Virus record (IMG/VR): IMGVR_UViG_3300035191_000045
Span: 1-42,051 of that record
Source of the DNA: a virus
Strand: one strand, 5' to 3'
Length of the DNA: 42,051 nt
The notes under the pieces were generated by a model, which did not search any database, was not told the origin of the DNA, and was given only the letters and a program-made list of their open reading frames with translations. Position 1 is the first letter of the stretch. The number at the start of each line of letters is the position of its first letter. Below, in pieces: positions 1 through 42,051 of this stretch. A program made the position numbers and the translations under genes.

Positions 1-117
1 CAAAACCCGCGCTCCGCAGTTTGAACATACGTGCAACGCATAAAACTTAATCTTAGCATCAACGTCTGTCTCCCGCATAGGGCGCGAGTTTTGCTTGTGA
101 ACGCAGGCGTTAGCGCG
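1..117 (+). other. attC-like recombination site, 5' part cut by window edge
   Basis: This stretch is nearly identical to the complete site at 2665-2804, and only its first about 25 bases lie outside the window. It ends in a GTTAGCG box (109-115), the usual 3' end of an integron attC site. The right half (GCGCGAGTTTTGC then TTGTGAACGC) is complementary, with small bulges, to the left half of the complete copy, so the site should fold as a long imperfect hairpin. The orientation is +. Confidence 0.75.
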
Positions 118-223
118 CATCATCACATCAACATCACCTCACACTATAGTATGTGAAAAATATGAAGATCTCTCAGAATTTTCCTTGACGTGAAGTTATA
201 GCTGTACCACATTTGTGACGCTA

Positions 224-252
224 TTGTCAGAATGTGGAATGAAATATTGATA
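224..252 (+). promoter_or_regulatory. sigma70-type promoter
   Basis: TTGTCA (224-229) and TTGATA (247-252) are separated by 17 bases. Transcription would begin within a few bases of the structured leader that follows, which supports the call although the -10 box is imperfect. Confidence 0.4.
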
Positions 253-327
253 AGCTCCGAAGAGTTCCGGATCGGCGACGACCGGGAAACCACATTCCGT
301 GGCAATAGCAACTCTTCGGAGCTTTTT
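253..327 (+). ncRNA. structured leader RNA, copy 1 (two hairpins in a closing stem, U-run)
   Basis: A 14-bp closing stem (AGCTCCGAAGAGTT with AACTCTTCGGAGCT) encloses a first hairpin with CCGG/CCGG arms, the linker GAAA, and a second hairpin (CCAC...GTGG) with TTCC in its loop. A T-run follows at 323-327, so the element can act as an intrinsic terminator. The order of parts matches the elements at 1118, 2876 and 35612, although the stems differ in sequence. It may also terminate the converging - strand gene at 332-511. Confidence 0.55.
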
Positions 328-331
328 GTGT

Positions 332-511
332 TTATGGGGTGTTTATTGTGCGATGATAGGCAACTTGTTTTACCAAGAGGATAAAGTCCTCACAGTAGAG
401 CAAGTTATGCCCATGATCATCCTTAAAGTGGTATTTGTCGAACAAGGCAAAAATTTCTTGTTCAGTCATGGTTTCTATCGGTGGTGGAGTTATATCAAGG
501 TGCTCTTCCAT
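332..511 (-). CDS. small acidic hypothetical protein, 59 aa
   Basis: This - strand frame starts at an ATG and encodes an ordinary-looking soluble peptide (MEEHLDITPP, then TEQEIFALFDKYHF, then NLLYCEDFILLVKQV). It is not recognised. The gene runs against its neighbours and ends a few bases before the hairpin at 253-327, which could terminate it. No purine-rich ribosome site precedes the ATG, which weakens the call. The amphipathic helical second half is the main reason to keep it. Confidence 0.4.
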   Translation of the reverse strand: MEEHLDITPPPIETMTEQEIFALFDKYHFKDDHGHNLLYCEDFILLVKQVAYHRTINTP

Positions 512-528
512 ATTGTAAAGGAGGTACT

Positions 529-744
529 ATGCACAGGACATTCGTTTCATCTACCAATCTCAAATCTGTGGGGTACGATCCTGAAACACATACCTTAGAA
601 GTTGAATTCCATGATGGCGCGGTGTATCAATATTTTCGTGTACCGCAACATGTGTATATGAGCTTGATGAATGCCTCTTCAAAAGGTGGATATTTAGATG
701 ACCACATTAAGAAGGGACAATATCGGTATCGAAAGATACGATAG
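529..744 (+). CDS. KTSC domain protein, 71 aa
   Basis: The protein is almost entirely a KTSC domain, a small beta-rich fold of unknown function. The family pattern is visible: SSTNLKSVGYD at the start, then LEVEFHDGAVYQYFRVP in the middle, and YLDDHIKKGQYRYRKI at the end. The ATG at 529 follows a strong AAAGGAGG site at 517-524; the open frame extends upstream but this start is clearly preferred. KTSC domains are common as stand-alone small genes in phages and mobile elements. The role is unknown. Confidence 0.8.
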   Translation: MHRTFVSSTNLKSVGYDPETHTLEVEFHDGAVYQYFRVPQHVYMSLMNASSKGGYLDDHIKKGQYRYRKIR

Positions 745-796
745 TCGTGATCGAAAGTCAACATAAAACACAGCACAGGAATAATCAGGAGGGATT

Positions 797-1063
797 ATGG
801 AAACAGGGAATATCGCTACTGCACAGAAGAAAAAGAAAACCAGTACCGCCGGAAAAGGGTGTTTTTTGCAATTGCTTGGTTTGTTGTGTTTAGGGGGGTG
901 GCTTGGAGGTCCAATATTCGGTCTGCTCGGTACTGTTTTTGCGGTTATCTTGTTCGTATACGGGTCACAAGCCTCGCAATACTTTGTGTGTGGCAATTGT
1001 GGGACACGATTAGAAGATAAAACAGTTCAAGAGTGTCCGAGTTGTCACAGGCAGTTTGAATAA
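797..1063 (+). CDS. small membrane protein with C-terminal zinc ribbon
   Basis: The 88-residue protein has a lysine-rich N-terminus, a hydrophobic stretch (about residues 23-56) that can form two short membrane helices around a GG turn, and a C-terminal CxxC...CxxC zinc ribbon (CGNC about 67-70 and CPSC about 81-84). An AGGAGG site lies at 788-793. The ribbon should face the cytoplasm if the lysine-rich end does too. The function is not known. Confidence 0.7.
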   Translation: METGNIATAQKKKKTSTAGKGCFLQLLGLLCLGGWLGGPIFGLLGTVFAVILFVYGSQASQYFVCGNCGTRLEDKTVQECPSCHRQFE

Positions 1064-1081
1064 TCCCATACAGAGAATTGC

Positions 1082-1109
1082 TTGACATTCTAAAAGAACG
1101 GAATATAAA
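1082..1109 (+). promoter_or_regulatory. sigma70-type promoter for the SieB-like gene
   Basis: TTGACA (1082-1087) and TATAAA (1104-1109) lie 16 bases apart. The expected start of transcription falls about 1116, right at the beginning of the structured leader. Confidence 0.7.
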
Positions 1110-1117
1110 ATTATGCC

Positions 1118-1166
1118 GAGGATAGGGTAGCTCCCGAAAGGCCGGTTTCCGTTGCCGGTCTTCCTC
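1118..1166 (+). ncRNA. structured leader RNA, copy 2
   Basis: The closing stem is GAGGA/TCCTC. The first hairpin is GGG(TAGCT)CCC, the linker is GAAA, and the second hairpin is GCCGG/CCGGT with a 9-base loop holding TTCC. It begins with GAGGATAGGG, shared exactly with the copies at 2881 and on the - strand at 35667. The second hairpin differs from the other copies by compensating changes. No T-run follows, so control here would not be by simple termination. It lies between its promoter and the SieB-like gene. Confidence 0.6.
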
Positions 1167-1209
1167 ATCCATAAATCAACGGGTGATAATCCTGTAACGG
1201 GGAGGATAT

Positions 1210-1863
1210 GTGATAGAAAAAGTGTTTGATATTGCCATAAAGGCGGCTGAGTTACTTAAAAGTAAGGTTTTTATAAAAATGGTACTCTTTTTGTGTATTG
1301 TTTCTGGAATATGCTTGCTTTTCCCTCAAAGCTGGCTTTCTGTTTTTGGTTTACAGCAGATTATTGCTACCTATAAGAACTATTTTGGCGGAGTATTTCT
1401 TATTACGGTTTCATATATTGTTGTAGATGTAGGTTGGGCGGTTGGATTATCTTTCAAAAAACGTTTTGCATCAAGACGTCATATTGTTGGAGTGAAAAAT
1501 GCGCTTAATACGTTGGATACAAAAGAGAAGAGTGTCTTGCGAGAATTTACTTTCTTCCAAAAACAACATGCTGTATTACTTCCCCTTCTCGATCCTGCGG
1601 TGGTTGGCTTACTGAAGAAACGTATTCTTATGCAAATTTCGCAGGTCGGTGAACAAACTCCCTTGGGGCCTGTACATACATTTGAAATTACTGCGGAAGC
1701 GAAACCATTTGTCACCGAGGAGCTTTTAGAGTTAGCCGGAGAACTCGCCGAAGAAGAGCTTGTAAGGATCATCCAACAACGTCCAGCATTTATAGCAGCA
1801 TTACAGGAAAGGGAGAAAAGACGACAGCAATATCTAACATCAGGGGATAGGTCAGTAATATAA
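1210..1863 (+). CDS. SieB-like superinfection exclusion membrane protein
   Basis: The 217-residue protein has two N-terminal membrane helices (about residues 22-42 and 57-80), followed by a soluble helical domain rich in charged residues. This layout and the KFRASRRH-like basic turn after the second helix fit the superinfection exclusion B family of lambdoid phages, which blocks growth of infecting phages from the inner membrane. The start is a GTG behind a GGGGAGG site; an overlapping ATG two bases earlier is closed at once by a stop. Its own promoter and leader RNA precede it, so it is expressed as a separate unit. The family call rests on layout and remembered similarity. Confidence 0.6.
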   Translation: MIEKVFDIAIKAAELLKSKVFIKMVLFLCIVSGICLLFPQSWLSVFGLQQIIATYKNYFGGVFLITVSYIVVDVGWAVGLSFKKRFASRRHIVGVKNALNTLDTKEKSVLREFTFFQKQHAVLLPLLDPAVVGLLKKRILMQISQVGEQTPLGPVHTFEITAEAKPFVTEELLELAGELAEEELVRIIQQRPAFIAALQEREKRRQQYLTSGDRSVI

Positions 1864-2029
1864 AATAGGGGGAGTCGTCCCGCGTTGCTCCCGCTCTGTG
1901 ATGTTTGGGAGGGCAGTACAAGCATTATACTTGTCGCGGCAGCAACGGGGTCAAGTGAGTTGCTAATATTAACAGGAGGAGTTGCACCGCACTTCGCGCC
2001 GTGCGTTACACTGAGGGCATTGATTTTTC
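1864..2029. other. non-coding stretch with several short hairpins
   Basis: No convincing gene is seen. Two small inverted repeats are visible: ACAAG/CTTGT around 1920-1936 and AGCAAC/GTTGCT around 1942-1964. A CGCAC/GTGCG pair lies near 1988-2005. A complete attC site with the usual end boxes cannot be recognised. Confidence 0.3.
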
Positions 2030-2058
2030 TTGACATGCTCTTTATAGAGGGATATTAT
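2030..2058 (+). promoter_or_regulatory. sigma70-type promoter
   Basis: A perfect TTGACA (2030-2035) is followed after exactly 17 bases by TATTAT (2053-2058). It drives the folded leader at 2106 and the gene at 2213. Confidence 0.75.
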
Positions 2059-2105
2059 CTTATCTGCTACTAAAATAGAGAGAGGTAGCATTGTAAAATA
2101 AAATT

Positions 2106-2177
2106 AGCCCGAAGATTTCTGCCCATCGTGGCAGACGCCTTTTCTCTCTATTTGGCGGTAGCGATTTTCGGGCTTTT
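2106..2177 (+). ncRNA. folded leader / attenuator-like RNA
   Basis: The closing stem AGCCCGAA/TTCGGGCT encloses two hairpins, CTGCC/GGCAG and CGCC/GGCG, and is followed by TTTT. The plan resembles the repeated leader family, but the GAAA linker and the GAGGATAGGG start are missing. It is therefore listed apart as a terminator-like leader between the promoter and the next gene. Confidence 0.45.
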
Positions 2178-2212
2178 AGTTTATTACCCTGATAAAACAC
2201 GGGATTGGGGCG

Positions 2213-2593
2213 ATGAATGATATGACAAGATATACAGAAGTTTGTCAGCAAATAGCAGCCACAAAGAACAACATTAAAAAGTCACAGAGGAGATTTGCGG
2301 AAGTTGTTCTTCGCGGTTTCGCAGAATATTTAGGCTGCAAACCTGAAATGCTTCACGCTGATTTTGGTGAAGTCTTTTATGAAGATGCTGCGATCCGGTG
2401 TGATTTTGATCTTGCTGTAAAATTCAAAAACCTGGAAATCGAAGAAGACAGGATTGTTCAGAATTTGTCCTATGGATATGGGAAGAATGGTGATGAAGAA
2501 CATTTTTCTGTGTGTGTTGGTGGTGGCAATTTCGATTTCCAGGCGTGTAAAGATGCTATTTTTGATCGCCTATTTGAGGAAGTGTCAATATAG
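2213..2593 (+). CDS. hypothetical protein, 126 aa
   Basis: This is an acidic soluble protein with a helical N-terminal half (about residues 5-45) and a beta-rich middle with aromatic and acidic residues. It is not recognised. It could start at 2213 or at the in-frame ATG at 2222; a weak GGGGCG site favours 2213. It ends about 70 bases before an attC site and is the last gene of that cassette block. Confidence 0.65.
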   Translation: MNDMTRYTEVCQQIAATKNNIKKSQRRFAEVVLRGFAEYLGCKPEMLHADFGEVFYEDAAIRCDFDLAVKFKNLEIEEDRIVQNLSYGYGKNGDEEHFSVCVGGGNFDFQACKDAIFDRLFEEVSI

Positions 2594-2664
2594 TATTTTT
2601 GTCATATAGAAACAACATTGGCGTAGTTTCTTCCATGAAGCTATGTCAATGTTGTCTAAAATCG

Positions 2665-2804
2665 CCCTAACAAAGCGTTGCACAAAGACAAAACCCGCGC
2701 GCTGTAGTTTGAACATACGTGCAACGCATAAAACTTAATCTTAGCATCAACGTCTGTCTCCCGCATAGGGCGCGAGTTTTGCTTGTGAACGCAGGCGTTA
2801 GCGC
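2665..2804 (+). other. attC-like recombination site, complete
   Basis: It opens with CCCTAAC (2665-2671) and closes with GTTAGCGC (2797-2804), matching the attC end boxes. The arms (GCGTTGCACAAAGACAAAAC near the start; GTTTTGCTTGTGAACGC near the end) pair along most of their length with a few unpaired bases, as in known attC hairpins. The 116 bases at 2691-2806 are nearly identical to the start of the window. Confidence 0.8.
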
Positions 2805-2831
2805 TCTATTTGTAAACAGCGAAGAAATGTA

Positions 2832-2861
2832 TTGACATAAGCGAAAACGATATGATACTTT
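2832..2861 (+). promoter_or_regulatory. sigma70-type promoter
   Basis: TTGACA (2832-2837) is followed by GATACTTT, which offers a -10 box at 16-18 bases. It lies directly inside the attC boundary and upstream of a structured leader. Confidence 0.55.
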
Positions 2862-2875
2862 GAGCATCATTCACA

Positions 2876-2938
2876 AAAGAGAGGATAGGGTCGCTCCCGA
2901 AAAGCGGGTATCCTGTTCCCGCCTGCCCTCTTTTTTTT
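2876..2938 (+). ncRNA. structured leader RNA, copy 3, with terminator
   Basis: The element starts with GAGGATAGGG at 2881. The first hairpin is GGG(TCGCT)CCC, the linker GAAAA, the second hairpin GCGGG/CCCGC with loop TATCCTGTT, and the closing stem GAGG/CCTC is lengthened by A-U pairs into the T8 run at 2931-2938. The loop TATCC can also pair with GGATA in the 5' strand of the closing stem, which would form a pseudoknot and break the terminator. This makes it a candidate attenuator for the gene at 2977. Confidence 0.6.
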
Positions 2939-2976
2939 ATGTAACAGGAGTCCTTGAACAGGAAAGGAGCTAAACA

Positions 2977-3771
2977 ATGCTGTATTTAGAACTTTTTAAT
3001 GACAAAGTTCCGGTGCAAACAGAGTTGCGGGAAACAATTCTATCAAAACATACTGGGACAGAACTGAATGTCATAGAGGTTTCCCTAACATTCAGAAATG
3101 AAAACGGACATCGGGCTTTTTTAGACATTATTAGAGATAATAAGATTATAAGTTCCGTTGATGAAGAAGACCATAGGAAGAAGTGGAAAATTAGTAATAG
3201 CTCATATACTTACTCTAACGATAGTGGGCCTTATAGGCATACATTGGAACTTACTGAGCAGGAAGTCCTTTCAATCGAAAAATTAGTAATCAACGGTTTG
3301 TCTTTTCAGCCATATTTCTACAAAGAATCCATAGATGAAGACTCCTTGATTATTGATGCCAGAATACTTCTGACACCTGAAGAATATGAGAATTTTAAGA
3401 AAATAAGATATGGTGAGTTATATTTTCCAGTTGTCAGAGTAGGCATCAGCGAGCAAGAGAAAGAAATGCGTTTCGGACAGGGGCTGTGGTCTCAGAATGA
3501 TGGCAAAATAAAACAGCATATCTGTTTGGTCGAAAGAAGCTATGACATCACCCATAAAAAGAGGGTTGGATTATATCCTGAAATTCCCAATATTATGGAA
3601 ATGCTTGAAGATAATATTGAGATAATGGACAACCTATTGAACATACTATCGCAGAAAAATGTTTTGACAGACTCAGAATTACAGCAAGTTAAAGAAATTT
3701 CAACTGAGAAAGTACGGGAGAGACGTTTACTTTTCTATCGTATTGACGATATTGATGCAATAGAGCCATAA
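2977..3771 (+). CDS. hypothetical protein, 264 aa
   Basis: This is a soluble, acidic protein with no membrane segment or signal peptide. It has an alternating alpha/beta pattern, and a helical, leucine-rich C-terminal part (about residues 205-250) could mediate pairing with a partner. No family is recognised. An AAAGGAG site (2964-2970) precedes the ATG. It shares a cassette with the small gene at 3803 and is preceded by its own promoter and leader RNA. Confidence 0.75.
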   Translation: MLYLELFNDKVPVQTELRETILSKHTGTELNVIEVSLTFRNENGHRAFLDIIRDNKIISSVDEEDHRKKWKISNSSYTYSNDSGPYRHTLELTEQEVLSIEKLVINGLSFQPYFYKESIDEDSLIIDARILLTPEEYENFKKIRYGELYFPVVRVGISEQEKEMRFGQGLWSQNDGKIKQHICLVERSYDITHKKRVGLYPEIPNIMEMLEDNIEIMDNLLNILSQKNVLTDSELQQVKEISTEKVRERRLLFYRIDDIDAIEP

Positions 3772-3802
3772 ATAGATGATTTTGTAAGAGGTGAATTCTT
3801 TT

Positions 3803-3985
3803 ATGATTAAAGCTCCGATAAGAATAAATGCAGAATTTGATGATAATGACAATGGTGTTCTATTTATTGATGGAACGCAATTGAAAGAAATCATTGCGAG
3901 AACAGTTGATCAAATTCTTGAAAAAAGGGAAAGTCTTTATCGTTTAGAGTTAAGAAGCGAAAAAGCTATCAAGAAAATACACTAA
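3803..3985 (+). CDS. hypothetical protein, 60 aa
   Basis: This is a small charged protein with an acidic beta-like N-terminal half and a basic helical C-terminal half (EKRESLYRLELRSEKAIKK). The ATG at 3803 follows AAGAGG at a suitable distance; an in-frame GTG at 3791 is the alternative. It lies 31 bases after the 264-residue gene in the same cassette, so the pair is probably co-transcribed, perhaps as partners. The function is unknown. Confidence 0.6.
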   Translation: MIKAPIRINAEFDDNDNGVLFIDGTQLKEIIARTVDQILEKRESLYRLELRSEKAIKKIH

Positions 3986-3995
3986 AGGGACGTAA

Positions 3996-4137
3996 GCGCT
4001 AACAAAAACATGCACAAGACCATGTCCGCGCGGTAGTTTTCAACATACTCCTCTCGCTTAAAGGTTTGGTGGTTTCGCATGCTTCGGTACCCGTCGTGAG
4101 GGGCGCGGACATGGCTTGTGATGTTCGGCGTTATGTG
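3996..4137 (+). other. attC-like recombination site, complete
   Basis: It runs from GCGCTAAC (3996-4003) to GTTATGTG (4130-4137). The arms pair as ACAT, CACAAG and CCATGTCCGCGC with bulges between them. The loop region differs completely from the sites at 1 and 2665, so it is a separate attC type. The orientation is +. Confidence 0.8.
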
Positions 4138-4166
4138 TCATCAGTAAGTTGAAGGTTGTTTTTAAA

Positions 4167-4580
4167 ATGCCAAGAGATTATTTTGATTCTCCACGTAAAG
4201 CCGTAGATAAAACGTCTGCAACTGTTTTGTATGCTAAAGGCGTTCATTTTACATCGAAGAAAAAAATAACTGAGCGCCATTGGGAGGTTCAACCACCTGT
4301 TGTCCCTTTTAGGGGATGGAGTTACCACGATCTAACCGGAAAGCGCTTTGGTAGATTCCTAGTGATTGGCGTTTTTGATGGCGCTAAAAACTATCGCAAG
4401 AAAACATTATGGGTCGTGAAATGTGCTTGTGGCCGATATGAAACAAGGTCAAGAAGAGCCTTGTTAAACCCGAAGAACAAAGGAGATCGTTGTAATATCT
4501 GCAAAGAACTTGCCTATCAAAAAAGGGAAGATGATTTTAGACAGTATGGGAAGTACACAAAAGAGGCCTATGAATATTAA
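4167..4580 (+). CDS. small zinc-binding phage-type protein
   Basis: The middle of the protein carries the pattern DLTGKRFGRFLVIG, then WVVKCACGRYE, then RCNIC. This is the N-terminal module often found in phage HNH or AP2-type DNA-binding proteins. Four cysteines (CxC and CxxC) could bind zinc. No HNH nuclease motif follows, so the protein may only bind DNA. The ATG at 4167 is preferred; a TTG at 4149 is in frame. It begins about 30 bases after the attC end, typical of a cassette gene. Confidence 0.6.
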   Translation: MPRDYFDSPRKAVDKTSATVLYAKGVHFTSKKKITERHWEVQPPVVPFRGWSYHDLTGKRFGRFLVIGVFDGAKNYRKKTLWVVKCACGRYETRSRRALLNPKNKGDRCNICKELAYQKREDDFRQYGKYTKEAYEY

Positions 4581-4640
4581 CACATAACTGCCCTTATCGA
4601 TCACTTGTGTGTTGTGCAAAAAACCATCTAAATCCGTAGT
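4579..4640 (+). other. possible attC remnant at the array/phage junction
   Basis: ACACATAAC overlaps the end of the preceding gene exactly where an attC 5' box is expected. No matching GTTRRRY half is found in the next 150 bases, where the phage genes begin. The site is therefore either cut off or too diverged to see. The call is weak and rests on one short box. Confidence 0.25.
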
Positions 4641-4647
4641 GTGACAG

Positions 4648-4737
4648 TCACTTAGGGAAATATTTCTCAAGCATGAATTCTTCACACGACATTTCCGGGT
4701 TTATCTTAGAAAAGTCAGCAAAGATCCTGTGATACAC
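4648..4737 (-). CDS. very short hypothetical ORF, possible gene remnant
   Basis: The - strand encodes a natural-looking peptide (VYHRIFADFSKINPEMSCEE, then FMLEKYFPK) from a GTG. It reads like the C-terminal end of a larger protein and may be a truncated cassette gene. No clear ribosome site is present. Confidence 0.25.
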   Translation of the reverse strand: MYHRIFADFSKINPEMSCEEFMLEKYFPK

Positions 4738-4766
4738 CCTCTGGTGTTTTTTCCTCTTTTTTTTGC

Positions 4767-4795
4767 TTGACAGTTCCCACACTCTATGGTGTGGT
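4767..4795 (+). promoter_or_regulatory. probable promoter of the methyltransferase operon
   Basis: TTGACA (4767-4772) is perfect, but the -10 box at 17 bases (TGTGGT, 4790-4795) is poor. The ATG at 4803 lies about where transcription should begin, so the transcript may have almost no leader. Confidence 0.4.
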
Positions 4796-4802
4796 AATTT
4801 GT

Positions 4803-5591
4803 ATGAGACAGATCGATTTATTCACAGGGTCTGGCATGTTTGTGTATGCGGCGTCTCAGGTTTTTCCCGATTATGAGCCGGTCGTGTTCTGTGAGAAAAA
4901 CGCACAATGCCGGCGGGTGCTTCAAAAACGATGGCCCGATGTTCCCTGTGTGTCTGATATCCGAAAGTTACACGGTGATGAGTATGAATCAATTACGCTT
5001 GTTTCAGGTGGCGATCCCTGTCCTATCAGAAGCCGAGCGCGAAGCAATGGTCAAAGCAATACCCCAGACTTATCAGGACATTTCCTCAGAGTGGTTGGAG
5101 AGTGCCGGCCACGGTGGGTACTCCGCGAAAATGTTCCTTCATCAGATGATGTTGACTTTGCGACCGCATTGGAGTTGCTCGGATACGGATCGGTTATTGT
5201 CCGGACAGACGCCGCTCCGTTTACAGGTCAACAACGAATCCGAGATTTTATTGTCGCATCAAATCAAGAAGCCTGGCAAAGCACACTCCGGGAGTTATGT
5301 GAACTTCAAGGCAATTCAAGTTATTATACGCCGGGCTGTGCGTCGAGGCAGGTCATTCCGTGTCTTACTACGAACCGACAACGATACGATTCCCGTGATT
5401 GTTACATTTACGACGGAAGATTGCGAATCTTGGACTCTGAAGAGCGACAGCGATTTGCCGGCATGCCTAAAGGATGGCTTGATGGGTGTTCTCAAAGCAG
5501 CGTGGCAAGAATGACCGGCAATGCGGTCGTTCCTCATGTGGTTATCCCGTTATTCAAGATGATACAACAGATTGACCTGGTGAACAAATGA
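4803..5591 (+). CDS. C5-cytosine DNA methyltransferase (Dcm family)
   Basis: The 262-residue protein has the C5 methyltransferase motifs in order: DLFTGSGMF for S-adenosylmethionine (about residues 4-12), GGDPCP with the catalytic cysteine (about 69-74), ENV (motif VI), QQRIRDF (motif VIII), a cysteine-rich recognition region, and GNAVVP (motif X) near the end. It should methylate cytosine in a short DNA site. No restriction enzyme is adjacent, so it is probably an orphan phage methylase protecting phage DNA. It ends in an ATGA overlap with the regulator gene. An earlier in-frame start lacks support; no good ribosome site precedes 4803 either. Confidence 0.9.
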   Translation: MRQIDLFTGSGMFVYAASQVFPDYEPVVFCEKNAQCRRVLQKRWPDVPCVSDIRKLHGDEYESITLVSGGDPCPIRSRARSNGQSNTPDLSGHFLRVVGECRPRWVLRENVPSSDDVDFATALELLGYGSVIVRTDAAPFTGQQRIRDFIVASNQEAWQSTLRELCELQGNSSYYTPGCASRQVIPCLTTNRQRYDSRDCYIYDGRLRILDSEERQRFAGMPKGWLDGCSQSSVARMTGNAVVPHVVIPLFKMIQQIDLVNK

Positions 5592-5866
5592 CACCGAATG
5601 AATTGAAAGCCGCCCGTGAGAGAATTGAATTGAAACAACTGGAATTCGCCTGTCTGTTTAATACGACACAGCAACGCATTTCGGAATGGGAACGTGGAAA
5701 ACGCCGGGTCAGTCCGTATGTGGCGAAGGCCATAACGTTCTTCCTGGATCTCCCGGAAGAGAAACAGCACGATGCGAAAAAAAAGGCCAGAGCACAGGCC
5801 AGAACATTGAAAAAACGCTATAACAAGGCGAGACATGAACGCACTCAACGTCAACAACAGCAGTGA
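5588..5866 (+). CDS. XRE-family helix-turn-helix regulator
   Basis: Residues about 4-55 form a Cro/C1-type helix-turn-helix (LKAARERIELKQLEFACLFN, then TTQQRISEWERGKR). The C-terminal 35 residues are very basic and rich in Lys, Arg and Gln. The overlap with the methyltransferase stop suggests coupled translation and possibly autoregulation of that gene, as in controller proteins. It overlaps the integrase start by 32 bases. Confidence 0.8.
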   Translation: MTPNELKAARERIELKQLEFACLFNTTQQRISEWERGKRRVSPYVAKAITFFLDLPEEKQHDAKKKARAQARTLKKRYNKARHERTQRQQQQ

Positions 5867-6893
5867 GGCCCTGACCTCGAACGATATCCTGAATAAACTG
5901 TCAACGTCGTTCGATCTCATCGATCAACTCGATTTAACGACCGTCGATCCAGACGTCCTGGCGAAATTTGCGCAGAAGATTGCGAACAGCCGGGTAGAAG
6001 AGAAAGTCGAACGGGAAGCGGAAAAGCGCCGGTTTCCGTTGGGCGCGTATGTCGATGTCTGGATTCAGCGCTATCAGTCGCAAAAGACGCAGACAGCGTA
6101 CCGGAAAGCGTATGAGATTTTTAAGACGTTTCTGGATACCCGGCGCACGCATGTTCTGGATGTGACGTCAGAGGTCGCTGATGAATATCTGCTCTTTTTG
6201 TATCAGATGTATCATCACAGCGACAAACAGAACCATGCCGTGACGATCCGACATCGGATCTGGTGTGTGTCCTCATTGTATGGCAAACTCGTTCGGGATC
6301 GGCATGTCCCGTCAAACCCATTTCACCACATAAAATTGCCGAAAGTGACGGTGTATCCGAAATACCGGGTTCCGCAAAAGTCGGAAGTCGAGGCACTGCT
6401 CCAGATGCTGTTGACGTGGCGAGATGCCTCGGAAGAGAGCGATATCCGAAAGACGCTCAGGGACAAGGCGATCTGGCAGTATCCTATGATTCTGCTGTTT
6501 TATCAGTATGGGGTTCGTGTCGGGATTATGCCGACGATTTCTATTCATGAGCGTCAAAAGGTACTCTATGGTACCTCGAAGGAGAAACCGATAGTCAAGC
6601 GTGGCTTGTCGAAAGAGTTAATCAAGTCGTTACGTGTGCTCCCTGACTACCCGGAGCCGTTCAAGGGTTTTAAGGTGGATTCGATCCGGCGCGGGATTCA
6701 CACAACCTGTAGGCAGTTACACAAGCAGGGGATCGTGAAATATGCCTATAGTCCACATGACTTCAGGCACTATTACGCCATTAAAGAGTATCAGAAAGAT
6801 CATGATTTGGAACGGGTCAGGAAAGAACTCGGACACAAAACCATCACCACCACGCAGCAGTACTTGCGCGGCCTGGGGGTGCTGGGAAATTGA
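5835..6893 (+). CDS. phage-type tyrosine recombinase / integrase
   Basis: The protein has a core-binding SAM-like domain (about residues 65-165) and a catalytic domain. Visible active-site residues are Arg in YGVRVG, a Lys in the beta-hairpin, HDFRH (His-x-x-Arg), His334 in ELGHK and the nucleophile Tyr343 in TTQQYL, ten residues from the end. This is a complete set. The extra helix typical of IntI integron integrases is not seen, so it should act on a phage att site and not on attC. It follows the regulator with overlap. Confidence 0.9.
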   Translation: MNALNVNNSSEALTSNDILNKLSTSFDLIDQLDLTTVDPDVLAKFAQKIANSRVEEKVEREAEKRRFPLGAYVDVWIQRYQSQKTQTAYRKAYEIFKTFLDTRRTHVLDVTSEVADEYLLFLYQMYHHSDKQNHAVTIRHRIWCVSSLYGKLVRDRHVPSNPFHHIKLPKVTVYPKYRVPQKSEVEALLQMLLTWRDASEESDIRKTLRDKAIWQYPMILLFYQYGVRVGIMPTISIHERQKVLYGTSKEKPIVKRGLSKELIKSLRVLPDYPEPFKGFKVDSIRRGIHTTCRQLHKQGIVKYAYSPHDFRHYYAIKEYQKDHDLERVRKELGHKTITTTQQYLRGLGVLGN

Positions 6894-6902
6894 GGTGATT
6901 TG

Positions 6903-7124
6903 ATGAATATTGACGTAGCAGAATATCAGATGATTTGTCCCCAGATTCTCGCCTGTGAGGACGAAACGGAATGGAATGCGATAGTCTGGGAGTATATGGA
7001 CACGCATGCGGAAGACTATCCCGATCCAGAGCGAGATTTTGATCGGGCTGAAAACGATCTGTTAGATAATTTCGGCTGTGACTCTGAGCAGGTGGACCAT
7101 CTCAGGGCTCTCGATATTATCTGA
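6903..7124 (+). CDS. acidic hypothetical protein, 73 aa
   Basis: This is a strongly acidic small protein with no recognised domain (MNIDVAEYQ to LRALDII). It starts 10 bases after the integrase and is followed by a long perfect hairpin that may end the transcript. Small acidic phage proteins often act as DNA mimics or inhibitors of host enzymes, but nothing here shows that directly. Confidence 0.6.
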   Translation: MNIDVAEYQMICPQILACEDETEWNAIVWEYMDTHAEDYPDPERDFDRAENDLLDNFGCDSEQVDHLRALDII

Positions 7125-7134
7125 AGGAAATTCC

Positions 7135-7170
7135 CTAGCACCATCAGGCTGCGCGGCCTGATGGTGCTAG
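7135..7170 (+). terminator. perfect 15-bp hairpin after the integrase operon
   Basis: CTAGCACCATCAGGC (7135-7149) and GCCTGATGGTGCTAG (7156-7170) are perfectly complementary with a 6-base loop. No T-run follows on either strand, so it may be a factor-assisted terminator, an RNA-processing site or a protein-binding site. Confidence 0.5.
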
Positions 7171-7196
7171 TAGGGTGAACACAAGCAGGTAACGCG

Positions 7197-7397
7197 ATGA
7201 ACAAAATATGTAGAGTTATTATTGGGAAGAGCAAGTTTTTCGTGCAAGGAGGCAACCCTGACAAGCTGAAACAGATCGCCGACATACTCGACATGCCATT
7301 TGATAAGATTGTTCGGGTTGCGATCCCCATCAACCCTGATGTTATCAAGGTGTGGGCGATTGGTGAGTTGGCCGATCACTTGCGGGAAACGGGGTGA
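7197..7397 (+). CDS. hypothetical protein, 66 aa
   Basis: This is a small mixed alpha/beta protein with a conserved-looking hydrophobic pattern (RVIIGKSKFFVQGG, then LKQIADILDMPFDKIVRVAI). It is not recognised. It is the first gene after the long hairpin and is followed closely by the gene at 7406, so it probably heads an operon of small early genes. Confidence 0.6.
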   Translation: MNKICRVIIGKSKFFVQGGNPDKLKQIADILDMPFDKIVRVAIPINPDVIKVWAIGELADHLRETG

Positions 7398-7405
7398 GGT
7401 GAGCG

Positions 7406-7687
7406 ATGTATAAATTTGATATAATAGATCGAACCACGTTGAAGCATATTCAAGAAATTGAAGACAACCTGATCGCCTTTCGTGGGGTTCGGCAACTTTG
7501 GGCGAATGTCGTCGCTGGTGGAGTGTTGACCTGCTTTCATGCATTCTCTCCGCGACAGGAAGAAAAAGAGAATATCGCGAACGATTTGTATGAAGAGCAG
7601 TTGGCCCGGCTTTCGCAACTCACGACACATGCCCAGAAATTGCAAGAATACCTCAAACAGCAGAGGGAAAGGTGTGGTCACGATTGA
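7406..7687 (+). CDS. helical hypothetical protein, 93 aa
   Basis: Most of the protein is predicted helical with many Glu, Gln and Leu residues, and a coiled coil is likely over the last 35 residues. No family is recognised. A GAGGTGAG site precedes the ATG. It overlaps the start of the next gene by 14 bases. Confidence 0.6.
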   Translation: MYKFDIIDRTTLKHIQEIEDNLIAFRGVRQLWANVVAGGVLTCFHAFSPRQEEKENIANDLYEEQLARLSQLTTHAQKLQEYLKQQRERCGHD

Positions 7688-7916
7688 ATGGTACATCACC
7701 ATTAACGGCGTCCGGTTCCGAGACGTGACGGATACCACCTTTGTCGGGCCTGGCTACTCCTACGAAGAAGCCTATGCTTTGACACAAGGGCGGCGTGTGT
7801 ATTGTTCTCCACCACAGCCGGAACACGAGAACGAGGAATGGGCCGATCCGGACCCGTTCTGGAAGGGCCTGCCGAAATATAAGAAACGGAGAAAACGACA
7901 GAAACGCAGGGCGTGA
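7674..7916 (+). CDS. hypothetical protein with basic tail, 80 aa
   Basis: The likely start is a GTG at 7674 behind GAGGGAAAGG, inside the end of the previous gene. The body is beta-rich (EWYITINGVRFRDVTDTTFV), followed by an acidic/aromatic segment and a very basic tail (KYKKRRKRQKRR) that could bind nucleic acid. Not recognised. Confidence 0.6.
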   Translation: MVTIEWYITINGVRFRDVTDTTFVGPGYSYEEAYALTQGRRVYCSPPQPEHENEEWADPDPFWKGLPKYKKRRKRQKRRA

Positions 7917-7937
7917 CGCCTGCGAGGAGGAAATACC

Positions 7938-9014
7938 ATGAATATCCATATTTTTGACGATGGGTTTACGGTGATGCCGATTCAGACCCTGGATGAGATC
8001 CTTCCGGCGCGAGGAGGAACGGGCGGGTTGTTGGAACCATCCGGCATTGCTTATCATTATTGCGGGATTCAGACATTTGATGTTGGGCATCTTATGGCCT
8101 ATGGCTTTCGCCGGTTTGGATACCCGGCAAATGGGTGGGATAACGATAAAGAACTCTGTAAGTGGATTCTTGTCACGCCAATGGAAGGCGTCTTTCTCAC
8201 GGTAACGCCGACAAGTGTCTCGCCATTTGGGTATTTACTGAAAAATCCGTTGACGAGAGAACTTAGCAATGAGCAATCCGCTCTGTTTGTTGAATGGGGG
8301 AAACACTGCCACAAATGGGCCAAAGAGACGCACGGTGTTGTGTTGGTTGACTCAGGGCATTGGGCCGGGCAGTATACGGACGAGGAATTTGAATTCGCGT
8401 CTGAGGCATGGCTGCGGAAAACGTATCCAGATGAGTATACTGAAGAATCTGTCGAACAACTTGCCAAAAAAATTGAGGTTGCTGTGAAAGGCATCGCCTA
8501 TCGTTTTTGGCATGAAAAACATGAAGAATGTCGAAAATTTGCTGATGAGTACAAACACAGTCATCCTCTCCCTGAACGGCAAAATAACTTGAGATGCCAT
8601 GTTCTCAGTGATGATATCCCTGGAATTCCCTTTTGGAAGAGCTTGCCGGAAGAGAGTCTTGAACGACGGATGAATGAGGCGATTCAACGAACACTTTTCG
8701 ATCTAAAACGTCCTGTGCCTGTTCGTGATTGGCAGCTTACCATCGATGGCAAAAATACTGACGATGAATTTTGTAAGTATGCTGTTGATGGAGACGGCGA
8801 GGAAACGGATGAATGCCTCTATGATTATTCTGTGCCGACAGCAAGGACTACCGGATATGGTGTCGATCTAGATACGGTTGGAAATAAAGACTGGTCTCAT
8901 GTGCAAACGGCGTTTATTGACCAGTTCGGTTCGGTGAAAGCGGGAATACAGCACCTCGCAAAATTACTTGATTACGGGATGCTGACCAGCGCCTGCGAGG
9001 TGGAAATGCCATGA
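7938..9014 (+). CDS. hypothetical protein, 358 aa
   Basis: This is a large soluble protein with no membrane segment. The N-terminal 60 residues contain a glycine-rich stretch (ARGGTGGLLEPSG). A central helical region (about residues 140-210) is rich in Glu and His, and the C-terminal part is acidic. No domain is recognised. A strong GAGGAGG site precedes the ATG, so it should be well expressed. It ends in an ATGA overlap with the next gene, within a run of tightly packed genes up to 11.1 kb. Confidence 0.7.
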   Translation: MNIHIFDDGFTVMPIQTLDEILPARGGTGGLLEPSGIAYHYCGIQTFDVGHLMAYGFRRFGYPANGWDNDKELCKWILVTPMEGVFLTVTPTSVSPFGYLLKNPLTRELSNEQSALFVEWGKHCHKWAKETHGVVLVDSGHWAGQYTDEEFEFASEAWLRKTYPDEYTEESVEQLAKKIEVAVKGIAYRFWHEKHEECRKFADEYKHSHPLPERQNNLRCHVLSDDIPGIPFWKSLPEESLERRMNEAIQRTLFDLKRPVPVRDWQLTIDGKNTDDEFCKYAVDGDGEETDECLYDYSVPTARTTGYGVDLDTVGNKDWSHVQTAFIDQFGSVKAGIQHLAKLLDYGMLTSACEVEMP

Positions 9015-9391
9015 AAAATGAAGACGTTGCCATTCATACGGCATTGATCGCCTACATGATGGCAGAATGGAAATATTATGTGATCGCTGATATTCCAAAG
9101 GAGAATGACTGGAAGCTAAAATATCCGTCGTTTGATCACACGGGGTTGTTGGCCGATGTGATCAAACGGTTTCGTCCGGCGCTGTATGAGGTCATCTGGC
9201 AGGTGTCATGGGAAAGGGCCATCCCTATTATTCAGCGGTATATTCACCCGGATAATACGGCACAGGTCTTTGTCACGAAATATTGTGATGCCTGTGGAGA
9301 CACAGCGGCGCAGGTGTCGTATCTTACGTTTCGCTGCGCGTCATGTGGAAAGGTGCTTGCGTCTGAAGACAGCGAGGAGGAAAACCGATGA
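9011..9391 (+). CDS. hypothetical protein with C-terminal zinc ribbon, 126 aa
   Basis: The first about 85 residues are helical and aromatic. The end carries a zinc ribbon with two CxxC pairs (CDAC and CASC) about 17 residues apart. It overlaps both neighbours by ATGA junctions, so translation is coupled to the radical SAM gene that follows, and a partnership with that enzyme is plausible. Confidence 0.65.
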   Translation: MKNEDVAIHTALIAYMMAEWKYYVIADIPKENDWKLKYPSFDHTGLLADVIKRFRPALYEVIWQVSWERAIPIIQRYIHPDNTAQVFVTKYCDACGDTAAQVSYLTFRCASCGKVLASEDSEEENR

Positions 9392-10104
9392 ATATTTTAT
9401 ACATTCCCCAGGGCCGTGCTCGTGAGTATGCCGATCTTGCCTGCAATCCCTACAATGGCTGTACGCACGGGTGTGAGTATTGCTATGGCAAGCGCTATAA
9501 ACAAGAGGCGTACTATCAGGATGCCGCGCCAAAGCGTGACGTTATCGCGAAATTACGGAAAGATGTCTCACGCCTAAATGGACACACGCCGGAAATTCTC
9601 TTGAGTTTCCAGGGCGATGTGTACCAACATGCTGAGGTTGAGTTAGGGGTGACACGACAGGCGCTAGAACTCTTCATTGCGCACAACTTGCCGTTTACGA
9701 TTTTGACGAAGGGTGGCAAGCGGGCAGTGCGAGACTTTGACTTGTTGGAACGCTATGACAAGGCGCGATTTGGGACAAGTCTCGTCTTCGACAATGATGA
9801 GAGTGCGGCGGAATGGGAACCGAACGCCGCCAGTATTTCAGAACGGATCGCGGTGCTTCGAGCCGCAAAGATACGCGGCATTCCGACGTGGGTCAGCATG
9901 GAACCAGTGATTTATCCAGGCCAAGCGTTGAACGTAGTCGAAATGTTGCATGATGTGGTCGATCATTGGAAGGTCGGCAAGTTGAACTATCACAAGGCCG
10001 CGCACGGCGTAGACTGGTTGAAATTTCGAGAGGACATCACGGAACAGCTTGAACGCTACGGCGCGAGCTATTACTTGAAACGGAGTTTGACTGAACTGAG
10101 GTGA
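9388..10104 (+). CDS. radical SAM protein (SPL-like family)
   Basis: Residues about 23-37 hold NPYNGCTHGCEYCYG, the CxxxCxxC motif that binds the 4Fe-4S cluster of radical S-adenosylmethionine enzymes. The following segments (ILLSFQGDVYQ, FTILTKGGKR, FGTSLVFDND) fit the SPL-like group that includes spore photoproduct lyases and related uncharacterised phage enzymes. It is shorter than true spore photoproduct lyases, so repair is not implied. With the neighbouring DUF4326 and ASCH genes it may take part in a nucleotide or nucleic-acid modification. The chemistry is unknown. Confidence 0.8.
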   Translation: MNILYIPQGRAREYADLACNPYNGCTHGCEYCYGKRYKQEAYYQDAAPKRDVIAKLRKDVSRLNGHTPEILLSFQGDVYQHAEVELGVTRQALELFIAHNLPFTILTKGGKRAVRDFDLLERYDKARFGTSLVFDNDESAAEWEPNAASISERIAVLRAAKIRGIPTWVSMEPVIYPGQALNVVEMLHDVVDHWKVGKLNYHKAAHGVDWLKFREDITEQLERYGASYYLKRSLTELR

Positions 10105-10111
10105 AAAAGTA

Positions 10112-10471
10112 ATGCCAAAACGCATACAACGAAAACGCACGAAAGGCTGGCGGATGCCTGAAAATGCCGTGTATGTCGGGCGTCCGACGAAATACGGGAA
10201 CCCATACAAGGAAGGCATGCCGCTTCGTGACATCCCGGATATTTATGTTCACCGTTGCGGTATGGCTGATCTGCCAGCCAGCTACAAGATTACGAGAGAG
10301 GATGCGGTTCGGCTGTATGAGGCATTGATGGCGCAACTTTGCCAAAGTCCTGGGTATTTACAGCGGTTACAGCGCGAGCTTGGAGGCAAGGATCTTGTCT
10401 GCTGGTGTTCGCTGGATGGTCCGTGTCATGTGGATGTTCTACTCAAATTCGCGAATGGTGGAACGTCATGA
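10112..10471 (+). CDS. DUF4326 protein
   Basis: The family signature is clear: VYVGRPTKYGNPYKEG near residues 20-36 and LVCWCSLDGPCHVDVLL near residues 95-112. The two cysteines and the histidine suggest metal or substrate binding. DUF4326 proteins are common in phages next to nucleotide-metabolism genes, but the reaction is not established. It overlaps the ASCH gene by four bases. Confidence 0.8.
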   Translation: MPKRIQRKRTKGWRMPENAVYVGRPTKYGNPYKEGMPLRDIPDIYVHRCGMADLPASYKITREDAVRLYEALMAQLCQSPGYLQRLQRELGGKDLVCWCSLDGPCHVDVLLKFANGGTS

Positions 10472-10905
10472 AAACGTTGAGTATTAGACAACCCTGGAGT
10501 TGGCTTATCTTACACCAGGGCAAAAATATTGAAAACCGGACATGGTACACGCCCTATCGCGGCCCGTTGTTTATCCATGCCGGGAAGTTGTGGGATGAGA
10601 ACATCCAAAGTGGGAAAGCTAGTATCGATCCGGAGATGTTCGATCTTGTGATGGAACGTTATGGCATCACGATAGAGATCGTCAAGCAGTGGATACGAGA
10701 GAGCGGCAAGCGGACGTTTGGCGAGGTCTTCTTGACGGGTGGCATTGTCGGCAAGGTCGATCTGGTGGATTGCGTGCAGAACCATCCGAGCATCTGGGCG
10801 ATAAAAGGGCAGTGGCATTGGGTGCTGGAACACCCGGAGCCGTTGCCGTTCATGGCGTGTAAGGGACAACTCGGATTGTTCGAGGTGAAATACTATGGAC
10901 AGTAA
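10468..10905 (+). CDS. ASCH-domain protein
   Basis: It begins MKTLSIRQPWSWLI, followed by ENRTWYTPYRGPLFIHAGK, the typical start of ASCH-fold proteins, which bind RNA or modified nucleosides. GKVDLVDCV and the C-terminal GQLGLFEV strand complete the beta-barrel. The open frame extends upstream, but the ATG in the ATGA overlap at 10468 gives exactly the family start. It belongs to the radical SAM / DUF4326 group. Confidence 0.8.
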   Translation: MKTLSIRQPWSWLILHQGKNIENRTWYTPYRGPLFIHAGKLWDENIQSGKASIDPEMFDLVMERYGITIEIVKQWIRESGKRTFGEVFLTGGIVGKVDLVDCVQNHPSIWAIKGQWHWVLEHPEPLPFMACKGQLGLFEVKYYGQ

Positions 10906-11110
10906 AAAATTGCAAGACTACATCCGTGAATGGCTGAAGCACTATCACGAACCGGCACAGTACAAAACGATTTTGGAACAGGCGGCCACGCCTCGAACCG
11001 GAAAGCAATGGACTGATGCCATTCAGTATTATGTCCGGGGCGTGAGCGCCCACAATCCTCGTAAACGAGAAATACGGGCCGCCTGTCAGGAACTGCTGAA
11101 ACCCGTCTGA
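10895..11110 (+). CDS. hypothetical protein, 71 aa
   Basis: This is a small basic helical protein (LQDYIREWLKHYH to LLKPV), not recognised. It overlaps the ASCH gene by 11 bases and is the last gene before the packaging region. Its helical, charged nature would suit a nucleic-acid or protein binding role. Confidence 0.6.
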   Translation: MDSKKLQDYIREWLKHYHEPAQYKTILEQAATPRTGKQWTDAIQYYVRGVSAHNPRKREIRAACQELLKPV

Positions 11111-11171
11111 CTGCACGCCATTTCTCTGTCCTCCAGAGCTAGGCTGAAACGCAGCCCCCACAAAAAATTCC

Positions 11172-11200
11172 TTGCCAAACCGCTCCCGCCCTGTTATCTT
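11172..11200 (+). promoter_or_regulatory. promoter upstream of the terminase genes
   Basis: TTGCCA (11172-11177) and TATCTT (11195-11200) are separated by 17 bases. It lies in the only gap of this region and should start the packaging operon. Confidence 0.55.
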
Positions 11201-11282
11201 GTACCTAAATTCACAAGACGGCGAATTTTCGATACTAACAAAAGAGAAAGATTTATGTCATAATGCTTTAGGTATCCACTTA

Positions 11283-11756
11283 ATGGCGAAACCAAAACCG
11301 AAAGCTGCCTGGGAAGAGGCGGAACGGCTCTATAAATTAGGCTATGATTTAGCGACCATAAAGAACCGTACAACAATCGCTAAATCTACCATCATTAAAA
11401 AAGCGAGAGTATGTGGATGGACAAAAGACGTTTGCCCAAAGCACGGCATTGATACCAGCATTGCCGATCTTGAGGTGGTAATTGGCGATCTCTCCTATTA
11501 TGCACTCACCCTCTCGAAAGACAATTTCCAGGCACACCGAGATCTTTCTGTGACCATTGCGAATCACATGGCCTCCCGTGAAAAAATGCTGAATCAGGCC
11601 GAAGCCCTACCAGTCCTACAAATCATCGAAGGGGCGATGATGGCGATAGAGTGGATACGGGAACACTACGCCCTTGAAGATTCCACGCAGGCCGCGCACC
11701 TGTTGAATGACTGTCTTGAGGTCCACCGACAGAAACTTGCAGAATTAGGGCGGTGA
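11283..11756 (+). CDS. terS: probable terminase small subunit
   Basis: The N-terminal 60 residues contain a helix-turn-helix pattern (KAAWEEAERLYKLGYDLATI, then TTIAKSTIIKKARVCGW) as used by small terminases to bind the packaging site. The remainder is helical, fitting the oligomer core and the large-subunit contact. The position five bases before the large subunit supports the role. The ATG at 11283 gives a sensible N-terminus; the open frame goes back to 11172, across the promoter. Confidence 0.7.
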   Translation: MAKPKPKAAWEEAERLYKLGYDLATIKNRTTIAKSTIIKKARVCGWTKDVCPKHGIDTSIADLEVVIGDLSYYALTLSKDNFQAHRDLSVTIANHMASREKMLNQAEALPVLQIIEGAMMAIEWIREHYALEDSTQAAHLLNDCLEVHRQKLAELGR

Positions 11757-11760
11757 TGCG

Positions 11761-13599
11761 ATGCTGAAACGCCGTCAACGCCGCTATCAAGAAAACGCTC
11801 GTCGTGCTGTTCATTTCACCGTAGCGGTCCCTACCGGGAAAGACGTCATCTTCCTCCCTGATCGTCTGGCATGCGAACGCGACATCCCTCTCTTCGGAAA
11901 AACCTACATTCCGGACTATGTGACTGCCGAGTATGCCCCGCATCATTTCTTGATGTTTCAGGCCATGCAAACCCGGACATCAAGGATCGTCTTAGTCCTT
12001 TTGCCGAGAGGGGCAGGCAAAAGCACGATCCTGTTTCTTATCGCCCTCCATGCCGTCTGTTATAGCCTGGAGCCGTATATCGTCCAGATCGAGCATGATG
12101 GCGATCTGGCCGGAACGATTGTCCAGAAATTCGTGAAGGTGTTTGAGGAAAATCAAAAGGTCATTCACGACTTTCCGGACGTGCGCCCATCTACGCCCTG
12201 GTCGCCGTCCAGCGGCGAACTGAATTTTACAAACGGCTGCATCATTCGATTTATGGGGTTGAACCAATTGAAAAGCCGTGGTTCAACCCATCATGAACAC
12301 CGGATCACGCTCGCCATCTGTAATGATCTCGTTGACCTGAAGAACGCCAAAAGCCGGTCAGAGACAAAGTTTATCTATGACATGATCACAAAGGATCTGG
12401 CAAAGGCCGGGCCACTGCCTGGTGAAGGCATTTTACGACGGTGCTATTTAGGGACCTCGATCAGCCAGACGGACGCCGCGTGGCAACTGTCGCAGTCTCC
12501 GATGGTCAAGGTCATTAAGATTCCGGCGATCAATGGACATCCGGATCGGATCAAACAGTTAATGGCCGTGATCTCAGAAGACGCCCGTCACATCAGCGAC
12601 TTTTGCGACCAGATCGAACGAGAGAAAGAGGCGCAACTTGACGCCGAGGAGATTTCCCCGGAGGAGTTGGAAATTACTGACCGGGAGCGCTGGGCATATA
12701 TCCGCGCGAACCGGGAGAAATACGCGCCGTTTTTTGCGATCCCGGACGAAGGCGACGAAGACGGGTTTCTCGGAAGAGATGGCGCGTTACAGAGTTATTG
12801 GCCGGAGGTCTATTCGATGGCGTTTTTTGTGTTTGACGCGGCAGAGGACACTGGGGCCTTCATGCAAGAGCGCCAACATGTCACATCAGACGCGGCCTTT
12901 CAAAAGGTGTTCCGTGAGTGGTTTGTCCCGTATGACGGCACGTTACCACGTGGGCTCTATCGGTTCGGGTTGGCAATTGATACCAGTGGTGAGCCGAAAG
13001 AAGGCACGGATCCGATGGCGATTGTCGCAGGGGCGTTTAACCTGACAACACGGGATTTGTATATTCTGGAGGTCTGGAGCGATCAGGCCACACCGGAAAA
13101 GCTGCTCTCCGTCGCGCATGAGATCTATTGGCGGCAGTTTCGCACCCAGGATCGCACGGCCTCTGTCTTCCTCGAAGCGATTGTGTCGGCGAAAGGGTTA
13201 GGCCGGTCGTTTTTTCAGCAGGGGGCTGAAAATGCGCAACACAGACACCCGTCCCGCGCAGACTTCTGGGATCCATTGCCCGTAAAAGAGGTCCCGCCCG
13301 GAGGGAATAAGGATTTACGCCTGCTCGCCATCCGTCCGGAGCTTGAACAGCAACGCATTCATGTCATGAGCGGGCACTCGCAGCAGGATTTGCTTGTCAC
13401 GCAATGGTGTGGCTGGATACCCGGAACGAATACCCATAAGCTGATGGAGATCGAGTATAAAATTGATACGGCTGACGCCATGACCATGCTGTATACACAA
13501 TTACAGAAGCGCCCGCGCAAGAAACCCGCCCAGAGCCAGGAACCGCGCCGGAATCAACCACCGGCCCGCAGCGCGTATGACCGCTTTCGTCATCGATAA
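11761..13599 (+). CDS. terL: terminase large subunit
   Basis: The ATPase domain shows the Walker A motif LPRGAGKS (residues 81-88) and acidic residues after a hydrophobic strand near ITLAICNDLVD. The nuclease domain begins near LAIDTSGEP, with Asp407 as a likely metal ligand, and has further acidic residues (VFLEAIVSAKG). The length of 612 is normal or slightly long. It pumps DNA into proheads and cuts concatemers. The C-terminal tail is basic and proline-rich, suited to portal docking or DNA contact. Confidence 0.9.
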   Translation: MLKRRQRRYQENARRAVHFTVAVPTGKDVIFLPDRLACERDIPLFGKTYIPDYVTAEYAPHHFLMFQAMQTRTSRIVLVLLPRGAGKSTILFLIALHAVCYSLEPYIVQIEHDGDLAGTIVQKFVKVFEENQKVIHDFPDVRPSTPWSPSSGELNFTNGCIIRFMGLNQLKSRGSTHHEHRITLAICNDLVDLKNAKSRSETKFIYDMITKDLAKAGPLPGEGILRRCYLGTSISQTDAAWQLSQSPMVKVIKIPAINGHPDRIKQLMAVISEDARHISDFCDQIEREKEAQLDAEEISPEELEITDRERWAYIRANREKYAPFFAIPDEGDEDGFLGRDGALQSYWPEVYSMAFFVFDAAEDTGAFMQERQHVTSDAAFQKVFREWFVPYDGTLPRGLYRFGLAIDTSGEPKEGTDPMAIVAGAFNLTTRDLYILEVWSDQATPEKLLSVAHEIYWRQFRTQDRTASVFLEAIVSAKGLGRSFFQQGAENAQHRHPSRADFWDPLPVKEVPPGGNKDLRLLAIRPELEQQRIHVMSGHSQQDLLVTQWCGWIPGTNTHKLMEIEYKIDTADAMTMLYTQLQKRPRKKPAQSQEPRRNQPPARSAYDRFRHR

Positions 13600-13667
13600 A
13601 TGGAAGGAAAAGGAGATGTCTTGAACGTACCCTCCGAAGAAAATAATTAAATTTTTCACAAAACTTC

Positions 13668-13696
13668 TTGCGCATTTCTTCACGATCTGCTATAGT
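13668..13696 (+). promoter_or_regulatory. late-type promoter, copy 1
   Basis: TTGCGC (13668-13673) and TATAGT (13691-13696) are 17 bases apart. The upstream block AAATTTTTCACA (13649-13660) recurs before the promoters at 17701 and 19132. The ATG of the next gene is only 8 bases after the -10 box, so the mRNA may be leaderless. Confidence 0.65.
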
Positions 13697-13704
13697 CCCC
13701 CCGC

Positions 13705-14724
13705 ATGAATCATATCCTCCTCTTATGCCCAGATGAAAAAGACGCGACTTCATTTTACCGCGGTTGGGGGCCATTTGGCGACCTGGCCCGCGATCCTGAC
13801 ACACAAATCGTTTTACACCGTGCTGAACGGGTGGCCTGGTCCACGATTGCGGATAAGTCGCTTGTGGTGCTGCAGCGCCCGTGTACGTCATCCCATTTTG
13901 AGGTGCTCAAGATCGCCAGAGACTGTCAGGTCCCGGTCTGGTGTGATTGGGATGATCTGCTGTGGGAAATTCCGCCCGGCAATCAGGCCCGCCTCTATTA
14001 CGTCGATCCCACGGCGGTTAAAAACGGCATCCTGAAATGTGCGGATATGGCGGATCGCGTCACCGTGTCAACAGCCGCCTTTCAACACGCCTTCCCGGAA
14101 CGCTATCATGAGAAAATCCAGATCATCCGCAATCGGCTCCCGGTCCGCTGGCGGATCTGTACCGCCCCGCAGCCCCCGGGAGAACGGCTGAAACTTCTCT
14201 GGCGAGGGTCACAAACCCATGCAGCAGATTGGATCGATTCTGCTGACGGCATTCTGGCATTCTCGAAGCAGCACACCGTTGAATGGCATCTTGTCGGCAT
14301 CGCCCCGCAATGGCTGATTGAACGACTCACAGCGCTCTGTCCTGTGTATCAACGGGGGGAAATTCCGATGGAAGCCTATTTTCGATGGCTGATCGCAGAC
14401 GGGCCACGCGCAGACATGATGGTCGTCCCGCTCCGTGACAATGCCTTTAACCGGGCCAAAAGCAATATTGCCCAACTTGAGGCGACGTTTGGCGGCATGC
14501 TGACCGTGGGGCCGAAGTGGCCGGAATGGACAACCGGAATTGAGCAGGCTGATCGGCTGCTGTACGCCTCGCCCCAACAGATTGAATCACGCCTGGCGCG
14601 AGCAGCGGCATTGGCGCGAAATGGGACAGGGCCTGTCGTTGACGAATTGCAGCAGCACTTCTTGAGCGTCGCCGAGGTCTATGACACCCAATTTCGGCGT
14701 CATGTCGTCGGAGGTGGCGTATGA
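13705..14724 (+). CDS. glycosyltransferase, GT-B / GT4-like
   Basis: The fold is suggested by an N-terminal strand (HILLLCPDEKDATSFYRGWG), a conserved VWCDWDDLLWEIP segment (about residues 79-91) and the C-terminal PLRDNAFNRAKSNIAQLEA block, typical of GT4-type enzymes often found in phages. It should transfer a nucleotide-activated sugar to an unknown acceptor, perhaps a virion protein, modified DNA or host glycan. It heads a five-gene sugar cluster inserted between terminase and portal and has its own promoter. The last bases overlap the next gene. Confidence 0.75.
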   Translation: MNHILLLCPDEKDATSFYRGWGPFGDLARDPDTQIVLHRAERVAWSTIADKSLVVLQRPCTSSHFEVLKIARDCQVPVWCDWDDLLWEIPPGNQARLYYVDPTAVKNGILKCADMADRVTVSTAAFQHAFPERYHEKIQIIRNRLPVRWRICTAPQPPGERLKLLWRGSQTHAADWIDSADGILAFSKQHTVEWHLVGIAPQWLIERLTALCPVYQRGEIPMEAYFRWLIADGPRADMMVVPLRDNAFNRAKSNIAQLEATFGGMLTVGPKWPEWTTGIEQADRLLYASPQQIESRLARAAALARNGTGPVVDELQQHFLSVAEVYDTQFRRHVVGGGV

Positions 14725-15455
14725 TTTCGATTATTTTGAATGTCGGCCCGGCCCCCAGGGTCAAGATGCTGCATCGTTGCTTACCACAGACGTTTGCCCG
14801 CGCTGGATGGCAAGATATCGAATTTTTGGTCTGTGACAACGGCACAAATTCGCACGAGGTCGCCGATCTGATTCAGGCCCTCAACCCGGTCTATTTTCGG
14901 CGCAACCGTGAAAATCAGGGCAATTATCAGATGCTCAACCAATTGGTCCTCCGGGCATCCGGTGAGTATATTGCCTATATTGCCGGGGATATTGAATATC
15001 CGACACAATGGCTCAAGAAACTCGTGACAGCGGCAGCCGTGATCCCAGAGACCGGCATGGTAGGGTTCTATTGTGTGGGCAAGGATCACGGCACGCCGGA
15101 AGTCCGCAACGGGATCGCGATCAAGGTCGTGAAAGGGGCGGTGTTTGGCGGTGGTCTTTGGTCCCGATCGCTGCATGATCGGATCGGCTATTTCTATGAA
15201 GGGTATGGCAAGTACGGGCTAGGAGATTCTGATTGGGGCTTACGCATTCGACAGACGGGCCTGCTGAATTATTTTGTGGGGGATGACGTCTCTGTGCACC
15301 ACGGCGACGATGTGGACGCAGACAGCGCCTATCGTCAGATGAAATGGGAGATCCTGCATACGGCCCTGTCGCATTTTTCAGCACGCAAACAGCAGATCCA
15401 GGCCGGGAACGTGTATGTCCCTCCGCCTGAACGAACGGAAGCAGATCTTCAATGA
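14721..15455 (+). CDS. glycosyltransferase family 2 (GT-A)
   Basis: The N-terminal strand ISIILNVG, the segment EFLVCDNGT and the loop YIAYIAGDIEYP with its acidic metal-binding residues are the classic GT2 arrangement. GDSDWGLRIRQTG near residue 170 matches the catalytic acceptor loop (usually ED or DxD-type). The length of 244 gives a single catalytic domain without membrane anchor. ATGA overlaps join it to both neighbours. Confidence 0.8.
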   Translation: MISIILNVGPAPRVKMLHRCLPQTFARAGWQDIEFLVCDNGTNSHEVADLIQALNPVYFRRNRENQGNYQMLNQLVLRASGEYIAYIAGDIEYPTQWLKKLVTAAAVIPETGMVGFYCVGKDHGTPEVRNGIAIKVVKGAVFGGGLWSRSLHDRIGYFYEGYGKYGLGDSDWGLRIRQTGLLNYFVGDDVSVHHGDDVDADSAYRQMKWEILHTALSHFSARKQQIQAGNVYVPPPERTEADLQ

Positions 15456-16204
15456 ATAGAGCGATTGTGGCGGTCCTCGCCATCCATTTTGACACCCCGG
15501 CGCGTGAAGCGATCACGCGCTTGACCTGTGAGCGCCTGTTGTGGCAGACGGTTCCGATCAACGTGGTGGTCGTTGGCGACTCAGACGCAGAGTACCGCAT
15601 GGCGAAAGAAACCGGCTGTCTGTACGTGCAACACAAAAACCTGCCCTTGTCAGAGAAATATCAGGCCGGGATCGACTACGCCCGCAAGTTGAACCCGCTG
15701 GCGATTGTGACAACCGGCTCAGACTCCTGGCTCACGGATGACTACTGCCGAATCGGGTATGACTACATGATGCGCAACCATCTTGATGTGACCGGGAAAA
15801 GCGTGTTTAACGTGCTGAATGTCGAGACCGGAGAGGTGATTGCACGCGGGTATCAGGGCAGCCGTGCCAGTGAGCCGGACGGCAACGGACGCATGATCAC
15901 CGCCGCCGGGATGGACAAATTGAACTGGAAACTCTATCCGGACGGCGGGAACGTCAACGGGATCGATCACGCCTCGCATCAGATATGTCTGAAGGCCGGG
16001 TTGCACGTGGGCCTCATGAATGAAATTGAGAAGGTGAAGGTGTTGGAGTTGAAGTCGTCTCGTTGGCATTCCACAAATTCGTTTCAGACGCTCAGTACAG
16101 CGGCAAGTCTGGCGCACGGGTACGAGATTTCAGACGGGCGGACCTGGATGAATCATTGGTTTCCTGGCGGGCTGGCCGGGTTATACGTCTTGAATCATGG
16201 ATAA
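15452..16204 (+). CDS. GT2-like glycosyltransferase
   Basis: It opens with the strand AIVAVLAIHFDTPAR, then VPINVVVVGDSDAE, and keeps a metal-site-like region at IVTTGSDSWL (about residues 90-99), all consistent with a GT-A nucleotide-sugar fold. The second half is divergent and has no clear family pattern, so the sugar and acceptor cannot be given. It overlaps the genes on both sides and belongs to the same operon. Confidence 0.65.
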   Translation: MNRAIVAVLAIHFDTPAREAITRLTCERLLWQTVPINVVVVGDSDAEYRMAKETGCLYVQHKNLPLSEKYQAGIDYARKLNPLAIVTTGSDSWLTDDYCRIGYDYMMRNHLDVTGKSVFNVLNVETGEVIARGYQGSRASEPDGNGRMITAAGMDKLNWKLYPDGGNVNGIDHASHQICLKAGLHVGLMNEIEKVKVLELKSSRWHSTNSFQTLSTAASLAHGYEISDGRTWMNHWFPGGLAGLYVLNHG

Positions 16205-17147
16205 AATTATCCTCGTTGTCCCCACGATCCGCGAAAACTGTATCACGCGCTTTCTCGACGCCTGGCGTGACGGCTTGCCACAGACGATTGTCGTAGAGGA
16301 CAACCCGGAAAAGACCTTTCGTTTGTCCGGTGTCACGCAGTACGCCTGGAATGACATTGATCGGGATCTCCAAGAATATGCCTGGATTATTCCCCGGCGC
16401 TCTGATTGTATCCGTAGCTATGGGTTTTTGAAAGCGGCGCAAGCTGGGGCGGATATTATTGTTACCCTGGACGATGACTGCTTTCCGACAGACGACACAC
16501 CGCCTGATAAATTTTTTGCCCTGCACGCTGACCGGCTCCTCTCCTCTGGTCACGATCCCGCGTGGCAATCCACAGTTGACGGGATCGACGTGCGGGGCAT
16601 CCCGTATTTTCAGCGAGACCGCGAACACCCGGTCATGGTCAATCTTGGTCTCTGGAAAGGCGTGCTCGATCTTGACGCGCCTACACAACTCACCGATCAA
16701 CGCACTCCTCAATTCACAAGCCTCCGCGAAGGCACGGCTCCGATCGGGACATACTTTCCGGTCTGTGGGATGAATTTGGCGTTTCGCGTGAAGATGCTGC
16801 CGGCCATGTATTTTTTGCTTATGGGGCAGGCATACCCGTTTGACCGATTCGGAGACATCTGGTGTGGACTGTTTGTGAAACGCATTCTTGACCACCTGCG
16901 CTTTTCGATGACCTACGGGCGTCCGTTTGTCCAGCACGCCCGCGCCTCAAACGTCTGGAAGAATCTTGAGAAGGAAACGCCGGGCCTGCCGATCAATGAC
17001 ACGCTCTGGAAGACGCTTGACGATGTTGTCCTGACCGGAAACACCGTCGCCGGGTGCTATCACCACTTGTCGCTTGCCTTGCCTGAAGGTGAGTATTGGG
17101 ACCGACTGCGAGAGGCGATGTGGGTGTGGACGCTGCTTGTGAGGTGA
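16197..17147 (+). CDS. GT75-like reversibly glycosylated polypeptide / UDP-sugar mutase homologue
   Basis: Several blocks match the plant reversibly glycosylated polypeptides (UDP-arabinopyranose mutases) in order: DDDCFP (from residue 92), VNLGLWKGVLDLDAPTQL, SLREG, PVCGMNLAFR, then PAMYFLLMG, RFGDIWCGLFVK, LDHLRF, and ASNVWKNLEKE. In plants the DDD motif binds metal and nucleotide sugar and an arginine is reversibly glycosylated; the family interconverts pyranose and furanose forms of UDP-arabinose. It is somewhat shorter (316) than plant members. In a phage the sugar is unknown. The neighbours are three glycosyltransferases and an epimerase. Confidence 0.8.
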   Translation: MDKIILVVPTIRENCITRFLDAWRDGLPQTIVVEDNPEKTFRLSGVTQYAWNDIDRDLQEYAWIIPRRSDCIRSYGFLKAAQAGADIIVTLDDDCFPTDDTPPDKFFALHADRLLSSGHDPAWQSTVDGIDVRGIPYFQRDREHPVMVNLGLWKGVLDLDAPTQLTDQRTPQFTSLREGTAPIGTYFPVCGMNLAFRVKMLPAMYFLLMGQAYPFDRFGDIWCGLFVKRILDHLRFSMTYGRPFVQHARASNVWKNLEKETPGLPINDTLWKTLDDVVLTGNTVAGCYHHLSLALPEGEYWDRLREAMWVWTLLVR

Positions 17148-17156
17148 GGGTGAACA

Positions 17157-17690
17157 ATGGCGTATCTGATTCACCCCACCGATCTTCCAGACGTCTTGCG
17201 CATTACACCTGACGTCTACACCGACACACGCGGCGCGTTCTGCGTGTCCTATCGCGCGAAAACCTTTCAACAGCAGATTCCTGAGCCCTTCATCCAGGAT
17301 AATTGCGTCTACTCGAAAGCCCGTGTCCTGCGGGGCCTACATTATCAAGAAGCCCCGTATGCCCAGGGCAAGCTTGTGACCGCCGTGCATGGTGAAATCT
17401 TTGACGTGGCCGTCGATCTCAGGCCGGACTCGCCCACCTTCCGGGAGTGGATCGGTGTCACGTTGTCCGATTACGCAGGCACGTTGCTCTATCTTCCGCC
17501 CGGCTTTGCGCATGGCTATTGCGTGCTGAGTCAAGATGCGGTGGTGTTGTATAAGGTGACGGCGGAGTATTGTTTTCCTGCGGAGCGCGGCATTCGCTGG
17601 GATGATCCGGCGCTCAAGATTACGTGGCCGATCGCGACGCCGATCCTGTCTGAGAAAGACGCCTTCTGGCCGTGGTTAGAACCGTTGTAA
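17157..17690 (+). CDS. rfbC: dTDP-4-dehydrorhamnose 3,5-epimerase (RmlC-type)
   Basis: The cupin enzyme pattern is complete: TRGAFCVSY, VLRGLHYQ with the catalytic histidine, GEIFDVAVDLRPDSPTF, LLYLPPGFAHGYCVL, YKVTAEYCFPAERGIRWDD and a C-terminal LSEKD. The length of 177 is normal. It makes dTDP-4-keto-L-rhamnose or a related 6-deoxy sugar. The other rhamnose pathway genes (rmlA, B, D) are absent, so it must use a host-made intermediate. It is the last gene of the sugar cluster. Confidence 0.9.
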   Translation: MAYLIHPTDLPDVLRITPDVYTDTRGAFCVSYRAKTFQQQIPEPFIQDNCVYSKARVLRGLHYQEAPYAQGKLVTAVHGEIFDVAVDLRPDSPTFREWIGVTLSDYAGTLLYLPPGFAHGYCVLSQDAVVLYKVTAEYCFPAERGIRWDDPALKITWPIATPILSEKDAFWPWLEPL

Positions 17691-17700
17691 AAAATTTCAC

Positions 17701-17729
17701 TTGACTTATTTCCCAGCCTTCGGTACACT
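17701..17729 (+). promoter_or_regulatory. late-type promoter, copy 2
   Basis: TTGACT (17701-17706) and TACACT (17724-17729) lie 17 bases apart, directly after AAAAAATTTCAC, the block shared with the promoters at 13668 and 19132. It drives the portal gene. Confidence 0.6.
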
Positions 17730-17748
17730 TCCTCACAGAACATCACCG

Positions 17749-17774
17749 GACGCAAACACGGGCGTCTGTTTTTC
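17749..17774 (+). terminator. terminator-like hairpin just before the portal start
   Basis: GACGC (17749-17753) and GCGTC (17762-17766) form a hairpin followed by TGTTTTTCTG. It lies between the promoter and the portal gene, so it may attenuate the late transcript. Confidence 0.45.
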
Positions 17775-17776
17775 TG

Positions 17777-19111
17777 TTGAGCGTTACACTCTATGATCAT
17801 ACCGGGCGCAAGTTCGCGCTTTCGACACCCACCATGCGCATGGTAGGCCGGGTCAGCCGCTACACACCCGGCGGCTACCTGCTCGCGTCCTCTCAAAATC
17901 CGGATGAATTGATCCGGCAGCGCGGGTTGCGTTGGTATAAAAAGATCGCTGCCGATCCGCAAGTCTTCGCCTCCCTCGATCTGCTGTACGCCGCTGTGTC
18001 CTCCTGTTGGAATTCCGCCGCCGGACAAATCCCGTCTGCTGAAGAATGGGAGGATCTACTGGCGAGCATTAGCCATCTGCCACCACAGCTTCAAGCGAAA
18101 GTTCTGGCGCAAACCGTGGAGGTCAGCGCCCCGCAAATCGTGCCGCCCAAAGATCCGACCCCAATGGAACTGAAAGCCACGGAGTTCGCCCGTTATACCC
18201 TTGACGAATTTTTGGGGCGTAATCGCAAGGAAGATAGCGACATCACCGGACGCGATTTTGGACGAGTCGTCGAAGAAACCCTCTCCTGTATTGAAGATGG
18301 CAAGGCGTGTCTGGAACTTGAGTGGCAGAAAATTCCTGACGGTCCCTGGAAAGGGAAATGGGGCATCAATGATTTCCTCTGGCGCTATCCGGAGTTTTTC
18401 ACCTTTGACGACAACAATAAGCTCTGGATGAAAGAATGGCTCGGTTCGCTAGAGGGTACGATCCCCGTGCCGTCCAATAAAGTTGTGCTCGCCTCGTTTC
18501 ACCCGAAATATGAGAACTACCACGGCCAAAGCATTCTGCACAGCCTCTCGTTTGCCACGGACCTGAAATGGAACTCCGAAAGTATGTGCGCGATCTCCGA
18601 GGAACGGTTTGGGATGCCCACAGTGGTTGGCTGGACGGATACGAGACGAGAAGGGATGTCTACTGACGATCTCCTGGTTATGCTCGAAAAGCTCCAGCGC
18701 GGGCAGTCGATGACATTGAACCAGGACGAAAAAGGCCACATTGAAGACGTGCAGTTCATGGAAACGTCCCGGCGAGGAGGCTCCTCGGAATATGACGTCA
18801 CGATCCGGCGCAATAACCGCTACACCTCCAAAGTGCTCTTAGGCTCGGCCCTGGCCCTGGAAGAAGGAGATAACGGGTCGCTGGCACTGGCAGCAGCCAC
18901 GGCGAAACCAAATTTTCGCTGGAAGATCCGGCGCTTAATCAAGCTGGTGAATTGGGTCCACAGCACACAGACCCTGGCCTGGATGACATTTTATAATTTC
19001 CCGGCAGGCACACGCCCGCCACGCTGCCAAATTCGGTTGACCGGGGATATTTCGCAATTTTTATTACAGGCGTCTTCGCCTGACAATCAGGCCGAGACAG
19101 AACACGAGTAA
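17777..19111 (+). CDS. portal protein (DUF935 / Mu gp29-like)
   Basis: The 444-residue protein fits the Mu-like portal family: an N-terminal segment with QNPDELIRQRGLRWYKKIAA, a core with CLELEWQKIPDGPWKGKW, then ERFGMPTVVGWTD and a C-terminal helical part. It forms the dodecameric DNA gateway of the capsid. The start is a TTG four bases after the T-run of a hairpin and without a Shine-Dalgarno site; a later in-frame ATG (codon 17) is possible but would cut the fold. Position before protease and capsid genes is as expected. Confidence 0.8.
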   Translation: MSVTLYDHTGRKFALSTPTMRMVGRVSRYTPGGYLLASSQNPDELIRQRGLRWYKKIAADPQVFASLDLLYAAVSSCWNSAAGQIPSAEEWEDLLASISHLPPQLQAKVLAQTVEVSAPQIVPPKDPTPMELKATEFARYTLDEFLGRNRKEDSDITGRDFGRVVEETLSCIEDGKACLELEWQKIPDGPWKGKWGINDFLWRYPEFFTFDDNNKLWMKEWLGSLEGTIPVPSNKVVLASFHPKYENYHGQSILHSLSFATDLKWNSESMCAISEERFGMPTVVGWTDTRREGMSTDDLLVMLEKLQRGQSMTLNQDEKGHIEDVQFMETSRRGGSSEYDVTIRRNNRYTSKVLLGSALALEEGDNGSLALAAATAKPNFRWKIRRLIKLVNWVHSTQTLAWMTFYNFPAGTRPPRCQIRLTGDISQFLLQASSPDNQAETEHE

Positions 19112-19131
19112 CATTTAATGAAATTTTTCAC

Positions 19132-19161
19132 TTGACAAGATAGGAAATGTTAGCCCATACT
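19132..19161 (+). promoter_or_regulatory. late-type promoter, copy 3
   Basis: TTGACA (19132-19137) is followed after 18 bases by CATACT, and preceded by AAATTTTTCAC (19121-19131), the block shared by the other late promoters. Confidence 0.55.
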
Positions 19162-19255
19162 AAGAGGAACAACATACGATCTTTTTAACAGTATTGTACT
19201 AAGAATTGGCACAATCCTCTGAGAGTCCTGACGGGGGCGATCAGATTGGACGTGA

Positions 19256-19317
19256 AAGGGAGAATTCAAAAGCGCGGGCTCCCGTGTTGCCTGCGTTTGG
19301 CGATTCTCCCTTTTTTT
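19256..19317 (+). terminator. terminator-like double hairpin in the capsid operon leader
   Basis: AAGGGAGAAT and ATTCTCCCTT form a 10-bp stem around two inner hairpins (CGGG/CCCG and GCC/GGC), and T7 follows at 19311-19317. The plan is like the cassette leaders, but the conserved bases are absent. It lies between a promoter and the protease genes and could attenuate them. Confidence 0.55.
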
Positions 19318-19329
19318 GTGCCTGTAACA

Positions 19330-19464
19330 ATGAAGAAAATTGACGAGGAGAAGACACAACAACCCACGCGAGACCACCAGAAGCACAACGACATGCTCGC
19401 ACGATGGCAGGCGGTCAACGCCCCGCGTCGAACAGGCCAACACGGACGCCTGTTGAACGCATGA
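19330..19464 (+). CDS. small hypothetical protein, 44 aa, coupled to protease
   Basis: The frame runs MKKIDEEKTQQPTRDHQKHN to GRLLNA and ends in an ATGA overlap with the protease start. It is charged, with no recognised domain. The overlap and the position just after the leader hairpin support translation, and it fixes the protease start at 19461. It could be a small head protein or a leader that controls protease translation. Confidence 0.5.
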   Translation: MKKIDEEKTQQPTRDHQKHNDMLARWQAVNAPRRTGQHGRLLNA

Positions 19465-21002
19465 CTACGACACGCCCGCTGTTCAGCGTGTATGACGACG
19501 GAACTATTGAAGGCCGGATTTCTCCGGTCTCCTTTTCGCTGGCCGCACAGCCTCAGCATCGCGCCACGCTCCAGGCCCCACGCGTCCTTGAGGAAACCTC
19601 AGAATTCCTGAAGTTACACTATCGCGCCCTCTCGCAGGCCCTGGTTTGGCAAGAAGGCTTTTTCGGGATGGTCGTTACGGATTTCTCGAAAGAGGGCGTC
19701 CTGAAACCGAGCGCCCCGCTGCTGAAAGATGTCACGGTCATGTCTGATCATCGGTTTTCCGCGGCTGAATATATCGGGATCGTGGATGACGCCTTTTGGA
19801 CGGATGACATCAACGGCGTGCCCGTGTCCGGCATTGATGCGATCTATAAGCTTGATAAAAAGCCCCAACTTCCCCCGGAACACCCGCACCGCATCGTCGT
19901 GCGAGGGGTCGAACAAGGCTATATTAAAGGCTCTTCGGTTCGTGTCTGGTTCGATTACGAGAAATCCCATCCAACCCTCGATGATTGGTCGTTCTATGAG
20001 GCGATGGGCACGGAAGTGGATGGGCAGATCGTGCGCTTCATCGCCACCCATATCCGCCGCTACCTCGAAACCTCTATTGTGATTGCGGGCGCTGACCCTC
20101 TGGCGCAACCCGCTGACACCCTCGAAGACGACACCCGCGCTGATCTGGCGGCGTCGTTTTCGTCCGCCGGGTGGTCATTGCCTGACCGAAAGGCGATGGT
20201 CTCCCTCTCTGATAACCCTGAGCATAAGGAGAAACCACCTATGCCACGCAAAAAGACACAAGCCATGGACGCGGAAGATCAGGCCGTTGACGACGTGGTG
20301 GACGCTCCGGAAGAAGGGAAAGACACCCCTGTTGAAGACTCTCAAGAGACCCTGAAACAGGACACCCCGGACTCGGACGATACCATTGACGCCCCTGCTG
20401 ATCGTGCCAGTGACGACGCTCCGGACGAAGCCCCGGAGACCGAACTCACTGAAGAGACGCAGGACGTAGAAAACGTCAGCACCAGCGCCGTCACCCCTGA
20501 ACTGAACGCGGCGATCAAAGATGCGGTTGCACAGGCATTACAAACCCAGCGCGAAGCCTTCGATCAGGAAAAGGCTGATCTGGAAGCCACACATGCCGCC
20601 CAGATGCAGGCAAAAGACCGGCGACATCAGGTTGAGATTTTTTACACTGATCTTCAGGCCGGACACCTGCCGGCGTCGTTTGATGAATTGAACGTTGTGG
20701 ATGGGCTGTTGACGTTGAGTCAGGAGCCAACCATCACCCTGGGAACCGGTGACACGGTGTCCCAACAGACTTGGGCACAGATGCTGCTCGCAGAAGCCGC
20801 CAAGTTTGCCCGAGTGCCGACAGAACCGTTGGCCCCTGACGCAAAGGAGCCAACACGCGAAGATAACGCCAAACTCAAAGCCAAACGTGAGGCGTTAGCC
20901 AAAGACAAACAACAAGGGAATCCGAAGCTGTCGGACACCGACGCGCTCAAGCTCGTCGCAACCGAACACCCTGAGTTATTCCCCACCAACCAAGGAGCGT
21001 AG
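19461..21002 (+). CDS. prohead protease fused to scaffold
   Basis: The first about 260 residues form a Mu gpI / S78-like head maturation protease domain, with SDHRFSAAEYIGIVDDAFW and the later VRGVEQGYIKGSSVRVWFD blocks. The second half is acidic, then helical with coiled-coil character, as in scaffolds. Proteolysis of the scaffold frees the prohead for DNA. The ATG at 19461 is used because it overlaps the stop of the 44-residue gene. The catalytic residues cannot be assigned with certainty. An inner start at 20241 makes the scaffold alone. Confidence 0.75.
   Translation: MTTTRPLFSVYDDGTIEGRISPVSFSLAAQPQHRATLQAPRVLEETSEFLKLHYRALSQALVWQEGFFGMVVTDFSKEGVLKPSAPLLKDVTVMSDHRFSAAEYIGIVDDAFWTDDINGVPVSGIDAIYKLDKKPQLPPEHPHRIVVRGVEQGYIKGSSVRVWFDYEKSHPTLDDWSFYEAMGTEVDGQIVRFIATHIRRYLETSIVIAGADPLAQPADTLEDDTRADLAASFSSAGWSLPDRKAMVSLSDNPEHKEKPPMPRKKTQAMDAEDQAVDDVVDAPEEGKDTPVEDSQETLKQDTPDSDDTIDAPADRASDDAPDEAPETELTEETQDVENVSTSAVTPELNAAIKDAVAQALQTQREAFDQEKADLEATHAAQMQAKDRRHQVEIFYTDLQAGHLPASFDELNVVDGLLTLSQEPTITLGTGDTVSQQTWAQMLLAEAAKFARVPTEPLAPDAKEPTREDNAKLKAKREALAKDKQQGNPKLSDTDALKLVATEHPELFPTNQGA
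20241..21002 (+). CDS. nested scaffolding protein (internal in-frame start)
   Basis: Inside the protease frame an ATG at 20241 follows AAGGAG at 20226-20231 with ideal spacing. The product, from MPRKKTQAMDAEDQ, contains an acidic low-complexity stretch, a helical coiled-coil part (about residues 90-140, AIKDAVAQALQTQREAFDQE) and a basic end able to bind capsid. Lambda C/Nu3 and Mu I/Z use the same design: one frame, two starts, an excess of scaffold over protease. Confidence 0.75.
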   Translation: MPRKKTQAMDAEDQAVDDVVDAPEEGKDTPVEDSQETLKQDTPDSDDTIDAPADRASDDAPDEAPETELTEETQDVENVSTSAVTPELNAAIKDAVAQALQTQREAFDQEKADLEATHAAQMQAKDRRHQVEIFYTDLQAGHLPASFDELNVVDGLLTLSQEPTITLGTGDTVSQQTWAQMLLAEAAKFARVPTEPLAPDAKEPTREDNAKLKAKREALAKDKQQGNPKLSDTDALKLVATEHPELFPTNQGA

Positions 21003-21005
21003 TCC

Positions 21006-21431
21006 ATGCAAGCGATGTCAGGACCGATGACGGTCGAAGTTGAAAGCGCTGCGAGATTTTACGACACGGTGGTCTGGGGATCTGCTGATCGCAAGGTAGA
21101 TCTGCCCGGTGCCGCCAAAGCGGGGAATATCGCAGGCATCTTGCTGCCAAAAGCCAATACCGCCGACGCGGATGGCTATGCGGCTGGCGAGTACGCCGAC
21201 CTTGCCTTTGAAGAAGGCCGGGTCATTCGCTTCAACAAGGCGACCGGGTACACTGTAAGCCCCGGCGATAAAATGGTTGTGTATGATACGAATGGAAACT
21301 TAGCCCCCACGGGCGAAGCGTCCATTAGCGCCGGTGATAATGTTGAAATGTTCGGCTTTGCGACCGAATCCAGTGCCAGTGCAGACGAGTGGGGATTTAT
21401 GAAGATCGCCCATAGCGTCTATCAGGGCTAA
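21006..21431 (+). CDS. capsid decoration / DUF2190-like protein
   Basis: The 141-residue beta-rich protein has the pattern of DUF2190-type decoration proteins: ADLAFEEGRVIRFNKATG, then VSPGDKMVVYDTNGN, then GDNVEMFGFATESS. It probably sits on the outer capsid surface. AAGGAG before the ATG and the place between scaffold and major capsid gene support the role. Confidence 0.7.
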   Translation: MQAMSGPMTVEVESAARFYDTVVWGSADRKVDLPGAAKAGNIAGILLPKANTADADGYAAGEYADLAFEEGRVIRFNKATGYTVSPGDKMVVYDTNGNLAPTGEASISAGDNVEMFGFATESSASADEWGFMKIAHSVYQG

Positions 21432-21443
21432 GGAGGCTCAGCA

Positions 21444-22478
21444 ATGTTAGTAGGTGAAACATATAACAGCCCTGTGTTGACCGATTACGTGGTCAAATAT
21501 GAGAATGATGCCGTGGTGGGAACGCGGGCGCTGCCCTATGTCCCGCATTTTAAGCTCGAAGGCAAATATACCGTCTTCGATAAAAAGAACAGGTTCAAAC
21601 GGGAAGATACCCGCCGGGGACATCTATCAAAGGCGGGCCATTCCGATACTAAGGTCAATCGGGAAACCTTCTCCTGTGAAGGGTTCGCCTGGCGGGAGTT
21701 CATGCCGTATGTCGATTATGACAACGCCGAACCTCCAGTGCGCGATCAAATGGGCAAGGCGGACGCCTGTGTGAATACCGTGTTGCTCGATCAGGAAGTC
21801 CGGATCGCCGAGCAAATTTTTGCTGCGGCGACCTATCCGACCGCCCAGAAAATGACCTTAACTGCCGGAGGAACCTCTGATGGCTATCAACTCGATCAGT
21901 ATGCCTCTGGTGCAGGAACCTTTTTTCCGATCATTGAGGCCGCAATTGCGAAGTGCTATCGTCCGCCGAATGCTGACTTGGTGGTTTTGATTAACCCGGA
22001 ATCGTGGCAGATTATCAAACACCATCCTGATGTGTTAGCGCGGGTGTCCGGTGGGGCGACCACTGAGATGCCGGCGGCGGTGTTGAAGCGCGTGGTGGCG
22101 GAACTGATCGAAGCGGATGAGATTCTGGTGGGTGGCGCGAAGTACGACGGCACCTCCAAGCGCTCAACCGGGTCCTATGAGTATATCTGGGGACGCCACA
22201 TGTTGGTCTTCTATCGGGCCAAATCGCCAAGCCGTGATGCCACGCAACTCGGCTCGACCTTTATCTACACTCCGGAACTTTCGCCGAAGGGATCGCAGAC
22301 GATTCAAGTGCCTGGAGCCCAACAGGGCTGGCGGGCACGCACGTATGAAGATCTCGAAACCGGTGGCGGTGGTCTCTGGGTTGAGGTGGAAAACTGGGTT
22401 ACTGAAAAACTGGTGGCGCTTGATTGCGCGTGCCTGATCCAGGATTGTATCGGATCAACCACGCCAACCACGTCGTAA
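21444..22478 (+). CDS. major capsid protein (HK97 fold)
   Basis: Size (344), gene order and pattern (EGFAWREFMPYVDYDN, QEVRIAEQIFAAATYP, then LVVLINPESWQIIKHHPDV, YIWGRHMLVFYRA) fit the E/gpT-type major capsid proteins of the HK97 fold. AAGGAGG precedes the ATG and signals high expression. A strong terminator follows. Assembly is with the scaffold and protease encoded upstream. Confidence 0.8.
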   Translation: MLVGETYNSPVLTDYVVKYENDAVVGTRALPYVPHFKLEGKYTVFDKKNRFKREDTRRGHLSKAGHSDTKVNRETFSCEGFAWREFMPYVDYDNAEPPVRDQMGKADACVNTVLLDQEVRIAEQIFAAATYPTAQKMTLTAGGTSDGYQLDQYASGAGTFFPIIEAAIAKCYRPPNADLVVLINPESWQIIKHHPDVLARVSGGATTEMPAAVLKRVVAELIEADEILVGGAKYDGTSKRSTGSYEYIWGRHMLVFYRAKSPSRDATQLGSTFIYTPELSPKGSQTIQVPGAQQGWRARTYEDLETGGGGLWVEVENWVTEKLVALDCACLIQDCIGSTTPTTS

Positions 22479-22508
22479 TCTGGTCTTTCTGAAACCTGAA
22501 ACACTCAC

Positions 22509-22541
22509 GGGGCAGGGCCTTGCGCCTCGCCCCGTTTTTTT
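22509..22541 (+). terminator. intrinsic terminator after the major capsid gene
   Basis: CGGGGC and GCCCCG form a strong stem around an AGGGCCTTGCGCCTC loop, followed by T7. It ends the capsid transcript. Its loop also contains TTGCGC (22520-22525), 17 bases before TATGAT (22543-22548), so a promoter may overlap it. Confidence 0.75.
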
Positions 22542-22543
22542 GT

Positions 22544-25285
22544 ATGATACGACATCCGGCATTCCTTTCCATCAGTCTCTGTGCGTTTATCCTGGCAGGG
22601 ATAGCATTGTTTCTTGTGTGGATGCCCCCGATCCCCCAGGACCTGGCAGATCTGTCTTCACGGGCTGCGCCACAGATCTATCTCGACAATATTCCGGACG
22701 GCCTGATCTCCGAGCCGAAATTGTCTTCTGCGGTCCAGACGAAGCTCAACGCCAGTACCGGCAGCCAATTTCATACCTTAACGGCCCTGTCGTCCATCGA
22801 TAATGCCGACGAACTACATGTCTACAATGTGTCATCCTCGGACTATTACAAGATCACGATGGCAAACCTCGCCTCTGGGATTTCCGGATCAGGGGAAGCC
22901 AATACGATAAGCAGCGCCGGGACAGGAGCATCCCTCGCGTATCAGAAAGACGGCGTAGACCTACAACTGAACGCCATCAAAAGCGAAAATGACCGCCTGT
23001 CTGTGTCGCTGGATTCCGGGACGCATGATGTCGAACTCACCATCAACGAGGCGAATATTGACCATGATGCCCTGACAAATTTCAGCGCGTCAGAACATTT
23101 CACACAGGCGAGTATTACGACCGTCGGCACTGTGGCAAGCGGGGATGTCTCCGCCATTGAAAGCGATCCGGGGGTGACCACCCATGAAAGCACCTATAAT
23201 CACGCCAACTATAACACTGCCTATGGCTGGGGCAATCACGCAATACAAAACTATCTTGATCTAGATACTTATCCAAACACCGATACTAATAGCATAGACG
23301 ACTTAACGACAAATACTTCTTGGGGTGGTGATCTTTCCGGCATCGGAGCATCACCTTCCGTTTCAAATGATAGTCACAATCATACAACGACGACTATTTC
23401 AGGATTAGATATTTCCGATGATACAAATCTCGCCGGAGGAACAAGCCTTACGCTTTCAGATGACACGTTAAATGTTGACGACGATTTTGTGCATAATAGT
23501 GGTGGCGATATAATGGCCCCGACGCTTACCATTTCAGATAGCGCCACAACATCGCCTTTGAATCTTACTGAACGTAGTACAACCCCTAGTTTACCATCTA
23601 TAGGTGACGTTTATTTGGATGATGGCACAAATTGTGTCGGTGATGGTCCATGCTTACGACGATACACAGGAGCCGGATGGGAAGATGTGGATAATGTCGG
23701 CGGGGTCGGAAGTGGTGAAGCAAATACGGCCAGCAATCAGGGGACCGGAACATCATTATATTATACCAAAAGTGGAGTAGACCTTCAGTTCAATGCTATC
23801 AAAAGTGAAAATGATCGGCTATCTATCTCTTTAGATAGTGGCACACATGATGTAGAATTAACGATTAATGAAGCAAATATTGATCATGATGCTCTAACAA
23901 ACTTTAGTGCGTCAGAACATTTTACGCAAGCGAGTATTACAACGGTTGGAACTGTTACCAGTGGTGATATTTCGGCTATTGAATCTGATCCAGGCGTTAC
24001 GACTCATGAAAGTACATATAATCACACCAACTATAACACTGCTTATGGATGGGGAAACCATGCCTTACAAAATTACCTAGACTTAGATACATATCCGAAC
24101 GCCGACATGGACAGTACCGACGATGTAACTGTTTCGACAGATTTGTCTGATACTGCCAATCTCTTGTATGAATCAGAACTTGATAGCGAAAATGAACTAG
24201 AAACGCAAATCGGAGTCGGAGTGTTTACAACCAGTGATGGGGCACTCTCAGATGACGATGTAAGTTTGGTAGATGTCCAGACGGCTCTCAGTAACGACTT
24301 TCACAACGCAGGCGGTACAGATGATGATATACCAGAGTCGGGTGACTTTGGTGCGGCAACAAATTTAGACAATAATGGGAGCCTCAGTATTTCTAATGAA
24401 ACACAAGGCGATGTGTTGTATTTTAATGGTTCAAATTGGATTCGATTAGCCAAAGGAACAGCCGGACAAGTGCTAGAAATGAATGCGACGGCTACAGCTC
24501 CCGAATGGGATACCGATGATGGAGCCGGTTCTGCAAGTATTGAAAATGATGTTTATAGTTCTGGCTGGAACGGTGATACGACAAACGGCGCATCTCAAAA
24601 TGCGATTTATGATTATCTCCATCAACTTGACACTGACGATGATGGCGATGTAGATTCTGTAGATTCATCTGTTAGTGGTGGTGCCTCTTTCTGGACGGCT
24701 GAAAGTACATTTGCCCGATCAGATGATGATACCATTACCATCACTGTAGATGATTGCACAAACTATCAAGCAGGCACGCCGATCAGATATTCGGCTGATG
24801 AATCTACCTGGTATTATGGTGTTACTGTAGCCTGCTCAGATATTGGCGCTACCATTAATGTGGATCTTGATGGAGTAGCGTTTAGTACCAGTTATGATGA
24901 TTACTTACAATATGGCGATAGTTCAAGAATGCGTGCCAAAAATATTGTCATGCCTGGTAATTGTACTGTAGCTGATCCATTCTCACTCGTGCTCTATCAT
25001 CAAGAAAATACCGCCTACCTTGTTCGGGCCACAGGTATCGCACAAGATACGGCTCCGGCTGGCAGTGCCTTGGAATTCAATGTAGAAGTCGAGGACACTG
25101 ATGCCTTCAGTTCAGAAATTTCAATTAGCGCCGGGTCATCTTCTCAGTTTGATAGCGGTGTGACCGTCAACACGAGTAACTATGATGTGGAATTTGGCGA
25201 AACCATCCATGTCTCAACAAGTCAATGTGGAAGTTCAACGCCAGGGCAAACTCTGTCGGTGACACTCTCATTTATTTACCCATAA
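22544..25285 (+). CDS. fibre-like virion protein with N-terminal membrane segment and internal duplication
   Basis: The protein (914 residues from the ATG at 22544) starts with a hydrophobic segment (LSISLCAFILAGIALFLVWM), then is Ser, Thr, Asn, Asp and Gly rich, as in beta-structured fibres. A 129-residue unit occurs twice (nt 22892-23278 and 23714-24100), with YNHANYNTAYGWGNH-type motifs seen in many phage fibres. The DNA changes from GC-rich to AT-rich near 23.25 kb. The N-terminal hydrophobic segment is unusual for a fibre. It has no Shine-Dalgarno site at the ATG, which follows a terminator T-run. Confidence 0.6.
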   Translation: MIRHPAFLSISLCAFILAGIALFLVWMPPIPQDLADLSSRAAPQIYLDNIPDGLISEPKLSSAVQTKLNASTGSQFHTLTALSSIDNADELHVYNVSSSDYYKITMANLASGISGSGEANTISSAGTGASLAYQKDGVDLQLNAIKSENDRLSVSLDSGTHDVELTINEANIDHDALTNFSASEHFTQASITTVGTVASGDVSAIESDPGVTTHESTYNHANYNTAYGWGNHAIQNYLDLDTYPNTDTNSIDDLTTNTSWGGDLSGIGASPSVSNDSHNHTTTTISGLDISDDTNLAGGTSLTLSDDTLNVDDDFVHNSGGDIMAPTLTISDSATTSPLNLTERSTTPSLPSIGDVYLDDGTNCVGDGPCLRRYTGAGWEDVDNVGGVGSGEANTASNQGTGTSLYYTKSGVDLQFNAIKSENDRLSISLDSGTHDVELTINEANIDHDALTNFSASEHFTQASITTVGTVTSGDISAIESDPGVTTHESTYNHTNYNTAYGWGNHALQNYLDLDTYPNADMDSTDDVTVSTDLSDTANLLYESELDSENELETQIGVGVFTTSDGALSDDDVSLVDVQTALSNDFHNAGGTDDDIPESGDFGAATNLDNNGSLSISNETQGDVLYFNGSNWIRLAKGTAGQVLEMNATATAPEWDTDDGAGSASIENDVYSSGWNGDTTNGASQNAIYDYLHQLDTDDDGDVDSVDSSVSGGASFWTAESTFARSDDDTITITVDDCTNYQAGTPIRYSADESTWYYGVTVACSDIGATINVDLDGVAFSTSYDDYLQYGDSSRMRAKNIVMPGNCTVADPFSLVLYHQENTAYLVRATGIAQDTAPAGSALEFNVEVEDTDAFSSEISISAGSSSQFDSGVTVNTSNYDVEFGETIHVSTSQCGSSTPGQTLSVTLSFIYP
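22892..23278 (+). repeat. fibre repeat unit, copy A (GC-rich)
   Basis: Codons encode GEANTISSAG to DLDTYPN. The protein is near-identical to copy B, but most third positions differ; this copy prefers G and C. Confidence 0.85.
23714..24100 (+). repeat. fibre repeat unit, copy B (AT-rich)
   Basis: This unit has the same length (387 bases) and nearly the same protein as copy A, with many synonymous changes towards A and T. It lies in the AT-rich part of the gene. Confidence 0.85.
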
Positions 25286-25300
25286 AAAAGGAAGTTACCT

Positions 25301-25876
25301 ATGAAAAAATTACTGCTTAGTTTGTTGATTTTCAGTCTTTTACCATTTTTCACAATGGCCGAACCAGGTGACGAACTCTCGGGATTGCATAAGACCATTT
25401 GGCTCATTACGGCCCATAGCAGCCCAGATATTCTTGCTACATTGCTCACGAATATGAACAGCTTAGATGATAGTTATCAAGCATCAAATTCACAGCAAGA
25501 ATGGGCTATTTGGCTCAAGCTTTATGTCGCGGTTGAATTCGGGAAAATCTATTATCAGCAAGTCTATACTGATATTTTATCAAAAATTATTGAATACAAT
25601 TTTGGAAATGCCCAAGTTGCACCTGAATATCTCCCGCCACAAGGCTGTAGTAAGGTTAGTTCAACTATTACATGCGATGAAGATCCAACAGGTGAAGAAC
25701 GAACAATTCTTCTGTGGCAACGGCTTAGCGGCACATTTACCGAACAATCTGTCACTGGCATTCTTGATAGTGGAACCTGGACATTTTCAAGTATTCCAAT
25801 AGGAAGTAATTATGTTGTCGCCTATGATGATAATTTTCAATCGCTCCCAAGCCATTATTTTACTGTAAGTGAATAA
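25301..25876 (+). CDS. secreted hypothetical protein, 191 aa
   Basis: A signal peptide is clear: Lys-Lys, then LLLSLLIFSLLPFF and a cleavage site after TMA. The mature part is helical first, and its end (about residues 120-191) looks like a beta-sandwich with two cysteines (GCSKVSSTITCDED). AAAGGAAG precedes the ATG. It shares the AT-rich composition of the fibre's second half and may be a fibre partner or a surface/lysis factor. Not recognised. Confidence 0.65.
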   Translation: MKKLLLSLLIFSLLPFFTMAEPGDELSGLHKTIWLITAHSSPDILATLLTNMNSLDDSYQASNSQQEWAIWLKLYVAVEFGKIYYQQVYTDILSKIIEYNFGNAQVAPEYLPPQGCSKVSSTITCDEDPTGEERTILLWQRLSGTFTEQSVTGILDSGTWTFSSIPIGSNYVVAYDDNFQSLPSHYFTVSE

Positions 25877-25877
25877 T

Positions 25878-26603
25878 ATGCGAACAATCTTTCTCATTCT
25901 TTTTCTTCTTCATTGTATTTTTCACTGCTATGCCGGAGGCTATGGTGATTTATCTGCCGATTTCTCTACAATTGGCTTATGGCGATTTGAAGAATCTGGA
26001 AGTACCATTGACGATGAATCGACAACGGCTAATGATGCCACATTGTATAATACGTCTTCAACAACAGCATTTTTTGGGAACGGCAAAGTTTATGATGGAA
26101 CATCAGCGTATGGAGAAGCCCCATATAATAGTGCCTATTATGATGTGTTAGCAGTAGAAGTCGTCTGCCAAGCCGATTGGGAAACAAGCCCTCCGGATAA
26201 TAGCGCCTATCTTGTAGGCGTGTATAATGCTTGGCGGCTGAAATTTGAAACATCAGCCGATGGCGATGTTTGCTTTACGATACATCTTACAGGGGGAGAA
26301 CGAAAAGTCTGCACGACCACTGCGATGAATGATTATGAAGGCGAATGGGTCTATATTGCCGCAGGGTTTGCGCGTCCGTATCTTGGTATCTATCTGAATG
26401 GCAACCTTGATAATTGGGCCTATTATGACGAGGCTATAAGTTTTACAGGAACGACTGTCCTGAAAATCGGAGGGTTTGATCAATATACCTTTCGGTTTCA
26501 CGGGATTCTTGATACCATTCGGCTTTCTACGGCGACTCGATCAGCCGTAGAAATCAGGCAAACCTATCAATACATGAAAGGGGGATACGGTCTTATCAAC
26601 TAA
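25878..26603 (+). CDS. secreted LamG / concanavalin-like lectin protein
   Basis: After a signal peptide (IFLILFLLHCIFHCYAGG) the protein follows the laminin-G / concanavalin-A-like pattern: TIGLWRFEESGSTIDDES, then NDATLYNTSS, GEWVYIAAGFARPYLGIYLNG, and FHGILDTIRLSTATRSAVEI near the end. Such domains bind sugars. It probably recognises host or environmental glycans as part of the adsorption apparatus. The ATG at 25878 directly follows the stop of the preceding gene. AT-rich like its neighbour. Confidence 0.75.
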   Translation: MRTIFLILFLLHCIFHCYAGGYGDLSADFSTIGLWRFEESGSTIDDESTTANDATLYNTSSTTAFFGNGKVYDGTSAYGEAPYNSAYYDVLAVEVVCQADWETSPPDNSAYLVGVYNAWRLKFETSADGDVCFTIHLTGGERKVCTTTAMNDYEGEWVYIAAGFARPYLGIYLNGNLDNWAYYDEAISFTGTTVLKIGGFDQYTFRFHGILDTIRLSTATRSAVEIRQTYQYMKGGYGLIN

Positions 26604-26605
26604 CT

Positions 26606-27343
26606 ATGAGCACGTATAAAACCTATCCGAATACGCCGGCATTCAATGAGACGCCGAATGGGGTTTTAACAACCTTCACATTCGATGAGGCGTGTGTGAC
26701 GGGAACCTTGACCGTGCTTCAGGGGTCGCTGCCGTGGACGGATTACACGTACACGAATCCAACGACCCTGGAATTTGGCACCGCACCCCCGGCAGCCAGT
26801 GGCGCGGGGGATTTGTATATCCTGAGCGGCTGGTTCGGCGCAGAAACCCCAGCCTGGAATCCTCCGGATGGGAACTATTATTGTGATTTAGGTGACTTAC
26901 AGGACCGGAAAGGCAATGATCGGTTGATTGATTGGGCAGATGATGACGGCGATGATGTCCCGGATGATACCGTGATCAATGCGGTGATCGCCTGGGCGTA
27001 TCACGAAATCAATGCGGAACTCATGGAACGGTATGAAGACTATCTGCCGTTTACGAGCGCCACGTTGCCCGGCGTCATCCATAATATCGCGGTGACGTTT
27101 GCAATTTATCTGCTGTGTCAACGCGAGAAAGACCTGTATACAAGCCAAAAGGCGTATTCCAAGGAATATGATGAAGCGCGAGCGCGGTTACACAAGATCG
27201 CGGCTGGTGAGATCGCGCTGCAACTGGCGGACGGAACGACCTTGACCAGCCTGTCAGGTCGTCATGCCGGGAAAATCTCAGATACTCGGACGCCGATCTA
27301 TTCACGCACAACAATGTATCCAATGGCGGAACGGTGGTATTAA
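26606..27343 (+). CDS. head-tail connector with DUF1320 domain
   Basis: The first about 90 residues form an additional beta-rich domain. From YYCDLGDLQDRKGNDRLIDW the protein follows the DUF1320 (Mu gp36) pattern: DDTVINAVIAWAYHEINAEL, then LPGVIHNIAVTFAIYLLCQR and an ARLHKIAAGEI end. Family members lie between head and tail genes and are taken to be connector components. The N-terminal addition is unusual. GC content is again high. Confidence 0.75.
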   Translation: MSTYKTYPNTPAFNETPNGVLTTFTFDEACVTGTLTVLQGSLPWTDYTYTNPTTLEFGTAPPAASGAGDLYILSGWFGAETPAWNPPDGNYYCDLGDLQDRKGNDRLIDWADDDGDDVPDDTVINAVIAWAYHEINAELMERYEDYLPFTSATLPGVIHNIAVTFAIYLLCQREKDLYTSQKAYSKEYDEARARLHKIAAGEIALQLADGTTLTSLSGRHAGKISDTRTPIYSRTTMYPMAERWY

Positions 27344-27778
27344 ATGGCAAGTACAAAAAGCTTTTTCCAGTCCGTGAAAGCGGCGATGGTCGCAGAAAGT
27401 ACGTTGTCCGTCTTTGAGCAACGCATGCAGTGCTCACAGGCAGGCTATTTCAACCCGGAGAAGGTCCGACAGCCGAATCTCGTTATTTCCCCGGCGCAAG
27501 AAGCCCCTCGTCCGGCAGGGCGGCGGCTGCTGAATGCCCGTGACGATCTGGTCACGGTAACGTTTTACGCCTACGCCGAAGGGTTCGGAAAAGAAGAGGG
27601 GTTGTTTACGATTCTTGATATTGCCACGGTGTTGAAATGCTATCTGGAGGGAAATCAATTTGCCGGAACGACGGTTCCACGATGGGTGTCAACGATTTAT
27701 CCAACATTCTTCGCACGGAATTTTGAAAAACTGAGCGAAGTTCGCATTACAATGGAATACGGCCTTCGCGGGGCCTAG
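27344..27778 (+). CDS. probable head-tail joining / tail terminator protein
   Basis: The ATG directly follows the stop of the DUF1320 gene. The 144-residue protein has an alpha/beta pattern with an N-terminal helix (SFFQSVKAAMVAESTLSVFE) and later strands. The role as tail terminator or completion protein is inferred from its place between the connector and the tail tube gene; no family was identified from the sequence itself. Confidence 0.5.
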   Translation: MASTKSFFQSVKAAMVAESTLSVFEQRMQCSQAGYFNPEKVRQPNLVISPAQEAPRPAGRRLLNARDDLVTVTFYAYAEGFGKEEGLFTILDIATVLKCYLEGNQFAGTTVPRWVSTIYPTFFARNFEKLSEVRITMEYGLRGA

Positions 27779-27813
27779 AATAAAGCGCTGAAACACGGCA
27801 GGGCTTGCCAGGC

Positions 27814-28992
27814 ATGGCATTAGCAAAACAAAATACCTATGTGGCGGTGGTGAAAGAATCCGTCCAGGGTACGATTGTCAATCCAACCGATTCGGATTTT
27901 ATCCTGATTGATGAAGATTTCGATCTGGATACCAGTTATGAAGAAATTGAACGCGCCGTGATCACAGGCGGGCTTGATCCGCTCGCGTCTATTCTGGGCA
28001 TGCAGGACGGCTCCTGCTCGTTTACCGTTGAACTCAAGGGTTCCGGCGAAGCGCATACTGCCCCGGAAAGCGATGCGGTCCTGAGAGCCTGCTGTGAGGA
28101 TCCGACCGATCCGTTGTCTGCCGGAGACGGGGCCGTGAATACCGGCTATACTGCCTCAGAATTCGACATGACCGGCTCTCCCGGCTTTGCCGTGGGCGAT
28201 GCGCTCAGTGTGGGCATTGACGGTGGTGCGGCGGAATATGCGGTCGTGACGCAGTGCAGTGGGACCACTACACAATGGATCAAGGTCGAACCGGAATTTT
28301 CCGGCACGCCACAATCCTCAGATGTCGTAAAATCCGCACCGACCTACAAGCAAAAAGGATCCGGGCATGACTCGCTGTCTGTCCATATCTTCCTTGATTG
28401 CGTCGGACAGGATGGCCTGTGGATCAAATTTGGCGGGTGTCGTCCAAATCTCACCTTTACGAATGTCAGTACCGGGCAAATCCCGAAGATGCAGTTCACG
28501 TTTACGCCCTGTAATTGGTCGGTGCAGCATACCGGCTCAAATCTGTCCACACTTGGACTCGCGCCGGATGTCGACACGGAGACCGTGCCGCCTATCTGCT
28601 TAAGCGCAACGATTACGTTAGGGGCGTCGCGCACCACGATCCACACACAGAACCTGGAACTTGATCTGGGGATGGAAGTCACGAAACGCCTGTCTATGAT
28701 CCCAACGAGCGGCGTTCGATCCTCACGCTACACGAAGCGGCAGGTCACCGGCAAGTATGATCTGGATCTGGACGATGATAGTGAGTACACCGCATGGATC
28801 GCGCAAACCGACTCGAACTTGCTGATCAAGTTTGGGGATACGGCTGGCAATATGCCAGTGATCATTGTTCCGGATTGTCGACGGGCGAAAGTCGCGCCGG
28901 TGGATTCTGAAGGGCTCTGGATCTCCGATATCAATTGGAAGGCGAATCCGAGATCAACCGCCCTCGGGCCGGTGATCTTTGCGTTCTTTTAA
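27814..28992 (+). CDS. tail tube protein
   Basis: The N-terminal part (AKQNTYVAVVKESVQGT, then DGSCSFTVELKGSGEAHTAP) is typical of phage tail tube proteins, and two long beta-rich domains follow. It polymerises to form the tail channel. The ATG at 27814 is chosen over a TTG at 27805. Its 392 residues are longer than the shortest tube proteins and suggest an extra surface domain. Confidence 0.75.
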   Translation: MALAKQNTYVAVVKESVQGTIVNPTDSDFILIDEDFDLDTSYEEIERAVITGGLDPLASILGMQDGSCSFTVELKGSGEAHTAPESDAVLRACCEDPTDPLSAGDGAVNTGYTASEFDMTGSPGFAVGDALSVGIDGGAAEYAVVTQCSGTTTQWIKVEPEFSGTPQSSDVVKSAPTYKQKGSGHDSLSVHIFLDCVGQDGLWIKFGGCRPNLTFTNVSTGQIPKMQFTFTPCNWSVQHTGSNLSTLGLAPDVDTETVPPICLSATITLGASRTTIHTQNLELDLGMEVTKRLSMIPTSGVRSSRYTKRQVTGKYDLDLDDDSEYTAWIAQTDSNLLIKFGDTAGNMPVIIVPDCRRAKVAPVDSEGLWISDINWKANPRSTALGPVIFAFF

Positions 28993-29051
28993 CCAGGAAA
29001 ACTCACGTGTGCCGGGTCTGTCAACCGCAGGACCGGAGAACACGGACGCAT

Positions 29052-29522
29052 ATGGACATTTCCTACTTCACACAAACCCCCAGCGGCGAAGATAAGTTTC
29101 ACCGTTGGGTCACGGTTCCGTTACCGGACGTCTCCGGTGACCCGTTGGAATTACGTTTCAAGATCCCCTCACGGTTGGAACTCTTTGAGGATTGGAAAAG
29201 CTGCATCAAACAGGAAACCGCGCACCTGCTGCTTGATAAACTGGTGAAAGACGACGACCCGGCGGCAGCCTACCTGACGGTCTTTATGCAATTGATCACG
29301 AACCCGGCCATTGTGGATCTGATGAAGTTGGCGGAACGCTGCGGGGCGAAATATGTGGAAACCTGGCGCGGCGTAAAAGATGCGTCTGGTAATGTCGTCA
29401 AATTCGAATGGATCTTCTTCAAGGAAAAGGTTTTGCCGGGGATCGTGGAATGGCTGATCAACACCGTGACGCAACTTGCGCTCCAGGCTGAACTCCAGAC
29501 GGACGCGGAAAAAAAAATTTAA
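29052..29522 (+). CDS. tail assembly chaperone, upstream frame (lambda gpG analogue)
   Basis: The 156-residue protein follows the tail tube gene and ends in Glu-Lys-Lys-Ile encoded by an A9 run. This position, size and slippery 3' end match the first frame of tail assembly chaperones, which coat the tape measure. Helices with an acidic C-terminal end fit. The ATG at 29052 is preferred; the open frame upstream is not supported by a start with a good N-terminus. Confidence 0.7.
   Translation: MDISYFTQTPSGEDKFHRWVTVPLPDVSGDPLELRFKIPSRLELFEDWKSCIKQETAHLLLDKLVKDDDPAAAYLTVFMQLITNPAIVDLMKLAERCGAKYVETWRGVKDASGNVVKFEWIFFKEKVLPGIVEWLINTVTQLALQAELQTDAEKKI
29510..29516 (+). promoter_or_regulatory. probable -1 programmed frameshift site A_AAA_AAA
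   Basis: In the upstream frame the codons are GAA AAA AAA ATT TAA, so the heptamer A_AAA_AAA is in the correct phase for a -1 slip just two codons before the stop. A -1 shift enters the next frame exactly, giving an Asn-Leu-Met junction with the protein of 29522. The same device makes gpG-T in lambda. Confidence 0.7.
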
Positions 29523-29902
29523 TGGTCTGGGCCTTCCACCAGAAGGCCAACCAGAAGCGCGAGCACAAAGTCTGTCAGGCGTGTTTGATTGACGCCAGGC
29601 TCCGTGGGAAAAAGCGGTTGACCTCACAACCGATGCTTCCATGCCAGACGCATGGAACCCCATTTCTCTGGCCGGACAATGTGACCGCGTGGCAGGTGTG
29701 GAGTCTCGTCAACGCGCAAGTCTTCTTCTTGATGAAGACACAGAAAGAGATGGCGGCGCATCTGAATTTTGCTGCTCTCGTGCCCGTGGTGCAACTCTAT
29801 GAAGACACCCGGCGGGCGCAACAACTCTTATTGGAAAAACTCATTCTCTGTCATCGCATCACGCAATCGCGTGGCGTGTTTGACTTTTTTAAAACCGTAT
29901 GA
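29522..29902 (+). CDS. tail assembly chaperone, downstream frame (lambda gpT analogue)
   Basis: The frame begins in TAATG at the stop of the previous gene and is in the -1 frame to it. It could be made by re-initiation, but the slippery run makes a fused product likely. The 126 residues have a basic N-terminal part with cysteines (CQAC, then PCQTHG) and a helical C-terminal half (FLMKTQKEMAAHLNF). Downstream frames of this kind bind the tail tube while the upstream part binds the tape measure. Confidence 0.6.
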   Translation: MVWAFHQKANQKREHKVCQACLIDARLRGKKRLTSQPMLPCQTHGTPFLWPDNVTAWQVWSLVNAQVFFLMKTQKEMAAHLNFAALVPVVQLYEDTRRAQQLLLEKLILCHRITQSRGVFDFFKTV

Positions 29903-30174
29903 CACCACTCCCGATCATCACACTGCTGGAAGAATTCAGCGAGACGCTTCAACACCTGTGTGAACAGTGTCAGGCGTCTGCGTCGACAGCACCACCGACG
30001 CCACCAGACGACGAGCAAAAAGAAGGGGTGTCCTTCACGGTGGTCTCTGCGACTGAGCGCAAGCTGATCGACCTGGGGCAGGAACGGTGTCTCTATCTGC
30101 CGTTGACGAGAGCAGAAGGGCAGGCGCTGGGGGTGACGTACCGCACTCCGGCCCTGCGCATTGTGGCGCGATGA
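29899..30174 (+). CDS. hypothetical protein, 91 aa
   Basis: The protein has an N-terminal helix, a low-complexity Ala/Thr/Pro linker (SASTAPPTPPDDEQ) and a beta-rich end (FTVVSATERKLIDLGQERCL). It is coupled by ATGA overlaps to both neighbours. Not recognised; the overlaps put it in the head/tail morphogenesis operon. Confidence 0.6.
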   Translation: MTPLPIITLLEEFSETLQHLCEQCQASASTAPPTPPDDEQKEGVSFTVVSATERKLIDLGQERCLYLPLTRAEGQALGVTYRTPALRIVAR

Positions 30175-30602
30175 AGGTTACGATAGACGGCTTAGGTACA
30201 CTACAAAAACGGCTAGACGGGATCCGGGATCGGCTGGAGAACCCTCGTCCGTTTCTGGAAACGTGTGCCGAAATTTTGGCAAAAAGTGCCGGGAAGACGT
30301 TTGATGCGCAAGGGCGGCCTAAATGGGTGGATCGGAAAGACGACCTGACGCACCCGATCCTCGATAGGACTGGCCGGATGCGCGATAGTATGGAAATGAC
30401 AACGGAGACCGGGGATGCGGTTGTCCGGTATACCATCGGCAGTCGAGAAGCCTTTCTTGAAAAAGGGACGGCTGTTGAATATGGACAATATCATCAGTTC
30501 GGAAAGGGCGTTCCGAAGAGACAATTTGTAGAATTTACGACTGAGGATATTGAAGAAATACGCAAAGATGCTCGTGAATACTTTTGGGACATCGACCTAT
30601 GA
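30171..30602 (+). CDS. virion morphogenesis protein, Mu gpG-like
   Basis: The pattern PKWVDRKDDLTHPILDRTGRM, then VVRYTIGSREAFLEKGTAVE, YHQFGKGVPKRQFVEFTTED and EEIRKDARE is that of the Mu gpG / phage virion morphogenesis family, thought to act in tail completion or head-tail joining. The ATG at 30171 overlaps the previous stop, whereas the open frame begins earlier. The length of 143 is normal. Confidence 0.8.
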   Translation: MKVTIDGLGTLQKRLDGIRDRLENPRPFLETCAEILAKSAGKTFDAQGRPKWVDRKDDLTHPILDRTGRMRDSMEMTTETGDAVVRYTIGSREAFLEKGTAVEYGQYHQFGKGVPKRQFVEFTTEDIEEIRKDAREYFWDIDL

Positions 30603-31027
30603 CCCTTCCACTTGACACCCTTCTGCAGCAGTCTTTCGGACAGTACGCACGCTTTCACGCGATGCTCGTGCAGACGGTTCCCCCTGACCGATTTCAGACG
30701 GAACACGGTTTCCTCGTAGAACACTATTTGAACGCCATGGCCGCGAAATTGCGATCCTGGGGATTCAGTGATATTCCCTCGCCGCACGATGACGCGGGGT
30801 GGAAACGGGCAAAAGAGGCAGGATTTTTGTTCAAAACGTGGCTCACACGGCGGGATTCACGGGTCCGCAAAAAACATAACTTTCGACACCTGGAAGAACG
30901 CCGGATTGATGAACGGTTTTCTGTGCAGTTCAAGGGTTGGCCAGGTCCGATGCATCCACGTGATCCGATCATCCACCCAGGGGATCGCATCAACTGCCGC
31001 TGTCGGTTGGCGTTTAGCATGGAATAA
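30599..31027 (+). CDS. minor head protein, Mu gpF-like C-terminal domain
   Basis: The second half shows the F/gp7 pattern DSRVRKKHNFRHLEERRIDE ending in HPGDRINCRCRLAF, where the Cys-x-Cys-Arg end is typical. The protein is only 142 residues, while gpF-type proteins are usually much longer, so the N-terminal helical part is missing or reduced. In Mu-like phages this gene lies next to the portal; here it is the last recognisable virion gene, about 13 kb away. Confidence 0.7.
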   Translation: MTLPLDTLLQQSFGQYARFHAMLVQTVPPDRFQTEHGFLVEHYLNAMAAKLRSWGFSDIPSPHDDAGWKRAKEAGFLFKTWLTRRDSRVRKKHNFRHLEERRIDERFSVQFKGWPGPMHPRDPIIHPGDRINCRCRLAFSME

Positions 31028-31063
31028 GATGAAGAAGGGAACTGTCAAAAAGGTCTTGGTTTA

Positions 31064-31228
31064 ATGCTGGTCGCGGGAGGGTGTGCGGCCTTAATTCTTC
31101 CCGTCTACCATTGGGCACGGTTTCCGGAATTGTCGCAAATGCAGGTCTTCCTTGCGACATGGAAGCCAAATATCCTCGGATGTCTCGCATTAAGTATAGG
31201 GATGTTCTTGTCTCGCTCAACACCGTAA
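31064..31228 (+). CDS. small membrane protein, 54 aa
   Basis: Two hydrophobic segments (AGGCAALILPVYHW and ILGCLALSIGMFLS) are joined by a short polar loop. The ATG overlaps the stop of an 11-codon leader frame at 31029-31064 in TTAATG. Size and layout would allow a holin or a small inner-membrane protein, but nothing proves either. It overlaps the converging gene at 31217 by 12 bases. Confidence 0.4.
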   Translation: MLVAGGCAALILPVYHWARFPELSQMQVFLATWKPNILGCLALSIGMFLSRSTP

Positions 31229-31423
31229 TCGTTCAAGCCCGTACTTCCATGCAATCTCTCGTTCAAGCGCCGTCTGGACTCGTGCAGCCTCGCACACATC
31301 CTTCCACCAGTGGAGCATAGCGTCATCGGTCTTGCCATATGCCATTCCGGACGGGCCCACGCTATCAAGAGTGTGCACCTCTCGCCAACTCCCCGAGTGG
31401 TATAGGGCTTGCGCAAGGAGCAT
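31217..31423 (-). CDS. hypothetical protein, 68 aa
   Basis: This is a natural-looking soluble peptide (ALYHSGSWREVHTLDSVGPS, then KTDDAMLHWWKDVCEAARVQ) on the - strand just downstream of the tRNA-like sequence. No domain is recognised and the ribosome site is weak. The same order, tRNA-like sequence then small gene, occurs at 41.6-41.9 kb. Confidence 0.45.
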   Translation of the reverse strand: MLLAQALYHSGSWREVHTLDSVGPSGMAYGKTDDAMLHWWKDVCEAARVQTALEREIAWKYGLERLRC

Positions 31424-31450
31424 TGTTGTGTAAAAAGAATTTTCGGGTAA

Positions 31451-31579
31451 AGGGGTGGTCGGAGTCGAACCGACTTTCCTGTTACGGATCGTCGAGCGTT
31501 CAATGTGGCTGGCCGTGTCACAGCCCTTTGGACTCATCTAGCACCCTCCCCGCCTGCTCCTCCGATGAGCTACACCCCC
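31451..31579 (-). tRNA. tRNA-like sequence, abnormal centre
   Basis: Acceptor arms (GGGGGTG with CACCCCT), a D arm (GCTC/GAGC) and a perfect T arm (GTCGG, TTCGACT, CCGAC) are present. The region between D and T arms is about 85 bases and gives no standard 5-bp, 7-base anticodon arm, although GGCTG/CAGCC can pair. No CCA is encoded. It may be an interrupted or decayed tRNA, or a tRNA-like structure. The amino acid cannot be assigned; the 5' part resembles tRNA-Ala. Confidence 0.4.
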
Positions 31580-31831
31580 TTATACTATCAGCAGTACCAG
31601 TACCACAAGCCCCATGCCCGCCCCAAAGCAGGTCAGCGCCAGACGCCATGGCCATTGTTGCGTCCTTTTCGTGATCTCCGGATACACGTCATCCAAAACC
31701 GTGATCAGCTTCTTCACGTCAGACAGCGAGAGCCGGTCTACATCGGAATACAGCTTTTGCCGTAGCCGATCCGCCTCCGAATACGACAGGCGCAAGGTGC
31801 GCGTCAGGTTCTTCTTTCTACGTGTTAACAT
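31580..31831 (-). CDS. small tail-anchored membrane protein, 83 aa
   Basis: The N-terminal half is basic and helical (LTRRKKNLTRTLRLSYSEAD), then comes an amphipathic helix (SLSDVKKLITVLDDVYPEI) and one C-terminal membrane helix (RLALTCFGAGMGLVVLVLLI). The ATG follows GAGGGAG. Not recognised; it ends where the tRNA-like sequence begins, so both may share a transcript. Confidence 0.6.
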   Translation of the reverse strand: MLTRRKKNLTRTLRLSYSEADRLRQKLYSDVDRLSLSDVKKLITVLDDVYPEITKRTQQWPWRLALTCFGAGMGLVVLVLLIV

Positions 31832-31998
31832 GGTCTGCTCCCTCTTGTCCTTCCTCGCATCCCTGATTCAAACGTTCAATCGCTGCTGAGAAATCGGCAG
31901 ACGACACACCGGATTTTTGCTTGTCTTGAACAAAACGCGACGTGTCGCGATCTTCACGAACCGTCCAGAGAATTTTACGCGGAACAGTGTTTCATGGC

Positions 31999-32706
31999 TC
32001 AATTTCCACAAATGGACTCGCACGGAATGCCGTCTTTATCCCTATCTAGACTGCTATTCCCGCAGGTGTTTAGATGATAATAGGCTTCTTCACAGGACGT
32101 CATCTTGCCACACGTCTTTTTCGGCGTACAGGAGAATGCTGACGTGTTCTGTTTCGGCGTGGCTGTTGGTGTTGGCGTGGCGTCCTGTTTCTCCGGTTTC
32201 AATTCCCCGGCACAGGTGTCAGGATGCCACAGGCCGCGCTGGGCTTCTTTCGCGTCTTTTTGAGCCTCCTGAAATTCCTTTTGATAAAGATACGGCGTCT
32301 CATAGGTGTATTCGAAGGCGTACCCGTCTGCTATCATCATGTGGTTAACAAGCTCATTCCCGCCAATCCACACGTACCGGAGCATCCGATCATATTTGTC
32401 CCGGTTCTGCTGTGTCTTATCAGATTTCAGCTTGACCTTTTTTCCTTCGAGCAGCTTCTTTGCATGTTCAAATGCCTCTTTCCCGAAGCACTCCACCGGT
32501 TTGCGTGGGTCTTTCGTCTCTGGCGTATTAATCCCGATCAGCCGGATCGTCTCTACCGTGTTCCGGATCTTGACCTTAATCGTGTCGCCGTCCACAACCA
32601 TAACCACGGTCCCGCTCTCGCTGAATACGCGAGGCGGTTCGATGACCGCCGTTGACACGGAGACGGCGAACAAAATAAACAGACTCACAAAAAATAGACG
32701 GTTCAT
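31999..32706 (-). CDS. secreted thermonuclease with Excalibur calcium-binding domain
   Basis: A signal peptide (MNRLFFVSLFILFAVSVSTA) precedes a staphylococcal nuclease domain: VVDGDTIKV, then IRLIGINTPET with the catalytic Arg and acidic residues, YDRMLRYVW, and the final GLW. A Thr/Pro linker leads to a C-terminal Excalibur domain with DxDxDGxxC (DRDKDGIPCE). It should degrade DNA or RNA outside the cell and bind calcium. The ATG at 32706 follows GAGGAG; an earlier frame start is less likely. It lies just after the RHH gene. Confidence 0.85.
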   Translation of the reverse strand: MNRLFFVSLFILFAVSVSTAVIEPPRVFSESGTVVMVVDGDTIKVKIRNTVETIRLIGINTPETKDPRKPVECFGKEAFEHAKKLLEGKKVKLKSDKTQQNRDKYDRMLRYVWIGGNELVNHMMIADGYAFEYTYETPYLYQKEFQEAQKDAKEAQRGLWHPDTCAGELKPEKQDATPTPTATPKQNTSAFSCTPKKTCGKMTSCEEAYYHLNTCGNSSLDRDKDGIPCESICGN

Positions 32707-32710
32707 AGGG

Positions 32711-32905
32711 TTACTCCTCAACATCCTTTGCTAATTTTTGAAGGCGCAAGGTTTTTTCTTCCTCAGCCTGTCGCAACTCATAAAGATATGTTGCGATGTG
32801 GCTATTCATAGATACGCCCCGTTGAGCACAATAAGCTTTAAACCATCGGTGTAGTTCAGGTTTTAGTTGTATAATAAGCTGTCTCGAGTCTTCACGTCTT
32901 GCCAT
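32711..32905 (-). CDS. ribbon-helix-helix (Arc/CopG-like) regulator
   Basis: The pattern RQLIIQLKPELHRWFKAYCA, then RGVSMNSHIATYLYELRQAE is the beta-strand, helix, helix of RHH repressors with a short helical tail. It is 64 residues long. It is read divergently from the gene at 33107 across an AT-rich region with inverted repeats, which is the likely operator. The nuclease gene follows 4 bases after its stop, so both are probably repressed together. Confidence 0.75.
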   Translation of the reverse strand: MARREDSRQLIIQLKPELHRWFKAYCAQRGVSMNSHIATYLYELRQAEEEKTLRLQKLAKDVEE

Positions 32906-32955
32906 AGAACCCCCCCCTATAAAGAAAAAGCCTTATTTGATAAATAATTTTCATA

Positions 32956-33065
32956 AAAATAACTGTTCGGGCCTCTTTTGTCAAAAAAAAACTATAAAAA
33001 TTTATAAAAAAAACAGGTGGTTCTATTGACAAATTATAAAAAAGTACTATATTTATAATATAGTA
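32956..33065. promoter_or_regulatory. divergent promoters with TACTATA operator repeats
   Basis: On the - strand TTGACA (32984-32979) and TATTTT (32961-32956) are 17 bases apart and drive the RHH gene. On the + strand TTGACA (33026-33031) and TATATT (33048-33053) are 16 apart and drive the gene at 33107. TACTATA (33045-33051) and TATAGTA (33059-33065) face each other around the + promoter, and another ATACTATA follows near 33074. Confidence 0.6.
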
Positions 33066-33106
33066 ACAAGAAAATACTATAACACAAAACACCGGAGGGG
33101 AACAAC

Positions 33107-33526
33107 ATGGAATACTCAGTACACGGCAATGTGATTCAGGTAAATTTTCAAAAAGCACAACCGCAACCAAAAGTACAAGCGGTTGACACCGACCTCTTAA
33201 ACAGCATTGAAGCCTTCTTAGAGACCACCGCCCGGACCCATAAGGGCAGCAACAAACAATCCATCTGGTTCCGGAATGAGAAAAACATTCGCAAATACGT
33301 CACCGTGTACGCATACGTTGGCCGCGAGTTAAAAAAGGCGCAACGCATCGTCAATTACGCGGATCGCCTGGCCGCGTATCTAAAAATAACCGCCGTCGTG
33401 AAAGTATTTACCGCGCCGGCGGGAATGAGATTCGATGAGAACCACGACCCGATCACTGAGTTAGAGCAAGTGAGTGAAGCTCGGATCGCGGATGGAATCG
33501 CGAAGATTCGTCAGTTTGGCGTCTAA
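33107..33526 (+). CDS. hypothetical protein, 139 aa
   Basis: This is a soluble alpha/beta protein with a basic centre (NKQSIWFRNEKNIRKYVTVY) and a helical end (EARIADGIAKIRQF). No family is recognised. A GGAGGGG site precedes the ATG. It is divergent from the RHH regulator and probably controlled by it. No terminator is obvious before the next promoter. Confidence 0.7.
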   Translation: MEYSVHGNVIQVNFQKAQPQPKVQAVDTDLLNSIEAFLETTARTHKGSNKQSIWFRNEKNIRKYVTVYAYVGRELKKAQRIVNYADRLAAYLKITAVVKVFTAPAGMRFDENHDPITELEQVSEARIADGIAKIRQFGV

Positions 33527-33562
33527 AAATCAGGAGACAAAAAAGCCTGTTTTAAAAAATTC

Positions 33563-33591
33563 TTGACAGAAATGTCAGTGTTTCGCATCTT
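33563..33591 (+). promoter_or_regulatory. promoter with overlapping palindrome
   Basis: TTGACA (33563-33568) and CATCTT (33586-33591) are 17 apart. TGACA and TGTCA (33564-33577) form a palindrome over the -35 box, a possible operator. Confidence 0.45.
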
Positions 33592-33612
33592 CTCTTGAAA
33601 GGAGGATGCGAT

Positions 33613-33945
33613 ATGAACAAATGGAAGATTGTAACAATCGTCCTGGCCGTTATTGCGGTCCTGTTTTTCTTCGTGATCGGTAGCATAGGGAATGACGTCG
33701 ATCATTATAAGCAGCTTGTCGAATCCCGCGATGTAACGATCCGAAACCTCAAGCAAGAAATCAATGACCTGAAACTGCAACTCGCCAGTCCCTCTCAAGA
33801 AGCTTCTTCAGTACCGGAAATAAAAGCAGAGTCACCCGTACAGCAACCGCAAGAAATCATAACCGTTACCCGCACGCGCTGGATCGAATTTCGAGACCTG
33901 TACCGGCGCAAGGGCGAAGCGGGTCAAGAACCGTCAACGGCATAA
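33613..33945 (+). CDS. small membrane-anchored coiled-coil protein (i-spanin-like layout)
   Basis: The protein has one N-terminal membrane segment (IVTIVLAVIAVLFFFVIGSI), a helical coiled coil (KQLVESRDVTIRNLKQEIND) and a polar tail of about 45 residues rich in Pro, Gln and Glu. This resembles inner-membrane spanins, but no partner outer-membrane lipoprotein is found in or beside it. The ATG at 33613 follows AAAGGAGG. It could also be an unrelated moron. Confidence 0.55.
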   Translation: MNKWKIVTIVLAVIAVLFFFVIGSIGNDVDHYKQLVESRDVTIRNLKQEINDLKLQLASPSQEASSVPEIKAESPVQQPQEIITVTRTRWIEFRDLYRRKGEAGQEPSTA

Positions 33946-34116
33946 TGGCTTCTTCCAATTTGTAGAGCGTAAATCTTGCCATAACAACAATACGTTCGCC
34001 AAAATGATTCCGAGCCAAGCCACACCCTCCAACCAAAACCATCCAAGAATGCTGAGAAGAATGGCGAGAATTCGCATATTGATCAGACCAGTATTTGTTA
34101 CCACGGTTTTCCGCAT
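33934..34116 (-). CDS. small membrane protein, 60 aa
   Basis: Two hydrophobic stretches (MRILAILLSILGWFWLEGVA and WLGIILANVLLLW) with a basic end. Its start lies inside the end of the preceding zinc-motif gene, so translation may be coupled. Not recognised. Confidence 0.45.
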   Translation of the reverse strand: MRKTVVTNTGLINMRILAILLSILGWFWLEGVAWLGIILANVLLLWQDLRSTNWKKPLCR

Positions 34117-34286
34117 GTCGGACACACACTTCCTTTCTTTTGCGCTGGAGGAGGACCTAACCGCACTCCAAATTTGTCTGGTGGGCCACCGGGCAACCCC
34201 TTTGATAAAAATTGCTGCAATTGCCGTTTTTCGGATTCTGGCAATTGAGTGTACCACTTTTTAAACTCGTCAACTGCCCAACTCAT
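34098..34286 (-). CDS. small protein with C-terminal CxxC, 62 aa
   Basis: An N-terminal helix (VDEFKKWYTQLPESEKRQLQ) leads to a Gly/Pro-rich linker and a CPTC pair at the end, half a zinc ribbon. A second cysteine pair would have to come from a partner or dimer. The ATG has an AAGGGGG site. The start overlaps the end of the 2-TM protein gene by 17 bases, suggesting one operon. Confidence 0.6.
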   Translation of the reverse strand: MSWAVDEFKKWYTQLPESEKRQLQQFLSKGLPGGPPDKFGVRLGPPPAQKKGSVCPTCGKPW

Positions 34287-34896
34287 ATTCTGTCCCCCTT
34301 GTGAGTTGATGCCCCGGCGTATTCCCACACGTTTGACACATTTCGTTTTTTTGAGGTTTCTGATAGTGATACGGAGATGCACCACAGATCGGGCAGACTA
34401 CCGTCGGATCTCCAATAGCCCGCAACCCAAGACGATAATAATTTCGTTTTTCCAATTCAGATAACTTTGAAAACATCTGTTCTTCATCTTGTGCCAAGCG
34501 TGCCGCCCAATCTAATATACGCTTAGTCGCTTCAGAAGTGATTGTCTCCCCTGACAACAGTTCTTTTATTTCGCGAATAACGATAATTTCTTCCGATAAA
34601 AAGCGCTGATGCTGCTTGAGTTTAGCACGGGATTGCGTCACTAGGGTAAAAAGTACCAAGATTAAGAGAGCGGCGGATAAGAGAGGGTTAATGACACTCG
34701 CCAAGAAAGTTGCTACGGCGGGAAATTGAATAGAGGCCACTTGGACACCAAAAAACCCAACGGGGACACAAACAGATAATGCATCAACAGCAGTTAGAAG
34801 CTTCTCATATTTGGCAATGTGAGCTTTATGGAGGCTGACCGCACAATGTGCATCGATATTGGCCTCTTCGAGTTGTTCTTCTATGGTTTGTTTCAT
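34270..34896 (-). CDS. 2-TM membrane protein (SLATT-like) with zinc ribbon
   Basis: The 208-residue protein has a helical N-terminal part (QLEEANIDAHCAVSLHKAHI), two membrane helices (about residues 41-60 and 66-85) and a helical cytoplasmic part. It ends with CxxC-x15-CxxC (CPIC, CQTC). The 2-TM plus helix layout resembles SLATT proteins, which are predicted membrane effectors in nucleotide-signalling defence systems and are common in mobile elements. No nucleotide cyclase is adjacent, so a defence role is only a possibility. Confidence 0.5.
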   Translation of the reverse strand: MKQTIEEQLEEANIDAHCAVSLHKAHIAKYEKLLTAVDALSVCVPVGFFGVQVASIQFPAVATFLASVINPLLSAALLILVLFTLVTQSRAKLKQHQRFLSEEIIVIREIKELLSGETITSEATKRILDWAARLAQDEEQMFSKLSELEKRNYYRLGLRAIGDPTVVCPICGASPYHYQKPQKNEMCQTCGNTPGHQLTRGTEYELGS

Positions 34897-35017
34897 GTTT
34901 ATTTTATCCCCCCTACAGGCTCTTATCCTATCACCCTAGAGAGTTTAGACCAGAGTTATCCATCTGATACGATCCTATTATCATTTTTAGAACACTATCT
35001 ATTTTTACTTCCAGCAC

Positions 35018-35239
35018 CTATTTCTTCTCTTTTGATTCAGGCGTAATTTCAATGCTTATAGAATATCCATTGTCATTTGTGACAATAACCAAACGAACAA
35101 ATTGGTCTTGATCCTGGGCTTGTGCATATTTTTCTAACCGGTCGTCTTGATTTAAACCGGTTTTTAAGTTTTCTTCATACCATGTCAACACGTCTTGCGA
35201 TTCTTCCTCAAAGATATTATAAAGAATCGTAGACACCAT
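35018..35239 (-). CDS. hypothetical acidic protein, 73 aa
   Basis: From the ATG at 35239 the protein reads MVSTILYNIFEEESQDVLTW to ITPESKEKK, acidic and helical then beta. Its open frame extends to 35338 and overlaps the preceding gene by 77 bases in another frame. It may start at 35239 without a clear ribosome site, or the two frames may be one gene broken by a frameshift. Not recognised. Confidence 0.45.
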   Translation of the reverse strand: MVSTILYNIFEEESQDVLTWYEENLKTGLNQDDRLEKYAQAQDQDQFVRLVIVTNDNGYSISIEITPESKEKK

Positions 35240-35261
35240 TATGCGATGTTGTTCATTTTCT

Positions 35262-35552
35262 TCAGAAATATCGTTGTTTTGGTTGCCACGCTTCAATAAA
35301 GGCCACTTCTTGCCAACCTGGATCGCAAATATCATCATCTAGAGGCCACGAAAATATTGTCTGTTGAGAGATAACATAGCCATCTCGTTTTGCATCAAAC
35401 GTGATATGAAGATTATTTGCGGAACGAATATGTGCTAATTCAAGAATAATGCTATCCTGTTTCTTCGGGTGATAAATCTCTGGATAATGCCAACATATCA
35501 CAGTTGAACCAAATAGCACAATATTTTCATGATGGACTTCTTTTACTGGCAT
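35262..35552 (-). CDS. hypothetical protein, 96 aa
   Basis: The ATG at 35552 gives MPVKEVHHENIVLFGSTVIC, a beta-rich protein with several His and Trp. The open frame extends upstream into the leader RNA, so the short form is preferred; an overlapping AGGAG lies nearby. Not recognised. It is the gene controlled by the structured leader at 35612-35667. Confidence 0.5.
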   Translation of the reverse strand: MPVKEVHHENIVLFGSTVICWHYPEIYHPKKQDSIILELAHIRSANNLHITFDAKRDGYVISQQTIFSWPLDDDICDPGWQEVAFIEAWQPKQRYF

Positions 35553-35611
35553 AGCACAACAACCATGAACACTCCTATCGTCGATTTCTTCTCCTGACAA
35601 TTTATAAAGAT

Positions 35612-35667
35612 GAGGAAGAGCCGATGACAGGAGCAATCGGCCCGTTCAGGTCGCGATCCCTATCCTC
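35612..35667 (-). ncRNA. structured leader RNA, copy 4
   Basis: It begins GAGGATAGGG on the - strand. The closing stem is GAGGA/TCCTC, the first hairpin AGG/CCT around GATCGCGA, the linker GAA, and the second hairpin GCCGAT/ATCGGC with a loop containing CTCCTG. The stem is perfectly paired though its bases differ from the other copies. This is far from the left array (33 kb) and outside any visible attC pair. Confidence 0.6.
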
Positions 35668-35695
35668 ATTATAACACGATCTATTTATCCCTCAA
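35668..35695 (-). promoter_or_regulatory. promoter of leader RNA copy 4
   Basis: TATAAT (35673-35668) is perfect and directly abuts GAGGATAGGG; TTGAGG (35695-35690) lies 16 bases upstream. The usual start distance would cut a few bases from the closing stem, so the exact start matters. Confidence 0.5.
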
Positions 35696-36419
35696 GCTTA
35701 GAAAAAATTGTATCTAACAAATCCGGTGTGTTGTAATCTTCCCCATAAATTACCATTTTGAATTTGTCCGTCCATTCGTCAGTAATGAGTATCCCTCCTA
35801 CCTTCTGGTCCATGACCAATTCGGAAAGAGTTGATATGTTGAGATGGCTTTCCGCTATCTTTACGGCCATTTCTTTCGAAACAGTGATCGTTTTTGCATA
35901 TTTTTCAAGCGGTTTGGTCTCAAAATCTCCATTATTATTCTGGATTAATTGCGGGGTACATGTTACGGTCAATGCCTTTGTATCCGTATGGATAAATGTC
36001 CGATAGACGGCCTCAAGGAGTGCCGTTTTTACGTCATTACGGTTGATGTCGGGATATTCATCTTGCATGAAAGTAGGAACAATCTGAATATGTAGCGGAT
36101 TCTCTGATATGGTCTTGAATGTCCCGTCATCGGTGCTGTAAGAATACCATTCATGCAGAACATCATACACTGAATTATAGTGTGTTGGCGTATACCCTTC
36201 CGGTTCCGATGAAGGGGAAGCCGTTAAGGCTTCTTGTGCCGAAGCGAGATCTTCTTGACAAGTGCCGAGTTGTCTCTGTGTCTCCTGTAATTGTTGCTGA
36301 AGTCCCAGAATAATATCATCGCGTTCTTTAATTGCCTGTTCCCATTGCTTTTTGTTTGAACATGAAGTAGATAAAAATAATGCTATGACAATAATGAAAA
36401 TCACACGATATGTTTTCAT
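35685..36419 (-). CDS. lipoprotein with coiled coil, 244 aa
   Basis: A lipoprotein signal is clear: MKTYRVIFIIVIALFLSTSC, with Cys20 as the acylation site. Residues about 25-65 form a coiled coil (REDDIILGLQQQLQETQ-like heptads). The rest is a mixed domain of unknown kind. AAAGGAG precedes the ATG. It should sit in a membrane facing the periplasm or cell surface; lipoproteins of this sort can block superinfection or anchor complexes, but this is not shown. Confidence 0.7.
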   Translation of the reverse strand: MKTYRVIFIIVIALFLSTSCSNKKQWEQAIKERDDIILGLQQQLQETQRQLGTCQEDLASAQEALTASPSSEPEGYTPTHYNSVYDVLHEWYSYSTDDGTFKTISENPLHIQIVPTFMQDEYPDINRNDVKTALLEAVYRTFIHTDTKALTVTCTPQLIQNNNGDFETKPLEKYAKTITVSKEMAVKIAESHLNISTLSELVMDQKVGGILITDEWTDKFKMVIYGEDYNTPDLLDTIFSKLEG

Positions 36420-36544
36420 ATCATTCTCCTTTTGTTGTATATTATCTCCATTATCTCAAATCGAATTAATATGGCATGGATTGGTTACGGGCGCAAGTTA
36501 TTTTTCACTGCTCGTACCAACCAACTATGCTACAAGCGATATGC

Positions 36545-36649
36545 GCCCTAACGTTTGCGTTCAGGCGCTCCTGCCCGCCTGAAACTAAAGTTCAAAGCTT
36601 ATCCAAAGCGTCGTGGCGGGCAGGAGTCGCTTGAAACGCATTGTTATAA
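36545..36649 (-). other. attC-like recombination site (reverse orientation)
   Basis: On the - strand it starts TTATAACAATGCG directly at the stop of the gene at 36650 and ends AACGTTAGGGC. The arms pair over GCGTT, TCA-G, CTCCTGCCCGCC with small bulges. This is the innermost site of the right array. Confidence 0.85.
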
Positions 36650-36973
36650 TCATCGCCAAATATCGAAAAACCAGTTATTAACGGAATAGGATTCAATTTT
36701 AAACCCATATTTCCTCAACTCATTTGCCACTTCCTGACGAGACGGGAATTGTAGCTCTTGTGATACATCATCGCTATATGGTTCACTTTTAGCAACAATC
36801 TTTCCAGCATAGACGCTACTTCCTTCACCATAAACAATGGACAACGAAACATCTTTATGACCTTCAACAAGTGGAAGCAGTTTGTCACTGAAAATATCAA
36901 TCATTTGAGTCTCAAGCATTTTAGGTGTCAATTTTATCCCAGTCATTACGTATGTATGTTTTTTCATGCCCAT
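36650..36973 (-). CDS. hypothetical cassette protein, 107 aa
   Basis: This is a soluble alpha/beta protein (GMKKHTYVMTGIKLTPKMLE to YSVNNWFFDIW), not recognised. GGAG precedes the ATG at 36973; a second ATG follows two codons later. Its stop touches the attC 5' box, the typical layout of integron cassettes. Confidence 0.7.
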   Translation of the reverse strand: MGMKKHTYVMTGIKLTPKMLETQMIDIFSDKLLPLVEGHKDVSLSIVYGEGSSVYAGKIVAKSEPYSDDVSQELQFPSRQEVANELRKYGFKIESYSVNNWFFDIWR

Positions 36974-36997
36974 AGTTGGCTGCTCCTTCTAAGGTGG

Positions 36998-37024
36998 TTA
37001 TAACAATATTATTATAACGCCTTT
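36998..37024 (-). other. possible degenerate attC end
   Basis: AAAGGCGTTATAA and TTGTTATAACC lie between two cassette genes where an attC is expected, but the 76-base gap holds no complete pair of arms. The site is reduced or diverged. Confidence 0.3.
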
Positions 37025-37049
37025 AAATATTACTTCCCTTTTTGTTGGT

Positions 37050-37709
37050 TTATTCCAATATTTCTGCCAAATACTGATCAGCCGAACGTTTTAGTGTATT
37101 CGTTGGCTCTTTATTCTCAAACAACGCAGCCCATCCCTGTTCGTATACAGCCGTGAATGTCCGCCAGAACCAGTAAGGATTTAAATATAACGCACAGTCA
37201 ATAAATTCCCATTCGATCTTCTTATCTTCGGTAAGATAGACTCCTTTTCCTCGAAACCCGTGCGCCATAGTATGCCGACCAAAACGATATATCACATCTG
37301 CCAACGTTTCAGGCTTTTTCTGCATATTTTCTCCCCAAAGCATATCAAGTCTCTTTTTATCCTTCTTACGCAACGGTCGGGAGAAATGTTTATCGATCTT
37401 GCCACACACCGTAAAGAAGCCTTCACGTTGAGCGTCCTTATCAGACATAGGCTGGGAGGGTCGGTACAATGCCTTCCCGAGAGCCTCTATGGCTATGCAT
37501 GTCAGCAAGAATAATGGAAATGGGCTGTAGACTTTTCTTTGCCCGTCCTCCTCTTTGGCGAGTTCGTGTATTTGTGAAATCAGAAAAGTATCGAGTCTCT
37601 GCTTCAGCGCTGAGTAACGATCGTTTTCTTCAAGGGCGCGAACTTGCCCATATGTGATTCCCTCGCCTTGGGAATTTGGGCCAAAGATGACGTGATCTGG
37701 AACAGGCAT
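37050..37709 (-). CDS. HEPN-like protein, 219 aa
   Basis: The helical protein contains FGRHTMAHGFRG (about residues 143-154), whose Arg-x4-His fits the HEPN RNase active-site pattern, and an earlier helical region (LFLLTCIAIEALGKALYRP) typical for helix one of this fold. HEPN proteins are RNA-cutting toxins or defence effectors. The small upstream gene at 37717 could be its antitoxin. The assignment is based on one motif and the helical pattern only. Confidence 0.5.
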   Translation of the reverse strand: MPVPDHVIFGPNSQGEGITYGQVRALEENDRYSALKQRLDTFLISQIHELAKEEDGQRKVYSPFPLFLLTCIAIEALGKALYRPSQPMSDKDAQREGFFTVCGKIDKHFSRPLRKKDKKRLDMLWGENMQKKPETLADVIYRFGRHTMAHGFRGKGVYLTEDKKIEWEFIDCALYLNPYWFWRTFTAVYEQGWAALFENKEPTNTLKRSADQYLAEILE

Positions 37710-37716
37710 ATTATAT

Positions 37717-37908
37717 TTACCCTTTGAATACTACATTACCATTATCATCTTTAACAGAAACAATTTCCTCATCAATGGCAATACTTACGTTGTCGGCATA
37801 AAATATACGGGGATCACTTTCATCGACCTTAACACCATGATCACAATTCACTGTCAAGATCCCTATGTATTCTCCATCGTTTTCTAAAAAATTTACTGTG
37901 TACTGCAT
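37717..37908 (-). CDS. small acidic protein, 63 aa
   Basis: The ATG at 37908 gives MQYTVNFLENDGEYIGILTV, a short beta-rich acidic protein (DDNGNVVFKG end). It lies 7 bases upstream of the HEPN-like gene, so the pair forms an operon in one cassette. An antitoxin role is possible from order and size only. Confidence 0.55.
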   Translation of the reverse strand: MQYTVNFLENDGEYIGILTVNCDHGVKVDESDPRIFYADNVSIAIDEEIVSVKDDNGNVVFKG

Positions 37909-38202
37909 AATATTTCTGGGGCGAAAATCCAAATAAGCGCGACGCGAAGCGTGGCGCGATGCGTATTTTTGATACGAGCAACTCCCCTGACTCCACACTG
38001 GACGGTTGCGCCATGACCAAAGGCAACCAACCATCACAAAACGCCACACCATATTTGACGAGGAGTAGCGTGAACAAACCTCGGCGCAACCGTGCTGTGT
38101 GGGCCACCATACCTCTCTTCCAATCATCGTAACGCATCAATCTGGAAAGCGCAAGACGTTTTTACAGCTTTTTGTTGTACTGCCCACGTTGAGTATGATA
38201 TG
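37909..38202. other. cassette leader region with long inverted repeat, no clear gene
   Basis: CGGTTGCGCC (38003-38012) and GGCGCAACCG (38083-38092) are a perfect 10-base inverted repeat 70 bases apart. Open frames on the - strand run through this region but show no ribosome site and unlikely composition. It probably holds the promoter of the 37.0-37.9 kb cassette. Confidence 0.35.
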
Positions 38203-38317
38203 CGTTATAACGGCAGGCATGAGCGGTTTGAAGCCCGCCGCCCACCGTTGTTAATTGTTCGCCGCAAAACTTGACGCGGCGGGTTTCAAATCCGGCTCCA
38301 TGCCATTGTTATAAACC
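38203..38317 (-). other. attC-like recombination site (reverse orientation)
   Basis: It runs on the - strand from TTATAACAATGGCATGG to ATGCCTGCCGTTATAACGC. The arms pair over GGCATG-AGC-GG and TTTGAAACCCGCCG/CGGCGGGCTTCAAA. Confidence 0.8.
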
Positions 38318-38971
38318 CCACAGTCAAAGCTTGTTTGCTCTGATTGCAGGACTTTAAAAGGCAATGGCACCGGAGTTTGGGCTAAACGTTCACGCGCTGA
38401 TTCTGCGCGATCCGCTTCCAGTTCAAAGGCAAGAAAATTTATCCCAAAACTTTTGCAGACTGCCGGTAAACTGCCCATGCCTGAAAACGGGTCAAAAACG
38501 ACACTGTCCTCATTTGCAAACTTGCTGAGATAATACGCAAGAGCTTTCGGATTCTTCGCCCATTTGAACGGCGGCTTCTTGCCTGGGATCGGCACGTCAA
38601 CCACTTCACGGACGGCTTTGAACGGGTTGCTGTGGCCTTTCTCGTACCATAAACAGGGCGCAATCTTGCGCCCTATCTTGCCGACCATCTGCATATTGTT
38701 GGACGCATACCACCCCAAAACCCAACGATACGCCAAAGGCCCCGCTTTCAACGCGCAGATTGTGTCAGAAAGCCACTGCTGGCCCTGCCACATAAGACAG
38801 GCGCAATTCGGTTTCAACACTCTCTGAGCCAAATTTGAAAGCCACAGATAGTCTTCTATATTCTGATATATCGGTCAAAATTAAGTCGATAGACTCATCA
38901 GGGATTTCCTTTGACAAGGCTCTCGCGTCTCCGGTGTAAATCTGATTTGTTTCGTATGGGCCTATTTTCAA
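38251..38971 (-). pseudogene. broken DNA adenine/cytosine-N4 methyltransferase
   Basis: The N-terminal frame (from a TTG at 38971 behind GGAG) reads DARALSKEIPDESIDLILTD, where DPPY is expected next, but Pro-Pro-Tyr is missing and SEY follows. Near 38850 one extra base moves the reading to a second frame that continues LAQRVLKPNCACLMWQGQQW and has FDPFSGMG, the S-adenosylmethionine motif, near its end. So the gene lost its catalytic motif and has a frameshift. Its 3' end overlaps the attC site. The family is the N6A/N4C beta-type methyltransferases. Confidence 0.75.
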
Positions 38972-38995
38972 GTTTGTACTCCGTTGGCGCTAAGG

Positions 38996-39099
38996 TTTAT
39001 AACGCCTGCGTTCACGGGGTTTGCCCGCCCCGGAACCAAGTTTCAAAACTGAATCAAACGTCGCGGGCGGGCAAAGTCCCGTGAAACGCTTTGTTACAT
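38996..39099 (-). other. attC-like recombination site (reverse orientation)
   Basis: It runs on the - strand from ATGTAACAAAGCG to AACGCAGGCGTTATAAAC. The arms (GCGTTTCACGGGACTTTGCC and GGCAAACCCCGTGAACGC) pair with bulges. The 5' box contains the stop codon of the gene at 39094. Confidence 0.85.
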
Positions 39100-39504
39100 G
39101 CCATACTCCATTTTTGTAGCGTCTAACACATTACATAATTCTGAATACGCTTCAACTGCCGGAGCCTCAAAACCATCTGGCAGTAAAAACGCATCAAGTT
39201 CTAAACTGCTGCCAGAGCGCGGAAACCATCCGGCTTTTTTCGCCAAATCGACAACTTCTTCGCGATGAAGCTGCAAAAAGATTTCCCATCCAAATTCACG
39301 CTTCTGATCGTCAGAAAGCTTATGCTCTAAATATAAATCCACAAGCTTCTCTGTTTTTTTGGTGAAGCCAATATCACCAGTAAGAAGCTTGCTGATTTCG
39401 CTCTGGTTGAAGCCTAATTCTTGCTCTACGTCGGCTTGTTTCCAGCCGAGGGCGGCCATTAAGGCCGCCATAATCTGCGCTGCTGTCGCGATACGTGGAT
39501 ACAT
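39094..39504 (-). CDS. XRE-type regulator / antitoxin-like, 136 aa
   Basis: An N-terminal helix-turn-helix is visible (ALGWKQADVEQELGFNQSEI, then SKLLTGDIGFTKKTEKLVDL). The remainder is helical and acidic. As second gene after the 98-residue protein and a promoter with two matching palindromes, it probably represses the pair, as HigA-type antitoxins do. The stop TAA lies within the attC box. Confidence 0.7.
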   Translation of the reverse strand: MYPRIATAAQIMAALMAALGWKQADVEQELGFNQSEISKLLTGDIGFTKKTEKLVDLYLEHKLSDDQKREFGWEIFLQLHREEVVDLAKKAGWFPRSGSSLELDAFLLPDGFEAPAVEAYSELCNVLDATKMEYGM

Positions 39505-39516
39505 TGCGAATCTCCC

Positions 39517-39813
39517 TTAGATGGTCGTTTTGATAGTACGAAAAGTGTTCACTGAGGCAGCAACCCCAAGCGAACCCTTGCGCAAACAATATTGATGAAA
39601 ATGAAAGACGACCTCACCTTCTCCCATCTCAGGGCGACACAATTCTTGCAATGCCGGACATTCGCTTTCAAGCAGGGCTTTTACATCCCATACCTCGCTT
39701 GTATTGTCGCAATACATGTATTCCCACCCTTCTTTTCTCAAAACTTTTTCAAGGGGGTATAACTGTTGTTTTGGCTTGTTTAACATTGCCTGGTTTTTTT
39801 CATAAGCTGTCAT
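39517..39813 (-). CDS. hypothetical protein, possible toxin partner, 98 aa
   Basis: The protein reads LEKVLRKEGWEYMYCDNTSE to FHFHQYCLRKGSLGVAASVN; it has several Cys and His but no recognised toxin fold. A strong AGGAGG site precedes the ATG. It is the first gene of an operon with the XRE gene 12 bases downstream, an order known from HigBA modules. The toxin role is a guess from order. Confidence 0.55.
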   Translation of the reverse strand: MTAYEKNQAMLNKPKQQLYPLEKVLRKEGWEYMYCDNTSEVWDVKALLESECPALQELCRPEMGEGEVVFHFHQYCLRKGSLGVAASVNTFRTIKTTI

Positions 39814-39865
39814 GATTGAATCCTCCTGAATTTGTGTTTATGTTCCCTTTTTCAGCGTCACATGT

Positions 39866-39916
39866 AATATAATATTCAATATGAATATTGTCAAGTATTA
39901 TTTATTCAAATTGAAT
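39866..39916 (-). promoter_or_regulatory. promoter with two near-identical palindromic operators
   Basis: TTGACA (39894-39889) and TATATT (39871-39866) are 17 bases apart. ATTCAATATGAAT (39874-39886, + strand) lies in the spacer and ATTCAAATTGAAT (39904-39916) just upstream of -35; their centres are 30 bases apart, about three helix turns. They are the likely sites of the XRE protein. Confidence 0.75.
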
Positions 39917-39977
39917 GTTTTTTTGATTTCAGGAAGATTTTTAAGTTTTCAATGAGCGGTTACGCCTACGGGGAGGG

Positions 39978-40090
39978 CATGTAACGCCTCGCTTCAACAG
40001 CCCCAAAGACGCGGCCACCGAAGCTGACGTTAACAAGATTAATTTTCGCCCGCGTCTTTGGGGTCTTTTGCAAGCGTTTGTTCTAATGCC
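39978..40090 (-). other. attC-like recombination site (reverse orientation)
   Basis: It runs on the - strand from TAGAACAAACGCTTGCAAAAG to AGCGAGGCGTTACATGCC. Arms pair over CGCTTG-AA-AG and CCCCAAAGACGCGG/CCGCGTCTTTGGGG. It overlaps the 3' end of the gene at 40039 by about 50 bases. Confidence 0.8.
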
Positions 40091-40365
40091 CCAACCAACA
40101 ACTTTCTTTTTCGTTTTATCCAGTTATTCGCCCTTTCAATGACATCTTGATCGGAGAATACGGAAAACCGAGGGGCTCGATTAATTTGACATGTTTTCCA
40201 CAAATGGCTTATCAATTCGCCATGAATATAAAAAACTGTACGCCCACTGCGGCCACGGCCTTTTGATTCGCATAGTTCAAGATTGAATTCAGAGTCTTTC
40301 GCGCACACATTATTTGATAGAAATTCCAAAAGATTGTCTTTAGTAAGTTCTATTTTTTCAAACAT
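40039..40365 (-). CDS. hypothetical cassette protein, 108 aa
   Basis: The ATG at 40365 follows GGAGG and gives MFEKIELTKDNLLEFLSNNV to AKDPKDAGEN. The middle (GRGRSGRTVFYIHGELISHL) is basic then hydrophobic, and the end is a basic helix (NNWIKRKRKLLVGAL). Not recognised. Its last 17 codons are made of attC sequence, so the protein end changes if the site recombines. Confidence 0.65.
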   Translation of the reverse strand: MFEKIELTKDNLLEFLSNNVCAKDSEFNLELCESKGRGRSGRTVFYIHGELISHLWKTCQINRAPRFSVFSDQDVIERANNWIKRKRKLLVGALEQTLAKDPKDAGEN

Positions 40366-40383
40366 GACATCCTCCGCTGAAGG

Positions 40384-40486
40384 CATTAGAACGCCGCAAA
40401 TCACCTGCAATGCCCGCTTGCGACGTGGTTTCTAATCTGCAAAACACCTGACGGCGGGCGTTGTCTGGTGAAATTGCTTGTTATGA
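40384..40486 (-). other. attC-like recombination site (reverse orientation)
   Basis: It runs on the - strand from CATAACAAGCAATTTCACC to GATTTGCGGCGTTCTAATGC. Arms pair over GCAATTTCACC and AACGCCCGCCGTC with mismatches. Confidence 0.75.
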
Positions 40487-40652
40487 TGGCGCTCCTGTTT
40501 TGGCTGCCATTCTTTTTTTGGATGCTGCACAGCCGGGGCTCTCTCCTCGGAGCACTCCCCACGGAATATGTTCAAGATTTCCCGGTTACTCTCGTCCGGG
40601 GTCGCCTTTCTTATCAATTTATGACGACAGGTTAGCTCGTCCTTTCCGAGTG

Positions 40653-40844
40653 TCAGCCCTTCTCACTTTCAGGGTTCTCGCCCTTTCTTAGCTCAGGGAG
40701 CCTGCGGGACAATTCCGGGGCTACTCCATCTGGCCCACTCATCAGGAAGCCCCCGCCTTGCGGCGCGCGGGAATTCGTAATGATCTCTGCCGGAAATTCT
40801 TCCATCCATCTTCCCTGATTCCACAGTTCAAATTGACGTGTCAT
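40653..40844 (-). CDS. hypothetical cassette protein, 63 aa
   Basis: The ATG at 40844 lies about ten bases after the end of the preceding attC site, a typical cassette start. The protein is polar (MTRQFELWNQGRWMEEFPAE to GENPESEKG) and not recognised. Another frame downstream (40432-40617) is less convincing. About 165 bases remain without a clear gene before the next attC. Confidence 0.45.
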   Translation of the reverse strand: MTRQFELWNQGRWMEEFPAEIITNSRAPQGGGFLMSGPDGVAPELSRRLPELRKGENPESEKG

Positions 40845-40850
40845 ACAAGC

Positions 40851-40980
40851 CTCATAACGCTGAAAATCACGTGGTTTGCCATAGCGGGCAACCACGTTTG
40901 GACTACGACAACATGTGAGCGGAAGTGCAACGCTGGAAACTGCTGACAGCGGGCAAACTCACGTGCATTTTATTGTTATG
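40851..40980 (-). other. attC-like recombination site (reverse orientation)
   Basis: It runs on the - strand from CTCATAACAATAAAATGCACG to TTTTCAGCGTTATGAGGC. Arms pair over CACGTGAGTTTGCCCGCT and AGCGGGCAA-like segments with bulges, with a long loop between them. It contains the stop codon of the gene at 40976. Confidence 0.8.
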
Positions 40981-41206
40981 AGGTTGCATGGATGCCTTTT
41001 TTTGTTAATTCAAGCGTATCTTTATCAAACAACCACATTACCAAACCACTTTCAACCATTTTTTCAATCTCCGTCGTAATGGTATCGCGGTCTATGAACA
41101 ATTCATAGCAAATATTCGAGACAGTGAATCTTTTTGCAGCAATTCCAATACTGCCATAACGCAAACAATGATCTCGCATCCACTTCAATAAATTTATTTC
41201 TCGCAT
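40976..41206 (-). CDS. small winged-helix-like protein, 76 aa
   Basis: The pattern INLLKWMRDHCLRYGSIGIA, then VSNICYELFIDRDTITTEIE, then LVMWLFDKDTLELTKKGI fits a winged helix DNA-binding domain. The weak helix-turn-helix makes this tentative. It begins 4 bases after the stop of the gene at 41210, so the two are one operon, and its stop lies in the attC 5' box. Confidence 0.55.
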   Translation of the reverse strand: MREINLLKWMRDHCLRYGSIGIAAKRFTVSNICYELFIDRDTITTEIEKMVESGLVMWLFDKDTLELTKKGIHATS

Positions 41207-41209
41207 ACG

Positions 41210-41485
41210 TCACCTCTGCTGATTTGGAGCGTTATGACGGCGTTCTGCACTCCACCTCTCGGCTTCTTCTTGTGCATCACGAACCTTTTGAGACTCCATA
41301 AGTTTTGCGACAATTTCATCAAACACAATACCGCAATTCCGCTCACTATTAAAATCTATTGCGAATTTCGTATAAAGCGCATGGTGCATATTATCATCAA
41401 GATAAATATCGCCAACTTTTGCGTCTGATTCAACAGCACATAACGCTACATACGTATTTTCTATTTTCCTTAATCGGATTGCCAT
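41210..41485 (-). CDS. hypothetical protein, 91 aa
   Basis: The protein has a beta-rich first part (MAIRLRKIENTYVALCAVES, then KVGDIYLDDNMHHALYTKFA) and a helical charged end (DAQEEAERWSAERRHN). Similar small proteins with a DIYLDDxxHxAL segment occur widely in phages and mobile elements without known function. It starts near the end of the attC at 41497. Confidence 0.65.
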   Translation of the reverse strand: MAIRLRKIENTYVALCAVESDAKVGDIYLDDNMHHALYTKFAIDFNSERNCGIVFDEIVAKLMESQKVRDAQEEAERWSAERRHNAPNQQR

Positions 41486-41496
41486 TTAACGAAGCC

Positions 41497-41569
41497 TCAT
41501 AACGGCCGGCCATCAGAAGCACAGGCAAAGAGTGAACCTGATAGCGGGCGATACAGTATATAGTTATTT
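41497..41569 (-). other. short attC-like site (reverse orientation), degenerate
   Basis: On the - strand AATAACTATATACTG opens and GGCCGGCCGTTATGAGG closes the site. Inner arms pair only partly (CGCCCGCTATCAG with CTGATGGCCGGCCG). It lies exactly between two cassette genes. Confidence 0.5.
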
Positions 41570-41570
41570 C

Positions 41571-41792
41571 CTAATTTTTGCGGGCATCGGCCTGTGTCTT
41601 TTGCATGGCCTTGTTAGCAGGCAGTTGTGACGATAACAAGGCCGACTCCATTTTTGCCAATGCACCAATTGATGCTATAATGAGTTTTCCTTCATCGTCA
41701 TCTTTTGGAACAATTTTCAAAACGAGTTGCAAAAAAAGCAAACAAAGCGATAGTCTTAACTGGGTAAAAAATATCTTTGCTAATGACATCAT
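41571..41792 (-). CDS. small membrane protein, 73 aa
   Basis: One hydrophobic segment (LRLSLCLLFLQLVLKIV) is followed by an acidic turn and a helical polar end. The ATG at 41792 follows AAGAGGAAG. The gene is just downstream of the tRNA-like sequence on the same strand and ends at the attC 5' box. Not recognised. Confidence 0.55.
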   Translation of the reverse strand: MMSLAKIFFTQLRLSLCLLFLQLVLKIVPKDDDEGKLIIASIGALAKMESALLSSQLPANKAMQKTQADARKN

Positions 41793-41815
41793 CTTCCTCT
41801 TTTCTTGTTCTGTGG

Positions 41816-41908
41816 GTGGCGTGGTTGGAATCGAACCAACGGGCCTCACGGCATCGCGAGTACGTGAGACAAGGTCTGTCCTCTCGTTACCCCTACGGTA
41901 CACGCCAC
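41816..41908 (-). tRNA. tRNA-like sequence with long variable arm
   Basis: Perfect acceptor arms (GTGGCGT/ACGCCAC) and T arm (GTTGG, TTCGATT, CCAAC) are present, and CTCACG/CGTGAG forms a long variable arm as in class II tRNAs. The D loop contains GGGG, but the D stem is poor and the expected anticodon arm (around GACA/TGTC) has a 5-base loop without a normal U33. No CCA is encoded. The specificity cannot be read. It lies within an attC-bounded cassette. Confidence 0.5.
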
Positions 41909-42051
41909 ATATTCAAAAGCCTGCTAACAATATTATTCTTTAAACTCTCAACATAGATAATACTGACAGATGAACAGGTTTTTTGTCAAGGTATATTTAC
42001 CAAAAAAGACCCATTTTTTATAATAATTTTTGCGAGAAAAACTTGACAAAT
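41909..42051 (-). promoter_or_regulatory. AT-rich upstream region of the tRNA-like cassette
   Basis: No gene is seen. On the - strand TTGACA near 41990 is followed by TATTAT, but 21 bases apart, so the promoter is doubtful. A further TTGTCA/TTGACA-like box lies at the very end of the window. Confidence 0.3.

Follow-up and report, generated by a model that had tools for sequence, protein, structure and literature searches.

As of 2023, MtdL and Hyg20 were the only characterized bacterial enzymes of family GT75 (PMC9937993). MtdL of Marinactinospora thermotolerans is an NDP-pyranose mutase of known structure (PDB 7xpr, 7yua, and others) that handles GDP-L-sugars (GDP-L-galactose/L-fucose) in the synthesis of the antibiotic A201A, and the title of entry 7yua names an arginine-mediated step for this enzyme. 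The same Pfam family and fold contain the plant UDP-arabinopyranose mutases (UAMs), or reversibly glycosylated polypeptides (RGPs), among them OsUAM1, AtRGP1-3, and OsUAM2, whose structure (8cid) has been solved. The FAD-dependent UDP-galactopyranose mutase (Glf) carries out the kind of reaction that is predicted for the RGP described below, a pyranose-furanose conversion of an NDP-sugar, but its fold is unlike that of RGPs and its cofactor is FAD; with Escherichia coli Glf as query, no match was found beside the RGP genes examined. In phages, RGP/GT75 is already known by automatic naming: a 247-residue fragment from an uncultured Caudovirales phage (BFVD/UniProt A0A6J5N5Z7) bears the RGP name, and a soil-virome phage GT75 (Xu et al. 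2024) is cited under the same family name in a 2025 paper (PMC12016548), in a sentence that itself gives no residue, structure, or operon analysis. Our literature search found no dedicated functional or comparative study of a phage RGP.

The RGP gene analyzed here lies in an IMG/VR virus record, IMGVR_UViG_3300035191_000045, which was examined in its entirety (42,051 bp; here, the window) and is probably a genome fragment. It occupies positions 16197..17147 on the + strand and encodes, from an ATG start and in an intact frame, a protein of 316 amino acids (here, the window RGP). The original prediction had assigned this protein to GT75 from the ordered blocks DDDCFP, VNLGLWKG, LDAPTQL, SLREG, CGMNLAF, and ASN, all of which are present, and the assignment is borne out: the protein is an RGP/GT75 family member. 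In hmmscan against Pfam, PF03214 (RGP) is the sole family found (E = 6.5e-34; score, 118.1 bits; family cut-off, 23.8), and the match covers residues 2-293 of the protein and positions 4-310 of the 342 in the profile. All 52 aligned relatives match PF03214 as well. At E <= 1e-3, the only PDB sequences matched are those of MtdL (1.7e-26) and one UDP-arabinopyranose mutase, 8cid (5.4e-18). A better match to another glycosyltransferase family was sought and none was found; the protein has no match in NCBIfam or PHROGs v4, and the Pfam GT2 model matches neither the window RGP nor its relatives, save 1 of 52 at 8e-4. PF03214 exceeds its cut-off in just 1 of 14 control genomes and at the default threshold matches Haloferax volcanii only, so the match in the window is not commonplace.

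We consider it probable (roughly 0.7) that the gene encodes an active, metal-dependent GT75 pyranose-furanose mutase that feeds an NDP-furanose to the glycosyltransferases encoded beside it, for use on a virion or host glycan. The predicted structure agrees with the family assignment. An AlphaFold2 model built from the 52 aligned relatives (mean pLDDT, 96.1; pTM, 0.93) comprises a GT-A N-terminal part, a GT75-specific core, and C-terminal helices. In a Foldseek search of the PDB, six MtdL entries take top ranks (best E = 3.9e-22; TM, 0.79; 29% identity), and rice UAM2 (8cid) is among the top matches (E = 1.2e-20; TM, 0.80). MtdL and OsUAM2 are the only strong fold matches (TM, 0.77-0.80), whereas other GT-A proteins reach about 0.40, beginning with a human GalNAc transferase (E = 5.4e-6; TM, 0.40).

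For the catalytic residues, functional positions of MtdL known from structures and mutants (PMC9937993) were transferred by pairwise alignment, and invariance was scored over 72 nonredundant long relatives, both phage and cellular. The window RGP keeps the DXD motif, predicted to bind Mn2+ and the nucleotide (D92-D93-D94, 16470..16478; MtdL D109-D111); the conserved, autoglycosylated arginine (R133, 16593..16595; MtdL R159 and OsUAM1 R158); D158 (16668..16670), the equivalent of MtdL D195, which MtdL requires for mutase activity; R217-F218-G219-D220 (16845..16856; MtdL R257-F-G-D260), predicted to bind the beta-phosphate and the sugar; and H247 (16935..16937; MtdL H287), a predicted metal ligand, all codons being on the + strand. 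By alignment, R249 further corresponds to MtdL R289, S69-D70 to S86-D87, and R73 to R90. The loss of nucleotide-sugar-binding residues, which would have spoken against the family reading, was thus looked for, and both these and the metal-binding residues are in place. Residues D92, D94, R133, D158, M192, N193, R217, D220, and H247 are invariant across the 72 relatives; for M192/N193 and R217/D220 this is in part a product of selection, because both profile scans searched with patterns that contained CGMN, EDNP, and RFDDIW blocks, whereas D92/D94, R133, D158, and H247 lie outside these patterns and their invariance was not selected for. MtdL mutants at positions matching the kept residues lost activity, and R159K abolished it (PMC9937993).

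The correspondence with MtdL is not complete, since T13, S228, and Q229 of MtdL are Pro9, Gly191, and Met192 in the window RGP. MtdL Q229A is inactive (PMC9937993), yet methionine stands at this position in the window RGP and in 72 of 72 relatives, and therefore the MtdL data cannot be transferred one-to-one. Active plant RGPs share with the window RGP the catalytic Arg and the Gly at the MtdL S228 position (Gly216 in AtRGP2; PMC9937993), and the inactive AtRGP5 and OsUAM2 both lack residues that the window RGP has kept. The glutamine is probably specific to MtdL and does not define the family. Active plant RGPs also read CGMN.

By analogy with MtdL, a divalent metal (Mn2+/Mg2+) on the DXD motif and H247 would position the diphosphate, R133 would act as the nucleophile at the anomeric carbon, and from the covalent Arg-sugar intermediate so formed the sugar would close again into a furanose ring. 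The foremost alternative is that this GT75-fold protein is a glycosyltransferase or a self-glycosylating primer (the RGP activity) with a protein or lipid acceptor, and not a mutase. Its fold is indeed that of a GT-A glycosyltransferase with a DXD motif, glycosyltransferase PHROG models weakly match 2 of its 52 relatives, plant RGPs self-glycosylate, and AtRGP2 shows transferase activity alone with UDP-glucose (PMC9937993). However, the pocket residues on which MtdL mutase activity depends (D195, D260, and D87) are kept in the window RGP, and neither an acceptor domain nor an added region was seen in it, which makes the transferase explanation unlikely.

In the sugar pocket, D70 (16404..16406, + strand; MtdL D87) is an MtdL-type residue that is coupled to position 219, occupied here by G219 (16851-16853, + strand; MtdL G259). 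Among the 72 relatives, 26 combine Asp70 with a residue other than Asp at 219 and 46 show the reverse, while the number with Asp at both positions, or at neither, is zero. On well-supported branches, the two traits switch jointly in all three independent comparisons (four changes), which are too few for a formal test. The D70/G219 pair of the window RGP is the same pocket type as D87/G259 of MtdL; active plant enzymes have Ser instead of Asp70 (Ser91 in AtRGP2), and the exchanges D87S in MtdL and S91D in AtRGP2 are both inactivating (PMC9937993). A phage relative of the other pocket type was modeled with about equal confidence (pLDDT, 95.3; pTM, 0.93). From these patterns we infer that one needed carboxylate at the sugar could be supplied from either position, marking two subtypes, and the strict exchange may separate two GT75 substrate classes; it offers a testable rule for telling such classes apart across GT75.

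The pocket is mixed, since Pro9 (MtdL T13) follows the plant pattern whereas Ser69-Asp70 follow the pattern of GDP-type MtdL. With residues 69-70 and 219 of the bacterial type and residue 9 of the plant type, the pattern points to no one base or sugar, and UDP-arabinopyranose as such is not supported. Nor is the label "plant-type", as the MtdL-type pocket at 69-70/219 is accompanied by closest kin that are bacterial; plant RGPs are not close to the window RGP by sequence.

The gene context is that of a phage. The window RGP belongs to a five-gene cassette on the + strand that is flanked by the terminase large subunit gene (11761..13599; phrog_38, E = 6.9e-47) and a Mu-type portal protein gene (17777..19111; PF06074, E = 4.1e-32), both also on the + strand, with a head protease and the major head protein encoded nearby, which matches the setting first described, a sugar operon in a phage late region. 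Its genes are, in order, a glycosyltransferase gene (13705..14724; PHROG 7162, E = 1.8e-23), a GT2-family glycosyltransferase gene (14721..15455; PF00535, E = 2.1e-11), an orphan open reading frame (ORF) of 250 codons (15452..16204), the RGP gene, and rmlC (17157..17690), encoding dTDP-4-dehydrorhamnose 3,5-epimerase (TIGR01221, 205 bits against an equivalog cut-off of 155.75; PF00908, E = 7.7e-62). Overlaps of 4 bp between the first two genes, 4 bp between the GT2 gene and the orphan, and 8 bp between the orphan and the RGP gene, followed by a 9-bp gap to rmlC, suggest that translation of these genes is coupled. Between rmlC and the portal gene lies a terminator-like hairpin with TTTTT directly behind it (17747..17768, + strand), although the consensus scan that located it found five such sites against 4.4 expected and is not significant as a set. 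Of the three neighboring glycosyltransferases envisaged initially, two stand, and the third is the orphan, for which searches of Pfam, NCBIfam, and PDB sequences, and of the proteins of other phages and viral contigs, returned nothing; its best PHROGs match, to a tail fiber, is insignificant (0.067). The rmlC gene, on the other hand, had been overlooked. RmlA, RmlB, and RmlD were not found with E. coli queries in the window or in a 105-kb contig that extends it and carries the same RGP gene at 100% identity, so either the host would supply the sugar or RmlC serves another transferase. Beyond the window, this contig is, as judged by eye, phage- or phage-plasmid-like, with tape-measure-like and tail-like ORFs, a DnaB-like helicase, and a ParB-like protein.

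A furanose donor for the neighboring glycosyltransferases, as originally suggested, is plausible. The RGP would be coexpressed with the two phage glycosyltransferases and RmlC from the terminase-portal cassette, and the NDP-furanose donor would pass through the cassette transferases to virion proteins or a host surface glycan. This choice of acceptor is a guess; for other phages, Maravista among them, phage glycosyltransferases have been proposed as putative modifiers of the capsid (PMC11256854). Neither confirmed cassette transferase belongs to a known furanosyltransferase family. The neighboring RmlC points weakly to dTDP-linked 6-deoxyhexoses and not to pentoses, and perhaps, given RmlC and the MtdL-type pocket, the donor sugar is a 6-deoxyhexose. 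To our knowledge, a dTDP-linked 6-deoxyhexose is the donor for no GT75 enzyme.

Arabinosylated phage DNA exists (PMC6024577), and the cassette could instead modify phage DNA by placing a furanose on a modified base, in the manner of the arabinosylation of hydroxymethylcytosine in RB69. In one other phage record (G004), the RGP gene (locus L031) does lie among genes for a thymidylate-synthase homolog and dCMP-deaminase-like and nucleotide-kinase-like proteins, with two ORFs downstream and a gene for a DNA-polymerase-like protein also around it. However, genes of the thymidylate synthase/dCMP hydroxymethylase family were found neither in the 105-kb contig nor in seven of eight phage records, that of L031 being the exception; the cassette is part of the head module and does not lie among replication genes; and a mutase goes unmentioned in the paper on RB69 (PMC6024577). 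DNA modification is accordingly quite an improbable role, and the supply of a furanose donor for a virion or host glycan remains the reading that we prefer.

Related phage RGP genes have comparable neighbors. Of the 154 genes that lie no more than 2.5 kb from a phage RGP, 24 are recognized sugar genes, versus 5 of 213 farther away (Fisher P = 3.5e-6, which is indicative only, as the window's own neighbors were among the queries and related loci were counted as independent), and such genes are next to the RGP in 12 of 26 loci. In six loci (L022, L027, L033, L034, L035, and L037), jackhmmer identified the PHROG 7162 glycosyltransferase and a GT2 protein together with the RGP, mostly followed by an RmlB-like dehydratase. 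An HK97 capsid gene is present in L022, L027, L033, L035, and L037, as it is in 9 of 28 viral records with an RGP, in several within a few kilobases. The terminase, portal, protease, and capsid proteins of the window had no phmmer match in the six loci; a cassette shared without shared head proteins appears to move between different phages. Six short-chain dehydrogenase/reductase (SDR) neighbors were tested, for which the best model was in each case TIGR01181 (dTDP-glucose 4,6-dehydratase); all six score below its cut-off, and the name was not adopted for them.

Profile scans identified 76 RGP loci in IMG/VR and 46 in species genomes. In contrast, 1 of 50,697 INPHARED records contains a relative, a 595-kb uncultured phage (37.5%), which suggests a phage trait that has been missed by cultured collections. 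The nine matches in PLSDB comprise one Planctomyces plasmid and eight haloarchaeal entries. Viral matches occur in a long form (about 310-350 amino acids) and a short form (about 255-300 amino acids) that lacks the last part of the profile, and the phages carrying them include a T4-like contig, giant-genome contigs, and HK97-capsid phages. In one phage RGP (L005; ORF 9965-11161), the stretch VISHGMWTGYPDLDS is duplicated in tandem.

On the tree, the nearest row to the window RGP is from Planctomycetota (56% identity), followed by Chloroflexota and Acidobacteriota, and the smallest supported group that includes it holds 19 cellular and 2 viral rows. Virus and cell states require eight changes, of which at least four are forced by supported branches, and therefore phages and bacteria have exchanged the gene repeatedly. 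Horizontal transfer from plants was rejected as the likely source, the closest relatives being bacterial; OsUAM2, which alone represents plants in the tree, has a long branch and an unsure placement. Among the 60 pooled neighbors of bacterial relatives, GT2 and polysaccharide families prevail, and none of the 25 families listed for them is a phage family (single loci may differ), a result against regarding the bacterial relatives as hidden prophages. Related phage RGP copies are under purifying selection: for pairs with measurable dS, the dN/dS ratios (0.226/0.999, 0.253/0.907, 0.277/1.115, and 0.130/0.383) were judged to be well below 1. It is thus very unlikely that the RGP is cargo lately acquired from a bacterial glycan locus, with an absent or decaying role in the phage, for although phage and bacterial rows are interspersed in the tree, with those forced changes, and the nearest kin sit in bacterial MAG contigs, the frame is intact with all catalytic residues kept, even the nearest bacterial relative is only 56% identical, dN/dS is below 1 among related phage copies, and the set of PHROG 7162 glycosyltransferase, GT2, and RGP recurs in contigs without detectable head proteins in common with the window phage.

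If the window RGP is active as a mutase, phages would be shown to synthesize furanose donors, which matters for the glycosylation of virions, the masking of receptors, and lysogenic conversion, and compact mutases would be gained. A broader proposal is that many uncultured phages make furanosyl donors via a metal-dependent GT75 mutase and use them to coat their heads or their host with furanose sugars, that the substrate is here a dTDP-6-deoxyhexose, that partner families such as DUF3431 or PHROG 7162 are the furanosyltransferases, and that Asp70 and Asp219 mark two substrate classes. RmlC beside the window RGP and RmlB-like dehydratases beside its relatives speak for the dTDP-6-deoxyhexose, but as a whole the proposal is tentative and its correctness doubtful.

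DUF3431 (PF11913) proteins, a candidate partner transferase, recur close to RGP genes (L007:9255-9989; L025, L029, L036, L039, L045, and L063) on the Planctomyces plasmid and in several viral contigs. An Anaerolineae contig (L102:2763-3614) encodes a PF23452 (HPAT) homolog (1.5e-24) 0.7 kb upstream of its RGP. PF23452 contains the plant hydroxyproline O-arabinosyltransferases, for which UDP-arabinofuranose is the donor, and we count this neighbor in favor of the mutase reading. Phages with a short RGP of about 290 amino acids (L048, L053, L057, L074, and similar ones) share a gene block composed of an RmlB-like dehydratase, the RGP, a further glycosyltransferase-like ORF, and an FkbM-like methyltransferase, with a cytidylyltransferase-like gene in some; in several, a terminase-like gene comes after it.

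The 105-kb contig carries TnpA-like and TnpB-like ORFs, by eye of the IS200/IS605 type (L011:10768-12341). In the window, genes for a radical SAM protein (DUF5131-like), a DUF4326 protein, and an ASCH-like protein lie just upstream of the terminase region (9388-10905), and a staphylococcal-nuclease homolog with an Excalibur domain and a signal-like start is encoded on the - strand (31999-32724). Between the genes for the major head protein and a Gp36-like protein (22520-26603), three ORFs have hydrophobic, signal-like N termini; the first (921 amino acids) contains internal repeats and the third a Laminin_G_3 domain (1.6e-07), and their products could be secreted or could serve as glycan acceptors.
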